A stretch of 64,000 nt of DNA, taken from Bacteroidota bacterium (GTDB lineage Bacteria; Bacteroidota; Bacteroidia; M30B66). Each line of letters opens with the position of its first letter. The first letter of the stretch is position 1. A program made the position numbers and the translations under genes. This document shows positions 1-64,000 of this stretch, one piece after another. The stretch lies in assembly GCA_947460255.1 (NCBI GenBank), contig CANHIS010000003.1:1-64000 (forward strand), given 5' to 3'. The notes below the pieces were generated by a model that was given only the letters and a program-made list of their open reading frames with translations, did not search any database and was not told the DNA's origin.

Positions 1-1135
1 GAATCCATGGCGGAAGCGAAGTTGAATTAACCTCGTCGGGTAAAACGGAAATGGGTCCAATTGAGGCCGCAGGATTCTCGGGATTCTCAATTCGATACAC
101 AGAACTGCCAATTACATAATAAAGGTTGCCGTCAGGACCAAGTTGCGCTCCTCCATGTAGGCCGGTCTGATTGTCGATAGGAATGGCTGTTGCAGAAGCG
201 TTAATAGTAGAGGAATTTCCTGAAGTTAAATCAAATCGATAGAGCGAAAAATTGCCGCCAGCATACAGAAAATTGCCATCGAATGTAAATTCAAAATATT
301 GCAAAACATCACCACCAGGCATACTAAATGGAATGTTAATAGGAGAAGTAATTTGGCCGGTTGTCGAATTAAAATCATACATCTGAAATCCCAAAAGGCT
401 ACCGCTTATGGGGTCAAACTCTCCAGTGCAAACAAATTTAGTTCCCTGGTAATTTAACCTTCCCGAGCCGTTGAAGTTAACTGGACTCAAAACAGGTATT
501 GGATTCACACCCTGTTCTGTAACCTCAAAGGCTGCTACGCTTGGATTTGCAGGATCAGCACCGTTGCTAATTAACCAATAACCGTCTCCTGCATTGTTAG
601 GATAAGCCAGCAGTATCTCTGATTCATTGTCGTATAAAGGAATTGTTTTCTGCCCAGCAACTACATCTCCCAAACCTCCATCAAGTGTCATATCAACCAA
701 CGAATAAGTAATACCGTAATTTCCTTCCTCATAATCATCGATGCAAAAAATGTAATATTTATCACATGAGCCCGGCACAGGCACGATTACCGCTGCCATG
801 TAAGACGAAAGCACATCACTGCCGCCCAAATCGCTTCCGTTGGGCATAGGTTCATTTTGTACATTCCAAACGGTAACACCATCGGTATAAAATAAAAGGG
901 CACCAGAATTTTTATCGGCAACAGACGCAGAACCCTCGATCTGTGTACCTGTTATAAGCGGGGGCAGGATACTTGGCAATGCTGCTCCTGCAGGAAAACT
1001 TGGAGGCGTAGTATTGAAATCGATAGATGAACCAAAACCAAAGCGCCACTGGTTATTTTGCAATTGGGCGAAGGATGTTAGGCTCGAAATGAAAAAGAGC
1101 AACAGAAGAATTAATGCTTGCCTAGATGAGTGCAT
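1..1135 (-). CDS. Secreted protein, paralog of the 1488..3446 protein (partial, C-terminus outside window)
   Basis: Reverse-strand frame from ATG at 1135 reads MHSSRQALILLLLFFISSLTSFAQLQNNQWRFGFGSSIDFN...GALLFYTDGVTVWNVQNEPMPNGS; open to the window edge; same layout as the downstream protein. Confidence 0.8.
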   Translation of the reverse strand, partial: MHSSRQALILLLLFFISSLTSFAQLQNNQWRFGFGSSIDFNTTPPSFPAGAALPSILPPLITGTQIEGSASVADKNSGALLFYTDGVTVWNVQNEPMPNGSDLGGSDVLSSYMAAVIVPVPGSCDKYYIFCIDDYEEGNYGITYSLVDMTLDGGLGDVVAGQKTIPLYDNESEILLAYPNNAGDGYWLISNGADPANPSVAAFEVTEQGVNPIPVLSPVNFNGSGRLNYQGTKFVCTGEFDPISGSLLGFQMYDFNSTTGQITSPINIPFSMPGGDVLQYFEFTFDGNFLYAGGNFSLYRFDLTSGNSSTINASATAIPIDNQTGLHGGAQLGPDGNLYYVIGSSVYRIENPENPAASIGPISVLPDEVNSTSLPPWI

Positions 1136-1195
1136 GCGTTTGGAAATTAGTTAGGTTATAGAAGATATTTTTAATTGCAGACATTGAATTTAAGT

Positions 1196-1477
1196 TCAAG
1201 GTAACGTAAGGTGAATTGAAGATGAATGGATTGAGATGTGTTTTGAGGACGGAGACCGTCTGCCACTATTGGAATAAAACAACAAATTATCAGCCGAATC
1301 GCAATAGGAAGTGCTACCTTCGATGGTTGGTATGGCACTGCCACTTTCCTGAACGGCTTGACCGCTATTGAAATTGAGGCTAAAGCCATTTCCAAAATGC
1401 CAGATATTGGCTTCCCTCTGAGAGAAAAGATTCAGAGAGTTTAAAACTAAAAAGAGAATAACTAAGGTACTTATCAT
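1196..1477 (-). pseudogene. Truncated third copy of the same secreted-protein family
   Basis: MISTLVILFLVLNSLNLFSQREANIWHFGNGFSLNFNSG...DNLLFYSNSG aligns by eye to the N-termini of both neighbours, then loses homology and stops. Confidence 0.65.
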
Positions 1478-1487
1478 TTTATCCAAA

Positions 1488-3446
1488 TTATTTTGCAAGC
1501 ATGATTGTGCCTGTTTTATTAACGGTTACACTATTTAATTGTAATAGAAAAAGCGTGTATGCATAAGTACCAGTAGGCACATCGGAACCATTAAACGTTC
1601 CATCCCAACACGCGTTTATATCTTCGGTTTCAAAAACTTTTTCTCCCCAGCGGTTGTAGATTACCAGTTTAAATTGATCAACACAATCGCTGAAAACGCA
1701 GAATGTTTCATTGGCTTGAGGGCCTTTACTGTTGGGCGAGAAAATGGTTGGAATGAATAATTCTCCGCAAATAATGTCGATTTTTGTATCTACCGTAATG
1801 GTTATTGTATCCGACGAAATGCATCCACTGGCATTACTCCCCGTAACAATGTATGTGATGGTTTCTGTTGGCGATGCAAGAGGATTATTACAATCGGTGC
1901 AACTGAGGCCCTGAGCAGGTGTCCAAGAATAACTTTCTGCTCCACTAGCGAAAAGCTGCAAAGTATCTCCCAAATTGATGGTGGTAAATTGAGAGGTAAT
2001 TTCGGTAAGGCATGAGCAATCTTCGATAAAGATGGATGTATCGGCCAAAAACGATAAGCATTCGTTGTTGATCGATGCGGTAATGGTTACCGTGCCCGAA
2101 TCGGCATAGGTGTATGAAACGTTACTGCCGCTGAGGTTGCTGTTGGGCACGCCCATGTTCCAAACGAGATTATCGTCACTAACTTCATCAATCGAAGCGT
2201 TGAGCTCGAGTATTAGGCAATCGTAAACGAGACTGATGGCCGGCGGGGCAAAATTCCGGTCGGGCACCCTGGCCGGAAGACCGAGTAAACATAAGCCATT
2301 TAAAGAAATAGCATCGTCAACATAGCCACAGGTAAGGCCGGCGTTATTCGGGAAATTGATGGCTGCGAGGGAATTGCCTGCTACTGCAACATACAATTTG
2401 CCATTTGGACCTTGTTCAATCTGAAAGGTTGGATCAGCATTGGCTGGTGTGCCAATTAAGCTGTTTGATGCAGCAATTGCCGCAGCATTGTAAACACTTA
2501 AATCGAGCTGATACACTGAAATGGTATTGGTGAAATAAAACTTGCTGCCGTCGGGCGAAAAGCTGCATCCGTATTTTCGGATGGGTAAAGAAGGAGTCGG
2601 ATTAACCGTATTATCGGTAACCTCTACCGAGATTGGATTGGAAAGCTGACCGGTAGCAGGATTAAAATCAAAAAACTCAATGGTTGTTGATCCGTCAATC
2701 GGCATCCCAATACGCGTTCCTTCTGGATTTGCCTTTATTGAACCATAACCGTCAAATCGGTCGTTAAGATCATTGGATGGAATGATGAGCGGAGAACCTA
2801 CGGCACTCACCACAGGCGTTTGACTCACTTCGCAGCCGGTAACTTTGTAAGCTAGGAATTCGTCGCTGTTCATGCGATGTACAATTACCCAATAACCTCT
2901 AATGGCTTCGCTACGGATAACGGTAATTTTTTCGGTGAGCGAATCTGGGGTTAACAAGATGTTTTTATTGGCAGCCTCCACATCGCCCAAGCCGCCATTG
3001 AGGCTCATATCCACCACCGAATAATGCAAACCGGTATACGCATCAAACTCCAGTTCATCGATGGTGAAAATGAAATATTTATTCGGATTCTCCGGAAAGG
3101 GAACAATCACCGGGCCCTGACTCGACGACTTGAAAAGCCCACCTATAAGTCCGGTTCCGTTGGGCATAGGCTGATTGGTTGTGCCCCACACGGTGAGGCC
3201 ATCCGAATAAAACAGCAAACTGCCTGTTTCGGGATTAGAAACCGAAGCGCATTGTTCAGCGCTAGATATTACCGAATTGAGCGCACCGTTGGGTGCAGGG
3301 CCATTAAAGTTAACACGGCAACCGTTGCCAAATGTCCAGTTGTTATTCTGGAGTTGGGCGAAACTTGAAGTTCCCGACAAGATTAATATACAAGATTGTA
3401 TAATTAAAAAGATGTGCGGAACATTAACACAAGCAAACGATTTCAT
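1488..3446 (-). CDS. T9SS type B (gliding-motility-associated) C-terminal domain protein
   Basis: Signal peptide; C-terminal FIPTIFSPN...FKLVIYNRWGEKVFET...CWDGTFNGSDVPTGTYAYTL, typical of type B T9SS domains. Confidence 0.85.
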   Translation of the reverse strand: MKSFACVNVPHIFLIIQSCILILSGTSSFAQLQNNNWTFGNGCRVNFNGPAPNGALNSVISSAEQCASVSNPETGSLLFYSDGLTVWGTTNQPMPNGTGLIGGLFKSSSQGPVIVPFPENPNKYFIFTIDELEFDAYTGLHYSVVDMSLNGGLGDVEAANKNILLTPDSLTEKITVIRSEAIRGYWVIVHRMNSDEFLAYKVTGCEVSQTPVVSAVGSPLIIPSNDLNDRFDGYGSIKANPEGTRIGMPIDGSTTIEFFDFNPATGQLSNPISVEVTDNTVNPTPSLPIRKYGCSFSPDGSKFYFTNTISVYQLDLSVYNAAAIAASNSLIGTPANADPTFQIEQGPNGKLYVAVAGNSLAAINFPNNAGLTCGYVDDAISLNGLCLLGLPARVPDRNFAPPAISLVYDCLILELNASIDEVSDDNLVWNMGVPNSNLSGSNVSYTYADSGTVTITASINNECLSFLADTSIFIEDCSCLTEITSQFTTINLGDTLQLFASGAESYSWTPAQGLSCTDCNNPLASPTETITYIVTGSNASGCISSDTITITVDTKIDIICGELFIPTIFSPNSKGPQANETFCVFSDCVDQFKLVIYNRWGEKVFETEDINACWDGTFNGSDVPTGTYAYTLFLLQLNSVTVNKTGTIMLAK

Positions 3447-3598
3447 GAATTAAACCTTACGTTTTGGTTTTACAATTTTATATCAAGAAAGATGTTTTAG
3501 AAAGTTTTTTTTGGGATTTTATTATGTCTCATGGAGAGTAATATTTACAATGAAATTCTCAATCCAATTATTATTTTTGAGGCTACAAATTCACAACT

Positions 3599-5089
3599 AT
3601 GAATAAGGTTAAGGGAGACAATCTTCATACGCTTATACATTCTCTATCCCCAACTGAAAAGCGTTTCTTTAAACGGTTTGTTAAAGGAAGAAAGCAGGAA
3701 GAAAACGAATATCTATACCTATTCGATGTGCTCAATGGTATGCGTGAATTTGATAAAGAATTGTTTCTAGTAAACATTTCGGAGCGCAAATTCCAGAAGC
3801 AAGTTGAAGTAAAAAAACATTATTTATTTCAACTTATTCTCGATTCCCAACGTCAGTTTCGCGACACTAAATTATGGCTACATAACTCACTTGCAGAAAT
3901 CGATATCCTCATCGAAAAAGGTCTATACGCATTTGCATATAAGCGAATCCAAAACCTAATTAAACAAGCCCAGATCAATGAAGATTTTTTATTCGAGATT
4001 CAATTACTTCAGAAAAAAGTGGTGCTCGCTCGCTATCAACCACAAATCGACACCAATTCTGTAATTCAAGAACAACAATTTTGCTATGCCAAAAGCCAAA
4101 ATTTGTTAGAATACAAACAATTGCTTAACGAATTGTCTACTATTTTAAGTCAAAACAGTTTTGTGAGAAATAGCAAACAACTGAGACGCTTTGATCGGTT
4201 TTCAAAGAATAGGCTCATAAACAACCCAGCTGAAGCGATATCGTTGAGTGCTCAACTTTACTTTTACCACTTCAACTTCCTCTATCATGCTTCTCTGGGC
4301 GAAAACGATAGCTGTTACAATTCGGCTATAAAAATGCATCGTTTAATATCAACACACCCCGAGGCCACACGAAGCTTTGCTCAAATCTATCTTCGTGCAA
4401 TTTCGGCTCGATTATCTTCGCTGATTTTAGGTAGATATAAAAAAAATGAATTTCAGTCGCTCGTAAGTGAGCTAAAAGCAAACACAATTCGCATTAGAGA
4501 GCCCGAAACTCGCAAAGTAGCACAGGGTATTTTGTACGAATACCAACTAATCGCTCTATTGAGGGAAAACAACTTCGAAAAGGCCTTGAAATTAGTGCAC
4601 GAAGCCATCGATTTTGTTAAGAATAATGAAATTCTTGCCGATGGCAACGCTTTGAAGTATTTGCATTTTGACATCGCAAAAACATTTTTTATTACAGGGA
4701 ATTATTTGGATGCCAATAAGTGGTTACTAAAAACAAATTTCACAGAAAGTAAAAGCAAAGGCACCGATATTTATGCCTTCTCGCGCATTCTATCATTACT
4801 ATGCGATATTTTTCTTAACAACACCCAAAATGTAAAATACAATGCGAATTATCTTCGAAAGCAATTGAGCAATGAAGGCGCTTTATTTGAATACGAAGCA
4901 TTTCTAATAAGCCGGATTGGGAATAACTTTATCCATTGGAATGACCTTCAAAAAAACGGGAAAATTGATCTACTCGAGCGATTCAGGGAAGAACTGAAAA
5001 TTCAATTAGCATCCAAATGGAAGGCAAACATGGTCTTGTATTTTGATTTCGAATGGTGGATAGGCTTGCAATTAGGTCACCTTTATTAA
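3599..5089 (+). CDS. Hypothetical protein, helical-repeat-like (496 aa)
   Basis: Long intact ORF, no recognised motif. Confidence 0.75.
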   Translation: MNKVKGDNLHTLIHSLSPTEKRFFKRFVKGRKQEENEYLYLFDVLNGMREFDKELFLVNISERKFQKQVEVKKHYLFQLILDSQRQFRDTKLWLHNSLAEIDILIEKGLYAFAYKRIQNLIKQAQINEDFLFEIQLLQKKVVLARYQPQIDTNSVIQEQQFCYAKSQNLLEYKQLLNELSTILSQNSFVRNSKQLRRFDRFSKNRLINNPAEAISLSAQLYFYHFNFLYHASLGENDSCYNSAIKMHRLISTHPEATRSFAQIYLRAISARLSSLILGRYKKNEFQSLVSELKANTIRIREPETRKVAQGILYEYQLIALLRENNFEKALKLVHEAIDFVKNNEILADGNALKYLHFDIAKTFFITGNYLDANKWLLKTNFTESKSKGTDIYAFSRILSLLCDIFLNNTQNVKYNANYLRKQLSNEGALFEYEAFLISRIGNNFIHWNDLQKNGKIDLLERFREELKIQLASKWKANMVLYFDFEWWIGLQLGHLY

Positions 5090-5239
5090 GCGATTTTCTA
5101 TCTTCAAAATCGAACAAACAGACCGGAAAGTGATTTAAGTCTGAATATAAAGAAGCAATATATCTAATAGGCTGAACAATATGCAACCACAATTTAATAA
5201 TAATTCTAGTTTACACGGATTCCATAATCGACCATTTCT

Positions 5240-5542
5240 ATGCTAAACATTAACTTCAACCCAGTGATTTGGAAAATCCAGTATTTTTTCCTCGATAGCA
5301 AGAATGCCGCCACATATTTAGCCGACTACAGCTCGCTGACCGAGGCAAAGCGGAATAAAATTTCCAATACAGATTTTGATTTAATCCATTGAAAATCCTA
5401 CTACTGCAAATTCATGCTGATGGATGAAAGTATCGCCTACTCCAAACTTTTTTGAATAACTTCAGCAAGCATCTCGACTGAAGAGTTAAACGAACAATTG
5501 GATCTTATGAAATTAACAATTCCCTGAAATTCTTTTCCCTAA
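5240..5542 (+). pseudogene. Decayed coding remnant interrupted by three in-frame TGA codons
   Basis: One frame: MLNINFNPVIWKIQYFFLDSKNAATYLADYSSLTEAKRNKISNTDFDLIH*KSYYCKFMLMDESIAYSKLF*ITSASISTEELNEQLDLMKLTIP*NSFP*. Confidence 0.4.
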
Positions 5543-6170
5543 ATAACCTTCGTGCATTTATAATTTTGCGTTTTACTGAAAATTCTCGTAATCCGCATTT
5601 CGATTGGTTAATTTTCAAATCTAGTTTACAACTGAAAGGACTATTCCCGAAAATCTGTTGAGATAATCGAATTCAAAAATCAATTTAAATCAAATGAAAA
5701 AACTATTCCGGTCATTTATGCTGCAGAACTTGTAGATAAATAAACATAAGTCAGACAGACTATTAACCTGACAAAAGTATTTGAAGAGTTCTTATACAAA
5801 TCTCATTGCACAATCTCGCTGTTTACATAGATAAGTTTTGCAGATTGCAAATCAATTTGTCGCAAATAATTTTGTAAAGACATCTTTCCTGAGTTATTCA
5901 ACTGTATTGAATAAATCATCTAATTGTGGAGCTTCTGTTTATTATGTGGAGTTTATAGATTAAAGGAAAACACAGAATTTGGATTTGTCAAAACACAGAA
6001 ATTCGCTCCTTCGATTTTGTACTATAGATTGTTCAAGTTGATTAAGTTAAAATTTATGCATGTATATTCTTTCCTATTTTGATCAATTGTTTTTTAACAA
6101 ATGCAAAATCGTAAACTTTCTAGCTGCATCATGTCGTCGGCTTTAGATTTCCCAATATCTTTTTGATTTG

Positions 6171-6178
6171 TACTTTTG
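6171..6178 (+). promoter_or_regulatory. Bacteroidetes-type -7 box TACTTTTG upstream of dtd
   Basis: Matches TAnnTTTG; ATG begins at 6186. Confidence 0.5.
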
Positions 6179-6185
6179 CCGCCCT

Positions 6186-6638
6186 ATGCGTGCCGTAATT
6201 CAACGTGTTTCTAATGCATCTGTGCACATCGAAGGTGAGCTCTATAGCCGAATCAAGCAAGGTTTGTTGGTGCTTGTTGGAGTAGAGGAGGCCGATAAAG
6301 TGGAAGATCTTGTTTGGTTAGCTGCCAAAATTGTCAACATGCGCATCTTCGCCGACAATAACGGCATGATGAACAAATCGGTAGCAGATATCATGGGAGA
6401 AATCTTGGTGGTGAGTCAATTCACCTTGCACGCAACAACCAAAAAGGGAAATCGGCCATCTTTCATCCGCGCAGCGAAACCAGAATTCGCCAACATGCTT
6501 TACGAAATGTTCTGCAACCAGATCAGCCAAGAACTTTCTCGGCCAGTAAAAACTGGTGTGTTCGGAGCCGATATGCAGGTTTCTTTGGTGAACGACGGTC
6601 CGGTTACCATCCTCATCGACAGTAAAAATCGGGAGTAA
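6186..6638 (+). CDS. dtd: D-aminoacyl-tRNA deacylase
   Basis: MRAVIQRVSNASVHIEGE...VSQFTLHATTKKGNRPSFIRAAKPE; start moved to the internal Met. Confidence 0.95.
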   Translation: MRAVIQRVSNASVHIEGELYSRIKQGLLVLVGVEEADKVEDLVWLAAKIVNMRIFADNNGMMNKSVADIMGEILVVSQFTLHATTKKGNRPSFIRAAKPEFANMLYEMFCNQISQELSRPVKTGVFGADMQVSLVNDGPVTILIDSKNRE

Positions 6639-6765
6639 ACAGGTGGGCTTCATAGCTTGAAACCCTTTCCAAATCGACACTTTTGTTAAATTACCAATAT
6701 GCTCTTTGCGATATAGTGCTCCTATGCTATTAAATGACTACTTTTGCACCGCCAAAAAGCAGGGT

Positions 6766-8577
6766 ATGCAACAAATCAGGAATATTGCGATTATCGCTCA
6801 CGTTGACCACGGAAAAACAACCTTGGTTGATAAAATCCTTCATCAGACTAAACTCTTCCGTGATAACCAGGAAACTGGAGAGCTGATTCTGGACAACAAC
6901 GATCTTGAAAGAGAAAGAGGGATCACGATCCTTTCTAAAAACGTTTCAGTTCGTTACAAAGATGTAAAAATTAACATCATCGATACTCCAGGCCACGCCG
7001 ACTTTGGCGGTGAGGTTGAAAGGGTATTGAATATGGCTGATGGAGTAATCCTTCTAGTAGATGCATTTGAAGGTCCGATGCCGCAAACACGTTTCGTGCT
7101 TCAAAAAGCCCTTGAATTAGGCTTGAAGCCAGTTGTGGTAATCAACAAAGTGGATAAGCCAAATTGTCGTCCCGACGAGGTGAATGATGCAGTTTTCGAA
7201 CTTTTCTTTAACCTCGATGCTACTGAAGAACAACTTGAATTTAAGTCGGTATATGGTTCTTCGAAAATGGGCTGGATGGGTCCTGATTACAAGAACCCAA
7301 CCGATGGTTTTGAGTATCTTCTTGATACCATTCTTGAAGAGATTCCTGCACCACTTCAACCGCAAGGAACACCTCAATTGATGATCACTTCACTTGATTT
7401 CTCGACTTACATCGGACGAATCGCAGTAGGTCGTTTGTTGCGTGGTGAACTACGCGAAAACATGCCAATCACCCTTGTGAAACGCGATGGGAAGATGGTT
7501 AAATCGAGAATTCGTGAACTTTATACTTTCGAGGGTCTCGGAAAAGCCAAAGTTGCCAGCGCAGTAGCAGGAGATATCATCGCAGTTACTGGAATTGAAG
7601 GTTTCGAAATTGGAGACACCATTGCCGACTTCGAAAATCCAGAAGGTCTTACCCCGATCGATGTGGATGAGCCAACCATGAGTATGTTGTTTACTATCAA
7701 CAACTCTCCATTCTATGGAAAAGATGGGAAATTCGTTACTTCACGTCACTTGAAAGAGCGTCTCGAAAAAGAGCTTGAGAAAAATCTAGCTTTGCGCGTA
7801 GAGCCAACAGGTTCAGCAGATTCATTCCTTGTTTATGGCCGTGGTATTCTCCACTTGGCGATCCTTATTGAAACAATGCGCCGCGAAGGTTACGAACTTC
7901 AAGTTGGTCAGCCTCAGGTAATTATTAAAGAAGTTAACGGACAGAAACATGAGCCAATCGAGAACTTAACCATCGATGTTCCAGACGAGTACTCTGGAAA
8001 AGTGATCGAATTGGTGAGCCAACGTAAAGGTGAAATGATGGTGATGGAACCGAAAGGCGACATGCAGCATTTGGAATTCTTCATTCCTGCTCGTGGAATC
8101 ATCGGTTTAAGAAATCACCTTCTTACAGCCTCTGCTGGTGAGGCAATCATTGCACACAGATTTAAGGATTACGAACCTTGGAAAGGCGAAATTCCACAGC
8201 GTATCAATGGTGTAATGTGCTCGAAAGACAATGGTAAAGCAATCGCTTACTCGATCGATAAATTACAAGACCGTGGTACTTTCTTCGTTGATCCAGGCGA
8301 AGATGTTTACACTGGAATGATCATCGGCGAACAAAACAAAGGTGGCGATTTGGTTGTGAACGTTTCACAAGAAAAGAAACTCACAAACATGCGTGCTTCT
8401 GGTTCTGATGATAAAATGCGTATCGCACCAGCAATCAAGTTTTCTTTGGAAGAAGCGATGGAATACATCCAAAAAGATGAGTATGTGGAAATCACTCCAA
8501 ATGCATTGCGTTTGCGTAAAATTTACCTCGATGAAAATGAGCGTAAACGTATGGCATCTTCGATGGGACTTGCATAA
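6766..8577 (+). CDS. typA: Translational GTPase TypA/BipA
   Basis: [27 protein letters not shown]...[11 protein letters not shown]...[16 protein letters not shown]; start placed downstream of the TACTTTTG box at 6739-6746. Confidence 0.96.
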
Positions 8578-8598
8578 ACAGCATTAATTCTATTTGAA

Positions 8599-8635
8599 AA
8601 ACCAGTGTGGCCAATCAGGAAACACTGGTTTTTTT
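8599..8635 (+). terminator. Rho-independent terminator after typA
   Basis: AACCAGTG...CACTGGTT followed by T run. Confidence 0.8.
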
Positions 8636-8674
8636 GTACACTTGTTTTTCCTTTAATACTTAGCAATTTTTATC

Positions 8675-9592
8675 ATGAGATACTTTTCTACACTGCTATT
8701 TTGCTTGATTTCATTTGCATTCCAAGCACAAAACTTCACGGTTCAAACTGGCAGTCAGCCATTCTCTCCACTAACGAATGTGCAACCAATCGCTTGGCCA
8801 ATTGGTTGGGATGATGAAGAAACTGTTATTCCGATTGGATTCAATTACTCGCTTGGAGGCATTCAGCACGACACCCTCATTTTGAGCAGTAATGGCTACT
8901 TTTTAACAGCTGATCAAAACTATGAGTTTAATCCATATTACGTTGATTTGATTGGTGTTGGCGATGAAACATCTGCAGGTTATGTACTTGAAGGTACTGA
9001 AGGGAATAGAATTTTAAAAATTGAAATCAACAATGCTGGTTTCTACGAAGACACCACCGAAACAGCGCGCACAAGTTTTCAGTTTTGGCTATACGAAAGT
9101 GGGTGCTGGGAAACCCGAATTGGACCTTCGGTGATTGTAGATACTGTCTTGATTTTTGAAAATTATCCTGGTCCGTTTATCGGATTTGTAAACTATGCTG
9201 CTGATAGTGTTCTAGCGCTCACAGGACCTCAAGATGCGCCAATTGCACTTCAATTAGATTCTATTGATTTCCCCAGTTTAGCGAATGCTCCTGAGGATGG
9301 TCGCGTCTACACTTTTTGTGAATCCAATCAAACTACTGGAATTGAGATGTTTGCACCCGATTTTGGAGAAGTGTATCCGAATCCTGCGCATGATTTGATT
9401 ACCGTAAAGCTTCCCTGTGAACCGAAAACCAACGAGCGTTTAGCTGTATTGGATATTCATGGTAGAACAGTGTTTCAAATGGAAACGAATCAACTTGAAA
9501 CTTCCATGCAATTGGGGCATTTGCCTCGCGGTGTGTATTGGATTCAGTGTAGCAGTTTCTCCTTCCCCGGAGGGAAAATTGTCTTGAACTGA
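8675..9592 (+). CDS. T9SS type A sorting-domain protein
   Basis: Signal peptide; C-terminal VYPNPAHDLITVKL...LDIHGRTVF...LPRGVYWIQ. Confidence 0.85.
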   Translation: MRYFSTLLFCLISFAFQAQNFTVQTGSQPFSPLTNVQPIAWPIGWDDEETVIPIGFNYSLGGIQHDTLILSSNGYFLTADQNYEFNPYYVDLIGVGDETSAGYVLEGTEGNRILKIEINNAGFYEDTTETARTSFQFWLYESGCWETRIGPSVIVDTVLIFENYPGPFIGFVNYAADSVLALTGPQDAPIALQLDSIDFPSLANAPEDGRVYTFCESNQTTGIEMFAPDFGEVYPNPAHDLITVKLPCEPKTNERLAVLDIHGRTVFQMETNQLETSMQLGHLPRGVYWIQCSSFSFPGGKIVLN

Positions 9593-9631
9593 TTTACCTA
9601 GAAGGCTTTATTATTTTTTGAGTTAAAGCGC

Positions 9632-10711
9632 TTATTTGGCTTTAGCCAACGTGAAGCCAAACGTAGTGCCGATGCCGACAGTACTTCGAACATTTATGGT
9701 TTGGTTGTGCGCTTCGATAATGTGTTTTACAATCGATAGACCGAGGCCAGTGCCTCCAATATCGCGAGAACGGCTGCGATCAACACGGTAAAAACGTTCG
9801 AACAAACGTGGAATGTGTTCTTGGGCAATGCCGATACCGTTGTCGGAAACTTCGATAAGGATGTTTTCGTCCATATCATAGAACGATACCTTGGTTTCGC
9901 CAAGTGGTTTACTGTATTTGATCGAATTTACGAGCAAATTGGAGATCACTTTTTGAATGGCTTCACGGTCGGCTTTTACTGCAATTGGCTTATCGTAAAT
10001 GTCTTTGAAAACGAGCTTCACATTACTTTTTTCGGCCGAATACTGGATGCCTGTCATGGTATCGCGCGCCAAATCAACGATGTCGAATTTTTCTTTGTGC
10101 AAGATGAGCTGACCGCTTTCGAATTGGGTAATGATTTCGAGATCTTCAACAATGTTTACCATCCGTTCGACGCTTTTTTCAGCGCGTTCAAGATAGGTTC
10201 GATTCACTTTGTCGTCTTCCAGACCACCTTCTAGCAAGGTCATGATGTAACCTTGAATATTGAAAATTGGGGTTTTTAGTTCGTGGCTTACATTACCGAG
10301 AAATTCGCGACGATAATTTTCGAGGTTTTTTAGGTACTCGATCTCTTCTTTTTGGTCTTTTGCCCAAGCTTCAACGTCCTTGTTAACCTCCGAAATGATG
10401 TCGGTATTCAGATCCACCGATTTCGGTTTTTGCCCTTTTTTGAGCTTCAACTGGTGGATGTTCTTATAAATGAGCTTGATTTTCCTGTAAATGAAGCGCT
10501 CAACGGTGTATTGGAAAAGGAAAAACGAAAGGATAAAGGTGAAAACAATCACCACAGCAGGCACCCAAATCGTGTAGAATTTATGGAATACGAATTCCAT
10601 CAAACCTACGAATACACCTACGCAGGCAGAGAACCACAGAGCCAAGAAAAGCGCGAGGCTTCTCGGGGTTGAGGTATTGATTTTTTGCAGAAATGGAACT
10701 TTAGAACTCAA
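9632..10711 (-). CDS. Sensor histidine kinase (PhoR-like)
   Basis: H-box FLGNVSHELKTPI, N-box, GTGLGLSIVKHI; overlaps response regulator gene. Confidence 0.93.
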   Translation of the reverse strand: MSSKVPFLQKINTSTPRSLALFLALWFSACVGVFVGLMEFVFHKFYTIWVPAVVIVFTFILSFFLFQYTVERFIYRKIKLIYKNIHQLKLKKGQKPKSVDLNTDIISEVNKDVEAWAKDQKEEIEYLKNLENYRREFLGNVSHELKTPIFNIQGYIMTLLEGGLEDDKVNRTYLERAEKSVERMVNIVEDLEIITQFESGQLILHKEKFDIVDLARDTMTGIQYSAEKSNVKLVFKDIYDKPIAVKADREAIQKVISNLLVNSIKYSKPLGETKVSFYDMDENILIEVSDNGIGIAQEHIPRLFERFYRVDRSRSRDIGGTGLGLSIVKHIIEAHNQTINVRSTVGIGTTFGFTLAKAK

Positions 10712-11384
10712 ATTTGTAGCCTACGCCTTTTATGGTGCGAATGTAGTTATCTCCTAGCTTTTCACGAAGTTTTCTGATGTGAACATCGATCGTTCTGTCG
10801 CCAACTACTACATCTTCTCCCCAAACGCTCTTCAAAATATCTTCGCGAGTGAACACTTTTCCGGGCTTTGACGCGAGAAGCGCGATGAGCTCGAATTCTT
10901 TTTTAGGCAAGTTGATCTGAAGATTATCCTTCACAATCAGGTATTTTTCCCGGTCAATCGTGAAGCCATTTACTTCCATTACTTCCTCGCCACCAGAGAG
11001 TTTTCCTGCTCGACGTAGCAGCGCTTTTACGCGACTTACCAAAACGCGTGGCTTAATTGGCTTATTGATGTAATCATCCGCTCCAGCGTCGAAACCTGCA
11101 ATTTGACTATAATCTTCGCTTCGGGCAGTAAGGAATGCAATTAGCACTTCTTTTAAATCGGGTGTTTCACGAATTACGCGACAAGTTTCAATGCCATCTA
11201 AATCGGGCATCATTACATCCAAAATAATTAAACTGGGCTTTTCATGGGTTGCAATGCGTATGGCATCTTTCCCATTGGTGCTTGTAAAGACCTCAAATCC
11301 TTCCTTGTTCAGGTTGTAACTCATGAACTCGAGAATATCCGGTTCGTCGTCTACCAACAAGATTTTGGTTTTTTCCGCGCTCAT
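10701..11384 (-). CDS. OmpR/PhoB-family response regulator
   Basis: ILLVDDEPDILEF...LDVMMPDLDG; winged-helix DVVVGDRTIDVHIRKLREKLG. Confidence 0.94.
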   Translation of the reverse strand: MSAEKTKILLVDDEPDILEFMSYNLNKEGFEVFTSTNGKDAIRIATHEKPSLIILDVMMPDLDGIETCRVIRETPDLKEVLIAFLTARSEDYSQIAGFDAGADDYINKPIKPRVLVSRVKALLRRAGKLSGGEEVMEVNGFTIDREKYLIVKDNLQINLPKKEFELIALLASKPGKVFTREDILKSVWGEDVVVGDRTIDVHIRKLREKLGDNYIRTIKGVGYKFEF

Positions 11385-11495
11385 AGTGATGTGTTACTTT
11401 TCGGTTGCGAAACTATTGAGAGATTCACACACGAAAGTTAAGCAGACGTTATCAAATTGACAATGTGTATGCATCTCCTCAGTATTGCTGAACAT

Positions 11496-12836
11496 TTAAA
11501 TTGCTCGTCCCTTCCATTTTCCAGATCGCATGTAAAGGTATGAGATCAAACCTAACATCATGAAGTAGATGGGTTCGGTTATCCAAATAATATGAACCGC
11601 CTCTTTGAGAAGAATCCCAAGAAACCAAGCCACTAAGAGATACATTGCAATTGTTGTAGTCTCGATCCACAAAGCGGTTCGGGTGTTTCCACTGCCACTT
11701 ACACCGCTAAACCAGGTCATCGCAACTGCAAAGAAGAATAACGCCACTGTAATCACATACAAGGTCGGTACACTATCAGCAATGATTCCGCCTGTTTTGT
11801 CCTCAACAGCTAAGCCAATTACCCATTCGGGGATGATGAAATTCAGTGCTAAAAATGGCAAAGCAGCCACAACCGACATTCCAGTGATCTTCTTCAATAT
11901 CGGCATCACTTCCGCGGAGCGACCTTCTCCAATGGCAAAAGAAACCATCGTGTTTGTAGCCGACATGAAGCCCCAAAATGGCACCATTTGGAACATGTAA
12001 ATCATGCGAATCACTACCGAAATTGCCAGGGCACGCTCTCCACTTTGTTCGATTACAATGAAAAAGAGGAACCATCCAGCGTGCGAAACGAAATATTGGA
12101 ACATCACCGGTGAAGCAATATTCACCACTTGTTTCATTACTGGCAAATCCCATTTCCAACTTTCGAAAAGCTTGAAACTTAAGTGGTATTTCCCTACAAA
12201 TGTGTATAATACAAACATTAAAGTGGCTGAGATTTCTGCTAAAGAAGACGCAATCGCAGCGCCTTTTATACCCAATTCAGGAAAGCCGTAATGCCCGAAA
12301 ATTAAGGCATCGTTGAGTACAACGTTTACCAAAGCCATCCCAACGGTACTTACTGTGATGATGACGGGTTTCGAAATGCCAATGTAAAACGCTCTAAATG
12401 AAAGATTTATCAAAGCGAAAACAATTCCCCAAGAACGGTGATCGAGGTATTCGATGGCGCGGGTATATACAGCCTCCGACGAGATCAACGGTTTCAGTAC
12501 TGTAGGCCCTAAAAACTCCATTCCTGCCCACAAAACCAGCGATGTACAGAAAAGAAACAGCAAACTGTTGTCGAAAATGTTTCCAATAGCGTGATGCGCT
12601 TTTTCGCCATGTCGACGGGCAATGAGAATTTGCACTCCAGTCGAAAAACCCAACCCTAAAATATAAACCGTAGAATAAAAAAGGCCTGCTAATCCTACAG
12701 CGTCAAGCGAAATTTCATCTACTCTCGCCATGAAAAATACGTCTGTGGCAAGAATTACGTTTTGTGCAATTCCGCCCAGGATAATCGGCAAAGCGAGTTT
12801 TAGGATGCTCGATGTGGTATAATTAGGTTGGGTCAT
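11496..12836 (-). CDS. MATE family efflux transporter
   Basis: Polytopic membrane protein: LALPIILGGIAQNVILATDVFFMARVDEISLDAVGLAG... Confidence 0.9.
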   Translation of the reverse strand: MTQPNYTTSSILKLALPIILGGIAQNVILATDVFFMARVDEISLDAVGLAGLFYSTVYILGLGFSTGVQILIARRHGEKAHHAIGNIFDNSLLFLFCTSLVLWAGMEFLGPTVLKPLISSEAVYTRAIEYLDHRSWGIVFALINLSFRAFYIGISKPVIITVSTVGMALVNVVLNDALIFGHYGFPELGIKGAAIASSLAEISATLMFVLYTFVGKYHLSFKLFESWKWDLPVMKQVVNIASPVMFQYFVSHAGWFLFFIVIEQSGERALAISVVIRMIYMFQMVPFWGFMSATNTMVSFAIGEGRSAEVMPILKKITGMSVVAALPFLALNFIIPEWVIGLAVEDKTGGIIADSVPTLYVITVALFFFAVAMTWFSGVSGSGNTRTALWIETTTIAMYLLVAWFLGILLKEAVHIIWITEPIYFMMLGLISYLYMRSGKWKGRAI

Positions 12837-12854
12837 TTTATTTGGTTGATTCTA

Positions 12855-14030
12855 TTAATCCACCAAAAGAACCAAGCCCTTGAGGTATTCGCCTTCTGGA
12901 TGATACACACTCACCGGGTGATCGGCAGGTTGCGTGAGCTGATGAAGCACCGAAATTTTTCGTCCCGATTCAATCGCCGCAGCAGTAATGGTGTGGCGGA
13001 AAAGTTCGCGGTCTACCACCTGACTGCATGAAAACGTAAAGAGCAATCCACCTGGTCTGATTTGTTGTAAGGCCAAGTGATTGAGGCGTTTGTATGCCTG
13101 AACAGCACGGTGGCGCGCATCCATGTGCTTCGCAAATGCGGGAGGATCTAGCACAATGATATCGTATGCTTCACGATGTGTTTTGAGCCATTCGGGCACA
13201 TCGGCAACCAACGCCGAATGTTGATTTTCGTTGAAACCATTGATTGCCACGTTTTCTTGCGTGAGCTCAATGGCCTTCTTTGAACTATCTACCGAATCTA
13301 CCCGAGTTGCGCCACCAGCAAGCGCATACACCGAAAATCCGCCTGTATAGCAGAAGGTATTTAGCACTGTTCGGTCTTTCGCATAGCGTTGTAAAAGTGC
13401 ACGGTTCTCGCGCTGATCGATGAAAAATCCAGTTTTCTGACCTTGCACAAAATCGATCCTGAATTGATGTCCATTTTCCAAGCAAGGCTGAGAGTTGTCG
13501 GGCGTTCCAGCCAAATAATCATTGCCTTCTTTTCTTCCTAGTGCCTCCGCCGATTTATCGTACACTGCGGCAATCAAACCCGAAGAAGCTTCCAAGATCG
13601 CATCCGCAATGGCTTTTCGTTCAGCAAACATTCCAAGCGAATGGCATTGTACCACCGCGGTCGATCCATAAATATCCACCACCAAGCCGGGCAATCCGTC
13701 GCCTTCGCCATGCACAAGCCTGAAAATATTGGTATCAGGATTTGGCAAGCCAGCCGATCTTCTGTGTCGAAAGCAACGTTGCATCGATTCGAGCCAGAAA
13801 TTTTCATTTGGCAAATCGGCACCAAAACCTAGCATTCGCACGGTAATCGAACCTTTTTGATATTGACCCCAACCCAAAGCATCGCCATTGGCAGCTTTCA
13901 CGGCAACACGGTCGCCATCTTCAGGTTCGCCTTCATACCGGTGAATTGCACCAGAAAAAACCCAAGGATGGAAGCGTTGTAAGGAGCGCTCTTTACCGAA
14001 TTTGAGCGTGATGGTGGGCATTGATTTCAT
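12855..14030 (-). CDS. rlmI: Class I SAM-dependent rRNA methyltransferase, RlmI-like
   Basis: PUA-like N-terminus RFHPWVFSGAI; VLNTFCYTGGFSVYALAGGA; DIIVLDPPAFAK. Confidence 0.88.
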   Translation of the reverse strand: MKSMPTITLKFGKERSLQRFHPWVFSGAIHRYEGEPEDGDRVAVKAANGDALGWGQYQKGSITVRMLGFGADLPNENFWLESMQRCFRHRRSAGLPNPDTNIFRLVHGEGDGLPGLVVDIYGSTAVVQCHSLGMFAERKAIADAILEASSGLIAAVYDKSAEALGRKEGNDYLAGTPDNSQPCLENGHQFRIDFVQGQKTGFFIDQRENRALLQRYAKDRTVLNTFCYTGGFSVYALAGGATRVDSVDSSKKAIELTQENVAINGFNENQHSALVADVPEWLKTHREAYDIIVLDPPAFAKHMDARHRAVQAYKRLNHLALQQIRPGGLLFTFSCSQVVDRELFRHTITAAAIESGRKISVLHQLTQPADHPVSVYHPEGEYLKGLVLLVD

Positions 14031-14294
14031 GCCACAAAGGTAGGAAATGCGGTGTAGCGCTTTTGTTTTTTCCCTCCGGGGAATGGGAGTCGCTCATTAT
14101 CAATGATCTGTGCAGTTTTATTGCAAGATTTCGTTGCTTGTTTCATGTCATGAGGGCAGCAAGTTCACCAAGGAAGCGTAGCATTAAGGTGCGAAAGAAT
14201 CTTCATGTTAAGTCATGCAAAATTCAATCTAGGGCAAACGAATTTTTAAGCATTGAACGAATTACTTAAGTACCTTAATTACGAAACAAATATT

Positions 14295-14726
14295 CTATCG
14301 GTTTTGCTGTTTTTCAATGAATTTTTGAAACTCGTTTGGAGTTAAAATTTGAGCTGATTTAAATGGATTGTGTGCTAATAAATCACTGTCATCAGTAACC
14401 AAAAAATCTGCTTTTGAGTAATCGATTAAATCAAGAAGAAAGTTGTCTTTAGGATCTCTGCAGATACTGTGTTTAGGTTTTATATCGATATTTAACGCAA
14501 TAATCTCAAGCAAATCAATAAGCTCCTTTACACTATTTTTCGGGAAGTATTTTTTTAGTTTCTCTCGGGTTGTTACTAATTTAATTTCTTTTAATAACTG
14601 TGGAGTAACGATTATCTTTAGATCTCCATTGGTTATTTGATTTCTAATGAAAGAGAGTCTTTTGCCAATCAAAAAACTAATCCAAACATTTGTATCGAAA
14701 ATTACTTTAACGTTTCCGTTTTTCAT
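14295..14726 (-). CDS. PIN-domain toxin of a toxin-antitoxin module
   Basis: VIFDTNVWISFLI...CRDPKDNFLLDLIDYSKADFLVTDDSDLL. Confidence 0.88.
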   Translation of the reverse strand: MKNGNVKVIFDTNVWISFLIGKRLSFIRNQITNGDLKIIVTPQLLKEIKLVTTREKLKKYFPKNSVKELIDLLEIIALNIDIKPKHSICRDPKDNFLLDLIDYSKADFLVTDDSDLLAHNPFKSAQILTPNEFQKFIEKQQNR

Positions 14727-14937
14727 AAAGTTCTTGCCTTACTTTTTCTACCTCATCATCTATAGTAGTGATGTCTAATTCATCCGTTTTGAATGTTTGT
14801 AGAAGTTGTGAAAGTTTAGATTCAATTACTTCTTTTTCAAGCTCTTTAGTTAGTTTTATTTTTTCTTGATTAGGCAATTGTCTTATCAGCGACAAGATTT
14901 GCTCGTAAGTTATTTCTAGTTGCAATGAGGTTTTCAT
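14707..14937 (-). CDS. Putative antitoxin partner
   Basis: Small ORF directly upstream of, and overlapping, the PIN toxin gene by 20 nt. Confidence 0.75.
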   Translation of the reverse strand: MKTSLQLEITYEQILSLIRQLPNQEKIKLTKELEKEVIESKLSQLLQTFKTDELDITTIDDEVEKVRQELYEKRKR

Positions 14938-15176
14938 ATCCTTCGCTTTATTATACTTACTACAAAACTACGAAAAATCGACACTCGTATAATTTCAGCA
15001 AATTTGCGTGATTCTTTTTGATGATGATGTTGAATGTGCAATCAACTTGAATTGAGCAAAACCTATCTATGGTCTGCCAAATAGAAAAGATTAAGCAAAA
15101 AACAACCTCTCTTGAATCTTGCCAGTTTGAATCCTCTCTCTACTATGGAGAAAGATAAGAGAGAGAGGTAAACTAC

Positions 15177-15503
15177 TTATTTCCGCAATCCCATCACAAA
15201 ATCGGCAACCGCATCAATTTCTTCAGCACTCAGTTGCGTTTCGAATGGAGGCATGGTGCCTTTGCCTTTTTTTATCTGTGTTTTCAATGCAGCCAAATCG
15301 AGTTGCGATTCAGTGAGTTTCTTTGCGCCACCAATGCCGAGGTTACCATCAGCGCCATGACACATTGCACACTTAGTTTTGTAGATTTCCGCACCACTTG
15401 CCACAGCAGTAGGCTTTTTGGTATTGGCATCGGGTGTTTTTTGAGCAGTTTCTTGGCAACCAACAAATGCAAAAAGGACGGCAATTAAAATGATCGAACG
15501 CAT
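15177..15503 (-). CDS. Class I c-type cytochrome, lipoprotein
   Basis: MRSIILIAVLFAFVGCQ lipobox; CAMCHGADG; PFETQLSAEEIDAVADFVMGLRK; second Met preferred because the -7 box abuts the first. Confidence 0.9.
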   Translation of the reverse strand: MRSIILIAVLFAFVGCQETAQKTPDANTKKPTAVASGAEIYKTKCAMCHGADGNLGIGGAKKLTESQLDLAALKTQIKKGKGTMPPFETQLSAEEIDAVADFVMGLRK

Positions 15504-15740
15504 CATGCAAAAGTAGACAAACGGCAGAATCGATTTGTTCGTTTTTTATGTTGTTTGGCAACCACAGAGCTAATTCAGAGCTTCAATTATCAATTTAAAT
15601 AACATTTAATGAATTAATTCGATTTGAATGCATCAATTTAAATTCAGAGATAAAAAAAGCTCCATAATTCAATTGTACAACAGCTAAACTGATTTTCTCA
15701 TTCGATCTTTGAATGAGGCAAATACATTAAATCTCATAGC

Positions 15741-15754
15741 GTGACAAATGTCAT
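15741..15754. promoter_or_regulatory. Putative Crp/Fnr-type operator (site A)
   Basis: GTGACAAATGTCAT; begins 36 nt upstream of -7-like box TACATTCG (15777-15784). Confidence 0.6.
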
Positions 15755-15788
15755 AGTTCACCTGATAACATCGGTTTACATTCGCTGC

Positions 15789-17384
15789 ATGAAAAATCTT
15801 GCGCTCACACTTTTCGCATTACTCACCTTGATTTTACCATCCAAGGCACAGGTGTTAAATATTGCTATTCGTCCTATTGAAACACAAACTTTACCGGGGA
15901 TTCAGTCCTATGCTTGGGCACAAAGAGGCAACAAAGTCGTAATTATTGGTGGTCGAATCGATGGTTTGCACCGCCGCCAGCCCTTTGCAGCATTTGATTT
16001 GGCTGGGCACAATACCAATATCATTGTTCTTGAGCCATCTACCGGAAATGTTTGGTCTGCATCTACCGAAAGCCTCGATGCAGCATTAAAAGAACATTTG
16101 CGTTCTACCAATATCCAATATTGTCAAGATGGAAATTACCTTCTTCTCACGGGAGGTTACGGTTACAGTGATCTTCAAGCGGACCATATCACTTTCCCAT
16201 TTGTTACACGGGTTGAACTCGATGGCTTGATTGCCGCTGTGATGCAAGGCTCTGTGAACAACTCTTTCTTTACACAAATTACCGATGAGCGATTTGCTAT
16301 CACCGGAGGAGACATGGAGAAAATTGGCTCAAAATGGATGTTGGTTGGAGGACATCGCTTCGATGGGCGTTACAATCCCATGAATGGTCCAAGTTTCACA
16401 CAAGTGTACACCAATGCCATCCAGCAATTCGATCTGGATATCACACAGTCGAACCTTTCGATTTCCAATTTTGTAACCATTACCGACACTGCATTGTTCC
16501 ATCGCCGAGATTACAACTTGGTTCCACAGGTTTTTCCTGATGGAAACCAAGGGATGACAATTTATTCGGGTGTTTTTAGAACCGATCTTGATCTTCCATA
16601 CATCAATGCGGTGAGCATTAAAGCAGATGCACATTATGAAGAGCCAGGATTTATGCAATATTTAAATCATTACCATTGTGCAGTCATGCCAGTTTGGTCT
16701 GCCAATTCACAAACTCAACATTCCATATTCTTTGGTGGAATGGCGCAGTATTATCCCGATTCTTCCGGAACCATCGTGCAAGACAACAACGTACCATTTG
16801 TGCAAACAATTACAGACGTGATTCGTGATGCAAATGGAAATTTGACAGAAAATCGATTGAGCATCACCATGCCCGGTTTTTTAGGCGCAAGTGCTGAATT
16901 TATTCCTGCTGAAACAATGGCGACCACTGCCAGTGGAGTTTTATTAATGGATGAAATTTCTAGAGATTCAACAGTTGTGGGATATATTTTCGGTGGAATT
17001 CGTTCTGATGCACCCAATATTTTCTGGGTAAATGATGGTTCACAAAGTATTGCATCTCCTGTATTATATGAAGTTGTATTAATTCAAGATGAATCCACTG
17101 GAATAGCTGATTTTACTGTGAATAAACAAAATATGCGTGCTTATCCTTGTCCGATGAATGACCATGTTTTTGTAGAAATTAATTTATTGGAAAAATCGGA
17201 TGTGGTGCTTCGAATGTACAATCCTGAAGGGAAAGAGGTATTTAGCAAAAAGCTGAGAAATCAACTTGCAGGAGCATTTGAAGAGGAATTGCATTTCAAG
17301 AAAGGCTTACCTGGAGGGATGTATTTAATTACCAGTGAAACAAAATCAGGTATTGAAACAATGCGCATTTTGGTGACTGAATAA
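15789..17384 (+). CDS. T9SS type A sorting-domain protein, possible beta-propeller/kelch-like
   Basis: MKNLALTLFALLTLILPSKAQ signal peptide; C-terminal YPCPMNDHVFVEI...MYNPEGKEVF...LPGGMYLI. Confidence 0.82.
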   Translation: MKNLALTLFALLTLILPSKAQVLNIAIRPIETQTLPGIQSYAWAQRGNKVVIIGGRIDGLHRRQPFAAFDLAGHNTNIIVLEPSTGNVWSASTESLDAALKEHLRSTNIQYCQDGNYLLLTGGYGYSDLQADHITFPFVTRVELDGLIAAVMQGSVNNSFFTQITDERFAITGGDMEKIGSKWMLVGGHRFDGRYNPMNGPSFTQVYTNAIQQFDLDITQSNLSISNFVTITDTALFHRRDYNLVPQVFPDGNQGMTIYSGVFRTDLDLPYINAVSIKADAHYEEPGFMQYLNHYHCAVMPVWSANSQTQHSIFFGGMAQYYPDSSGTIVQDNNVPFVQTITDVIRDANGNLTENRLSITMPGFLGASAEFIPAETMATTASGVLLMDEISRDSTVVGYIFGGIRSDAPNIFWVNDGSQSIASPVLYEVVLIQDESTGIADFTVNKQNMRAYPCPMNDHVFVEINLLEKSDVVLRMYNPEGKEVFSKKLRNQLAGAFEEELHFKKGLPGGMYLITSETKSGIETMRILVTE

Positions 17385-17400
17385 ATCCTAATTTTGGGTC

Positions 17401-18048
17401 ATGTTAACAGCAGACCAGGTTAGTAAATTATTTCCCCAATTTGAAGCTCCATTGGTGGAGAAAATTGCTGAATCAGGCGCATTGAAAACCTTTCAAAAGG
17501 ACGATTTCTTGATGAAAACCGGGCAGCATTTTCGGAATATCATTTTGATTGTTTCTGGATTGGTGAAGGTTTATCGGGAAGATGATCAAGGAAATGAATT
17601 CCTGATGTATTATCTCGCATCAGGTCAAGCATGTTCTCTCTCAATGATTTGTGCATCTAGATTTCAGGCTAGTCAACTCATGGCCAAGGCGGAATCGGAT
17701 GTTGAGGTATTGGCCATTCCGTTGCAAAAAATGGATGAATGGATGACCACCTATAAATCATGGTATTACTTTGTTTTGGAAAATTACCGTGCACGATTTG
17801 ATGATTTATTAGAAACGATCGATCATGTGGCATTTAGAAATATGGATGAGCGATTGGTTTTTTATCTAAAACGATACAAAGACAAGCACAATACCAATGA
17901 AGTGCGACAGTCAATTACAGAAATTGCATCCGAATTAAATTCATCTCGAGAAGTGATTTCACGCTTGTTGAAGAAACTGTCTGAGCGCGGTTTGGTAAAA
18001 ATGCAGCGCGATTTTATTGAAATTGTGGATCTTCAAAAAGTGATTTAA
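17401..18048 (+). CDS. Crp/Fnr family transcriptional regulator
   Basis: cNMP-fold N-terminus; C-terminal ITEIASELNSSREVISRLLKKLSERG helix-turn-helix. Confidence 0.93.
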   Translation: MLTADQVSKLFPQFEAPLVEKIAESGALKTFQKDDFLMKTGQHFRNIILIVSGLVKVYREDDQGNEFLMYYLASGQACSLSMICASRFQASQLMAKAESDVEVLAIPLQKMDEWMTTYKSWYYFVLENYRARFDDLLETIDHVAFRNMDERLVFYLKRYKDKHNTNEVRQSITEIASELNSSREVISRLLKKLSERGLVKMQRDFIEIVDLQKVI

Positions 18049-18100
18049 AACGATCAATATATTGTGTCTACATGATTTATTGATTGAAAAATCGTGCATT

Positions 18101-18114
18101 GTGATAGAAGTCAC
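18101..18114. promoter_or_regulatory. Putative Crp/Fnr-type operator (site B)
   Basis: GTGATAGAAGTCAC; begins 36 nt upstream of TAATTTTG (18137-18144). Confidence 0.65.
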
Positions 18115-18231
18115 GAATCAAGTTTGTGCGGCACCCTAATTTTGCACCATCAAATTGTTTATCAGTTGAAAGGCAAGTTTCATTTCAGTGATTTACAATG
18201 GATCAAAATGCTGAACCCAACTCATAATAAA

Positions 18232-18513
18232 ATGAAAACCATTTCTGAACTTTTAAATACACCGGGAACAACCATTATCGATGTTAGAAGCCCAATGGAA
18301 TTTGCTTCTGAGAGTCTTCCTGGTGCAATCAATATTCCAGTTGATTTAATTCAAGCCAGAGTTTACGATATCAAAGAAATGCCAGCTCCTTATTTATTGT
18401 ACTGCAGAAGCGGCGCGAGAAGTGGAATGGCAGCATCTATCCTTAAGCAAGCTGGAATTGAAGAAGTTTACAACGGTGGCAGTGTTTACGATTTACTTAC
18501 AGAAATTAAATAA
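18232..18513 (+). CDS. Rhodanese-like domain protein
   Basis: MKTISELLNTPGTTIIDVRSPMEF...LLYCRSGARSGMAASIL; likely start at internal Met. Confidence 0.9.
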   Translation: MKTISELLNTPGTTIIDVRSPMEFASESLPGAINIPVDLIQARVYDIKEMPAPYLLYCRSGARSGMAASILKQAGIEEVYNGGSVYDLLTEIK

Positions 18514-18521
18514 TTAAAGTC

Positions 18522-18830
18522 ATGTTTGGAATTTTCAAAAGTCTTTTCGGTAAACCCGTCGATTACAAGAAATTAATGGCTGAGGGTGCTGTTATTGTAG
18601 ATGTTAGAACCCCTTCTGAATATAAGTCAGGTCACATTCCGGGCGCATTAAATATTCCACTTGACTCAATTAAGAGCAAGTCGGGCGATTTAAAGAGCAA
18701 AAATAAAGTTGTTATTACTTGCTGCAGAAGCGGAGCAAGAAGCGGAATGGCAAAAAGCATTCTCACTTCAGCTGGAGTTGAAACTGTAAATGGCGGTCCG
18801 TGGAATTCATTAATTCAAAAAATACGTTGA
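18522..18830 (+). CDS. Rhodanese-like domain protein
   Basis: VIVDVRTPSEYKSGHIPGALNIPL...CCRSGARSGMAKSIL. Confidence 0.92.
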   Translation: MFGIFKSLFGKPVDYKKLMAEGAVIVDVRTPSEYKSGHIPGALNIPLDSIKSKSGDLKSKNKVVITCCRSGARSGMAKSILTSAGVETVNGGPWNSLIQKIR

Positions 18831-19036
18831 AAGCGCAATTGGTAAGGTTTTTCGAAATCTGGCATTTAAACCGATTGCTGCGTTTGTTTATTGGATCTGC
18901 CTTTATTTTTCAAGGCATTGCCAATTACTCAATTTTGACAATTGTGCTTGGTGCTGCAATATTGTTGATGGGGATTTTCGATTATGGCTGTGGCTCTCGA
19001 AGGGGCTGTAGTATAGATCCAAGACCTAAAAAGTAG
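18800..19036 (+). CDS. Small membrane protein, DUF2892/YgaP-like
   Basis: LNRLLRLFIGSAFIFQGIANYSILTIVLGAAILLMGIFDYGCGSRRGC; start uncertain, overlaps preceding CDS. Confidence 0.65.
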   Translation: MEFINSKNTLKAQLVRFFEIWHLNRLLRLFIGSAFIFQGIANYSILTIVLGAAILLMGIFDYGCGSRRGCSIDPRPKK

Positions 19037-19052
19037 ATTTAATCGCTGAATC

Positions 19053-19250
19053 ATGAATTGGAAGAAATATATTCCTACTGCAATCGGAGCAGTAGCAGGT
19101 GCAATTTTGGGATATTCTTATTGGTATTTCTGGGGCTGCACCAATGGATGCGCAATCACTGGATCTCCAGTAAACAATACGCTCTATTTTGCTTTCATGG
19201 GCGGCTTGGTTCCAGGGCTTTTTAAGGCAGAAAAAGAAGGAACTAAATAA
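19053..19250 (+). CDS. Small membrane protein, DUF6132-like
   Basis: MNWKKYIPTAIGAVAGAILGYSYWYFWGCTNGCAITGSPVNNTLYFAFMGGL. Confidence 0.75.
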   Translation: MNWKKYIPTAIGAVAGAILGYSYWYFWGCTNGCAITGSPVNNTLYFAFMGGLVPGLFKAEKEGTK

Positions 19251-19266
19251 TTCAATAATTAATTAT

Positions 19267-20118
19267 CTAATTTTTTTCAATTATCGGTTTCGATTTAAAC
19301 AATCGAAATTTATAACCCAATACAACATAATATTGTAAAAATGCAATGTTTTGTGATGCTCTATCAATTGCATCATTGTTAATCAGAATATCAGGCATTG
19401 TAGCATATCCAGGTTTTAATTCGGAACTCAAAAAGAATCTACCATAATCTATTCTCGGACCCGTTTTTCCAGAAATTGCATAACCAGCAATATGATACCG
19501 ATTGTCAGCACCTTTGGTAGCCACCTGGATATCTGATTTTGGCAATAACACAAAACCACCTAAACCGAAATTCCAAGAAATTCTACCCTTACGTTTTGCA
19601 AAATGTGTAATGGGCTGTAAATACTCGCCTTCAACTGTAATATAATTCAATCCATTGGTATGCTCGTATCTCAGAAAGTCTTTGGTGATTTTTTGTGGTG
19701 TGTTTAAATACATTCCTTGGTATTTCTCCGAAAATTCTGCTTCAATTATCCCTGAAATATTGGCAGTTTGATCTTGCACAACGACATATTTCATGTGATC
19801 TGTTCCAACTGAAATAGAAAATCGATCATTAATTTGATATCCCAATCGAAAATTAAATTGAGGTATCGAAAGTGTAGCTGGATTTATATAATCTAAACTA
19901 ACAGGAGAAGGTCGGTCTTTAGCTTTCAATTGGTATGCAGTAAAGTCATAGCCTTCTCCATAAACATGGATATCAGAGTTTGCGAACCACGATCTATTGT
20001 ATCCCCAATAAACAAAGAATTGTCCTTTTTGTGGTAAGTGCTTTTGTGCAAGAGCCTCTTTAATGTCGCTGGCCCAAACCATCAGCAGCATGGCCAGCAT
20101 TCTGTATGTATTTATCAT
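19267..20118 (-). CDS. Hypothetical outer-membrane-like protein (283 aa)
   Basis: N-terminal signal; alternating-residue beta-barrel-like C-terminus QYYVVLGYKFRLFKSK. Confidence 0.6.
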   Translation of the reverse strand: MINTYRMLAMLLMVWASDIKEALAQKHLPQKGQFFVYWGYNRSWFANSDIHVYGEGYDFTAYQLKAKDRPSPVSLDYINPATLSIPQFNFRLGYQINDRFSISVGTDHMKYVVVQDQTANISGIIEAEFSEKYQGMYLNTPQKITKDFLRYEHTNGLNYITVEGEYLQPITHFAKRKGRISWNFGLGGFVLLPKSDIQVATKGADNRYHIAGYAISGKTGPRIDYGRFFLSSELKPGYATMPDILINNDAIDRASQNIAFLQYYVVLGYKFRLFKSKPIIEKN

Positions 20119-20164
20119 CCTCGATCTTCAACTGCTCAAATGTACTCTAATTGTAACCGCAATA

Positions 20165-20200
20165 AAAAAGTCCACGACGAAATTTCAACATGGACTTTTT
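20165..20200 (-). terminator. Hairpin terminator (bidirectional shape)
   Basis: AAAAAGTCCA...TGGACTTTTT. Confidence 0.75.
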
Positions 20201-20219
20201 CGAAGTAACTAAAATAACG

Positions 20220-21626
20220 TTACAACATTGTTTTCGGTGCTACATAGTCTGTTTTTGCTAGAGAAGTGGTCGATAAGGCTTTAAATCCTCCGATAATATT
20301 TACAATATTGTCAAAGTTTTTTGATTGAAGAATTGAAGATGCAATAACAGATCTGTATCCTCCAACGCAATATATATAGTATTTATGGGTTGGATTCACC
20401 ATGCTCAAATTATCGAGAATGAAGTCAAGAGGCATGTTTTCAGCGCCAGTTAAATGCTCAGAATCAAATTCGCTTTTTCTTCTCACATCTAATAAATTCA
20501 AATTTTCGGTTTCGAATTTAGATGCGAAATCTTCAGCATTAATTTGCTCCAATTTTTCTGTTGTGTGCCCAGCTTCCAACCATGATTTTATGCCACCTTT
20601 TAAGAATCCAAGTGCATTGTCGTATCCTACGCGTGACAACCGCGTAACAACTTCTTCTTCCATGCCTTCATCTGCAAGGAATAAAATTGGCTGTTCTAAA
20701 TTCTTAATCAATAAACCTACCCATGGTGCAAAGCTGTCTTCAATGCCGATATACCAAGAACCAGGAATATGTGCTTCTGCAAATGCTTCTTTCTTCCTAG
20801 TATCAAGTATGAGTGCTTCTGTAGTTTCTCTAACGGTTATAAATTCTTCAATGGATAGCGGACGAATTCCTTTAGATAAAACATCATCAAATGATGCATA
20901 TCCTGTTTTGTTCATCACTACATTTTTAGGGAAATATTGCGGTGGAGCAACTAATCCATCTGTAACTTCAGCGATAAATTCTGCTTTTGACATATTTCTC
21001 AATGCATAATTAAACTGCTTTTGATGTCCTAATGTATCAACTGTTTCTTTGCTCATGTTTTTACCACATGCAGATCCAGCGCCATGTCCGGGATATACAA
21101 TTACATCATCTGCCAATGGTAGGATTTTATTGTGTAATGAATCGAAAAGATATCCTGCTAAATCTTCCCTTGAAAGGTCTGATTTTACTGCAAGATCTGG
21201 GCGTCCAACATCACCAATAAATAATGTGTCTCCAGTGAAAATTGCATTTTCTTTCCCATTTTCATCGATCAGCAAGTATGTACTTGATTCCATGGTATGT
21301 CCGGGTGTATGTAATACCTTGATTTTTATTCTCCCCAATATTAAAACTTCGTTATCTTTTGCAATATGGGCTTCGAATTCGGGCGTTGCAGTTGGCCCAA
21401 AAACAATTTGAGCACCTGTTTTTGCAGCGAGATCAATATGCCCAGAAACAAAATCTGCATGAAAATGCGTTTCCAAAACATATTTAATTGTTGCTCCATT
21501 TATTTCTGCCAATTTTATGTAAGGCTCCGATTCTCTTAGTGGGTCGATAATAGCCACTTCGCCAGCACTTTCGATATAGTATGCTGCTTCCGCAAGACAG
21601 CCAGTATACAATTGAATTATTTTCAT
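20220..21626 (-). CDS. MBL-fold hydrolase with two C-terminal rhodanese domains (persulfide dioxygenase-like)
   Basis: ETHFHADFVSGH, GHTMESSTYLL, GDTLFIGDVGRPD; last rhodanese loop YCVGGYR, first rhodanese domain lacks Cys. Confidence 0.9.
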   Translation of the reverse strand: MKIIQLYTGCLAEAAYYIESAGEVAIIDPLRESEPYIKLAEINGATIKYVLETHFHADFVSGHIDLAAKTGAQIVFGPTATPEFEAHIAKDNEVLILGRIKIKVLHTPGHTMESSTYLLIDENGKENAIFTGDTLFIGDVGRPDLAVKSDLSREDLAGYLFDSLHNKILPLADDVIVYPGHGAGSACGKNMSKETVDTLGHQKQFNYALRNMSKAEFIAEVTDGLVAPPQYFPKNVVMNKTGYASFDDVLSKGIRPLSIEEFITVRETTEALILDTRKKEAFAEAHIPGSWYIGIEDSFAPWVGLLIKNLEQPILFLADEGMEEEVVTRLSRVGYDNALGFLKGGIKSWLEAGHTTEKLEQINAEDFASKFETENLNLLDVRRKSEFDSEHLTGAENMPLDFILDNLSMVNPTHKYYIYCVGGYRSVIASSILQSKNFDNIVNIIGGFKALSTTSLAKTDYVAPKTML

Positions 21627-21738
21627 GGTTCTTTTAATTAGAGGTTTTCAAATTTCCGTTAGTTGCCGATCAATAAAAATGATATTAATCATCTATTGAA
21701 TCTTAAATCAAATTTCCGGCAGCGAGATTTAGCATTAA

Positions 21739-21752
21739 GTGATTTTCATCAC
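21739..21752. promoter_or_regulatory. Putative Crp/Fnr-type operator (site C)
   Basis: Reverse strand GTGATGAAAATCAC; 36 nt upstream of -7-like GAAATTTG (21709-21716, minus strand). Confidence 0.6.
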
Positions 21753-21838
21753 GTAACTAAGATTTTTACAAGATCAATTTCGAGGTCGCTATTTCATACA
21801 CTTATAATTCCGTTTCTTTGCCCAGAAATTTCCCAACA

Positions 21839-22984
21839 ATGAAACTTGCAACCAAACTTATACATGCCGGTCAAGCCCCTGATCCATCAACAGGCGCAAT
21901 TATGACACCGATTTACCAAACTTCAACTTATGTGCAGGAAGCTCCAGCGACCCACAAAGGTTACGAGTATGCACGTTCTCAAAATCCTACACGTAAAGCT
22001 TTGGAAGATTGCTTAGCGGCGTCAGAAAATGCGCAGCACGGTTTGAGTTTCGGTTCGGGTGTTGCCGCCACCGATGCATTAATGAAGTTGCTCCGCCCTG
22101 GAGATGAGGTAATTGCAGCCGATGACATGTATGGTGGAACTTACCGCTTGTTTACAAAGATTTACGAACCAATGGGCATACGTTTCCATTTCGTAAATAT
22201 GGCAAATCCTTCCAATATCAGTGCTTTGATCAACGAAAACACCAAGATGGTGTGGACTGAAACTCCAACCAATCCTTTGATGAGTATCAGCGATATTCGT
22301 GCAATTGCAGCCATTTGCAAGCCGGCAAATTTGATTCTCGTTGTCGACAATACTTTTGCAACTCCTTGGCTTCAAAATCCGCTCGATTTAGGTGCTGATG
22401 TAGTGATGCATTCTGCTACCAAATATCTCGGTGGCCACTCAGATGTGATTCATGGTTGCATCATGCTCAACAACGACGAACTGCGCGAAAAACTTTACTT
22501 CATCCAGAAAAGTTGTGGCGCAGTACCAGGGCCAATGGATTGTTTCTTGGTTTTGCGAGGATTGAAAACACTCCACGTGCGCATGAAAGCTCATTGTGAA
22601 AATGGAAAAACAATTGCCCATTATTTACGCAATCATCCAAAGGTTGGAAAAGTGTATTGGCCAGGTTTTACTGATCATCCAGGGCATGAAACAGCCAAAT
22701 CTCAAATGCGCGATTTCGGTGGAATGATGAGCATTATTTTAAAAGATGATTCATTAGATGCCGCGAAAAGAATGCTCACCTCTACACATCTCTTTTCATT
22801 GGCTGAAAGCCTTGGTGGCGTTGAATCTTTGATCAATCATCCTGCGTCTATGACCCACGCCTCGATTCCAAAAGCTGAACGTGAAAAAGTAGGCGTTGTA
22901 GATGGTTTAATTCGTCTTTCAGTTGGAATTGAAGATGTTGATGATTTAATTGCAGATTTAGAGGCGGCATTGAACAAGGTTTAA
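21839..22984 (+). CDS. PLP-dependent trans-sulfuration enzyme (cystathionine gamma-synthase/lyase family)
   Basis: MKLATKLIHAGQAPDPSTGAIMTPIYQTSTY...HSATKYLGGHSDVIHG. Confidence 0.94.
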   Translation: MKLATKLIHAGQAPDPSTGAIMTPIYQTSTYVQEAPATHKGYEYARSQNPTRKALEDCLAASENAQHGLSFGSGVAATDALMKLLRPGDEVIAADDMYGGTYRLFTKIYEPMGIRFHFVNMANPSNISALINENTKMVWTETPTNPLMSISDIRAIAAICKPANLILVVDNTFATPWLQNPLDLGADVVMHSATKYLGGHSDVIHGCIMLNNDELREKLYFIQKSCGAVPGPMDCFLVLRGLKTLHVRMKAHCENGKTIAHYLRNHPKVGKVYWPGFTDHPGHETAKSQMRDFGGMMSIILKDDSLDAAKRMLTSTHLFSLAESLGGVESLINHPASMTHASIPKAEREKVGVVDGLIRLSVGIEDVDDLIADLEAALNKV

Positions 22985-22987
22985 TCA

Positions 22988-23707
22988 ATGAAACATGCTT
23001 TCATAACTGGTGCTTCCAAGGGTTTAGGAAAAGCACTATGTGAATTGTTGCTTCACGAAAATTGGCACGTGTCGGGAATTTCGCGACATCATACAATTGC
23101 GCACAAGAATTACATTCCTGTGGTTTGCGATCTTTCCCTTCCGGGGAATTTGGAAGCAGTGCAATTTGAGGCATCTAATTGCAAACATTTGCTGCTCATT
23201 AACAATGCAGGTTCGCTTGGCGAGATTGGTCCCGTGGGAAGCATTACCGATGAAGAAATAATCCAAACAATTTCTTTGAACCTCACGGCTGCTGCAGTAC
23301 TTTCTAACAAGTTTTTAAAACAAACCCAAACATTAGATTGCCCTAAAACAATTGTGAACATTAGCTCTGGGGCTGGAAGAAATCCCTATGATGGTTGGGC
23401 AACTTATTGCAGTACAAAGGCTGGTTTAGATATGTTCAGCATGTCGGTTGCCAAAGAATTGAATTTAAATGGAAATTCTGCGACAAGGATCTTTTCTATT
23501 GCTCCAGGTGTAATTGATACACAGATGCAAGAAGAAATTCGAAGTAAATCAGTTAATGAATTTAGTTCGGTGGAAAGATTTAAATTGATGCATCAAAATA
23601 ATCAGTTGAGTACGCCTGAATCTATCGCACAAAAACTCGTATCCTTTCTCGCTCAGCGCGATCGATTTTCAGAAGTTTGCTTGGATGTGAGAAATCTAGA
23701 TTTTTAA
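22988..23707 (+). CDS. SDR family oxidoreductase
   Basis: FITGASKGLGKAL; NNAGSLG; YCSTKAGLDM. Confidence 0.93.
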   Translation: MKHAFITGASKGLGKALCELLLHENWHVSGISRHHTIAHKNYIPVVCDLSLPGNLEAVQFEASNCKHLLLINNAGSLGEIGPVGSITDEEIIQTISLNLTAAAVLSNKFLKQTQTLDCPKTIVNISSGAGRNPYDGWATYCSTKAGLDMFSMSVAKELNLNGNSATRIFSIAPGVIDTQMQEEIRSKSVNEFSSVERFKLMHQNNQLSTPESIAQKLVSFLAQRDRFSEVCLDVRNLDF

Positions 23708-23725
23708 AGGGGCTAATGAAATAAA

Positions 23726-24271
23726 TTATTTTTCAGAGCGATTTATTCGATTAAATTCCTCAATCCGCATGCTGTAAATTAATTCGTCTTCTAAAATTCC
23801 ATTTTTAATTAAATTCTTTTCAATACGATATTCAAATTTTAATCCTGCTTTTACAAGCACTTTTTGTGATGCAATATTTTTTCCCAACGGTCTTGCAAAA
23901 ATGCGTTCTAATTGCCAGTTTTTGAATCCGTATTCAATAACAAGCTTTACAGCTTCTGCCATGATGCCTTTTCCCCAGTAGGGCTCTGCCAACCAATACC
24001 CCAATTCAGCATTTAGTCTAAAAATGTCGTCCAACTTGTAGATTCCAATAGATCCAACCACTTGGCCATCTGCACAAATTGCTTGAATATTAGATGGCTG
24101 CTCCTTTTGAGTTCTTTCAATGAATTGCTGCCCAGCTTCTTTCGTAAATGGGCTAGGAAATCCATCGGTCATATTCGTTGCAATTCCTGGATTGTTAGCC
24201 AATCCCACCAAGCTATCGAGATCTGATAAAGCCCAGTTGCGTAAAGTGATTTTCATCTTCAAATGTAACAT
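23726..24271 (-). CDS. GNAT family N-acetyltransferase
   Basis: ELGYWLAEPYWGKGIMAEAVKLVIEYGF...NIASQKVLVKAGLKFE. Confidence 0.92.
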   Translation of the reverse strand: MLHLKMKITLRNWALSDLDSLVGLANNPGIATNMTDGFPSPFTKEAGQQFIERTQKEQPSNIQAICADGQVVGSIGIYKLDDIFRLNAELGYWLAEPYWGKGIMAEAVKLVIEYGFKNWQLERIFARPLGKNIASQKVLVKAGLKFEYRIEKNLIKNGILEDELIYSMRIEEFNRINRSEK

Positions 24272-24352
24272 TCAGAGCAATCAGTAACCTTAGAATTTCG
24301 TTTTTGTTTCTTACCAATCACCTTCTTACCTTCGTGCCTTTAAAATCTGTTT

Positions 24353-24913
24353 ATGGCAACTACAAGTGATGTTTCTGTAGGAACATTTATTCGTTACAAC
24401 GGTGAACTTTGTGTGATTACCGAATGGCAACACCGCACACCAGGAAATCTTCGTGCATTCTATCAAGCGAAGATGCGCAATGTGAAAAATGGCAAGTCGG
24501 CAGAAAACCGCTACCGTTCAGGTGAAGAAATCGAAGTGGTGCGCGTTGAAATGCGTCCATTGATGTATAGCTACAAAGAAGGTAACAATCTGGTTTGCAT
24601 GGACAATGAAACTTACGAGCAAATCTACATCGATGAAGTATTGTTCGGTGATGGCGTACGTTTTATGAAAGAATCAATGGAGATTTATGCAGCATTCGAA
24701 GGCGATGCGGTAATTTACGCTGAACCACCAAAGAATGTTGAACTCGAAGTAACATACACAGAACCTGGTGTTAAAGGCGATACTGCCACCAAAACACTAA
24801 AACCTGCAACAGTAGAAACGGGTGCAACAGTGTCAATTCCTTTGTTCATCAACATTGGTGAAAAAATTAAAGTCGACACCCGCACCGGAGAATATCTTGA
24901 GCGTGTAAAGTAA
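24353..24913 (+). CDS. efp: Elongation factor P
   Basis: TPGNLRAFYQAKMRNVKNGKSAENRYRSGEEIE...IGEKIKVDTRTGEYLERVK. Confidence 0.96.
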   Translation: MATTSDVSVGTFIRYNGELCVITEWQHRTPGNLRAFYQAKMRNVKNGKSAENRYRSGEEIEVVRVEMRPLMYSYKEGNNLVCMDNETYEQIYIDEVLFGDGVRFMKESMEIYAAFEGDAVIYAEPPKNVELEVTYTEPGVKGDTATKTLKPATVETGATVSIPLFINIGEKIKVDTRTGEYLERVK

Positions 24914-24935
24914 TTTACCCTTGAGTTTTTTTGAC

Positions 24936-24976
24936 AATCCCGATGTCCTTCCCCAAAGGATGTCGGGATTTTTTTA
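24936..24976 (+). terminator. Rho-independent terminator after efp
   Basis: AATCCCGATGTCC...GGATGTCGGGATTTTTTT; stem closes with two G-U pairs. Confidence 0.8.
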
Positions 24977-25549
24977 TTCTCTACCTGCTCTTGATGCCAG
25001 CAGATAATCGAGAAAAATCATAGCAGCAGCTTGACTTTCGGCAGCGGTTGGAATGGCGAAGAACGGTTTGTTGCCACTTGAATCAGCGGCACATACAACG
25101 CATGGTACTGCAAATCCTTGGGTCGAAAAACCTTCCGAAGCTCTGAATTTGTCTGAATCCGTATCGTAGCTTTTCGAATTTGGAATTAACCGATCAATTG
25201 GCCCTAACAGGTACTCTTGCTTCACCGCTTTAGAAAGATCAGCGCCTTGCAATTCTACCAAACTCACGGTAGTGGCCTTTTGCAAAGAATCCATTATGGC
25301 AGCGTTGCTCACACCTTGCCAATTAATTGTGATGCCAGTTTGCGCGTTCATTAGTTTGGTTACTTCCGATGTTTCCAGTTGTCGTTGAGTTAAGAACTCA
25401 GATTTTACAAGGATTTTCAGCGATTTTCCTTTACCATCTGCATGCACTTCGTACCAAGAAATTTTCCTCACATCGCGTTGTTTTCTAGTACTTTTCGTGC
25501 AAGAGGTTAAACCTAGAATAATCAAAAGGACAATCAATGAAGTTCGCAT
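24974..25549 (-). CDS. Hypothetical lipoprotein
   Basis: MRTSLIVLLIILGLTSC lipobox, otherwise unrecognised. Confidence 0.7.
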   Translation of the reverse strand: MRTSLIVLLIILGLTSCTKSTRKQRDVRKISWYEVHADGKGKSLKILVKSEFLTQRQLETSEVTKLMNAQTGITINWQGVSNAAIMDSLQKATTVSLVELQGADLSKAVKQEYLLGPIDRLIPNSKSYDTDSDKFRASEGFSTQGFAVPCVVCAADSSGNKPFFAIPTAAESQAAAMIFLDYLLASRAGRE

Positions 25550-25606
25550 GTGGCAAATTTACACAGCAACTGCACTACATTAACTTGGTAAGCATATTTT
25601 TGCGCT

Positions 25607-26260
25607 GTGTTGAACGATTTTCAATTTAGCTTCCCCAATTCGATTGCAGTTATTGAACTTTTGCCTGAAAAAGCAGCATTTTTGCCCCAATCAAGCACAT
25701 TGTTAATTGCTGATCCTCATTTCGGTAAGGCTACACACTTTCGAAAGGCCGGCATCCCGATTCCAGAACAAATCTTCCACAAAGATTTGGATATTCTTGG
25801 CAATCTTATCGTTCGGAAACAACCAATCAATTTGATCGTTCTAGGCGATTTTTTCCATTCAGATCACAACCAAGAATGGGAACGGTTTCTCCACTGGAAA
25901 ACCAAATATCCACGGGTAAATTTGAAGATTGTAGAAGGAAATCACGACAGGAAAATGAAGTCGAGGTTGTTGGACCACGATTTTTTGTACCCAGATGCTC
26001 TGCCTTCCCCGGAGGGAATTTACTTTAGCCATGAACCTTTACATACGGAAAAACCTGTGGTTTGCGGACATATTCACCCAGGGTTTATCCTCAAAGGTGC
26101 TGGCCGACAAAAAATTTCGTTGCCCTGTTTTTACCTAGATCAAAACTGTTTGATTTTGCCAGCTTTTGGAGCATTTACAGGTCTTTCACCAATGAAGAAA
26201 TTATCAAAGAATAAAGTTTTTATCATCAATGGCGATCAAGTAATTGAAGTTCAGGATTGA
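25607..26260 (+). CDS. pdeM: Ligase-associated DNA-damage-response endonuclease PdeM-like metallophosphoesterase
   Basis: LLIADPHFGKATHFRKAGIPIP...VLGDFFHSDHNQEW...VEGNHDR; apparent GTG start. Confidence 0.85.
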   Translation: MLNDFQFSFPNSIAVIELLPEKAAFLPQSSTLLIADPHFGKATHFRKAGIPIPEQIFHKDLDILGNLIVRKQPINLIVLGDFFHSDHNQEWERFLHWKTKYPRVNLKIVEGNHDRKMKSRLLDHDFLYPDALPSPEGIYFSHEPLHTEKPVVCGHIHPGFILKGAGRQKISLPCFYLDQNCLILPAFGAFTGLSPMKKLSKNKVFIINGDQVIEVQD

Positions 26261-26309
26261 ATATTAACCTTCATTTCCTAATTTCACACACTCAACATAC
26301 CCACCCTAA

Positions 26310-28022
26310 ATGAAAAGAAATTTACTCGTCGCATTTGCCATTGCCGTTTGTTTATCGGTAGTGATGTGGCCCGAAACTTCCGTGCACGGAAACAGCAGCG
26401 GAGCTCCAGCCGGTTACACTGGATCGACTTTCGAAAATAGCGGAAGAACTTGCGGAACGGGCACTGGCTGCCATGGCGGCGGTTCCACACTTCAAAACAG
26501 CTGGATAACAACGACCATTCCTGCTTGTGGTTACACGCCTGGTCAAACTTACAGCATCTCAGTATTTGTAACATCTCCAAACAGAACGAAATTCGGTTTT
26601 AGCTTGTCGCCACAGTTCAATTCAGGTGCAAACTCAGGTGCCACTGCAGGTACTTTGATCGCCACCAATGGAACGCAGCTTCAAAGTAGCGGAAGATACA
26701 TCACCCATACATCTGCAGGAAATCAACAAAATGGTACCAATAGCAGAACTTGGACATTCAATTGGACCGCTCCTGCATCTGGCTCAGTTACTTTATTTGC
26801 AGCCATGAATGCAGCCAATTCTGGGAACAACAGTTCAGGCGACATCATTTTTAATGGTAGCCTAGTTGTGAATCAAAATACAACACCTGCTCTTACGATC
26901 AATAACAGTGGTGCGGCCGAATTTTGCGTGAGCAATCCAATTACACTCACCTCAAGTATCGCAAGTGGAAATGTTTGGACTCTCAGTGGAAACTCAGTTG
27001 GAACAGGCAGTTCGGTTACACCATCTGCCAGCGGAACCTACCAATTAACCAATACATCTGGCGCTTGTGTGCAAACACAAACTTTAGCGGTTACGGCCGT
27101 TAATGGGCCACCAGCTGCGTCGCAGATTACAGCTGGTCCTGCTGGATTAGAGATTTGCGAAGGAGAAACCACTACTTTGTCGGCCACTGGTGCCGGATTG
27201 GTTTGGCAGCCAGGCAACTTAACAGGCAATTCTGTAACCGTTTCGCAGGCTGGAAATTATACAGTTAGCAGTACAAATATCTGTGGAACAACAACTTCTA
27301 CTCCAGCTGTTGTATCAATCAATCCCCTGCCTGCAACACCTGCAATTACAGTTGCAGCCATCGATGGATCTTGCGAAGGCAGTACAATTGTGCTTTCTGC
27401 CAATAATGCAGCGCTAGGCGATGAGATAAATTGGACACCAGGAAATGTCGCAGGAGCTGATTTATCTGTAACAGAATCAGGCACGTACACTGTTGTCTTT
27501 ACCAACGGTTGTGGCGAGTCAGCATTGGTTGACCAAGAAATTACCTTCACAGCAACACCTGAAGTTCCAACAATTTCCCTCACGGGAGACGGAGAACTTT
27601 CTGCCAGCGTGGTAGCTGATTCCTACACGTGGTTTTTGAATGGAGTAGAAATTGAGGACCAAAATGGTGCATCGATTACACCTACTGAATTCGGAACGTA
27701 TGAAGTGATCGCAACCAATGCAGATATTTGTTCAAGTACAATTTCTGAAGGCTTTTCGTACGATCCAACTTCGACCAATAATTTTGGTGGAAATGTGGCT
27801 TTCAAGGTGTATCCGCAGCCAGCATCAAGTTTGATGATGGTAGAATTGCCAGCAAATCATGAATTGAAATTTTTAGAAATCATGGATCTTCAAGGTCGAT
27901 TGATGCTTCAAATACCTGTGGAAGATCAAGGTTTAGTTTCCGTTTCAACTGAAGTTCTTGAAAATGGAATGTATTTGCTTAAAGCGAACAATACGACCAA
28001 AACAATTGTGATCGGGCAGTAA
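26310..28022 (+). CDS. T9SS type A protein with choice-of-anchor V-like N-terminal domain and Ig-like repeats
   Basis: GAPAGYTGSTFENSGRTCGTGTGCHGGG; C-terminal VYPQPASSLMMVELP...MDLQGRLMLQ...LENGMYLLK. Confidence 0.83.
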   Translation: MKRNLLVAFAIAVCLSVVMWPETSVHGNSSGAPAGYTGSTFENSGRTCGTGTGCHGGGSTLQNSWITTTIPACGYTPGQTYSISVFVTSPNRTKFGFSLSPQFNSGANSGATAGTLIATNGTQLQSSGRYITHTSAGNQQNGTNSRTWTFNWTAPASGSVTLFAAMNAANSGNNSSGDIIFNGSLVVNQNTTPALTINNSGAAEFCVSNPITLTSSIASGNVWTLSGNSVGTGSSVTPSASGTYQLTNTSGACVQTQTLAVTAVNGPPAASQITAGPAGLEICEGETTTLSATGAGLVWQPGNLTGNSVTVSQAGNYTVSSTNICGTTTSTPAVVSINPLPATPAITVAAIDGSCEGSTIVLSANNAALGDEINWTPGNVAGADLSVTESGTYTVVFTNGCGESALVDQEITFTATPEVPTISLTGDGELSASVVADSYTWFLNGVEIEDQNGASITPTEFGTYEVIATNADICSSTISEGFSYDPTSTNNFGGNVAFKVYPQPASSLMMVELPANHELKFLEIMDLQGRLMLQIPVEDQGLVSVSTEVLENGMYLLKANNTTKTIVIGQ

Positions 28023-28040
28023 AACTTTTAATTTATGGAG

Positions 28041-28075
28041 AGCCTGCATTCTTTTATTAGGATGCAGGCTTTTTG
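28041..28075 (+). terminator. Rho-independent terminator
   Basis: AGCCTGCAT...ATGCAGGCT + TTTTTG. Confidence 0.85.
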
Positions 28076-28181
28076 TTTTGATAAAAAAACAGGTTTTCTA
28101 CAGTTGTAAATATATGATTTAGTTAACAAAACAGTCTCTATGTTATCGAAATGACAATAAATAAGCAAAATCAATATTTTA

Positions 28182-28214
28182 TTTGCATCGAATAGGGATT
28201 TGTACCTATGTTTG
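28182..28214 (+). promoter_or_regulatory. Bacteroidetes sigma-A-type promoter for the tRNA-like RNA
   Basis: TTTG (28182-28185), 21-nt spacer, TATGTTTG (28207-28214). Confidence 0.7.
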
Positions 28215-28227
28215 CACTAAATAACAC

Positions 28228-28378
28228 TGTAGGGTGTTGAAACTGGCAGACAATCCCTCTTGTCTCGGGGGTGAGGATCCAGGGAAAAACGGTGTTTAGC
28301 GGGTTGACCACTCAACTCTTTCGAGAGTCTTGAACATTGGCTAACCTCCTCGTGAAGGTTCGAATCCTTCCTCTACAG
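28228..28378 (+). ncRNA. Class II tRNA-like RNA with 82-nt variable region and GUC anticodon loop
   Basis: Acceptor TGTAGGG/CTCTACA; D arm TTG-AAACTGGCAGA-CAA; anticodon arm CCCTC-TTGTCTC-GGGGG; T arm GAAGG-TTCGAAT-CCTTC; variable region base stem GAGGA/TCCTC. Confidence 0.7.
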
Positions 28379-28399
28379 CAGAATTTCCCCAATACCCCT

Positions 28400-28442
28400 A
28401 ATCCCCGCTGTTTGTGATGGTTCAGCGGGGATTTATTTTTTT
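28400..28442 (+). terminator. Rho-independent terminator of the tRNA-like RNA
   Basis: AATCCCCGCTG-N12-CAGCGGGGATT followed by T-rich tract. Confidence 0.85.
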
Positions 28443-28444
28443 AT

Positions 28445-28606
28445 CCACGGACTGTAGCTCGTGGTAGAAGTTAGAGGTTTTAGAATGTATATATATCCAG
28501 CACTTTAGCCATGGACTAAAGTCCATGGTTGCGGGTTGAAATATGAGGATGTGTAGTTATTCTCCTCGCAGCACAGGACTTTCGCAGTACCGGACTTTAG
28601 TCCGGT
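28445..28606. repeat. Cluster of three REP-like palindromes
   Basis: CCACGGACTGTAGCTCGTGG (28445-28464), CCATGGACTAAAGTCCATGG (28509-28528), ACCGGACTTTAGTCCGGT (28589-28606). Confidence 0.65.
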
Positions 28607-28619
28607 GACACATAAAAAA

Positions 28620-29972
28620 TCACCTTTGATCGAGCAGGTAAATCATTGCTGCCATGGCTGCTGCACCCAATTCAAGCTCGCGTTTATTGACATGCTCAAA
28701 GCTGTCGTATTCGGCATGATGGTGATCGAAGTAACGTTGTGAATCTGGTACAAAACCGATGCAGATAGTGCCTTGTTTTTTCAACGGATTGATATCGGCG
28801 CCACCACCTCCTTTTTTGAAATCATGAATGCCGTATGGTTCTAGCAAGGCTCGATAGTTTCCAACACTCGCCACAACTGCGGGATCTTCAGAATCAGTAT
28901 AAAACCCTCTTGGAGTGAAACCTCCACGGTCTGATTCAATGGCGAACAAATGCTTTTCCTTCAGTGAATCGGCAAGTTCAGCGTAGCGTTTTCCGCCACG
29001 TAAACCGTTTTCTTCATTCATGAACATGACAGCCCTAATGGAGTGTTTAGGCTTGTAGCCAAGTTTTTGAAGGATTCGCAGGGCTTCGAAACTTTGCACA
29101 CATCCAGCGCCATCATCGTGGGCTCCTTCGCCATTGTCCCAAGCATCGAGATGACCACCAACAATGATAAATTCATTGGGTTTTTCGGAGCCTTTCATTT
29201 CTCCAATCACGTTGTGCGATAAAGTATCCGGTAGTGTTTTGCAGTTGGTTTCGAGTTGAAATTTCAGCTTTGCGTTTTTCTTGATTTGAGCACTAAGCCA
29301 AGTGGCATCTTCTGTGCTTATCGCTACTGCAGGAATCCTTGGATACAAGGAATCGTAAGCCATACTTCCAGTATGTGGGTAACCGTCTTCACGGAGGTTC
29401 ATGCTTCTCACCATGGTCGCTACTGCGCCATATTTTGCAGCCTTGGATGGTCCAGCCCATCTCTGATCCACGCATCCGCCGTAGGCTTCGAAAGTATGAA
29501 TGTGACGAGGTTCCATCGGACGGCTGAAGAACACAATTTTGCCCTCAATTTTCTCCTTGCCAAGGGCGTCAAGGTCTTCAATTCGTTGTACTTCGATGAT
29601 TTCGGCTTCCACTTTGCCTCCATCACTTCCTCCAAGGGCACAGGCCTTTAAGTTTCTTTTGCTGTTGGTTTCTTGAACTTTACAAATGCTTCCGCGCACC
29701 CAATGCGGCACCATGCATTCTTGCAGGAAAACCTTGCTGAATTGTTCCTCTTGCATTACATCCTGCATGAATTTTACAGCATCCGCGGCGCCGCGCGAAC
29801 CACTCAATCGCGGCCCAATATTTTTACACAAGTGCTGCAAAATTGGATAGCAGCGACTATCTGTGAGCGCTTGATCGAAGATTTTTCGAATGAACAATGA
29901 ATCTTGGCTTGTTTGTGCTTGCGCAGAGAGTTTTAAACCAAGGAGAATGGCAATTAGGAGGAGTTTTTTCAT
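28620..29972 (-). CDS. M28 family metallopeptidase
   Basis: GGHLDAWDNGEGAHDDGAGC; FMNEENGLRGGKRYAE; signal peptide. Confidence 0.92.
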   Translation of the reverse strand: MKKLLLIAILLGLKLSAQAQTSQDSLFIRKIFDQALTDSRCYPILQHLCKNIGPRLSGSRGAADAVKFMQDVMQEEQFSKVFLQECMVPHWVRGSICKVQETNSKRNLKACALGGSDGGKVEAEIIEVQRIEDLDALGKEKIEGKIVFFSRPMEPRHIHTFEAYGGCVDQRWAGPSKAAKYGAVATMVRSMNLREDGYPHTGSMAYDSLYPRIPAVAISTEDATWLSAQIKKNAKLKFQLETNCKTLPDTLSHNVIGEMKGSEKPNEFIIVGGHLDAWDNGEGAHDDGAGCVQSFEALRILQKLGYKPKHSIRAVMFMNEENGLRGGKRYAELADSLKEKHLFAIESDRGGFTPRGFYTDSEDPAVVASVGNYRALLEPYGIHDFKKGGGGADINPLKKQGTICIGFVPDSQRYFDHHHAEYDSFEHVNKRELELGAAAMAAMIYLLDQR

Positions 29973-30003
29973 GCAATGCTGGTGGCACGAATATAAAGCA
30001 AAA

Positions 30004-30026
30004 CACCGCGGGTTGTTGCCGCGGTG
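30004..30026 (-). terminator. Hairpin terminator
   Basis: CACCGCGG...CCGCGGTG followed by TTTTG on minus strand. Confidence 0.65.
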
Positions 30027-30058
30027 CTTGGTTAGAAATTAGTTGAAATGCCGATTAT

Positions 30059-30322
30059 TTATTCGAAAGACAATTGAAAGTCTCCGTTATCGGTCATTTT
30101 TTGAATCGGTTTTGAAGTGTTCGTTGAAAGCAGACTTTTTCTCATGTCTGCAAGTTTTTGCATGTGTGCTTTGTTAGGACTCACGAGCGGAAATTCTTCC
30201 ATCATGAACTGCTGAACGAGCAATTCGGCAGATGCAGGATCGTCAGTTAATCGAGATTCAAATTTCCTGAACACCTCGTTTAATCTGCGTAATTGCACTT
30301 CCTGTTCTTGTGTTAATGACAT
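30059..30322 (-). CDS. Hypothetical protein
   Basis: Intact small ORF, start at internal Met (MSLTQEQEVQLRRLNEVFRKFE). Confidence 0.55.
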   Translation of the reverse strand: MSLTQEQEVQLRRLNEVFRKFESRLTDDPASAELLVQQFMMEEFPLVSPNKAHMQKLADMRKSLLSTNTSKPIQKMTDNGDFQLSFE

Positions 30323-30473
30323 GTTGCGAATTTTAGACAATATTCTAATTCTATTATCTAAATTAAACAATTCATTCTTGATTCGATTAACTGTAGTCGA
30401 TTAGTTATCAACAGCATAAATCCTCCGAAAATCCTGAGTTTTCTCTTACTTTTGAAGAATAAAGAAAGCGCAC

Positions 30474-31232
30474 ATGAGCAGCATTAAAATTGAATTGATT
30501 GGTGATAAGGCCGTTATAAGGTTAGATCGAGGAAAAGTTAATGCAATTAATGCAGATGTTATTCACGATTTAACGCAGGCTATACTAGAGCTTAAGGCTG
30601 ATGAGAAGGTTCGTGGAGTAATGATTACAGGAAAAGGAGAGTTTTTTTCGGCAGGCCTAGATGTAGTTGAGCTTTACAATTACAACGAAGAAGAAATCCT
30701 CAATTTTTGGAGAGATTATGATCGCTTGTTGAGGTTGATGATTGCATTCCCGAAACCACTGGTAGCAGCCATTAACGGACATTGTTCTGCTGGTGGATGT
30801 TTGCTTACTTTGGGCTGCGATTACCGCGTGATGGCTTCTGGAAATTATCGAATTGGATTGAATGAAGTGGCTTTAGGAATCGTAATTCCAGAAACTGTAT
30901 ATCACTTGTATTCCTTTGCCATCGGAAGAAGCAAGGCCTATCAGTATTTACTGGAAGGCAAAATGCACTCGCCCGACGAAGCCTTGTCCTGCGGATTAAT
31001 CCACGAATTGCATCCATTGGAACAAGTTGAACTTCATGCAAACAAACAATTAGATCATTACTTAAAATTTAGCACTGCAGTTTGGGCACAGAGTAAGCTC
31101 AACTTCCGCAACGCGTTATTGCAAAGAATAAGAACCGATTTCCAAACTACCTTCGAACACACAATTCGCCAATGGTGGTCGGAAGAATCGAGAAGCATTA
31201 TGGTTGGAATGATCGCTAAGCTAAAAGGCTGA
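30474..31232 (+). CDS. Enoyl-CoA hydratase/isomerase family protein
   Basis: GVMITGKGEFFSAGLDV...PLVAAINGHCSAGGCLL; TACTTTTG box at 30447-30454. Confidence 0.92.
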   Translation: MSSIKIELIGDKAVIRLDRGKVNAINADVIHDLTQAILELKADEKVRGVMITGKGEFFSAGLDVVELYNYNEEEILNFWRDYDRLLRLMIAFPKPLVAAINGHCSAGGCLLTLGCDYRVMASGNYRIGLNEVALGIVIPETVYHLYSFAIGRSKAYQYLLEGKMHSPDEALSCGLIHELHPLEQVELHANKQLDHYLKFSTAVWAQSKLNFRNALLQRIRTDFQTTFEHTIRQWWSEESRSIMVGMIAKLKG

Positions 31233-31297
31233 CATTTATCAGCTGATAATCAAATAGATAGATTTTCTTTATACAGATTTTAAGTTTAATTCAAAGT

Positions 31298-31311
31298 GTA
31301 ACAATTGTATC
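31298..31311. promoter_or_regulatory. Putative Crp/Fnr-type operator (site E, weaker)
   Basis: GTAACAATTGTATC, 37 nt upstream of TACTTTTG (31335-31342). Confidence 0.4.
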
Positions 31312-31361
31312 CATTGCATGGATCATCGGTGATCTACTTTTGTCTTATCAAAAATTCAAAA

Positions 31362-32780
31362 ATGAAAGTAGAACAAATTTATACAGGATGTTTGGCTCAA
31401 GGCGCTTACTATATTGTATCGAACGGAGAAGCCGCAATCATTGATCCACTTCGCGAAACCAAGCCTTACATGGATCGTTTGGAGAAGGACAATGTGAAAT
31501 TGAAATATATTTTCGAAACGCATTTTCATGCGGATTTTGTTTCAGGTCATCTGGATTTGAGTAAAAATACTGGCGCGCCGATTATTTATGGTCCGAACGC
31601 AAAGCCTGAATTTGATGCAATTATTGCAACCGACGAGCAGATTTTTGAATTGGGTGCATTGAAGATTAAAGTGCTTCATACACCTGGTCACACCATGGAA
31701 AGTACCACATTCTTGTTAATTGATGAGAATGGAAAAGACCACTGCATATTCTCTGGCGATACATTGTTCCTCGGTGATGTAGGGCGTCCGGATTTGGCGC
31801 AGAAAGCAGCGAGCATGACCCAAGAAGAACTTGCAGGCACTTTGTACGAAAGTTTGATGAATAAAATCATGCCTTTGGCGGATGATGTGATTGTTTATCC
31901 TGCACATGGCGCTGGAAGTGCTTGTGGTAAAAATATGATGAAAGAAACGGTGGATACTTTGGGCAACCAAAAGCGCATGAATTATGCCTTGAATCAACCT
32001 AGTAAAGAAGCATTTATTGCAGCTGTAACGGACGGATTACTTCCTCCTCCAGCATATTTTGGAATGAACGTAGCGATGAACAAAAAAGGCTACGATAGTT
32101 TTGAAAACGTATTTAACAATGGCATGCGTGCATTGTCGCCAGATGAATTCGAAGTAGCTGCCGAAACTGGTGGAAACGCTTTAATGCTCGACACGCGCGA
32201 CAGTGCAATTTTCCATAAAGGATTTGTGCCACAGTCGATTAATATCGGAATTAACGGAGATTTCGCTCCTTGGGTGGGTGCTTTGGTTGGAAATGTTGCA
32301 CAACCAATTTTGTTGATCACCGAAGATGGAATGGAAGAAGAAACTGTTACACGTCTCACTCGTGTTGGTTTCGATAATATTTTAGGACATTTAAAAGGTG
32401 GTTTTAATGCTTGGTTAAATGCAGGAAAAGAAATCGACACCGTAAACCGGATTTCTGCTAAGCAATTTTCTGAAACCGTTGATATAGCTACCGATGTTGT
32501 GGTAGATGTTCGTAAAGAAAGTGAATATTCTGCTGAACACGTTGATGGCGCATATTCAAAACCTTTGGCATACATCAATGAATGGATTAAAGATATCAAT
32601 CCTGAACAGCATTTCTTCCTTCATTGCGCTGGTGGATACCGCAGTATGATTGCTAGTAGTATTCTTCAAGCACGCGGATACCGCAATTTTACTGAAGTGG
32701 AAGGTGGTTTCAAGGCAATCGCTGAAACCTCAGTGCCAAAAACTGATTTCGTTTGCCAGAGTAAGGTAATGAAAGCTTAA
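31362..32780 (+). CDS. MBL-fold hydrolase with two C-terminal rhodanese domains (paralog of 20220..21626)
   Basis: MKVEQIYTGCLAQGAYYIVSNGEAAIIDPLRET; ETHFHADFVSGH; HCAGGYRSMIASSIL. Confidence 0.92.
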   Translation: MKVEQIYTGCLAQGAYYIVSNGEAAIIDPLRETKPYMDRLEKDNVKLKYIFETHFHADFVSGHLDLSKNTGAPIIYGPNAKPEFDAIIATDEQIFELGALKIKVLHTPGHTMESTTFLLIDENGKDHCIFSGDTLFLGDVGRPDLAQKAASMTQEELAGTLYESLMNKIMPLADDVIVYPAHGAGSACGKNMMKETVDTLGNQKRMNYALNQPSKEAFIAAVTDGLLPPPAYFGMNVAMNKKGYDSFENVFNNGMRALSPDEFEVAAETGGNALMLDTRDSAIFHKGFVPQSINIGINGDFAPWVGALVGNVAQPILLITEDGMEEETVTRLTRVGFDNILGHLKGGFNAWLNAGKEIDTVNRISAKQFSETVDIATDVVVDVRKESEYSAEHVDGAYSKPLAYINEWIKDINPEQHFFLHCAGGYRSMIASSILQARGYRNFTEVEGGFKAIAETSVPKTDFVCQSKVMKA

Positions 32781-32790
32781 TTGTTCCTCG

Positions 32791-32827
32791 GTACAATGCA
32801 AATCAAATCGGTTTGCATTGTACTATT
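32791..32827 (+). terminator. Hairpin, possible terminator
   Basis: GTACAATGCAAATC...GGTTTGCATTGTAC then TATTTTC. Confidence 0.6.
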
Positions 32828-32853
32828 TTCATGAATTTTCGCATTTGAAACTC

Positions 32854-32867
32854 CTTGATAAATCAAG
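32854..32867. promoter_or_regulatory. FNR-half-site-like palindrome upstream of tauE-like gene
   Basis: CTTGAT-AA-ATCAAG. Confidence 0.35.
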
Positions 32868-32901
32868 TGAACTAGCGAAATAATTAATATTCAAAAATAA
32901 A

Positions 32902-33702
32902 ATGGAAATCATTGGCTTTATTGCTTCTATTGCAATTGGAATTTCTTTGGGATTAATTGGAGGTGGAGGAAGTATTCTTACCGTTCCAGTTTTGGTTTAT
33001 TTATTTGGTGTAGATACTGTTCTAGCAACTGCTTATTCGCTTTTTATTGTAGGATTGAGCAGTGCTGTCGGATCGGTGAATTTCTTCCGAAAAGGATTGG
33101 TAAATATCAAGACAGCAATTGTTTTTGGTATTCCTTCAATTATTGCTGTATTCGCTACTCGAGCATTGATGGTGCCTGCAATACCTAAAGAGGTGTTTAC
33201 GCTGGGAGATTTTATCGTTACAAAGAGTATTTTAATGATGTTGCTGTTTGCAGTTTTAATGATTGCTGCTTCATACAGCATGATTAAGAAAGACAAACCG
33301 AAGCCCAACAACGCTTTGCCAGAAGAACAAAAATTCAATTACCCAATGATTCTATTAGAAGGTGCCGTTGTTGGTGTATTAACAGGATTGGTTGGAGCAG
33401 GTGGAGGATTTTTAATTATTCCGGCTTTGGTCGTATTAAGTAAACTTCCAATGAAAGAGGCAGTGGGAACCTCCTTGGCAATTATTGCAGCTAAATCGCT
33501 CATTGGATTTTTTGGAGAAGGCGGAGAAACTGTTATTGATTGGGTGTTCCTTATGAAAGTATCAGCGTTCGCCATTGCAGGAATTTTCATTGGTACAGCA
33601 CTTTCAAAAAGAATTGATGGAGCTAAATTAAAGCCTGCATTTGGATGGTTTGTATTGGTAATGGGAATTTACATCATCATTAAGGAGACAATGTTTAAAT
33701 AA
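32902..33702 (+). CDS. Sulfite exporter TauE/SafE family protein
   Basis: ISLGLIGGGGSILTVPVLVYLFG...GLVGAGGGFLIIPALV. Confidence 0.94.
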   Translation: MEIIGFIASIAIGISLGLIGGGGSILTVPVLVYLFGVDTVLATAYSLFIVGLSSAVGSVNFFRKGLVNIKTAIVFGIPSIIAVFATRALMVPAIPKEVFTLGDFIVTKSILMMLLFAVLMIAASYSMIKKDKPKPNNALPEEQKFNYPMILLEGAVVGVLTGLVGAGGGFLIIPALVVLSKLPMKEAVGTSLAIIAAKSLIGFFGEGGETVIDWVFLMKVSAFAIAGIFIGTALSKRIDGAKLKPAFGWFVLVMGIYIIIKETMFK

Positions 33703-33713
33703 ATCAAAGCTTG

Positions 33714-33727
33714 GTAACAAATGTAAC
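33714..33727. promoter_or_regulatory. Putative Crp/Fnr-type operator (site D)
   Basis: GTAACAAATGTAAC; begins 36 nt upstream of -7-like CATTTTTG (33750-33757). Confidence 0.5.
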
Positions 33728-33780
33728 CGTTACCCAAAAAACATTGTTCCATTTTTGTCATTCACGTAAAATCTAAATGC

Positions 33781-34095
33781 ATGGGATTTCTAAGCAATAT
33801 CTTTGGAAGTAGCAGTCAAACAGAAGATTTAAAAGCAATTATTTCTTCTGGAGCATTTTTGGTCGATGTTCGCAGTAAAGCGGAATTCGAATCAGGAAGT
33901 GCGAAAGGAGCAGTAAATATTCCTGTGGATCAGATTGATTTTCATTTGGACCAATTCAAAGGAAAGGATAGAATAGTGGTATTCTGCCGCAGCGGAAACA
34001 GAAGTAGTCATGCCAAGTACACTTTAGAAAAGAACGGCATTAAAAACGTTGTAAATGGTGGAACTTGGCAGAATGTGTTGAAAAATCAATCTTGA
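33781..34095 (+). CDS. Rhodanese-like domain protein
   Basis: LVDVRSKAEFESGSAKGAVNIPV...VVFCRSGNRSSHA. Confidence 0.92.
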   Translation: MGFLSNIFGSSSQTEDLKAIISSGAFLVDVRSKAEFESGSAKGAVNIPVDQIDFHLDQFKGKDRIVVFCRSGNRSSHAKYTLEKNGIKNVVNGGTWQNVLKNQS

Positions 34096-34100
34096 AAACG

Positions 34101-34448
34101 ATGAAGTCTTTTTATAAATCAATTTTTTTATTGCTCACCATTTTTGTTTTTGCAGCTTGTTCAGGACAAAAATCAGCCATTGATGTAGAACATGCATTTT
34201 TGGTAGATGTTAGAACACCGGGTGAATTTGCCGAAGGATCAGTTCCTGGTGCAGTGAATATTCCAGTAGATGAAATTTCACAAAGGTTAGAAGAATTTAA
34301 AGGGAAAGAACAAGTTGTAGTTTTTTGCAGAAGTGGAAGTCGCAGTTCAAGAGCTGAAGGAATATTAACCAGCAACGGAATTAAAAATGTTGTGAATGGT
34401 GGAACTTGGCAAATGGTAGATGAATTGGTAAAATCAAAAAATAAATAA
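34101..34448 (+). CDS. Rhodanese-like lipoprotein
   Basis: MKSFYKSIFLLLTIFVFAACSGQ lipobox; VVFCRSGSRSSRA; C-terminus GIKNVVNGGTWQ shared with preceding gene. Confidence 0.9.
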   Translation: MKSFYKSIFLLLTIFVFAACSGQKSAIDVEHAFLVDVRTPGEFAEGSVPGAVNIPVDEISQRLEEFKGKEQVVVFCRSGSRSSRAEGILTSNGIKNVVNGGTWQMVDELVKSKNK

Positions 34449-34525
34449 ATCAGGATAATTTCTAATTCATAGTGTTAGAATGAAATGCTGATTTTTTGTT
34501 CGTCTTAAAATAATGATCTGAAAAC

Positions 34526-35359
34526 ATGAACGAACTCAATGTAGTTATCCCAACCGATTTTAGTGTTCAGGCAGAATATGCCTACATTATGGTTAAAAAA
34601 CTGGAAGAGAAAATTCCAGTAATTGTTCAATTCCTACATGTTCTGCAGGTGCCAGACACGGTGACTATGGATTCAAAAGGAAATATTTCTACGTGTGGAG
34701 ACATAGACGCAAAACATGTTGAAATGCAGCGTGATATTGCATTACGTAAATTAAATAATCTAAAAACATTGTATGGAGAAGATATTCAAGTGCATTTGCG
34801 ATTAGGAAAAGTAAATGATGGAATTCTCCAGTTTGCTGAAGAAGCTAAAGTAGACTTGATTGTTATGGGAACCACTGGTGCATTTGGATTAAAGGAAAAG
34901 CTATCAGGCAGTGAAACTCAAATTGTTGCAAGAAAGTCGGAAATTCCTGTGCTTTCTTTAATGTGTGATCGAAGTGATTTAAAAATTGAGAATCTATTGT
35001 TGGTTCATGATTTTAATAGGCCCGAAAAGCTCGATTTGTCTGTAATGAAGAAGCTCATGAATGCCTTTGGATGCACACTTCACATGCTACAAATTACTTC
35101 CGGAAATCCGGAAGCAGAAATGGTTGCATTCGAAGAAAATATCAAGCTGTTTGCAATGTTAAACAGTGTGCAGAAATATGTCCCACATTTGGTTAAGGAT
35201 ATTGACGTTGAAAATGGCGTGGTGCATTTTAATCAAATGAACAATATGGATATCATCTGTATTGGAACACATGGTAAAGGAAGCAGACTGCACAAAAGTG
35301 CCACCGAGAAGTTGATTAATCATCTTTTCAAACCGATTATCTCATTTCACCTCAATTAA
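34526..35359 (+). CDS. Universal stress protein family
   Basis: NVVIPTDFSVQAEYAYIMV...DLIVMGTTGAFGLKEKLSGSETQIVARKSEIPVL. Confidence 0.88.
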   Translation: MNELNVVIPTDFSVQAEYAYIMVKKLEEKIPVIVQFLHVLQVPDTVTMDSKGNISTCGDIDAKHVEMQRDIALRKLNNLKTLYGEDIQVHLRLGKVNDGILQFAEEAKVDLIVMGTTGAFGLKEKLSGSETQIVARKSEIPVLSLMCDRSDLKIENLLLVHDFNRPEKLDLSVMKKLMNAFGCTLHMLQITSGNPEAEMVAFEENIKLFAMLNSVQKYVPHLVKDIDVENGVVHFNQMNNMDIICIGTHGKGSRLHKSATEKLINHLFKPIISFHLN

Positions 35360-35377
35360 TCAGCACTTCTCAAAATT

Positions 35378-35935
35378 ATGATTGAATTTATCACACAACC
35401 TTGGTCTTGGTGGTTCTCAGGAATCATTATTTCAGCCATCATGTTTACTATGCTTTATTTTGGGCAATCATTTGGATTCTCCTCTAACTTGAGAACAATT
35501 TGTTCTATTGCTGGAGCTGGTAAAATGGTGAAATTCTTCGATTTTAATTGGAGAAGTCAACTATGGAATATCGTATTTTTAATTGGTGCCATAATCGGAG
35601 GATTTATTGCGAATCAATTTTTAAGCAATGATGAACCAGTGAAGATTTCAAAAGCAACGATTGAAACGCTTTCTCAATACGGATTTGAAGCTCCTAAAGG
35701 TGCCCAACCTGATGAATTGTTTACGTGGGAAGCCGTTTTTACGTTGAAAGGATTTCTAGTTTTAGCCATTGGAGGTTTATTGGTAGGCTTCGGAGCAAGA
35801 TATGCCGGTGGATGTACTTCTGGACATGCCATTAGTGGCTTAAGTGACCTTCAAATTCCTTCTCTAGTTGCAGTAATTGGATTTTTTCTTGGAGGTTTAA
35901 TCATGACCTACTTCATCTTTCCACTTATATTTTAA
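35378..35935 (+). CDS. YeeE/YedE family (thiosulfate-transport-like) half-protein
   Basis: GFGARYAGGCTSGHAISGLSDLQIPSLVAVIGFFLGG. Confidence 0.9.
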   Translation: MIEFITQPWSWWFSGIIISAIMFTMLYFGQSFGFSSNLRTICSIAGAGKMVKFFDFNWRSQLWNIVFLIGAIIGGFIANQFLSNDEPVKISKATIETLSQYGFEAPKGAQPDELFTWEAVFTLKGFLVLAIGGLLVGFGARYAGGCTSGHAISGLSDLQIPSLVAVIGFFLGGLIMTYFIFPLIF

Positions 35936-35957
35936 CATACAATAAATTTCAATCGAA

Positions 35958-36371
35958 ATGAAGTTTCTAAAGTTTTTAATTGTTGGTGTTATTTTCGGAA
36001 TTGTAATGGCCAAATCAGAAGCCTTTTCTTGGTACCGAATTCAAGAAATGTTTCGATTTCAGTCGTTTCATATGTATGGAATTATTGGAACTGCCGTTGT
36101 TTTAGGTGTTCTTGGAGTTGCTTTAATTAAGAAGTATAAAATCCGAGATTTTGCAGGGAATACAATTTTATTTCATCCCAAAGACAAAGCTTATCCTCGA
36201 TACATTATTGGTGGAACTCTTTTCGGACTTGGTTGGGCACTCAGTGGTGCTTGTCCTGGTCCAATGGTGGTAAATATCGGTTATGGTTATTTGCCATTTA
36301 TCATAGTATTCCTTTTTGCTGCCCTAGGAACATTTCTTTATGGGATAATTAAGGACAAACTCCCTCATTAA
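35958..36371 (+). CDS. YeeE/YedE (DUF6691-like) half-protein
   Basis: GGTLFGLGWALSGACPGPMVVNIGYGY. Confidence 0.88.
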   Translation: MKFLKFLIVGVIFGIVMAKSEAFSWYRIQEMFRFQSFHMYGIIGTAVVLGVLGVALIKKYKIRDFAGNTILFHPKDKAYPRYIIGGTLFGLGWALSGACPGPMVVNIGYGYLPFIIVFLFAALGTFLYGIIKDKLPH

Positions 36372-36394
36372 TTTCTTTTTCAATTTTTTCGCAG

Positions 36395-37462
36395 ATGAGC
36401 ACAGAAAATCTACAAGGGAAAGACGAAGAGTTGCAGCAACAGCTTGGCAGAAGTATTATATTCCTTTTTATCACTGCTGCAGTTGTTTTTATATTGTTCA
36501 TGATTTTACTGAATTTCAATTTTTCTAACAGCAATAAAACATTAGAAGAAAAGAAATCTTTATTAAAAGAAGGTTCGAAAGCTGATCAAGTTGAACTTTG
36601 GGAAGCCCCGATCCCAGAATCTATCTCTGATACTGCTCAAAAATCACTTGTACTTTATGGCAAGGAACTCATTGCGCACACGTCAAAATATCTTGGTCCT
36701 AAAGGCTCTGTTTTGCAAATTAGCAATGGATTAAATTGCCAGAATTGCCACCTTGATGCAGGTACTCGACCATGGGGAAATAACTATGGTTCCGTAGCTT
36801 CTATGTATCCAAAATTTAGAGCAAGAAGTGGCAGCACTGAGAATATTTACAAACGAGTAAATGATTGTTTTGAAAGAAGTTTAAATGGGAAATCGCTTGA
36901 TACACTTGGAAGAGAAATGCAAGCCATTAAATCCTACATTGAATTCTTAGGAACTAACGTTGAAAAAGGTGAAAAAGCAGAAGGCTCTGGATTCAAAGAT
37001 CTTGCGTTTATGGATCGTGCAGCAGATCCTGAAAAAGGCAAATTGGTGTATGATCAGAAATGCTTAAGTTGTCATCAAGCAGATGGCCAAGGCAGCCAAT
37101 TACCTGATGGTTCAGAATATTCTTTTCCTCCGCTATGGGGGAAATTTAGCTACAACGATGGTGCAGGTTTGTATAGAATTACCAATTTTGCGAAATATGT
37201 AAAATACAACATGCCACTAGGAGCTACGCACGACAACACACAATTGTCGAATGAAGAAGCTTGGGATGTTGCTGCATACGTAAATTCTCAACCACGACCG
37301 CACATCAATGTGCCTAAGGATTGGCCAGATGTTTCTAAAAAGCCAATTGATCACCCCTTCGGACCATATTCAGATAAGTTTTCACAGGAACAACATAAAT
37401 ACGGACCTTGGGGACCAATTGCTGAGGAAAGAAAAAAGAAAGAATCGAAAGACAAGAAGTAG
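36395..37462 (+). CDS. Dihaem c-type cytochrome, TsdA-like (thiosulfate dehydrogenase family)
   Basis: Haem motifs CQNCH and CLSCH; FRARSGSTENIYKRVNDCFERSLNGK typical of TsdA-like proteins; N-terminal membrane anchor. Confidence 0.85.
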   Translation: MSTENLQGKDEELQQQLGRSIIFLFITAAVVFILFMILLNFNFSNSNKTLEEKKSLLKEGSKADQVELWEAPIPESISDTAQKSLVLYGKELIAHTSKYLGPKGSVLQISNGLNCQNCHLDAGTRPWGNNYGSVASMYPKFRARSGSTENIYKRVNDCFERSLNGKSLDTLGREMQAIKSYIEFLGTNVEKGEKAEGSGFKDLAFMDRAADPEKGKLVYDQKCLSCHQADGQGSQLPDGSEYSFPPLWGKFSYNDGAGLYRITNFAKYVKYNMPLGATHDNTQLSNEEAWDVAAYVNSQPRPHINVPKDWPDVSKKPIDHPFGPYSDKFSQEQHKYGPWGPIAEERKKKESKDKK

Positions 37463-37480
37463 TTTTCAAACCGTCATCTT

Positions 37481-39178
37481 ATGAAAAACAACAGAAGAAA
37501 TTTTATTAAAGCTATTGGAATTACTGCTGGAGCAGGTATAGTAGCAGCGAATCCATTAAATGCAATGGATGCAGTAATTGGTCAAGATAATGCAAATGAA
37601 AATTCTTCTGAAATAAAGGACGGGCCATTTACAATTTCAATTCTTCAAACCACCGATGTGCATTGCCAAGTGCATCCACACGATGAATTGTTTTGGGAAA
37701 ATAATCAAGCCGTTTACCGCAAAACTGGTGGTTATGCGCAACTTTCAACCTATTTAAAGGAATTTAGAAAGAAAAATCCTCACACTTTTTTATTGGATAC
37801 TGGCGATATGTTTCAAGGAAGTGAATTGAGTGTAAAAACTACCGGAAAAGCATTTGTACCCATTTTGGATGCACTTCAATACGATTTGTATTTACCAGGA
37901 AATTGGGAAGTAATTTACTACAAGAAAAATATGCAAACGCTTCTAGGATCACTCAAAGCTCCAAAAGTATGTGCAAATATGTATCACGATGCTGGCGAAG
38001 GAAAAAAGGGCGAACTTGTTTTTCCTCCATATTATATTTGGAATGTAAATGGTGTGAAAATCGGTTTTATTGGATACACTGATCCTTTGGTTCCTATTCG
38101 TCAATCCCCAAATTATAGCAAAGGGATCATCTACACTAAACCTGAGGAAAATCTTCCATTTTATGTAGATGTGCTTAGAAATCAAGAACAATGCGCTTAC
38201 GTAATGATTGTTGCTCATCTAGGTCTTTCACAACAAATTCACCTAGCAAATCAAAAAGAATGTGAAGGGGTAAATTACATTCTTGGCGGCGACACACATG
38301 AAAGAGTTCGTAAACCAATAGAATGTAAGTATTCTAAGGTGGTTGAACCTGGTGCTTTTGGCTCATTTGTAGGTAAATTAAATCTCACCATAGAAAATGG
38401 CAAAGTGACTAAGGATGAGTATGAATTGGTCGAAATCACTGCAAGCAAATACAAGGCAGACAAGGAAATTGACAAATTAATTGAGAATCTCGAAGGACCA
38501 TATTTGAACGACATCAACAAAGTAATTGGATACAGTACAATTCCATTATACCGTTATTTTGTAATTGAAAATACCATTGATACCATGATTCTTAATGCAT
38601 TGCGTTGGCAAGTTAAGGATGTGGATATTGTACTTTCTAATGGTTTCCGTTTTTGCCCACCAAGATCAACGCCCGATGCAACAGGAAATATTCCAATAAC
38701 TAGCGGATATGTTTTCGATATGTTACCAGTGGATAGCACTGTAAGAACTGCCAAAGCAACTGGAAAACAGATTAAAGATTGGCTCGAGAAAGAATTAAAC
38801 AATGTTTTTGCAAAAGACGCTTCTGAACGCTTTGGTGGATGGGTGATTAAGTTTAACGGAATGAAAGTTAAATTTAATGCCTACGGAGAAAAAGGCCAAC
38901 GTGTCCTGAGTGTTGAAATTGGAAATGCTCCATTGGATTTGGAGAAAACATACTCCATGTGTGCCTGCGAACGTGATGGAGATCCATTCGATATGCTATG
39001 CAGAATTAAAGGAGTTAAGGATGCTACAAACACTTCATATACGCTTCATTCTGTGATGAAGAATTATTTGACAGCAAATTCTCCAGTTACTCCAACACCA
39101 CAAAAAAATGCAATTGCATTAGATGCTCCAGAATTATTACTTACTCAGGTGACAGGAGTGGATTACCAATTCAGATAA
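37481..39178 (+). CDS. Tat-exported metallophosphatase, SoxB/5'-nucleotidase superfamily
   Basis: RRNFIKAIGITAGAG Tat signal; TTDVHCQ, DTGDMFQGSE, GNWEVIYYKKNMQ, IVAHLGLSQQIHLA, LGGDTHER. Confidence 0.82.
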   Translation: MKNNRRNFIKAIGITAGAGIVAANPLNAMDAVIGQDNANENSSEIKDGPFTISILQTTDVHCQVHPHDELFWENNQAVYRKTGGYAQLSTYLKEFRKKNPHTFLLDTGDMFQGSELSVKTTGKAFVPILDALQYDLYLPGNWEVIYYKKNMQTLLGSLKAPKVCANMYHDAGEGKKGELVFPPYYIWNVNGVKIGFIGYTDPLVPIRQSPNYSKGIIYTKPEENLPFYVDVLRNQEQCAYVMIVAHLGLSQQIHLANQKECEGVNYILGGDTHERVRKPIECKYSKVVEPGAFGSFVGKLNLTIENGKVTKDEYELVEITASKYKADKEIDKLIENLEGPYLNDINKVIGYSTIPLYRYFVIENTIDTMILNALRWQVKDVDIVLSNGFRFCPPRSTPDATGNIPITSGYVFDMLPVDSTVRTAKATGKQIKDWLEKELNNVFAKDASERFGGWVIKFNGMKVKFNAYGEKGQRVLSVEIGNAPLDLEKTYSMCACERDGDPFDMLCRIKGVKDATNTSYTLHSVMKNYLTANSPVTPTPQKNAIALDAPELLLTQVTGVDYQFR

Positions 39179-39208
39179 CAATAATTGTTTAACGTTACAA
39201 CATTCACC

Positions 39209-39673
39209 ATGAAAACAATATTCTTTGCCCTATTTTCTTTATTTATTTCTTTGAGTGTTTTTGCTCAACCAAAATGTGAGGAAATTCAATTCTCAAATGC
39301 AGATCAATTACAAATTCAAAATCCAGAGCCGCTAAAAATTGTTTTCCAATTGTCTATCGGTGATACACTGGCACACAAGGCGCTGATGAAGCAAATTGGT
39401 AACATCACCACTGTTGAACCAAACACCATAATTGAAGTTGTGTGTCATGGTCCAGGCCTTGATATGCTTAGAAAAGACAAGAGCACTGTAGCAAAGAAGA
39501 TTGAAGAATTCTCACAAAAAGGAGTTGTTTTTAATGCATGTGAATTTTCAATGAAAGAACGAAATGTAACAGCAGAGCAAATTATTCCTTCTGCAAAATA
39601 CGTGAAGGCTGGAATTATCTACATCGTTACCAAGCAACGTGAAGGATATAGTTACATTAAATCTGGATTTTAA
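39209..39673 (+). CDS. Secreted DsrE-family-like protein
   Basis: Signal peptide; LKIVFQLSIGDTLAHKALMKQIGNI...IIEVVCHGPGLDML...GVVFNACEFSMKERN. Confidence 0.8.
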   Translation: MKTIFFALFSLFISLSVFAQPKCEEIQFSNADQLQIQNPEPLKIVFQLSIGDTLAHKALMKQIGNITTVEPNTIIEVVCHGPGLDMLRKDKSTVAKKIEEFSQKGVVFNACEFSMKERNVTAEQIIPSAKYVKAGIIYIVTKQREGYSYIKSGF

Positions 39674-41109
39674 TGTATATTTCCTTTCGTGCAGCTTTTT
39701 TATTCATTATTTGCCTAATTCTCGTTCAACTTCAACTTGTTGGTCAACACCAAGAAGTGAACGAAAAGCCTGCTATTTGGGGAAAAGAAATTGGAGTTTC
39801 AAAAGATTCGTCCTCTATATTATTTGCATTGAAAAGTGGTAAAACCCAAGGCCACTTTCGTTATTTTTTTAGTTCTACCGATAATTCAGGCATTTTAACT
39901 GATTATTATGCCAATGCATTTGGCGGCGGACTTAGATACGAATCTGGAAAATTTCATGGTTTTCAATTAGGCACCAGTGGGTTTTATGTATTTAATATTG
40001 GTTCTTCTGATCTTACAAAAGTTGATAGCTCCACCAATCAAGTAAATCGCTACGAATTAGGCCTTTTTGACATCCAAAATCCTGCAAATAGAAACGATAT
40101 AGATCGGTTGGAAGAATTCTTTCTTAAATATTCTTATCGAAATTCATTTGTTCGTTTCGGCCGACAATTGATCAATACACCATTTATCAATTTGCAGGAT
40201 GGTAGAATGAGGCCTACATCAACCGAAGGACTTTGGTTCGAATTCAATGAAGTGAAGAAACTTGAACTTTCTGGAGGTTGGATTTATGCTATTTCACCAC
40301 GAAGTACCGCCAAATGGTTTCGAGCGGCTGAATCTGTTGGTGTTTACGCCATGGGTGTTTCAACAAATGGCAAAAAATCAAATTACGCAAACCAACTTCA
40401 ATCTGACGGCGTAATGATGTTCGGAGCGAAATACAAACCCAAAAAATGGCTCACTATTACTACTTGGGATCTCCTATTTGAGAACGTCATGAACACTGCA
40501 TTTGTGCAAACAGATTTCGAATTTAGCAACAAGAAAAATCTTACTTTCTTAGCCTCATTCCAAGCAATCCGACAAGATGCAATCAATCATGGTGGAAATC
40601 CGGATGTTGATCTTACATATATTGATCAGGGTGCAAAGTCGAACTCTTTTGGCGCCAAAGCTGGCTTGCGAAAAGGTAAGGTAGAGTTTACTTTGAATTA
40701 CAATCGTATTTTCGATTCAGGCAGATATTTAATGCCGAGAGAGTGGGGGAGAGATCCGTTTTTTACTTTCCTTTCACGGGAACGGAACGATGGCCTTGGA
40801 GATGTCCATGCATTTGTGGGAAAATTCTCGATATTATTGCCTAAAAATGGCCTTAAAATAAATATTGGTGGAGGATACTTCAAATTACCAGATGTCAAGA
40901 ATTTCGCATTAAACAAATACGGTCTTCCTTCATATTCCCAATTGAATATTGATGCTCGGTATGAATTCAAAGGTGTTTTTAAAGGCCTCGAAGGACAATT
41001 GCTTTATGTCATGAAATTTAATCATGGCGAAACCTACAACGATCTTAGATATACTTTTAATAAAGTCGACATGTCACTTTTAAATGTAGTTTTGAACTAC
41101 CACTTTTGA
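39673..41109 (+). CDS. OprD-like outer-membrane porin
   Basis: Signal peptide, beta-barrel, FFLKYSYRNSFVRFGRQLINTPFINLQDGRMRP; ends NYHF; TAATG overlap with upstream stop. Confidence 0.8.
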   Translation: MYISFRAAFLFIICLILVQLQLVGQHQEVNEKPAIWGKEIGVSKDSSSILFALKSGKTQGHFRYFFSSTDNSGILTDYYANAFGGGLRYESGKFHGFQLGTSGFYVFNIGSSDLTKVDSSTNQVNRYELGLFDIQNPANRNDIDRLEEFFLKYSYRNSFVRFGRQLINTPFINLQDGRMRPTSTEGLWFEFNEVKKLELSGGWIYAISPRSTAKWFRAAESVGVYAMGVSTNGKKSNYANQLQSDGVMMFGAKYKPKKWLTITTWDLLFENVMNTAFVQTDFEFSNKKNLTFLASFQAIRQDAINHGGNPDVDLTYIDQGAKSNSFGAKAGLRKGKVEFTLNYNRIFDSGRYLMPREWGRDPFFTFLSRERNDGLGDVHAFVGKFSILLPKNGLKINIGGGYFKLPDVKNFALNKYGLPSYSQLNIDARYEFKGVFKGLEGQLLYVMKFNHGETYNDLRYTFNKVDMSLLNVVLNYHF

Positions 41110-41112
41110 TCA

Positions 41113-41757
41113 ATGAAAAAACACATCAATACCGAGCAACTGGAGTCAATCTTTGAAAAGGGGTTGATTCAAGAGCTGTTTCAGTTTGGTGATGTGAAGT
41201 ATTTTTCAGCAGGTGATGTCATCATGGATTATGGCAAATATGTAAGAATGATGCCTATAATCCTTTCTGGAACAGTAAAAGTCTTTCGCAAAGATGACAA
41301 CGGTCGTGAAATTTTACTGTATTATTTGTCCGACAATGAAAGCTGTAGTATGGCTTACAGTTGCTGTATTTCAGCTAAAAAAAGTGAAATTAAAGCTGTT
41401 GCAGAGGATGATGGGAAATATCTAGTTATACCATTTGTGAAGCTTAACGACTGGCTATGCAAATACGAAAGCTGGAGAACCTATATTTTCAATAGTTTCA
41501 ATGAACGTTTCACTGAATTATTGAATTCCATTGATATTATGGCTTTCGGAAATATGGATACCCGAATCAAACAGTATTTAATGGAAAAATACGAGCGTTC
41601 AGGCAGCACCAGTATCAAGGTCTCTCATTATAAAATAGCTGAAGAGCTCGCTACTACAAGAGTTGTGATTTCAAGAATTCTTAAAAATTACGAGAACGAC
41701 AAAAAACTCATTCTTTACAGAAATGAAATCAAATTACTGAATGGCTTTTTTGATTAA
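41113..41757 (+). CDS. Crp/Fnr family transcriptional regulator (second copy)
   Basis: ILSGTVKVFRKDDNGREILLYYL...YKIAEELATTRVVISRILKNYE. Confidence 0.93.
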   Translation: MKKHINTEQLESIFEKGLIQELFQFGDVKYFSAGDVIMDYGKYVRMMPIILSGTVKVFRKDDNGREILLYYLSDNESCSMAYSCCISAKKSEIKAVAEDDGKYLVIPFVKLNDWLCKYESWRTYIFNSFNERFTELLNSIDIMAFGNMDTRIKQYLMEKYERSGSTSIKVSHYKIAEELATTRVVISRILKNYENDKKLILYRNEIKLLNGFFD

Positions 41758-41838
41758 TATCCTGTTTTGAATCGCTTCTTCATTTCCACAGAATCAATTA
41801 AAGTAAAAAAAGCATTGCTACTCAAAATCGATATTTTA

Positions 41839-42915
41839 TCAAAACATCGGTTTAGCAGCCTTCAATTGCTTGAATATTTCATTTCGAGTTAAATTCACTT
41901 CGTATTTCGAAATGTAATTTTCCATCGAATTTTCTATTGCTTCTATACGACTATCTGGTGCTGGATGCGTGAGCAGAAATTCTGGTAAATCTGTGCCAGA
42001 TGAATGTTCTTGTTTCAATCCATTTAGCAAGCCTACCATGCCTTTGGGATTTATTTTACTATTCACCAAAATTTCCATCCCTTTTAAATCAGCTTCAGTT
42101 TCTAATTCTCGTGAATAAGATAAATTCCTGAATTGATCCGCCTGACCAATCAATGTGCTCGAAATATCTCCAACATCTCCTACAATAAGTCCAATGAGCA
42201 TGCTTCCTGCCAATTGTCGCATCATCGATCTGATTGAATGTCGCTGAATTACATGCGACGCTTCATGAGCCATCAATCCAGCTAATTCTTCTTCCGTTTT
42301 GAGAATATCTAAAATGCCCGTATAAACAACGATTTCTCCTCCCGGCACGGCAAATGTGTTCACGGTTTTAGATTCAATCAAAGTAAAATGAAGTGGATAT
42401 TTCGTATTAAATGCAATCGTTTTACCAAATTCGTTTAATAGTCTTGTTCCAGCTGTATCAACAGTTTCACCTGATGTGTATTGTGACATTAATTCCTTTC
42501 CCAATGAAATTTCCTGTTCCATTGGAAAATGCTCTGTTGCTCGATCTGCCAACCAGGGCAACAAAAGAAAATAAATAATCAATCCTATTGTTACGAAACC
42601 GCCGCCAATTAAAACAAACGGCCATAAACCCATTCCGAAAATTCGCTCAGCAAAACTGAATTTCTCAGGAATTTGTCCCATTTGCTGAATTAAATACCCA
42701 CGAATATTGACGTATTTAATATACAATTGGTGCTCTCCAACTGGCCCGAAAAATATGAGACATTCGTTCTTTTTAGGGAATTTTACCACATGCAAATCGC
42801 GCGGCAGAATCTCCATTTCACCTTCAGAGGTTTGAAGAACAATTCTTCCTTGCTCAATTGTATAAGCAACTATTTCTGCAGATTTATTTTGCAGATTTAA
42901 TTCAGCGTATTCCAT
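41839..42915 (-). CDS. M48 family metallopeptidase
   Basis: LAGLMAHEASHVIQRHSIRSM; ELETEADLKGMEIL. Confidence 0.92.
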   Translation of the reverse strand: MEYAELNLQNKSAEIVAYTIEQGRIVLQTSEGEMEILPRDLHVVKFPKKNECLIFFGPVGEHQLYIKYVNIRGYLIQQMGQIPEKFSFAERIFGMGLWPFVLIGGGFVTIGLIIYFLLLPWLADRATEHFPMEQEISLGKELMSQYTSGETVDTAGTRLLNEFGKTIAFNTKYPLHFTLIESKTVNTFAVPGGEIVVYTGILDILKTEEELAGLMAHEASHVIQRHSIRSMMRQLAGSMLIGLIVGDVGDISSTLIGQADQFRNLSYSRELETEADLKGMEILVNSKINPKGMVGLLNGLKQEHSSGTDLPEFLLTHPAPDSRIEAIENSMENYISKYEVNLTRNEIFKQLKAAKPMF

Positions 42916-42918
42916 AAT

Positions 42919-43851
42919 TTAGAACCAGCGGCGACGAAGGAAAACAAACAAAATTACAGCACTCAAAACCAACGAAACACCCAAAATCAACGAAAATGCA
43001 TTTGGATTGTGTTGCCCAGGAATTTGAACATTCATCCCGAAGAAACTCGCAATCAACGTAGGCACATACAACACGATTGTGATCAACGTAAGTGTTTTAA
43101 TGATCTTATTCATGTTGTTGTTTATGATCGAAGCATAAGCCGTCGTCATCTGCATCAAGATGTTATTCGCAATATTGGTCATCTCAATTGCCTGCTGAAA
43201 TTCAGTCATTACATCCTGAAACAACTCCTCATCTTCTTCATAGGTACGAATAAGCTGAAGTCTGTTCAACCGCGCCATCATCAACTCATTCGACTTTAAA
43301 GCCGTCGTATAATAAATGAGCACTTTTTGGTATTTCAATAAGTCGAAAATATCCTGATTTCGCATGCTGTACTGCAAATCATCTTCAATTTGATCCACCG
43401 TTTTATTTATTTCACGCAAATGCATCAAATATTTCGTGGCGGTTTTAAGCAAAATCAGCAACAGAAAACGATAATGTTTCGCGGTGTTTAAATTCTTCAC
43501 GCGATTGTTCTCGAATTCTTGGATAATCACATTTTCTTCCTTGGCAATCGTAACGATATATTCGTTGTTCATGATCACACCCAACGGAATGGTCACAAAC
43601 GGAGCCTCATCCTTTTTCCCTTGAAAATGTGGAATTTTGATCAAGGTAAACAACACATCTTCATCGCGTTCAGCTCGCGCCTTCTCGTCGATATCCAATG
43701 GATCATACAAATATTCTTCTGTGAATGGAAATTCCTTGACGAGCCAATTTAACTCATCTTCGGTCGGATCTACAGCATTAATCCAACATCCGGGCTCTGG
43801 TGTCCGGATTTCTTCCAGCCTGCGGTTGTGTGTTCGAAAGATGTTGATCAT
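42919..43851 (-). CDS. corA: CorA family magnesium/divalent cation transporter
   Basis: C-terminal VPTLIASFFGMNVQIPGQHN (GMN motif) and two TM helices. Confidence 0.93.
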   Translation of the reverse strand: MINIFRTHNRRLEEIRTPEPGCWINAVDPTEDELNWLVKEFPFTEEYLYDPLDIDEKARAERDEDVLFTLIKIPHFQGKKDEAPFVTIPLGVIMNNEYIVTIAKEENVIIQEFENNRVKNLNTAKHYRFLLLILLKTATKYLMHLREINKTVDQIEDDLQYSMRNQDIFDLLKYQKVLIYYTTALKSNELMMARLNRLQLIRTYEEDEELFQDVMTEFQQAIEMTNIANNILMQMTTAYASIINNNMNKIIKTLTLITIVLYVPTLIASFFGMNVQIPGQHNPNAFSLILGVSLVLSAVILFVFLRRRWF

Positions 43852-44046
43852 CGTCCATGGCAGAGGATTTAGTTCCGGTCCCGTGCTTTACGGGCGCGTG
43901 CAAAAATAGTTAATTAAACCAATTTACAACTTCGTTGGATGAAGGATTTGTTAAGACTGTTGCTTTTTCACGCCAAAATCAACGCTCAACTCACCCAATC
44001 TTCCATGTTTGCATCCAAACACCAAGGAAGCCTTCTCTTGATCTTT

Positions 44047-44811
44047 CTACAAATCTCGGGTTTTCAGAAGCCGTAAACTTATGCCGACAAATACCAACGG
44101 ATAAATGAGAGCTACCAAGGTCTCCGACAAGCTTGTGTATCGGATTCCGAACGATGGAGGATCGGTACTAAACGGCGATGGAACAAATTCTTCCAAGCTA
44201 TTCAAAGGAAAATAAGCGTAAGCACTGTGCAACCAAGCCCTACCAAGGATTGGTTCAACCAACCAGTACCAAGCCAAAAACACCATGATCGAAATGGCCG
44301 ATCGCTTGAAAATCAAGGCCAACATAATTCCTGATGCAATCAATCCGAAGCTATTCCAAAATACCCGAAGTAAATAATCGAGCATCGAAAAACTGTTCTG
44401 ACTAGATGCCAAATCGCCTTTCGTGATCCCAATAATCAACCCAGTGAAAAATGTAAAAAGCATCGCACCAAAGCTGATCACAATCGCCAAAATAATTTTC
44501 GATGCCAGAAACTCTTGAGGCGACATTCCATCTGTAACATGCTGCCTGAGTGTGCGAAACGAAATCTCATTGCTCACCAAATTGATCATCAACAAGGTTA
44601 AAAAAGGCGTAAACCAACTGCTCACATAACTCACAAAATACCAAGCTACTGGAAATTGGTACACCTGTGCAAGATTCGCTGGACCAAACTGCACGAACTT
44701 GTCGAAGGTCCAGTAAACAATCAAGGTGCTCAGCATAAAAATCCCTACAAATACCCAAAAGGTGCGATAGCTCTTCAGCTTGAGCCATTCAATTTGCCAA
44801 AGTCTTTTCAT
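44047..44811 (-). CDS. ABC transporter permease
   Basis: Six-TM ABC-2-like protein adjacent to ATPase gene. Confidence 0.85.
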   Translation of the reverse strand: MKRLWQIEWLKLKSYRTFWVFVGIFMLSTLIVYWTFDKFVQFGPANLAQVYQFPVAWYFVSYVSSWFTPFLTLLMINLVSNEISFRTLRQHVTDGMSPQEFLASKIILAIVISFGAMLFTFFTGLIIGITKGDLASSQNSFSMLDYLLRVFWNSFGLIASGIMLALIFKRSAISIMVFLAWYWLVEPILGRAWLHSAYAYFPLNSLEEFVPSPFSTDPPSFGIRYTSLSETLVALIYPLVFVGISLRLLKTRDL

Positions 44812-45701
44812 GATGCCTGAATGAGTTTTAAGAATTCCTGCTCTAAATCGGCAGTGTTTCTCACCAAATGGCTCACCGCAATTCCCTGCTGAAACAGTTG
44901 CTGATTCAACATTTCAGGTTCAAATCCTTGTTCCAACGCAACGGTTAAATGCTTCCCCGCTGGATGAATCGATTTCACCTGTGGGATCTTTTCCAAGGCC
45001 AACTTCAACTTCACCAAATCGCTTGAGCCCACAACGGCTGTATCGCTTTCGGTTAAAATTGTTGATACAGGACCGGCTTTCAGAACTTTTCCCCGTTTCA
45101 TGATAACTACATCCGAACAAACTCTCTGCACTTCATTGAGTAGATGGCTCGCCAAAATGATCGTCTTCCCAGCTTGCTGTTGTTGCAAAATCAATTCGCG
45201 GATTTCTGTAATCCCTTGTGGATCGAGTCCGTTCGTAGGTTCGTCCAACACCAAAACTTCAGGATCCGCCAGTAGGGCAGAGGCAATCGCCAAACGTTGC
45301 TTCATTCCCAAAGAAAAGGTCTTGAAAGCGCTGTCTTTTCTTTCTAGAAGTCCAGTTTCTTTCAACACTATTGCAATGCGGCTTTCAGAACATTCTTTGA
45401 TTTTGGCAACAATCTCCAAGTTTTTCCATGCCGATAAATACGGATAGAAATTCGGTGTTTCAATCAAACAGCCAATCTTCTTTCTCGCTTCGGTTGACTC
45501 TTGTCCGCCCATCCACGAAAATGATCCTGAATCAGCATGTAAAAGACCCATGATGCAGCCTAGCGTAGTTGTTTTACCGCTTCCATTCGGACCTAAAATC
45601 CCGAAAACTTCGCCTTTTCCAACCCGAAAGCTGATCTGATCAACTGCAGTAATTTTCCCGTAGGTTTTACGCAGCGCATTTACTTCGAGTATGGTGCTCA
45701 T
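44808..45701 (-). CDS. ABC transporter ATP-binding protein
   Basis: Walker A GPNGSGKTTT; signature FSLGMKQRLAIASALL; Walker B VLVLDEPTNGLDPQG. Confidence 0.95.
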   Translation of the reverse strand: MSTILEVNALRKTYGKITAVDQISFRVGKGEVFGILGPNGSGKTTTLGCIMGLLHADSGSFSWMGGQESTEARKKIGCLIETPNFYPYLSAWKNLEIVAKIKECSESRIAIVLKETGLLERKDSAFKTFSLGMKQRLAIASALLADPEVLVLDEPTNGLDPQGITEIRELILQQQQAGKTIILASHLLNEVQRVCSDVVIMKRGKVLKAGPVSTILTESDTAVVGSSDLVKLKLALEKIPQVKSIHPAGKHLTVALEQGFEPEMLNQQLFQQGIAVSHLVRNTADLEQEFLKLIQAS

Positions 45702-45703
45702 TT

Positions 45704-47689
45704 TCAGTAATTAAAGAGTTGGAGCAGTTGTTCTTCGAAACGATCTTTGGCCAAGAAATTCTGCTCCAATTCTGCCGAAAACGGTACTGGTGTATCTAAA
45801 CTGGCTGATCGCATCACTGGCGCATCCAATTTTTCAAAGCAATGCTCCATGATGCGCGCAGAAAGCTCTCCACCAATACCGCCAGTCAGCGTGTCTTCAT
45901 GTAAAATGATCGCCTTTCCAGTTTTCGCTACACTTTCAAACACAGTTTCTTCATCCAAAGGAAGCAAGGTGCGTAAATCGATCAAGTCGGCATTTATTTC
46001 AGGGTGTTTGTCAAGCACTTCGAGCGCCCAATGTACCCCAAATCCGTAGGTGATTATCGTTAAATCGTTTCCTGATCTCAATACATTGGCTTTCCCAATC
46101 GGGATGGTGAAATAGTCGTCGAATACTTCTTCCGAAATGCTTCTGTAAAGCGCTTTGTGTTCGAAAAACATCACCGGATTTGGATCTTCAAATGAAGCCA
46201 ACAACAAGCCTTTCGCATCGTTAGGAAACGCCGGATACACCACTTTCAAACCAGGCGTGTGGGTAAACCAAGCTTCATTGCTCTGGCTATGGAACGGACC
46301 AGCCGCAACGCCAGCACCTGTTGGCATTCGCACAACTACGTCGGCATTTTGTCCCCAACGGTAATGGATTTTCGCCAGGTTGTTCACGATTTGGTTGAAG
46401 CCTTCGGTCACGAAATCAGCGAACTGCATTTCCACCATGGCTTTTTTGCCTTTGATCGACAAGCCGAGGCCTGTTCCAACAATTGCAGCCTCACAAAGTG
46501 GCGTATTACGCACGCGGTCTTTCCCGAATCGCTCCACAAATCCATCTGTGATTTTGAAAACGCCACCATATTCAGCAATGTCCTGACCCATCAAAACGAG
46601 TTCTGGATGCTTTTCCATGGCCTGCCCAAGTCCGTCGGAAATGGCGTCGATTAAGCGTTTTTTGGTGGTTTTTCCCGTAGCCGGGGATGTTTCATCGAAG
46701 TTGAATGGCGCATACACGTCACGCACTTCATCTTCGGTATTTGGAACGATCTCGGGTTCATCAAAGGTGGCCTGAACGCCCTCTTCAATATATTTTTTCA
46801 GTTGTGCACGGAGGGCTTGGCGGGATTCATCGGTAAGTACTTTTTCTTCGATCAGCCAAGCTTCATAGTTATTTACAGGATCTTTTTTGCCCCAGATATC
46901 GAACAATTCCTGCGGAACATATTTGGTTCCTGAAGCTTCTTCGTGGCCGCGCATTCTAAATGTGATGCACTCAAGCAACCATGGTTTCGGGTCGTTGATG
47001 ATGCTCTCACGGATTTCTGTAATGGCATCGTACACATCAAGTACGTTGTTTCCATCAATCGATTTGGTAGGAATGCCGTATCCAGGACCTTTATCGGTAA
47101 ACGATTTAAAGCGGAATTGCTCGTTCGAAGGTGTCGACAAGCCATAACCGTTGTTTTCAATGATGAAGATCACGGGCAAATCCCAAACCGCAGCCACATT
47201 AATCGATTCGTGAAAATCACCTTCTGAAGATCCTCCATCACCAGAGAAAACAGCAGTAACCAATGGTTCTTTGTTGAGTTTGTGCGCGAGAGCAATGCCG
47301 TCGGCGATGCCCATCTGCGGACCAAGGTGTGAAATCATCCCAACGACTTTGTGTTCTTTCGAGCCAAAGTGGAAAGAGCGTTCACGGCCTTTCGAATACC
47401 CATTGAGTTTTCCTTGCCATTGTGTAAACAACTGGTGGAAAGGCATACCACGCCCGGTGAAAATACCGAGGTTTCTATGCATTGGAAGGATGTATTCGTT
47501 GGGATCCATCGCGAGAACGGTACCTACAGAGATGGCTTCTTGGCCTATCCCTGAAAACCATTTTGAGATTCTGCCTTGACGAAGAAGATTGAGCATTTTT
47601 TCCTCAATCATTCTTGGCAATAGAAGTTCGCGGTAAATTTTTAGAAGAAGTTCGTCGGATTTGCCTTTGCGGTCAAAATGCATCTGCAT
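45704..47689 (-). CDS. Fused 2-oxoacid dehydrogenase E1 alpha-beta (thiamine-PP dependent)
   Basis: SGDGGSSEGDFHESINVAAVWDLPVIFIIENN then MGQDIAEYGGVFKITDGFVERFG...PLCEAAIVGTGLGLS in one ORF. Confidence 0.93.
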   Translation of the reverse strand: MQMHFDRKGKSDELLLKIYRELLLPRMIEEKMLNLLRQGRISKWFSGIGQEAISVGTVLAMDPNEYILPMHRNLGIFTGRGMPFHQLFTQWQGKLNGYSKGRERSFHFGSKEHKVVGMISHLGPQMGIADGIALAHKLNKEPLVTAVFSGDGGSSEGDFHESINVAAVWDLPVIFIIENNGYGLSTPSNEQFRFKSFTDKGPGYGIPTKSIDGNNVLDVYDAITEIRESIINDPKPWLLECITFRMRGHEEASGTKYVPQELFDIWGKKDPVNNYEAWLIEEKVLTDESRQALRAQLKKYIEEGVQATFDEPEIVPNTEDEVRDVYAPFNFDETSPATGKTTKKRLIDAISDGLGQAMEKHPELVLMGQDIAEYGGVFKITDGFVERFGKDRVRNTPLCEAAIVGTGLGLSIKGKKAMVEMQFADFVTEGFNQIVNNLAKIHYRWGQNADVVVRMPTGAGVAAGPFHSQSNEAWFTHTPGLKVVYPAFPNDAKGLLLASFEDPNPVMFFEHKALYRSISEEVFDDYFTIPIGKANVLRSGNDLTIITYGFGVHWALEVLDKHPEINADLIDLRTLLPLDEETVFESVAKTGKAIILHEDTLTGGIGGELSARIMEHCFEKLDAPVMRSASLDTPVPFSAELEQNFLAKDRFEEQLLQLFNY

Positions 47690-47737
47690 GCTGGAGAATT
47701 TTGCGCCAAAAATAGCCTAAAATCCTAACTTTGTGCC

Positions 47738-47845
47738 ATGCAAATAGCTTTAACGGTTGCAACTTTTCTATTGGCCTTGGTTTGGTTGTGGAAGCGCTTT
47801 GTTGGAAAGAAGAAGAACCAAGGGAATTGCGAAAAGTGCGGATAA
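47738..47845 (+). CDS. FeoB-associated Cys-rich membrane protein-like micro-ORF (35 aa)
   Basis: MQIALTVATFLLALVWLWKRFVGKKKNQGNCEKCG; TAACTTTG box at 47726-47733; terminator follows; absent from supplied ORF track. Confidence 0.7.
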   Translation: MQIALTVATFLLALVWLWKRFVGKKKNQGNCEKCG

Positions 47846-47851
47846 AAAAAA

Positions 47852-47878
47852 TCCCGACAACCTCGAAAGGCGTCGGGA
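47852..47878. terminator. Bidirectional hairpin terminator
   Basis: TCCCGAC...GTCGGGA between A and T runs. Confidence 0.75.
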
Positions 47879-47900
47879 CTTATTAGCTTTTTGCTAAGAA

Positions 47901-48125
47901 TTACTTAGTTGCAGGAGCTGCAGCTGTATCTTTCTTAGTTGTATCAGTAGCCATTGCAGCAGCAGCAGCAGCTGAATCAGCAGCAGCTTGAGCTTGTACA
48001 GCAGCCAAAGAATCAGCTACACGTGCAGAATCTGCAGCAGCTTTTGCTTTGTCTTCACCATTACCACCACAAGAAGCGAATGCAACAACACCAGTTACGA
48101 TCGCAGAGAAAAGTACTTTTTTCAT
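47901..48125 (-). CDS. Small Ala-rich lipoprotein
   Basis: MKKVLFSAIVTGVVAFASC lipobox; DKAKAAADSARVADSLAAVQAQAAADSAAAAAA. Confidence 0.75.
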   Translation of the reverse strand: MKKVLFSAIVTGVVAFASCGGNGEDKAKAAADSARVADSLAAVQAQAAADSAAAAAAMATDTTKKDTAAAPATK

Positions 48126-48355
48126 TTTAGTTTTTTTTGAATTGATTTGTTTCAGCGGGACAAAAGTAAAAAAATCTTAAAAGCAACAAGGGTTTTTTCA
48201 AAAAAAATGTTAAAATATTTTTGGGAAAACGCTGGATGCCAATATTATCTAAGGAAAGCGGCATTTTCTATTTTATTTGGTTTGTGATACATCTTAAATA
48301 AATGTTGGAACTAGCTTAGAATTTCTATTTTTGCCGTGTTAAAAATTCTAAAAGC

Positions 48356-48856
48356 ATGAAAAAAGCTATTCTCTCTATTGCAAACACTGCGCGTACACTA
48401 GGTGCAGTAATTATGATTGGTCTTGTATCTGTTACCTACACTGGTTGCAAGCAAGAAGGTTGTACAGATGTTGACGCTAACAACTTTAGCGAAGATGCTG
48501 ACGAAGATGACGGTACTTGTACTTATGATTACGAGCAATTCGTAGGAACTTACGGTACAACTTCACCTTGCGTTACTGGTGCTTCTTGGAATACAACTAT
48601 TGCAGCTTCTTCTACAAGCAAAAAGAAAGTGGTTATCTCTAACATTGGTAATCTTGGTTCTAGCGCTACAGTTGTAGCTGATGTGAATGGATCGACAGTT
48701 CAAATTCCTTCTCAATCAACTATTGATTCTGATGGCGATTCTTGGACAATTTCTTCTTCAACTGGTACTCTTTCAGGCACTTCGATTAACATCACTGTAA
48801 CTTACACTTTCGGTACGAGCAACTTGACTTGCAGCGAAACTTGGAATAAGCAATAA
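48356..48856 (+). CDS. Lipoprotein with GCTD-x-x-AxNF...DDGTC motif
   Basis: YTGCKQEGCTDVDANNFSEDADEDDGTCTYDYEQFVGTYG; TATTTTTG box at 48326-48333. Confidence 0.78.
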   Translation: MKKAILSIANTARTLGAVIMIGLVSVTYTGCKQEGCTDVDANNFSEDADEDDGTCTYDYEQFVGTYGTTSPCVTGASWNTTIAASSTSKKKVVISNIGNLGSSATVVADVNGSTVQIPSQSTIDSDGDSWTISSSTGTLSGTSINITVTYTFGTSNLTCSETWNKQ

Positions 48857-48875
48857 TCTATTGCAACCAATTTAA

Positions 48876-48907
48876 AAAGGGCTGTCCGTTTGGGCAGCCC
48901 TTTTTTT
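48876..48907 (+). terminator. Rho-independent terminator
   Basis: AAGGGCTG...CAGCCCTT + T run. Confidence 0.85.
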
Positions 48908-48932
48908 GTGCTTGATTTTGTGATGAACGATG

Positions 48933-49075
48933 CCTCTCCCTAGCCCTCTCCACGGGAGAGAGAATTGTATTGCGATCTCTATGAACTTTTGAAATGAAGT
49001 GGTAGAGTCATTGTCCTACAACGAAAAACGAATTATCTCCCTAACCCTCCCCGTGAGAGAGAGAACTGCATAACG
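48933..49075. repeat. Two diverged copies of a ~45-bp hairpin-bearing repeat, ~100 bp apart
   Basis: CTCTCCCTAGCCCTCTCCACGGGAGAGAGAATTGTATTGCGATC and ATCTCCCTAACCCTCCCCGTGAGAGAGAGAACTGCATAACGATC. Confidence 0.6.
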
Positions 49076-49137
49076 ATCAAAAAGAATTTATCAGAAGAAG
49101 TGTGACAATCTGATGTATCACATCTAACAAATGGGCA

Positions 49138-49171
49138 TAAAAAAGCCCCTTCGATGTGAAGAGGCTTTTTA
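49138..49171. terminator. Bidirectional hairpin terminator
   Basis: AAAAAGCCCCTTC-GATGT-GAAGAGGCTTTTT. Confidence 0.7.
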
Positions 49172-49189
49172 ATACTCAATTGATTGGGA

Positions 49190-49621
49190 TTATTTCCCTT
49201 TCATTGCATCTTTCATAGATTTTGCTCCGCCACCTGAAGATTTAGTATCGGTTGCAGCATCTTTCATAGATTTAGGAGCGTCACCAGTTTTCCCAGCAGC
49301 GCCTTTCATGTTGGTTATTGGTTCTTCTTTCTTAGGCTCTTCTTTCTTAGTTGTTGTTCCTTTAGAACCTCCTCTAGATCCACCTTTTGCTGCAGAAGCA
49401 CTCGCTTCAGCAGCAGCGATAGAATCTAAACGTGCTTGCTCAGCAGATGCAGCAGCGATAGAATCAAGAGTAGCTTGTTCTTTTGCAGCGATCGCAGCAA
49501 GTGAATCAGCTACACGGGCAGAATCGGCAGCAGCTTTTGCTTTGTCAGCATCAGCACCACCGCCACAAGATGCCAAGAATACAATTCCGGCAGCAAGCAT
49601 TGCAATAGATACTTTTTTCAT
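49190..49621 (-). CDS. Ala/Ser-rich lipoprotein, paralog of 47901..48125
   Basis: Lipobox FLASC; ADKAKAAADSARVADSLAAIAAKEQATLDSIAAASAEQARLDSIAAAEA. Confidence 0.75.
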   Translation of the reverse strand: MKKVSIAMLAAGIVFLASCGGGADADKAKAAADSARVADSLAAIAAKEQATLDSIAAASAEQARLDSIAAAEASASAAKGGSRGGSKGTTTKKEEPKKEEPITNMKGAAGKTGDAPKSMKDAATDTKSSGGGAKSMKDAMKGK

Positions 49622-49797
49622 GGGTATGTGTGTGTTAAGTTTTATTTTGGGTGCGAATTTAATATTTTTTTAAACAGCAATCGTAACGTTCTCGCTGAGT
49701 TCATTTTCTTTCATCTACTTTTTTCTTGCCTTCAATTACATCTGAAGTTTTCAGCAACATACATACTCTATATATTTGCACGTTTCGTCATCTACCC

Positions 49798-50286
49798 ATG
49801 AACCGACTTCTGCTCTCTTTGCTTTTTAGTACCACCATATTCCTTTTAATGTCGTCTTGCGATACAGAAGGTTGTACCGATCCTAGTGCCGCAAACTATG
49901 ATGAAAAAGCCGATTCTGATGATGGCAATTGTCGTTATGATTCAGACCCTTTCGAAGGCAAATGGGATCTTACCGATTCTATCGAAACAACCCCTAACGT
50001 TTATGTTCCTGAAGAAGTTCGCTTGATGGACATCCGCATCATCTCTACAGACCGCGATCGCCTGCGTGTTTTCTGGAAAAATGTCGATGGATCACTTTCC
50101 GACACCATCGATGCCACCGCAAAACCAAATACGCTCTCCATTGCTCCGCAGGAATTTGGAGAAGGTTTCATCATTCAAGGCAATTTCATTTACAACGGTC
50201 TCTACGACTACATCGAAACCGAATACCGCGTTTCTAGTGATACCTCATTGGTTCGCCGCCGTGGAAGAGCCGATCGCCGCGACTAA
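49798..50286 (+). CDS. Lipoprotein with GCTDPSAANY...DDGNC motif, paralog of 48356..48856
   Basis: MNRLLLSLLFSTTIFLLMSSCDTEGCTDPSAANYDEKADSDDGNCRYDSDPFEGKWDL; TATATTTG box at 49771-49778. Confidence 0.8.
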   Translation: MNRLLLSLLFSTTIFLLMSSCDTEGCTDPSAANYDEKADSDDGNCRYDSDPFEGKWDLTDSIETTPNVYVPEEVRLMDIRIISTDRDRLRVFWKNVDGSLSDTIDATAKPNTLSIAPQEFGEGFIIQGNFIYNGLYDYIETEYRVSSDTSLVRRRGRADRRD

Positions 50287-51530
50287 TCTTCCTGTTTTAA
50301 CAGGTATTTTCTAAGCATATTCAACGCTGATAGCGACGCCATCGTGATGTTTCTTTCACGGTTGGTGCTAAATCTGAATTTCTTTGCCTTGATCCCATCT
50401 GGTCCACCAATGGCAATCCACACGGTTCCAACAGGTTTTTCTTCTGTTCCTCCATCTGGTCCTGCAATGCCCGAAACTGCTACTGTGTAATCGGTTTGAT
50501 GCAGTTTCAAAGCCCCTTCCACCATTTCTTTTACGGTTTCTTCACTCACCGCACCAAAGTTCTTCAGGGTTTCAGTTTTCACACCCAATAAGCGCTCCTT
50601 GATCTCGTAACTGTAACAAACCGTGCTGCCTTCAAAGTACTTTGATGCGCCCGGAAGTTTGGTTAGCATCGACGCAATCGTACCACCCGTGCAGCTTTCG
50701 GCTGTTGAAAGTGTTTTGTTGTGATCGATCATCCACTGGTGAATCACTTGCTCCAATTCTACTTCACTTTCAGCAAAGATGTGCTTCCCAATCAATTCAT
50801 ACAGCAAAACAGCCTGCTGTTCAATTTCTTCATCCAACTTTTCAGCCTGTTCGCCAGTGGCGGAAATTCTCAATCTAACCTGACCAGCAGCAGGCAAGTA
50901 CGCCAGTTTCATGTGTGCTGGTAACGCATCTTCCCAAGTCTCAATCCATGAAGCCAACAAACTTTCGCCAACGCCCTGTGTTCTGAAGGTTCTGTGACGA
51001 ATTACAGGTGTCTTGAATCTGTCTTTCAACATCGGAAGCACCTGATTACTCATCATGCCCATCATTTCATATGGAACACCCGGCATCGATACATATACAA
51101 TTCCATCCACATCGAACCACATCCCTGGCGCAGTGCCGTTTTGATTTACCAAACAGGTACATATTTCAGGCACTTCAGCTTGTTTCCTGTTGATTGGCGT
51201 TACTTCCCGTCCAAACGAACTGAAAATCTTCTCCACCATTTCGAATTGACTTTCATTGAAGACCATTTCGCAACCGAAATATTCGCACAAGGTTTTCTTG
51301 GTGATGTCGTCTTTCGTTGGACCTAAACCTCCAGTAATCAACACGATTTGCACTCTATCGGATGCCTCCTTCAATGCTTTCAAAATGTGCTCACGATCAT
51401 CGGATACCGAACTGATCTGCTTCACTTTGATGCCGATCATGTTGAGCTGTTGAGCCATCCAAGCCGAATTGGTATCTATAATTTGACCAATCAGAATTTC
51501 ATCGCCAATCGTAATTATTTCACAAAGCAT
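50283..51530 (-). CDS. cinA: CinA-family (competence/damage-inducible) protein
   Basis: MLCEIITIGDEILIGQIIDTNSAW...LITGGLGPTKDDIT...STAESCTGGTIASMLT...GIAGPDGGTEEKPVGTVW. Confidence 0.95.
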   Translation of the reverse strand: MLCEIITIGDEILIGQIIDTNSAWMAQQLNMIGIKVKQISSVSDDREHILKALKEASDRVQIVLITGGLGPTKDDITKKTLCEYFGCEMVFNESQFEMVEKIFSSFGREVTPINRKQAEVPEICTCLVNQNGTAPGMWFDVDGIVYVSMPGVPYEMMGMMSNQVLPMLKDRFKTPVIRHRTFRTQGVGESLLASWIETWEDALPAHMKLAYLPAAGQVRLRISATGEQAEKLDEEIEQQAVLLYELIGKHIFAESEVELEQVIHQWMIDHNKTLSTAESCTGGTIASMLTKLPGASKYFEGSTVCYSYEIKERLLGVKTETLKNFGAVSEETVKEMVEGALKLHQTDYTVAVSGIAGPDGGTEEKPVGTVWIAIGGPDGIKAKKFRFSTNRERNITMASLSALNMLRKYLLKQED

Positions 51531-51581
51531 AAGTCTGTTTTTACTCCACAACTAAAACCTGAATTCTCATTTTGTTCTGCA

Positions 51582-54404
51582 TCAATGTGCTTCCAACCAA
51601 TTTAAACCTGTACCAGTTTCTACTTCAATTGGCACTTTGGTCGCAAAAGCTGTTTTCATGCAGTTTTCCACAAGTGGGATAACAATATCGAGCTCCGATT
51701 TATGGGCATCGAACACCAATTCATCGTGTACTTGAAGGGTCATTCTCGATTTCAAATTCTGCTTCTTGAACTCATCGTGAATTCTGATCATCGCAATTTT
51801 GATGAGATCCGCAGCCGATCCTTGAACAGGCGAATTGATAGCTTCACGCTCGGCAAATCCGCGCACAGTGAAATTCCGGCTGTTGATGTCCTTCAAATAA
51901 CGTCTTCTGCCCATCATCGTTTTCACATATCCGTTGGCACGCGCGAATTCAAGCGTGTCGTTCATGTAATTTTTGATGCCCGGATATTGGGTGAAGTAAT
52001 TTTCAATCAACTCTGCCGCTTCCTTCCGTGGAACGCCCAAACGCTGTGATAAACCGAAGGCAGAAATCGAATAGATGATACCGAAATTTACCATCTTGGC
52101 CTTGCTTCTCATTTCCCGCGTTACCGCGTCTAGCGAAACTCCATACACTTTCGCAGCTGTTGCCGTGTGAATGTCGATGCCCGTGCGAAATGCTTCCAAC
52201 ATCGCTTCTTCTTGTGCAATTTCGGCTACAAGTCGCAACTCGATCTGACTATAATCGGCGGAGATTAAAATATGGTCTTCATCTCTGGCGATAAAGGCTT
52301 TACGTACTTGCTGTCCACGATCGGTGCGGATCGGAATGTTCTGCAAATTCGGACTTACCGAACTCAATCTGCCTGTTGCGGCTATGGTTTGGTTAAATGT
52401 GGTGTGAATTCTTCCAGTTTTCGGATGGATCAAATTTGGAAGCGAATCCACGTAAGTAGATCGGAGTTTCGTTAGTTCTCTGTAATCGAGAATTTTTCCA
52501 ATGATTGGATGTTCCTTTTCCAGCTTGCTGAGCACTTCTTCGTTGGTAGAATACTGTCCAGTTTTGGTTTTTTCTCCATTTGGAAGCCCCATTTTTTCAA
52601 ACAATATGTCACCCATTTGTTTCGGCGAATCCAAGTTGAATTCGGCGCCTGAAATCGAGTAAATCTCTTCGCGCAGTACAATCAGGTCTTTTCCCAATTC
52701 CTCTGAATAATTTCTCAAGAACGGTTCGTCGATTTTCACGCCTTCAGATTCCATCGATGCCAACACCGGAATCAATGGATGTTCTATATCGTTCAATACA
52801 CTTTCAACTTCTCGTTTCTGCACCAATGGCGCAATTACGTTCTTCAATTGGAGCGTTATGTCGGCATCTTCAGACGCATATTCCTTGATTTGCTCCAATG
52901 GAACGTCGCGCATTGTGCCTTGGTTTTTCCCTTTCTTGCCGATCAATTCCTCGATTTTCACTGGACTATATCCAAGCAAAGTTTCGCTCAAATAATCCAT
53001 CCCGTGTTTTTGGTCAGGCTCGATGAGGTAATGCGCCAACATGGTATCGAAAATCGGCAAGCTCACTTGGATGCCATATTGCTGCAACACGAGCAAATCG
53101 AACTTTACATTTTGTCCGATTTTGACAATCGTTTTGCTTTCCAAAAGCGGTTTGAAACGATCTACCAATTGCTGCGTTTCTTCTCGATCTGTTGAACATG
53201 GCACATACCAACCTTCACCAGCTTTGATAGAGAATGAAAGTCCAACCAGTTCTAAATCAAAGTAATCTAACGACGTGGTTTCAGTATCGAAGCAGAATTC
53301 TTGTTGCTGACTTAGTAATTCGATCAATGCCGAAATTTCTGCATCGCTGGAAGCCACTTGATAATTGTGTTCGGTATTTTGGATGTTTTTGCCACGGTTT
53401 TCTGGTTCTGGCATGGGAGCATCATGGTCAGACGGCTCCCCGAAAAGATCCATTTGTCCGTTGCTAGGAGCTGCTGCTGCTGGTTTGGAAGTTTGCACGC
53501 GGTTCACCGAATAATCCTCACCGAGAATTTTTCTGCCCATCGATCGAAATTCGAGTTCCGCAAACAATGCCGACAGCTTTTCTTTGTCGGGCGGTGAAAT
53601 CAACAAATCATCATCGTGCACATCTACTGGCACATCGAGGATAATAGTGGCAAGCATTTTAGAAACCAGTCCTTGCTCAGCAAAATTCTCCACGTTTTCG
53701 CGGAGTTTTCCTTTGAGTTCTGATGCGCGGTTGATCACAGCTTCCATCGAGCCAAATTCCTTGATCAGCTTCTTCGCGGTTTTCTCGCCCACACCTGGAA
53801 TTCCAGGGATGTTATCAACTGCATCGCCCCACATGCCGAGGATATCGATCACCTGCAAGGGCGAATCAACTTCCCATTTCTCCTGAATTTCTTTCACACC
53901 AAGGATTTCAACATCACTTCCTTGACGGCCAGGTTTGTACATGTAGATGTTTTGCTCCACCAACTGACCATAATCTTTGTCGGGTGTAACCATGTAAACC
54001 ACATGGCCTTCGCGAGCTTTGCGTTTCGCTATTGTTCCGATGATGTCGTCGGCTTCATAGCCCGCCAATTCGAGCATCGGGATATTAAATCCAGCGATGA
54101 TTTCCTTGATCCAAGGGATGCTTTTCTGAATATCCTCAGGCATTGCCTCACGATTGGCTTTGTAGAAACTGAACTCCGCAGCACGTGTGGTTTCTTCAGC
54201 CGAATCGAACACTACGGCAAGATGCGTAGGTTTTTCTTTCTGCATCAAATCGATCAAGGTGGAAGTAAAGCCACTGATGGCGCTCACGTTCATCCCTTTC
54301 GAATTCATCAGCGGGTTGCGGCTGAAGGCAAAATAAGCTCTATAAATCAATGCGTACGCATCAAGAAGAAAAAGGCGTTTGTCGTCTTGCGGGTTGATAT
54401 TCAT
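51582..54404 (-). CDS. polA: DNA polymerase I
   Basis: 5'-3' exo N-terminus; DTETTSLDYF; DYSQIELRLVAEIAQEE; QVHDELVFDAH. Confidence 0.97.
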   Translation of the reverse strand: MNINPQDDKRLFLLDAYALIYRAYFAFSRNPLMNSKGMNVSAISGFTSTLIDLMQKEKPTHLAVVFDSAEETTRAAEFSFYKANREAMPEDIQKSIPWIKEIIAGFNIPMLELAGYEADDIIGTIAKRKAREGHVVYMVTPDKDYGQLVEQNIYMYKPGRQGSDVEILGVKEIQEKWEVDSPLQVIDILGMWGDAVDNIPGIPGVGEKTAKKLIKEFGSMEAVINRASELKGKLRENVENFAEQGLVSKMLATIILDVPVDVHDDDLLISPPDKEKLSALFAELEFRSMGRKILGEDYSVNRVQTSKPAAAAPSNGQMDLFGEPSDHDAPMPEPENRGKNIQNTEHNYQVASSDAEISALIELLSQQQEFCFDTETTSLDYFDLELVGLSFSIKAGEGWYVPCSTDREETQQLVDRFKPLLESKTIVKIGQNVKFDLLVLQQYGIQVSLPIFDTMLAHYLIEPDQKHGMDYLSETLLGYSPVKIEELIGKKGKNQGTMRDVPLEQIKEYASEDADITLQLKNVIAPLVQKREVESVLNDIEHPLIPVLASMESEGVKIDEPFLRNYSEELGKDLIVLREEIYSISGAEFNLDSPKQMGDILFEKMGLPNGEKTKTGQYSTNEEVLSKLEKEHPIIGKILDYRELTKLRSTYVDSLPNLIHPKTGRIHTTFNQTIAATGRLSSVSPNLQNIPIRTDRGQQVRKAFIARDEDHILISADYSQIELRLVAEIAQEEAMLEAFRTGIDIHTATAAKVYGVSLDAVTREMRSKAKMVNFGIIYSISAFGLSQRLGVPRKEAAELIENYFTQYPGIKNYMNDTLEFARANGYVKTMMGRRRYLKDINSRNFTVRGFAEREAINSPVQGSAADLIKIAMIRIHDEFKKQNLKSRMTLQVHDELVFDAHKSELDIVIPLVENCMKTAFATKVPIEVETGTGLNWLEAH

Positions 54405-54528
54405 GCAGCCAAAGTACAGAATGCAGGTGGGATCTGAAACCGGTTTTCTAAATCATCACCTTGATTGTGAACTTCTTTTTTAAGCAGCATATCTGCGAAA
54501 GTTCTAATTTCGACCAATCTATTCGACT

Positions 54529-56865
54529 ATGAAAAAAAGCTTATTTACATGCCTAATAATCACCGCGTTATCACTATTGATTTTGCCATATTCACTTTCT
54601 GCGCAGAATTTTCAATGGGTCAATTGGTCGCCTCGCCCAGGTATAGATAGCGATGTGGAAAATTTCAATGCTGTGGCCGTTGATGATCAAGGGAATTCCT
54701 TCATGGCCGTTCAGTTTACTGGTGTGCTCAACATTGGAAACTATTCATTTCAATCGAACAGTATTGAAGACATTTGTATCTTGAAATATGCGCCCAACGG
54801 AGATTTTATCTGGGCAACTTCTTTCGGTTCAATTTATTGGGATCAGGTAAATGGAATGGACTGTGATGCAGAAGGAAATCTATATCTCACAGGTCATTAT
54901 TTCGGTGTGCTTTGGTATGGAAACGATTCTTTGGTAGGAAATGCCGGTGGAAGGGAAATGTATTTGATGAAGATTTCAGCTGATGGAGATTTCGAGTGGG
55001 CGGTAAATGGTGCCAATGTTTGGGACGACGACGGGCGAGATGTGCGTGCCATGCCAGGCGGAGGTGTGATCATGTGTGGAAGAGCGCACGACACCGGATC
55101 AATTGGGAATCTGCAACTCAACAATCCAAATTTGCTGTTTCAGGAATTCATTGCTTATTTCGACGACAATGGAGTAGGGCAGTGGATCCGAGGAACAATT
55201 CCCAGCGTAACTAATTATTCAAACTCCAAACTTGAAATTGCGCCAGATAGTTCAATTATACTTGCCTATTCAAGCAATGGAGAATTCGAAATGAACGGAG
55301 ATACCATACGACCTTGGCATTATCCTGTATTTACGATCAACCAAGATATGGTCATTCAGAAATATTCATCCTCTGGAGATCCCATTTGGGGCTGGATGGG
55401 CGGCTCACTTGGGCAAGATCCATTTGGTGGTTTGGCAATCGACAATCTCGGAAGGGTTTATTTTACGATGAATTCTCCAATGACATCCTGGTTCGGGCAA
55501 GATTCACTTCAGGTGACTCCCGGTTATTGGTCATCAACCGTTTATCGATTAAATAGCGATGGAACAGAAGACACAGCTTGGCATTTTCAATCTACCAAAC
55601 TCTCGCTCCTAAACAGTTTAGCCAACGATGCAGAAGGCAATATTTGGGTAGGTGGTGTTATGCGAGATTCCTTTTTTACCTCTTTTGGAGCACTCTATAC
55701 TCCTACGGTTAACAGCCGTGAAGCAATGTTGTATCGAATCAATGTTGTATCGAATGATGTAGATCGTTTCGACAAAATTTATGGTATTGGATGGTATTCT
55801 GTTCTTGATATGGCTTACAACAATGCCACGTCAAGCCTCATTTTTGGAGGCAATGGAACTGCAAGTTTTGCTGCTCCAGGCACTTTTGGATTGGCTGTGG
55901 ATTTTGAGATTGGATTTTCAATCTCACCAGGCAATTGGGCATACATCGGTAGTTACAAAACAGACTCCTGCGAAGTTTTTTCACCATTACTTGTGAGCGA
56001 TTCATTGCTTTGTCCGGGGCAAACTGCAGTGATCAGCCACCCAGAAGATTTTTACTATCCCCATTGGAGCAATGGAAGTATTGAAGATCAAATCACACTC
56101 AATTCGGGCGCAGAAGTAACATTTCAAGCCATCGATTCAAGTGGCTGTTTGGTGAATTTAAGCGCTTCAGTTGTAACTGCCCTTCCAGTCCAATTCACTG
56201 CAGAAACCACCTTTATCACCTGCAACGGATTTAACGATGGCGCAGTGAATGTAACCTTAACGTCAGGCTTAGAACCTGTAAGTTACAGCTGGTCGAATGG
56301 ACAAACCACGCAAGACTTAGAGAATCTCTCCACTGGAAACTATACACTCACAGCAGTTTCAGCTCAAGGATGTTTATGGAGTCAAGTGTATTCTGTTACT
56401 CAGCCATTGATCATCAATGGAGTATTGAGTGAATCGAACGGAACCCTCACCATAGGATCAATTACAGGAGGTACGCCGCCGTACACTTTTACTTGGGAGG
56501 ACTTCCCCGGTGAAACCGGAAATGCCATAAATTTCAGTACACCAGGAAATTACACCGTAACAATTACCGACAGTCGAGGATGTACTGCAACCGAAAGTAT
56601 CACCGCAACAAGCGCAGAATCAATTGAAAATCAAATTTTTGATGTTTATCCGAACCCAGCATCCGATCTTTTGAAAATAGAGGATCGTTCGGGTCGCAAT
56701 TTCAATTTCACCGTTTTCACGGTGGATGGTAGATTGGTGCTTTCTGGAAGTTCATCGCAAGGAAATACAATTGCGACAAGTACTTGGCCGCAAGGTGTCT
56801 ATCTGCTTCGGGTGGAAGATTTTACTGGTAAATTGATCGTGAAACGCTTCGAAGTGATTCACTAA
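54529..56865 (+). CDS. T9SS type A protein with SBBP-like and SprB-like repeats
   Basis: AVDDQGNSFMAVQFTG; CNGFNDGAVNVTLTSGLEPVSYSWSNGQTTQDLENLSTGNYTL; C-terminal VYPNPASDLLKIED. Confidence 0.85.
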   Translation: MKKSLFTCLIITALSLLILPYSLSAQNFQWVNWSPRPGIDSDVENFNAVAVDDQGNSFMAVQFTGVLNIGNYSFQSNSIEDICILKYAPNGDFIWATSFGSIYWDQVNGMDCDAEGNLYLTGHYFGVLWYGNDSLVGNAGGREMYLMKISADGDFEWAVNGANVWDDDGRDVRAMPGGGVIMCGRAHDTGSIGNLQLNNPNLLFQEFIAYFDDNGVGQWIRGTIPSVTNYSNSKLEIAPDSSIILAYSSNGEFEMNGDTIRPWHYPVFTINQDMVIQKYSSSGDPIWGWMGGSLGQDPFGGLAIDNLGRVYFTMNSPMTSWFGQDSLQVTPGYWSSTVYRLNSDGTEDTAWHFQSTKLSLLNSLANDAEGNIWVGGVMRDSFFTSFGALYTPTVNSREAMLYRINVVSNDVDRFDKIYGIGWYSVLDMAYNNATSSLIFGGNGTASFAAPGTFGLAVDFEIGFSISPGNWAYIGSYKTDSCEVFSPLLVSDSLLCPGQTAVISHPEDFYYPHWSNGSIEDQITLNSGAEVTFQAIDSSGCLVNLSASVVTALPVQFTAETTFITCNGFNDGAVNVTLTSGLEPVSYSWSNGQTTQDLENLSTGNYTLTAVSAQGCLWSQVYSVTQPLIINGVLSESNGTLTIGSITGGTPPYTFTWEDFPGETGNAINFSTPGNYTVTITDSRGCTATESITATSAESIENQIFDVYPNPASDLLKIEDRSGRNFNFTVFTVDGRLVLSGSSSQGNTIATSTWPQGVYLLRVEDFTGKLIVKRFEVIH

Positions 56866-56875
56866 AGCATCGACG

Positions 56876-57283
56876 TTAATCTTTGCTAAAACTCCTGAGC
56901 TGATTTCTACGGATGACCTTTGCAGTTTTCTCATCTAACACCATGTTGCGCATGATATTCATTCTGCAATTCTCAGCTGCTCCACATTTGTAAACGCTTC
57001 CATTGTGGTCGCGAAAGGCCTTTTTTACTTTTTTACTTCGTTCAGCTGTAACCACCCAAGCTGTTCCGCTGGTGTCTTTTTTCACCGACCAAGTATCGCC
57101 AAAGCGGAGGCAATTCTTCCATCTGGCGTAATGAATGGCTTCATCGGCGTTGAGGCGAAGTTCTTCTTTTGGCTTTTTATCACCGTCACCACCTCCAGCA
57201 ATGGCAAGCGTTTGAAAAGAAAGCATCATCAACAGGAACGGAGCAAATCGAATGAAATTTTTCATAACCTGAACGTTGCGCAT
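56876..57283 (-). CDS. Hypothetical secreted protein (135 aa)
   Basis: N-terminal hydrophobic signal; intact ORF. Confidence 0.6.
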   Translation of the reverse strand: MRNVQVMKNFIRFAPFLLMMLSFQTLAIAGGGDGDKKPKEELRLNADEAIHYARWKNCLRFGDTWSVKKDTSGTAWVVTAERSKKVKKAFRDHNGSVYKCGAAENCRMNIMRNMVLDEKTAKVIRRNQLRSFSKD

Positions 57284-57334
57284 TTAGTTTGCAAGTTGCT
57301 AAAAAAATGTGGGAATGATCGGTATTTTTGTGAA

Positions 57335-58408
57335 ATGATTCGTTCCGCTTTTGCTCTGCTGCTGATGGCATTGATTTTCAGTTGTAAACGTTCGCCTTAC
57401 ATGGGCAACAATTATGTTCCACCGAAACTCGATAAGTCGTTTGCCATAATGCCCAAACCACCAGCAGTGGATTATTCGCTTCCTTCAAGTTGGGCAGCAC
57501 TTCCCGACAGGAAAGACATGGCCGATTCACTGCCGCGAAAGGGCATGATCGACGGACAAAAAACAGCACGTGTAGATGTTTTTTTTGTGCATCCAACCTT
57601 GTTTTTATCACCTCCTGAAGAGAATGCGTTTTATTGGAATGCTGATGTGAACGATCCGAAGATGAATGAAAAAGTAGATGGAAGCAGCATTTTAAATCAA
57701 GCCAGCGTCTTTAACGAAAGTTGCGCAGTGTACGCCCCAAGATACCGACAAGCTCATATCAGTTCGTTTTTCACCAGCGACCGCGAAAGTGGAGAAGCTG
57801 CATTGGAAATGGCGTATCAAGATGTGAAAAAAGCCTTTCAATACTTCCTCGTCAACCACAGCAAAGGTCGCCCGTTTATCATTGCAGGTCATTCGCAAGG
57901 CACACGTCATTCTGGCAAGTTGATCAAAGAAGTAATCGAAGTCGATCCGCAATTGTCTCAACGCATGGTTGCAGCGTATTTGGTTGGAATGCCGGTTCCT
58001 GAAGGATATTTTAATACGACTGAAGTGTGCGACAATCCATTGGAAAACAACTGCTTCGTTTCTTGGTGCACCTATCAAAATGGATATTATCCACCGAATT
58101 ACAAGTCGTCGGGTTACGAGAATGCCATTTGTGTAAATCCGCTCAGTTGGAAAACCGATTCAACCTTGGTGAGTCGAAAAGAAAACCTCGGAGGCATCAC
58201 TTGGAAGTTCAATAAAATTGAAGAAAACATTAATAACGCACGCGTAAACAAAGGCATTCTGTGGATCGAAAAACCGCATGTGCCAGGCCGTTGGTTAATC
58301 AAGATGGACAATTACCATGTTGCTGATTACAATCTTTTCTGGTTTAACATCCGTGAGAATGTAAAGAATCGGTGCGGTAACTATCTTAAAACCAACAATT
58401 TGAATTAA
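57335..58408 (+). CDS. DUF3089-like (alpha/beta-hydrolase-type) lipoprotein
   Basis: MIRSAFALLLMALIFSCKRS; VDVFFVHPTLF; NESCAVYAPRYRQA; IIAGHSQGTRHS; TATTTTTG box at 57323-57330. Confidence 0.85.
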   Translation: MIRSAFALLLMALIFSCKRSPYMGNNYVPPKLDKSFAIMPKPPAVDYSLPSSWAALPDRKDMADSLPRKGMIDGQKTARVDVFFVHPTLFLSPPEENAFYWNADVNDPKMNEKVDGSSILNQASVFNESCAVYAPRYRQAHISSFFTSDRESGEAALEMAYQDVKKAFQYFLVNHSKGRPFIIAGHSQGTRHSGKLIKEVIEVDPQLSQRMVAAYLVGMPVPEGYFNTTEVCDNPLENNCFVSWCTYQNGYYPPNYKSSGYENAICVNPLSWKTDSTLVSRKENLGGITWKFNKIEENINNARVNKGILWIEKPHVPGRWLIKMDNYHVADYNLFWFNIRENVKNRCGNYLKTNNLN

Positions 58409-58499
58409 ATCCTTTTGGACTGATTAGGTATAAATGCCTAAAGAAAACCTTTGTAGATAATCGAGAATCGTTACTTTTGAAATTCATAAACCTAACGCA

Positions 58500-60839
58500 A
58501 TGAAAAAATTATTACTCTCAGCCTTCGTATTGTTCTCGGCTGTTTTCTTACAAGCACAGAATTGTGGTGCTGGTTTGGGAGAGCTAGGCATTCAGATTAT
58601 TGAAGATGCTTGGCCTCAAGAAACATATTGGAGGATAACAGATCCAGTTAACAATATTCTTCTTGCTCAAGGAACGTCAACTGGCGACACCATCTGTGTT
58701 CCAACCAATAGTTGTGTTTTGGTTGAAGTTTTTGATACTTATGGTGATGGAATTTATGCACCAGGTGGTTATTGGGTTAGCTGGAATGGCGCCGTTGTAG
58801 CGCAAGGCAATGCGTTTGGTAGTTACGCGGCTCACTCAGTGGCTTGTGCTCCAGGCACATCTTGCACCGCTCCAATCACGATCACCGAAGGGCAACATAC
58901 TGCTAGTTTCGATAATTCATGGTTTACTTTTTCTCCAGTTCTTTCTGGGATGTATGTGGTTTCAACTTGCTCATTAGCAACCTGTGATACACGTTTATAT
59001 ATCTACCAAGATTGTCCGGGAGGTGCTGGACTAACCGATGGGCCAGAAGGCACTTACGCTTATAACGACAATGTTTGCGGCGACCAATCATCGGTAAACG
59101 TGATGATGCTTCAAGGGCAAACCTATAAAATTCGAGTAGGCGATGGCAACAACAATTGCACAGGGCCAGTGGATTTCCAATTGCTTTACAATGGACAAAT
59201 TACAGGTTGCACGGATTTAACGGCATGCAATTACAATCCTCTTGCAACAGCAAGCGATGGTTCTTGTATTTATTTTCCCGATCCAATGTGTGCTGGGCCT
59301 GACCTTGCTTTCGATTCTTTGGCATTTACGTCTTCACTCACGCTTTTCAATCACAACGCACAAGAATGCGATATTCAAGAAGGTTGTGTTACGGGATATG
59401 GAAGCCGCCAAGTAATTGCATTCTCTTCAAAAATCGACAATATCGGTTTGATGGATTATTACATCGGAACTCCAGGATCTCAGCCTGAAATGTTCAATTT
59501 GGTTAACTGTCACGGACATACGCACTACGAAGGTTATGGAGATTACCGCTTGTACGATATGAACAATAACCTCATCCCGGCAGGGCATAAAAATGGTTTT
59601 TGTGTAATGGATCTTTGTGGATTCGGTCAATACAATTGCGGAAACATGGGTATTTCTGCTGGATGCTACGATGTTTACGGAGTTGGAACCCAGTGCCAGT
59701 GGATTGATGTTACTGAAGTGCCAGATGGCGATTATCGATTGGCTGTAATTGTAAATTCTACACACGTTCCAGATGCTTTGGGGCGTCAAGAGGTGAATTA
59801 TGTAAACAATGCATTGCAGGTTTGTATGCGTTTTACAAGAACCAATGGCGTGCTTTCATGGCAACTTCTTCCTGATTGTGAGCCATTTGTAGACTGTGCT
59901 GGTGTGCCAGGTGGAGCTTCGATTGAAGACTGCAATGGTGTATGCGGCGGTGCTGCAAAATTTGGAAATGTGATGGTTGATGAGCATGTGAACATGGCTG
60001 ATGTTGTTGCTTATATGGATCTTTTCGAAGAAAATACAGTTCCATTTGCTTCATGCCACGATTTGAATGGTGACGGCGCCATTTCAGTTTACGATGCAGC
60101 ACTCCAAAATTGGTGTATCCACAGCAACGAGGGCAATTTAAACCAATCATGCTTCTGGCCTAGAAACATTGTAAATCCTTTAGATTCAACGTCATTGTCG
60201 ATTGCTAATGTAAACTTCAGTGCAGGTTATGTCGACATCGATCTAAGAAGCGAACGTGCTGATATTTTGGCATACCAATTTGAGATGTCGGGAATTAATA
60301 TCACCGATGTTGTATCGTTAACAGATCCTAATCAACAAGAGAAAATTGTAGGCTTCAATGCTATGCGCAATGAGGTTTTTGGAATTTATCATGGAGATTC
60401 TGTGATCGGTCGCCAAAATGGAAACATCGAATTGGTTCGCATTTATTTTGATCAAATCACAGCGAACGAAATTTGCATTGCGAGCATCAAAGAAGTAAAC
60501 AACGAAGATGGAGAAAGAACCATCCATTCTATTTCTGGTAGCTGTGTTGAAGCCGATATAACAAGCGTAGGTAAAGTGCTTGAAAGAACACACTTGACGG
60601 TAGTTCCAAATCCGGCAAACGAGTTTGTAACCATCCAATTACCAGAAGGATACGGCAAGCAATCAGTATGGGAAATTATGGACGCTTCAGGAAAATCAGT
60701 GAGCCGCATTTCGCCTTCAATGGGCGTTTCGCCTGGTGTTCTTCAATTCGATATTCAAATGCTTCCTGCAGGCATTTATTTCATCCGCGCCAGCGATGGT
60801 AACGGTAAAGCAGTAACAGGGAAAATCGTTAAGATTTAA
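58500..60839 (+). CDS. T9SS-secreted lysyl-oxidase-domain protein with dockerin-like segment
   Basis: NLVNCHGHTHYEGYGDYRLYD; AGHKNGFCVMDLC; GISAGCYDVYGVGTQCQWIDVTEVPDGDYRLAV; DLNGDGAISVYDA; C-terminal VVPNPANEFVTIQLP. Confidence 0.85.
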   Translation: MKKLLLSAFVLFSAVFLQAQNCGAGLGELGIQIIEDAWPQETYWRITDPVNNILLAQGTSTGDTICVPTNSCVLVEVFDTYGDGIYAPGGYWVSWNGAVVAQGNAFGSYAAHSVACAPGTSCTAPITITEGQHTASFDNSWFTFSPVLSGMYVVSTCSLATCDTRLYIYQDCPGGAGLTDGPEGTYAYNDNVCGDQSSVNVMMLQGQTYKIRVGDGNNNCTGPVDFQLLYNGQITGCTDLTACNYNPLATASDGSCIYFPDPMCAGPDLAFDSLAFTSSLTLFNHNAQECDIQEGCVTGYGSRQVIAFSSKIDNIGLMDYYIGTPGSQPEMFNLVNCHGHTHYEGYGDYRLYDMNNNLIPAGHKNGFCVMDLCGFGQYNCGNMGISAGCYDVYGVGTQCQWIDVTEVPDGDYRLAVIVNSTHVPDALGRQEVNYVNNALQVCMRFTRTNGVLSWQLLPDCEPFVDCAGVPGGASIEDCNGVCGGAAKFGNVMVDEHVNMADVVAYMDLFEENTVPFASCHDLNGDGAISVYDAALQNWCIHSNEGNLNQSCFWPRNIVNPLDSTSLSIANVNFSAGYVDIDLRSERADILAYQFEMSGINITDVVSLTDPNQQEKIVGFNAMRNEVFGIYHGDSVIGRQNGNIELVRIYFDQITANEICIASIKEVNNEDGERTIHSISGSCVEADITSVGKVLERTHLTVVPNPANEFVTIQLPEGYGKQSVWEIMDASGKSVSRISPSMGVSPGVLQFDIQMLPAGIYFIRASDGNGKAVTGKIVKI

Positions 60840-60859
60840 ATAACTAAATAAATCCACTT

Positions 60860-60897
60860 TAAGCGGTCGGTTTCTTCGGAAGTCGGCCGTTTTTTGC
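60860..60897 (+). terminator. Rho-independent terminator
   Basis: CGGTCG...CGGCCG with inner TTC-TTCG-GAA, followed by TTTTTT. Confidence 0.65.
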
Positions 60898-60995
60898 TTG
60901 TTAACATTGGTAGTCTGAAAACTCCTACAGTTGTAACATTCAAAGATGCCGTTCAAAGTTAATTTTGTGTTAACCTAGTCACCAAACTTTCCACT

Positions 60996-62141
60996 TTGCT
61001 GCGTCTTCGAATTTTCAGTTTCCTGATCCTTTTGGGAATTTCAGCCAATGCTGGAAATGGAAAGGAACTGTCGGTGCACATGGAAGGTTTACTGCACCGC
61101 ATCAAATCGAAGAAGACCGAATCTCGGCTCGATGAAATTTTCCAAAAGCTTCGCAATACTTATGGCTTTAATGGTGCAGTGTTGATTTCAGAGAAAGACC
61201 ACGTAATCTACCGGAAAGCATATGGCTATTCGGATCTTCGCGAACGAACAGAGCTCAATACAAAGAGTGTTTTTCAATTGGCTTCTGTTTCGAAGCAATT
61301 TACCGCTGTAGCGATCATGATGCTCAAAAGCCGCGGTTTACTCAATTATGACGACAAATTGATCAAATATTTCCCTGAGTTTCCTTGGAAGGAAGTAACA
61401 ATTCGTCACTTGCTCAATCACCGCAGTGGTATTCCTGATTACCGATGGTTTCTCGATCCGCTCTTGAGCGATAAAAACAAGCCTGTGAGCAACCAAGAAA
61501 TGATGCGGCAATTCGCCCTTCATAAGCCTGAACCTTATTTTACAACTGGCGCGCACCATGCCTATTCGAATTCGGGTTACGCAGTGTTGGCTGCTTTGGT
61601 TGAAAAGTTAAGTGGAACCTCTTTTTCGAATTTCATGAAGTTGGCCGTTTTCGAGCCGCTCGGTATGAAGCAATCGTACATTTATTCGAAATGCGAAAAA
61701 TCAACACCACCCAACGCTGTAAAAGGGTATGAACGCAATGGCGCTTATGAAGCTCCAAACGATGCATTTAATGGTATTACAGGCGATAAAAATGTTTACT
61801 CAACAGTTGAAGATTTATTTCTTTGGGATCAAGCGCTTTACACCAACAAGCTGCTACCACAGAATGAACTTCAACAAGCCTTTCAACCTGGTAATCCTGA
61901 GTTAAAAGGGTATCGAAATTATGGCTTTGGTTGGAGAATCAACCAGCATTTCACCGCCAAGAAAATAGTTTATCATAGCGGTTGGTGGAGAGGTTTTAGA
62001 ACTTTTTTCATGAGAAATCTCGATGATCACAGCACAATAATTATCCTGTCGAACACCGTTAATTATTCCATCAATAGCCTTGGCGAACTATACAGTTTGA
62101 TGATGAAAGGTGAAGTGGATTCGCTGGTTACAGAATACTAA
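60996..62141 (+). CDS. Serine hydrolase, class C beta-lactamase-like
   Basis: QLASVSKQFTAVAIMML (SxxK); HAYSNSGYAVLAALVE (YxN); TTG start in supplied frame, exact start uncertain. Confidence 0.88.
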   Translation: MLRLRIFSFLILLGISANAGNGKELSVHMEGLLHRIKSKKTESRLDEIFQKLRNTYGFNGAVLISEKDHVIYRKAYGYSDLRERTELNTKSVFQLASVSKQFTAVAIMMLKSRGLLNYDDKLIKYFPEFPWKEVTIRHLLNHRSGIPDYRWFLDPLLSDKNKPVSNQEMMRQFALHKPEPYFTTGAHHAYSNSGYAVLAALVEKLSGTSFSNFMKLAVFEPLGMKQSYIYSKCEKSTPPNAVKGYERNGAYEAPNDAFNGITGDKNVYSTVEDLFLWDQALYTNKLLPQNELQQAFQPGNPELKGYRNYGFGWRINQHFTAKKIVYHSGWWRGFRTFFMRNLDDHSTIIILSNTVNYSINSLGELYSLMMKGEVDSLVTEY

Positions 62142-62211
62142 AATCAGTTATTCTTTTCTCTGTTCAATTGGTTAACCTTTTGTAATTTTCGGCTCCCGAA
62201 AGCAAACCTCT

Positions 62212-64000
62212 ATGTTAAAGAAAATCCTTATCACTGTTAGCATTATTCTAGTTCTTCTTATTGGTGGAACTTGGTATTGGCTTCATTCGCTTTTACCTAT
62301 TTACGATGGAACACAATCTTTGAAAGGGCTTAAGGATAAAACAGAAGTGTACTTCGATAAATTTGGCGTTCCGCACATTTATGCAGCCAATGAAACCGAT
62401 GCATATTTCGCGCTCGGTTACGTGGTTGCTCAGGATCGTTTGTTTCAATTAGAAATGATTCGCCGTTTGGCTGGCGGAAGATTGGCCGAAGTACTGGGCT
62501 CATCGATGCTTAAATCGGATAAATTTTTCAGAACAATCGGACTCAACAAGCACGCTGAATGGTCGGAAGCGGAATTCAGAAAAAATGCCCCTGTAAACAT
62601 TCAAGCCAGCACAGATGCATATATCGCTGGGGTAAATTCCTACATCGAAAATGGAACCAATCCTTTCGAGTTTACGGTGCTTGGGATTGAAAAAGAGCCA
62701 TTTAAACTCAAGGATGTTTACTTGATTATTGGCTATATGGCTCTTGGTTTTGCGGAGGGTTTTCGAATTGATCCGATGGTTGAAGGCGTTTACCGTAAGG
62801 TAGGCGATGTTTACATGGATGAACTTGAACTGGGATGGCCCAAAGGTTCTACAACGATTCCCGTAACCGGTGGAAAACCGCTTGCAGGTGCCGCATTTAG
62901 TAACGAAGTTTCAGCTTTAATCGACCTTTTTCCGGTAGCACCTTGGATGGGTTCAAATAGTTGGGTGTTAGCGCCTTCACGCACCAAATCGAAGTCTACT
63001 CTTCTCTGCAACGACACCCACATGGGCTACTCACAACCAGCCGTTTGGTACGAAGCACATTTGGAGTATCCTGGATTTAAGCATTACGGGAATTACATTG
63101 CTGGCTTGCCTTTCGCATTAGTTGGACACAACGATTTCTGTGGCAACGGACTAACCATGTTCGAAAACGATGACACCGATTTCTTTATCGAGAAAGTGGA
63201 GAACGATAGGGTAATGCACAAAAACGAGTGGACTCCGTTGGTGAAAAGAACTGAAAAAATCAAAGTAAAAGACGACAAAGAAGTAACTCTCAAGATTGCC
63301 GAAACACCACATGGGCCGCTCATTCAAGACGTTTTTGAAGACTTTCCTTTGTACCAACAACCAGTTTCGGTTTGGTGGAATTTCCTTAAATTTCCTGCAC
63401 GATCGCTTGAAGCTGTTTACGGAATCAACCACTCTAAATCGATGGATGATGCCCGTTCAGCTGCCGCTTTGATTGATGCGCCTGGTTTAAATGTAATGTA
63501 TGGCGACAAAGACGGACACATTGCTTGGTGGGCAGCGGCCAAATTAGTGAAGCGCCGAAACGGCTTGATGAGCAAACGTTTTCTTGATGGTTCAACAGGC
63601 AATGATGATCCTTTAGGTTACTTCACTTTCGACGAAAATCCAAAATCTGAAGATCCTGCATCTGGATTTGTTTATTCGGCCAACAATCAACCAGACTCAT
63701 GCGCTGTAGGCTTGTATCCAGGATATTATGTTCCAGAAGACCGTGCTTTGAATATATCCACCAGCATCCTCTCAAAGTCCGATTGGGATGTTGAATCCTG
63801 CAAGCAACTCATGGTGAACAGCACAAGTTCCGTTTACCCAAAAACAGCTAAACACCTGCTGAAAATTCTCAAGACGCTCAATTCCGATGCTTTGTCGACT
63901 GAAGCAGCCAACCGTTTATCGAGTTGGGAAGGTGAGCATGGACTTGAATCTGTTGGCCCGGTGATTTATTACCGCTGGATTTACAACATTCTCTTCATGG
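62212..64000 (+). CDS. Penicillin acylase family protein (partial, runs off window)
   Basis: FGVPHIYAANETDAYFALGYVVAQDRLFQLEMIRRLAGGRLAEVLG; GSNSWVLAPSRTKSKSTLLCNDTHMGY; absent from ORF track because no stop in window. Confidence 0.92.
   Translation, partial: MLKKILITVSIILVLLIGGTWYWLHSLLPIYDGTQSLKGLKDKTEVYFDKFGVPHIYAANETDAYFALGYVVAQDRLFQLEMIRRLAGGRLAEVLGSSMLKSDKFFRTIGLNKHAEWSEAEFRKNAPVNIQASTDAYIAGVNSYIENGTNPFEFTVLGIEKEPFKLKDVYLIIGYMALGFAEGFRIDPMVEGVYRKVGDVYMDELELGWPKGSTTIPVTGGKPLAGAAFSNEVSALIDLFPVAPWMGSNSWVLAPSRTKSKSTLLCNDTHMGYSQPAVWYEAHLEYPGFKHYGNYIAGLPFALVGHNDFCGNGLTMFENDDTDFFIEKVENDRVMHKNEWTPLVKRTEKIKVKDDKEVTLKIAETPHGPLIQDVFEDFPLYQQPVSVWWNFLKFPARSLEAVYGINHSKSMDDARSAAALIDAPGLNVMYGDKDGHIAWWAAAKLVKRRNGLMSKRFLDGSTGNDDPLGYFTFDENPKSEDPASGFVYSANNQPDSCAVGLYPGYYVPEDRALNISTSILSKSDWDVESCKQLMVNSTSSVYPKTAKHLLKILKTLNSDALSTEAANRLSSWEGEHGLESVGPVIYYRWIYNILFM

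Follow-up and report, generated by a model that had tools for sequence, protein, structure and literature searches.

Positions 28182-28442 of the window (the whole 64,000-nt stretch of DNA analyzed here) raise the question whether a gene with the outline of a tRNA, a giant variable region, and an Asp-type anticodon loop yields a tRNA that reads codons, a decayed or accidental fold, or an RNA that is recognized as a tRNA and used outside decoding. The following features are distinguished, with the basis of each in brackets.

28182..28214, +, promoter of the Bacteroidota type: TTTG at 28182-28185, a 21-nt spacer, TATGTTTG at 28207-28214 (sequence)
28227..28379, +, tRNA-like RNA as modelled, from position -1 to C74 (match of covariance model R1)
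28228..28234 with 28371-28377, +, acceptor stem TGTAGGG/CTCTACA (compensatory changes at five of seven pairs)
28237..28253, +, D arm TTG-AAACTGGCAGA-CAA, stem strands 28237-28239 and 28251-28253 (helix 98.7% paired, 101 copies)
28255..28271, +, anticodon arm CCCTC-TTGTCTC-GGGGG with GUC at positions 34-36, U37, and C38 (position tallies)
28255-28259 with 28267-28271, +, anticodon stem, enclosing the loop TTGTCTC at 28260-28266 (sequence)
28272-28353, +, variable region, 82 nt (sequence)
28273..28276 with 28348-28351, +, variable-region base stem GAGG/CCTC (99.5% paired, three of four pairs compensatory)
28281..28289, +, internal-loop strand AGGGAAAAA, family consensus GGGAUAAAC (left motif tally, 97 variable regions)
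28290..28298 with 28331-28339, +, second helix CGGTGTTTA/TTGAACATTG (helix length against swapped partners)
28301..28311, +, apical conserved motif GGGTTGACCAC (GGNNGACCAC in 32 of 97 members)
28316..28327, +, small hairpin CTCT-TTCG-AGAG (stem letters co-change in relatives L002, L003, L005, and L007)
28340..28346, +, internal-loop strand GCTAACC (right motif tally)
28354..28370, +, T arm GAAGG-TTCGAAT-CCTTC (100% paired in 101 copies, three pairs compensatory)
28378..28379, +, G73 (28378) and C74 (28379), CCA not encoded (GC in 101/101 copies)
28400..28442, +, Rho-independent-type terminator: hairpin 28400-28433 with a 12-nt loop, then a T run (fold)

The initial annotation had claimed a complete cloverleaf, an 82-nt variable region, a TTTG-N21 promoter, and a strong terminator, and the sequence bears this out: every arm it named is found in its place, and the terminator hairpin folds with -19.2 kcal/mol (z -4.3) ahead of a T run. 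The signals upstream recur in the family: 64 of 101 copies carry the promoter element TANNTTTG no more than 90 nt upstream (6.8 in shuffles), and 33 of 101 carry a boxA-like leader GTTCTT, presumably an antitermination signal, within 45 nt upstream (1.2 expected). The absence of an encoded CCA is shared with many ordinary tRNA genes of the same genome, whose own tRNAs end in N73-C74. On one side the RNA gene borders on a gene whose protein looks secreted, on the other side on an M28-peptidase-like gene (gene names assigned by eye).

Several further observations concern the surroundings of the gene. The loop GTTTGTGATGGTTC of the terminator hairpin is conserved in L003-L007 while the stem sequence changes, and each of four genomes of the family has this 14-mer a single time, at this site only. 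Window positions 28440-28610, in the interval that separates the RNA from the M28-peptidase-like gene, contain repeated imperfect palindromes CCATGGACTAAAGTCCATGG and CCGGACTTTAGTCCGG. Two similar metallo-beta-lactamase/rhodanese-like fusion genes (20220-21626, reverse strand, and 31305-32780, forward strand) and a series of genes for rhodaneses and membrane transport (32902-36371, forward strand) also lie in the window; by eye, these genes form a sulfur-metabolism cluster.

The single-sequence fold of the window RNA is no better than that of shuffled sequences (z +0.46), and, since its energy is not unusual, only a comparison with relatives could rule out chance. Homologs were found by BLASTN (14 of 60 relatives), by a pattern of the D and anticodon arms (at least 119 matching stretches in GTDB genomes, all of those listed being titled Bacteroidota save one "bacterium," and 20 viral contigs), and by the covariance model R1, built on 29 diverse copies, which the window copy matches at 136.2 bits (E 2.6e-39, model positions 1-141). 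With R1 at E <= 1e-22, the RNA is found in 66 of 395 genomes of the class and in four of 149 genomes of another Bacteroidota class; in a phylum-wide sample, 42 of 392 genomes have matches of at least 95 bits, below which the list contains one 78-nt variant at 72.6 bits and then matches the size of ordinary class II tRNAs. Matches of about 85 nt at 57-66 bits were taken as ordinary class II tRNA genes and excluded from the counts.

Over 101 distinct model-found copies, the 24 pairs of the cloverleaf and the variable-region base stem are formed in 99.0% of cases (acceptor stem, 100%), and 16 of them show compensatory double changes, with 257 double-change cells observed against 66.6 +/- 10.7 in shuffles. 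In slid controls of this alignment pairing falls to 54-62%; the alignment itself was fitted to R1, and a MAFFT alignment of 29 copies agrees with it. A decayed tRNA is ruled out by this covariation. More generally, the view that the RNA is a decayed tRNA or a chance fold could draw on the unremarkable single-sequence fold, but given the strong covariation across two classes and phages and a conserved linkage to an Lrp/AsnC regulator, its probability is close to nil. Individual copies do show lesions or insertions: in the same-genus copy L002:1546-1693, most of the anticodon loop is deleted, the remainder being ~90% identical, and L013, L061, and L145 have a small hairpin inserted in the D loop, e.g., GGTCTGAATGACC.

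Neither ARAGORN nor Rfam 15 at the gathering score calls anything at the window RNA; in a low-threshold Rfam scan the T arm alone scores (14 bits to RF00005). ARAGORN calls only four of 241 distinct family copies. No Rfam family matches the RNA, and no paper describing it was found among the open-licence literature. It belongs to a previously unannotated, widely conserved tRNA-shaped family of Bacteroidota bacteria and phages. The suggestion of the initial annotation that this may be a non-canonical tRNA, or an aminoacyl-accepting or regulatory mimic of Asp-type identity, is supported by the homologs, the covariation, and the absence of an Rfam hit.

The variable region, 24-131 nt long among the pattern hits, has a shared architecture: a covarying base stem, an internal loop made up of GGGAUAAAC and GCUAACC, and a second helix, with the apical GGGUUGACCAC present in the long forms and GACCAC confined to those in which the region has 65 nt or more. 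The longest helix flanking the motif averages 6.95 pairs, compared with 4.33 for swapped partners (97 variable regions). Of the helices proposed initially, GAGGA/TCCTC and CTCT-TTCG-AGAG are backed by relatives, while conservation is lacking for TTAGC/GCTAA and GTTGA/TCAAC: GCTAAC is instead a part of the conserved internal loop, and the true second helix is the one listed above. A kissing interaction between the anticodon GUC and the GAC of GGGTTGACCAC was weighed by eye and dropped, because short members without this motif still keep GUC. One 78-nt member (L298:1238-1315, reverse strand) has no variable arm and carries the loop CTATCTC; in its genome, the Lrp-adjacent copy L221 looks decayed.

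The anticodon loop separates two kinds of requirements. For aspartate, a tRNA identity review gives five strong determinants, G73, G34, U35, C36, and C38, and names the pairs G1-C72 and G2-C71 as strictly conserved in bacterial tRNA-Asp (PMC9976931). Among 100 copies with a full loop, G34 is found in 97, U35 and C36 in all 100, and C38 in 99, whereas position 33 is U in 77, G in 14, C in five, and A in four, and position 37 is U in 82, C in nine, G in eight, and A in one, a purine in 9%. These tallies were taken from model hits, in which other loops were permitted (the first pattern scan demanded GTCNC), and are mildly biased, as the training copies of R1 were largely pattern hits. G73, C74, U1:A72, and G2:C71 are invariant (101/101). 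Hence the aspartyl-tRNA synthetase (AspRS) determinants are kept in 97-100% of 100-101 copies, together with G2-C71, while G1-C72 and G10 are not kept. Conversely, U33 and a purine at 37 are present in all 29 ordinary tRNAs found by search in the window genome; the window copy retains U33 and has U37 instead of a purine. What the anticodon loop conserves are thus its Asp identity positions, while position 37 is free, as the initial annotation suspected, and so is 33. A few copies have G34 replaced, and the close relative L002 has lost a part of the loop.

Of the features of canonical decoding tRNAs, the family shows a covarying 7/3/5/5 cloverleaf and lacks consistent U33, purine 37, and an RF00005 score at the gathering level. 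Judged from sequence, the family retains what AspRS would read except for pair 1:72, and drops what the ribosome would need. With the synthetase marks kept and the codon-reading marks lost, the RNA probably has a role outside ordinary translation.

The alternative that it is an unusual but decoding tRNA, inserting aspartate or another amino acid at GAC/GAU, perhaps under special conditions, with an ornamental variable region, would account for the complete cloverleaf, the GUC anticodon, the phage copies within tRNA arrays, and three phage copies with a variable region of ordinary size (24 nt) that ARAGORN calls tRNA-Asp. However, U33 is missing in 23% of copies and a purine at 37 in 91%, compared with 29/29 present in ordinary tRNAs, and ordinary tRNA-Asp(gtc) genes are found both in the window genome and in the phage array L142, which makes this alternative unlikely.

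Comparison with known systems leads to a composite picture. With tRNA-Asp (GUC) the RNA shares the anticodon arm type, G34, U35, C36, C38, G73, and G2:C71; the arm is closest to that of the window genome's tRNA-Asp in 99 of 100 copies. It differs in the class II Leu-like body, in U1:A72 for G1:C72, in having U, C, or G at 37 and a free position 33, in being missed by RF00005 and nearly always by ARAGORN, and in the variable region: 82 nt in the window, as opposed to 4-5 nt in the class I loop of tRNA-Asp. With tRNA-Leu, it shares class II geometry, two unpaired bases before the T stem, and the D-arm sequence, which is closest to the tRNA-Leu D arms of the same genome and had been noted initially as Leu/class II-like; R1 also cross-hits ordinary class II tRNAs at 57-66 bits. 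Unlike tRNA-Leu, which has A73, it carries an invariant G73, an Asp anticodon arm, and an enlarged variable region with conserved internal motifs. By its sequence, the RNA looks like a tRNA-Leu-type body bearing a tRNA-Asp anticodon arm.

Allo-tRNAs and tRNA-Sec-like tRNAs also have a long variable arm and G73, and some allo-tRNAs carry GUC (PMC7609411). However, their acceptor/T-stem geometries (8/4, 9/3, or 8/5) are not those of the RNA, and the logic of their recognition by SerRS is independent of the anticodon; tRNA-Sec, moreover, has an 8-bp acceptor and the anticodon UCA, where the RNA has GUC. Both allo-tRNA and tRNA-Sec were rejected, because U8 (101/101) stands opposite C65 (99/101) and cannot pair with it, so that the T stem keeps 5 bp and no 8- or 9-bp acceptor with a shortened T stem is formed. 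The RNA resembles tmRNA in being tRNA-like, in the enlarged insert, and in carriage by phages next to tRNAs, but its D and anticodon arms are complete; no insert encoding a tag was found in it and no tmRNA was called by ARAGORN or Rfam. Hence the RNA lies inside the tRNA superfamily and yet fully fits none of the tested definitions (tRNA-Asp, tRNA-Leu, tRNA-Sec, allo-tRNA, tmRNA).

Charging by SerRS, an enzyme that ignores the anticodon and reads G73 and a long variable arm (PMC7609411), would agree with the class II shape and the invariant G73. It leaves the retention of GUC and C38 unexplained, and the two unpaired bases (GT/TT) between the variable stem and the T stem are as in the tRNA-Leu of the same genome, not the tRNA-Ser; we regard it as quite improbable. 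An uncharged decoy, whose Asp-type anticodon loop would occupy AspRS or an anticodon-cutting or modifying enzyme, is suggested by the retention of this loop without decoding features, by carriage in phages, and by the precedent of yeast AspRS, for which mRNA mimics of the aspartate anticodon domain are known (PMC9976931). Still, a decoy has no obvious need for the invariant G73, C74, and G2:C71 or for an intact T arm, and we give it a small chance.

In 77 of the ~120 bacterial loci found by pattern and BLAST, a gene for a protein of ~155 aa of one type of the Lrp/AsnC family (Pfam AsnC_trans_reg and HTH) is divergently transcribed, with its start 120-350 nt upstream of the RNA, and in the model-found set the pairing is seen in 53 of 75 genomes and 17 of 21 families, in both classes. 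Genes farther out differ, suf-type and acyl-CoA-ligase-like in some lineages, an ABC permease and a trmB-type gene in others; therefore, the RNA and the Lrp gene form a conserved unit. The linkage is absent from the window's own family (0/6) and from f50 (0/5), which have lost it or never had it; the Lrp gene of the window genome lies on contig C21.

Two f35 genomes without the RNA also have no such Lrp. Three f40 genomes without the RNA retain the Lrp gene, and by eye a promoter and a terminator-like hairpin are seen upstream of it. Opposite the Lrp gene, L226, L227, and L229, which lack the RNA, keep what looks like the promoter of the RNA and a strong terminator; this short transcription unit, devoid of the tRNA-like part, is probably a scar of loss. 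At 19 loci, mostly Chitinophagaceae-like and including L019:3391-4095, a trmB-type gene (Methyltransf_4) follows downstream of the RNA; TrmB makes m7G46 in tRNA.

Viral contigs with the RNA reach 326 kb, and portal proteins are found on two of those examined. Several phage copies lie inside tRNA arrays, two of them beside tmRNA. As the array L142 also contains an ordinary tRNA-Asp, the RNA is no substitute for it there. A search of annotated phage records gave a single match, at 76% identity, in a 636-kb record of an uncultured phage that bears no annotation, and a search of annotated plasmid records gave none.

Candidate protein partners were also considered. An extra AspRS was rejected: genomes with and without the RNA have one full-length bacterial-type copy each over the cut-off, and no second copy was seen in the genomes compared. 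The aminoacyl-tRNA-dependent transferases LPG_synthase_C and Acetyltransf_6 were rejected as well, since they occur both with and without the RNA.

Taking all this into account, we propose, with a probability of about 0.55, that the RNA is stable, recognized by AspRS, probably aspartylated, non-decoding, and tied to amino-acid regulation. The conservation of its determinants supports a role for AspRS in reading it, and the preserved C74 and T arm agree with 3' processing like that of tRNAs; its transcription, charging, partner, and output we infer. Against the proposal stand the invariant U1:A72 in place of G1-C72, the loss of G10, the copies with a replaced G34 or, in L002, a damaged loop, the negative outcome for the partner enzymes considered, and the missing Lrp neighbor in the window's own family and f50. 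The RNA would be processed as a tRNA and probably charged with aspartate, and would not read codons, while the enlarged variable region, a separate domain with a conserved internal loop, would most likely be the place where a dedicated partner docks. Most lineages would make the RNA from a promoter region shared with the divergent Lrp/AsnC regulator, so that its level may follow amino-acid status. Charged or uncharged, it may act outside decoding, either by signaling the supply of aspartate or the occupancy of AspRS, or by donating aspartate. The complete proposal, a dedicated, Lrp/AsnC-regulated, phage-carried aspartylated RNA that reports aspartate supply or donates aspartate non-ribosomally, is put forward tentatively, at somewhat below even odds.

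A conserved tRNA-like RNA of many Bacteroidota families and some phages has thus gone unnoticed by Rfam and by programs that find tRNAs. In the way its positions are constrained, recognition by a synthetase comes apart from decoding with a cleanness seldom seen in nature, and the recurrent Lrp/AsnC link offers a direct way into its function. If it is indeed a non-decoding aspartylated RNA, it would constitute a new class of functional aminoacyl-RNA.
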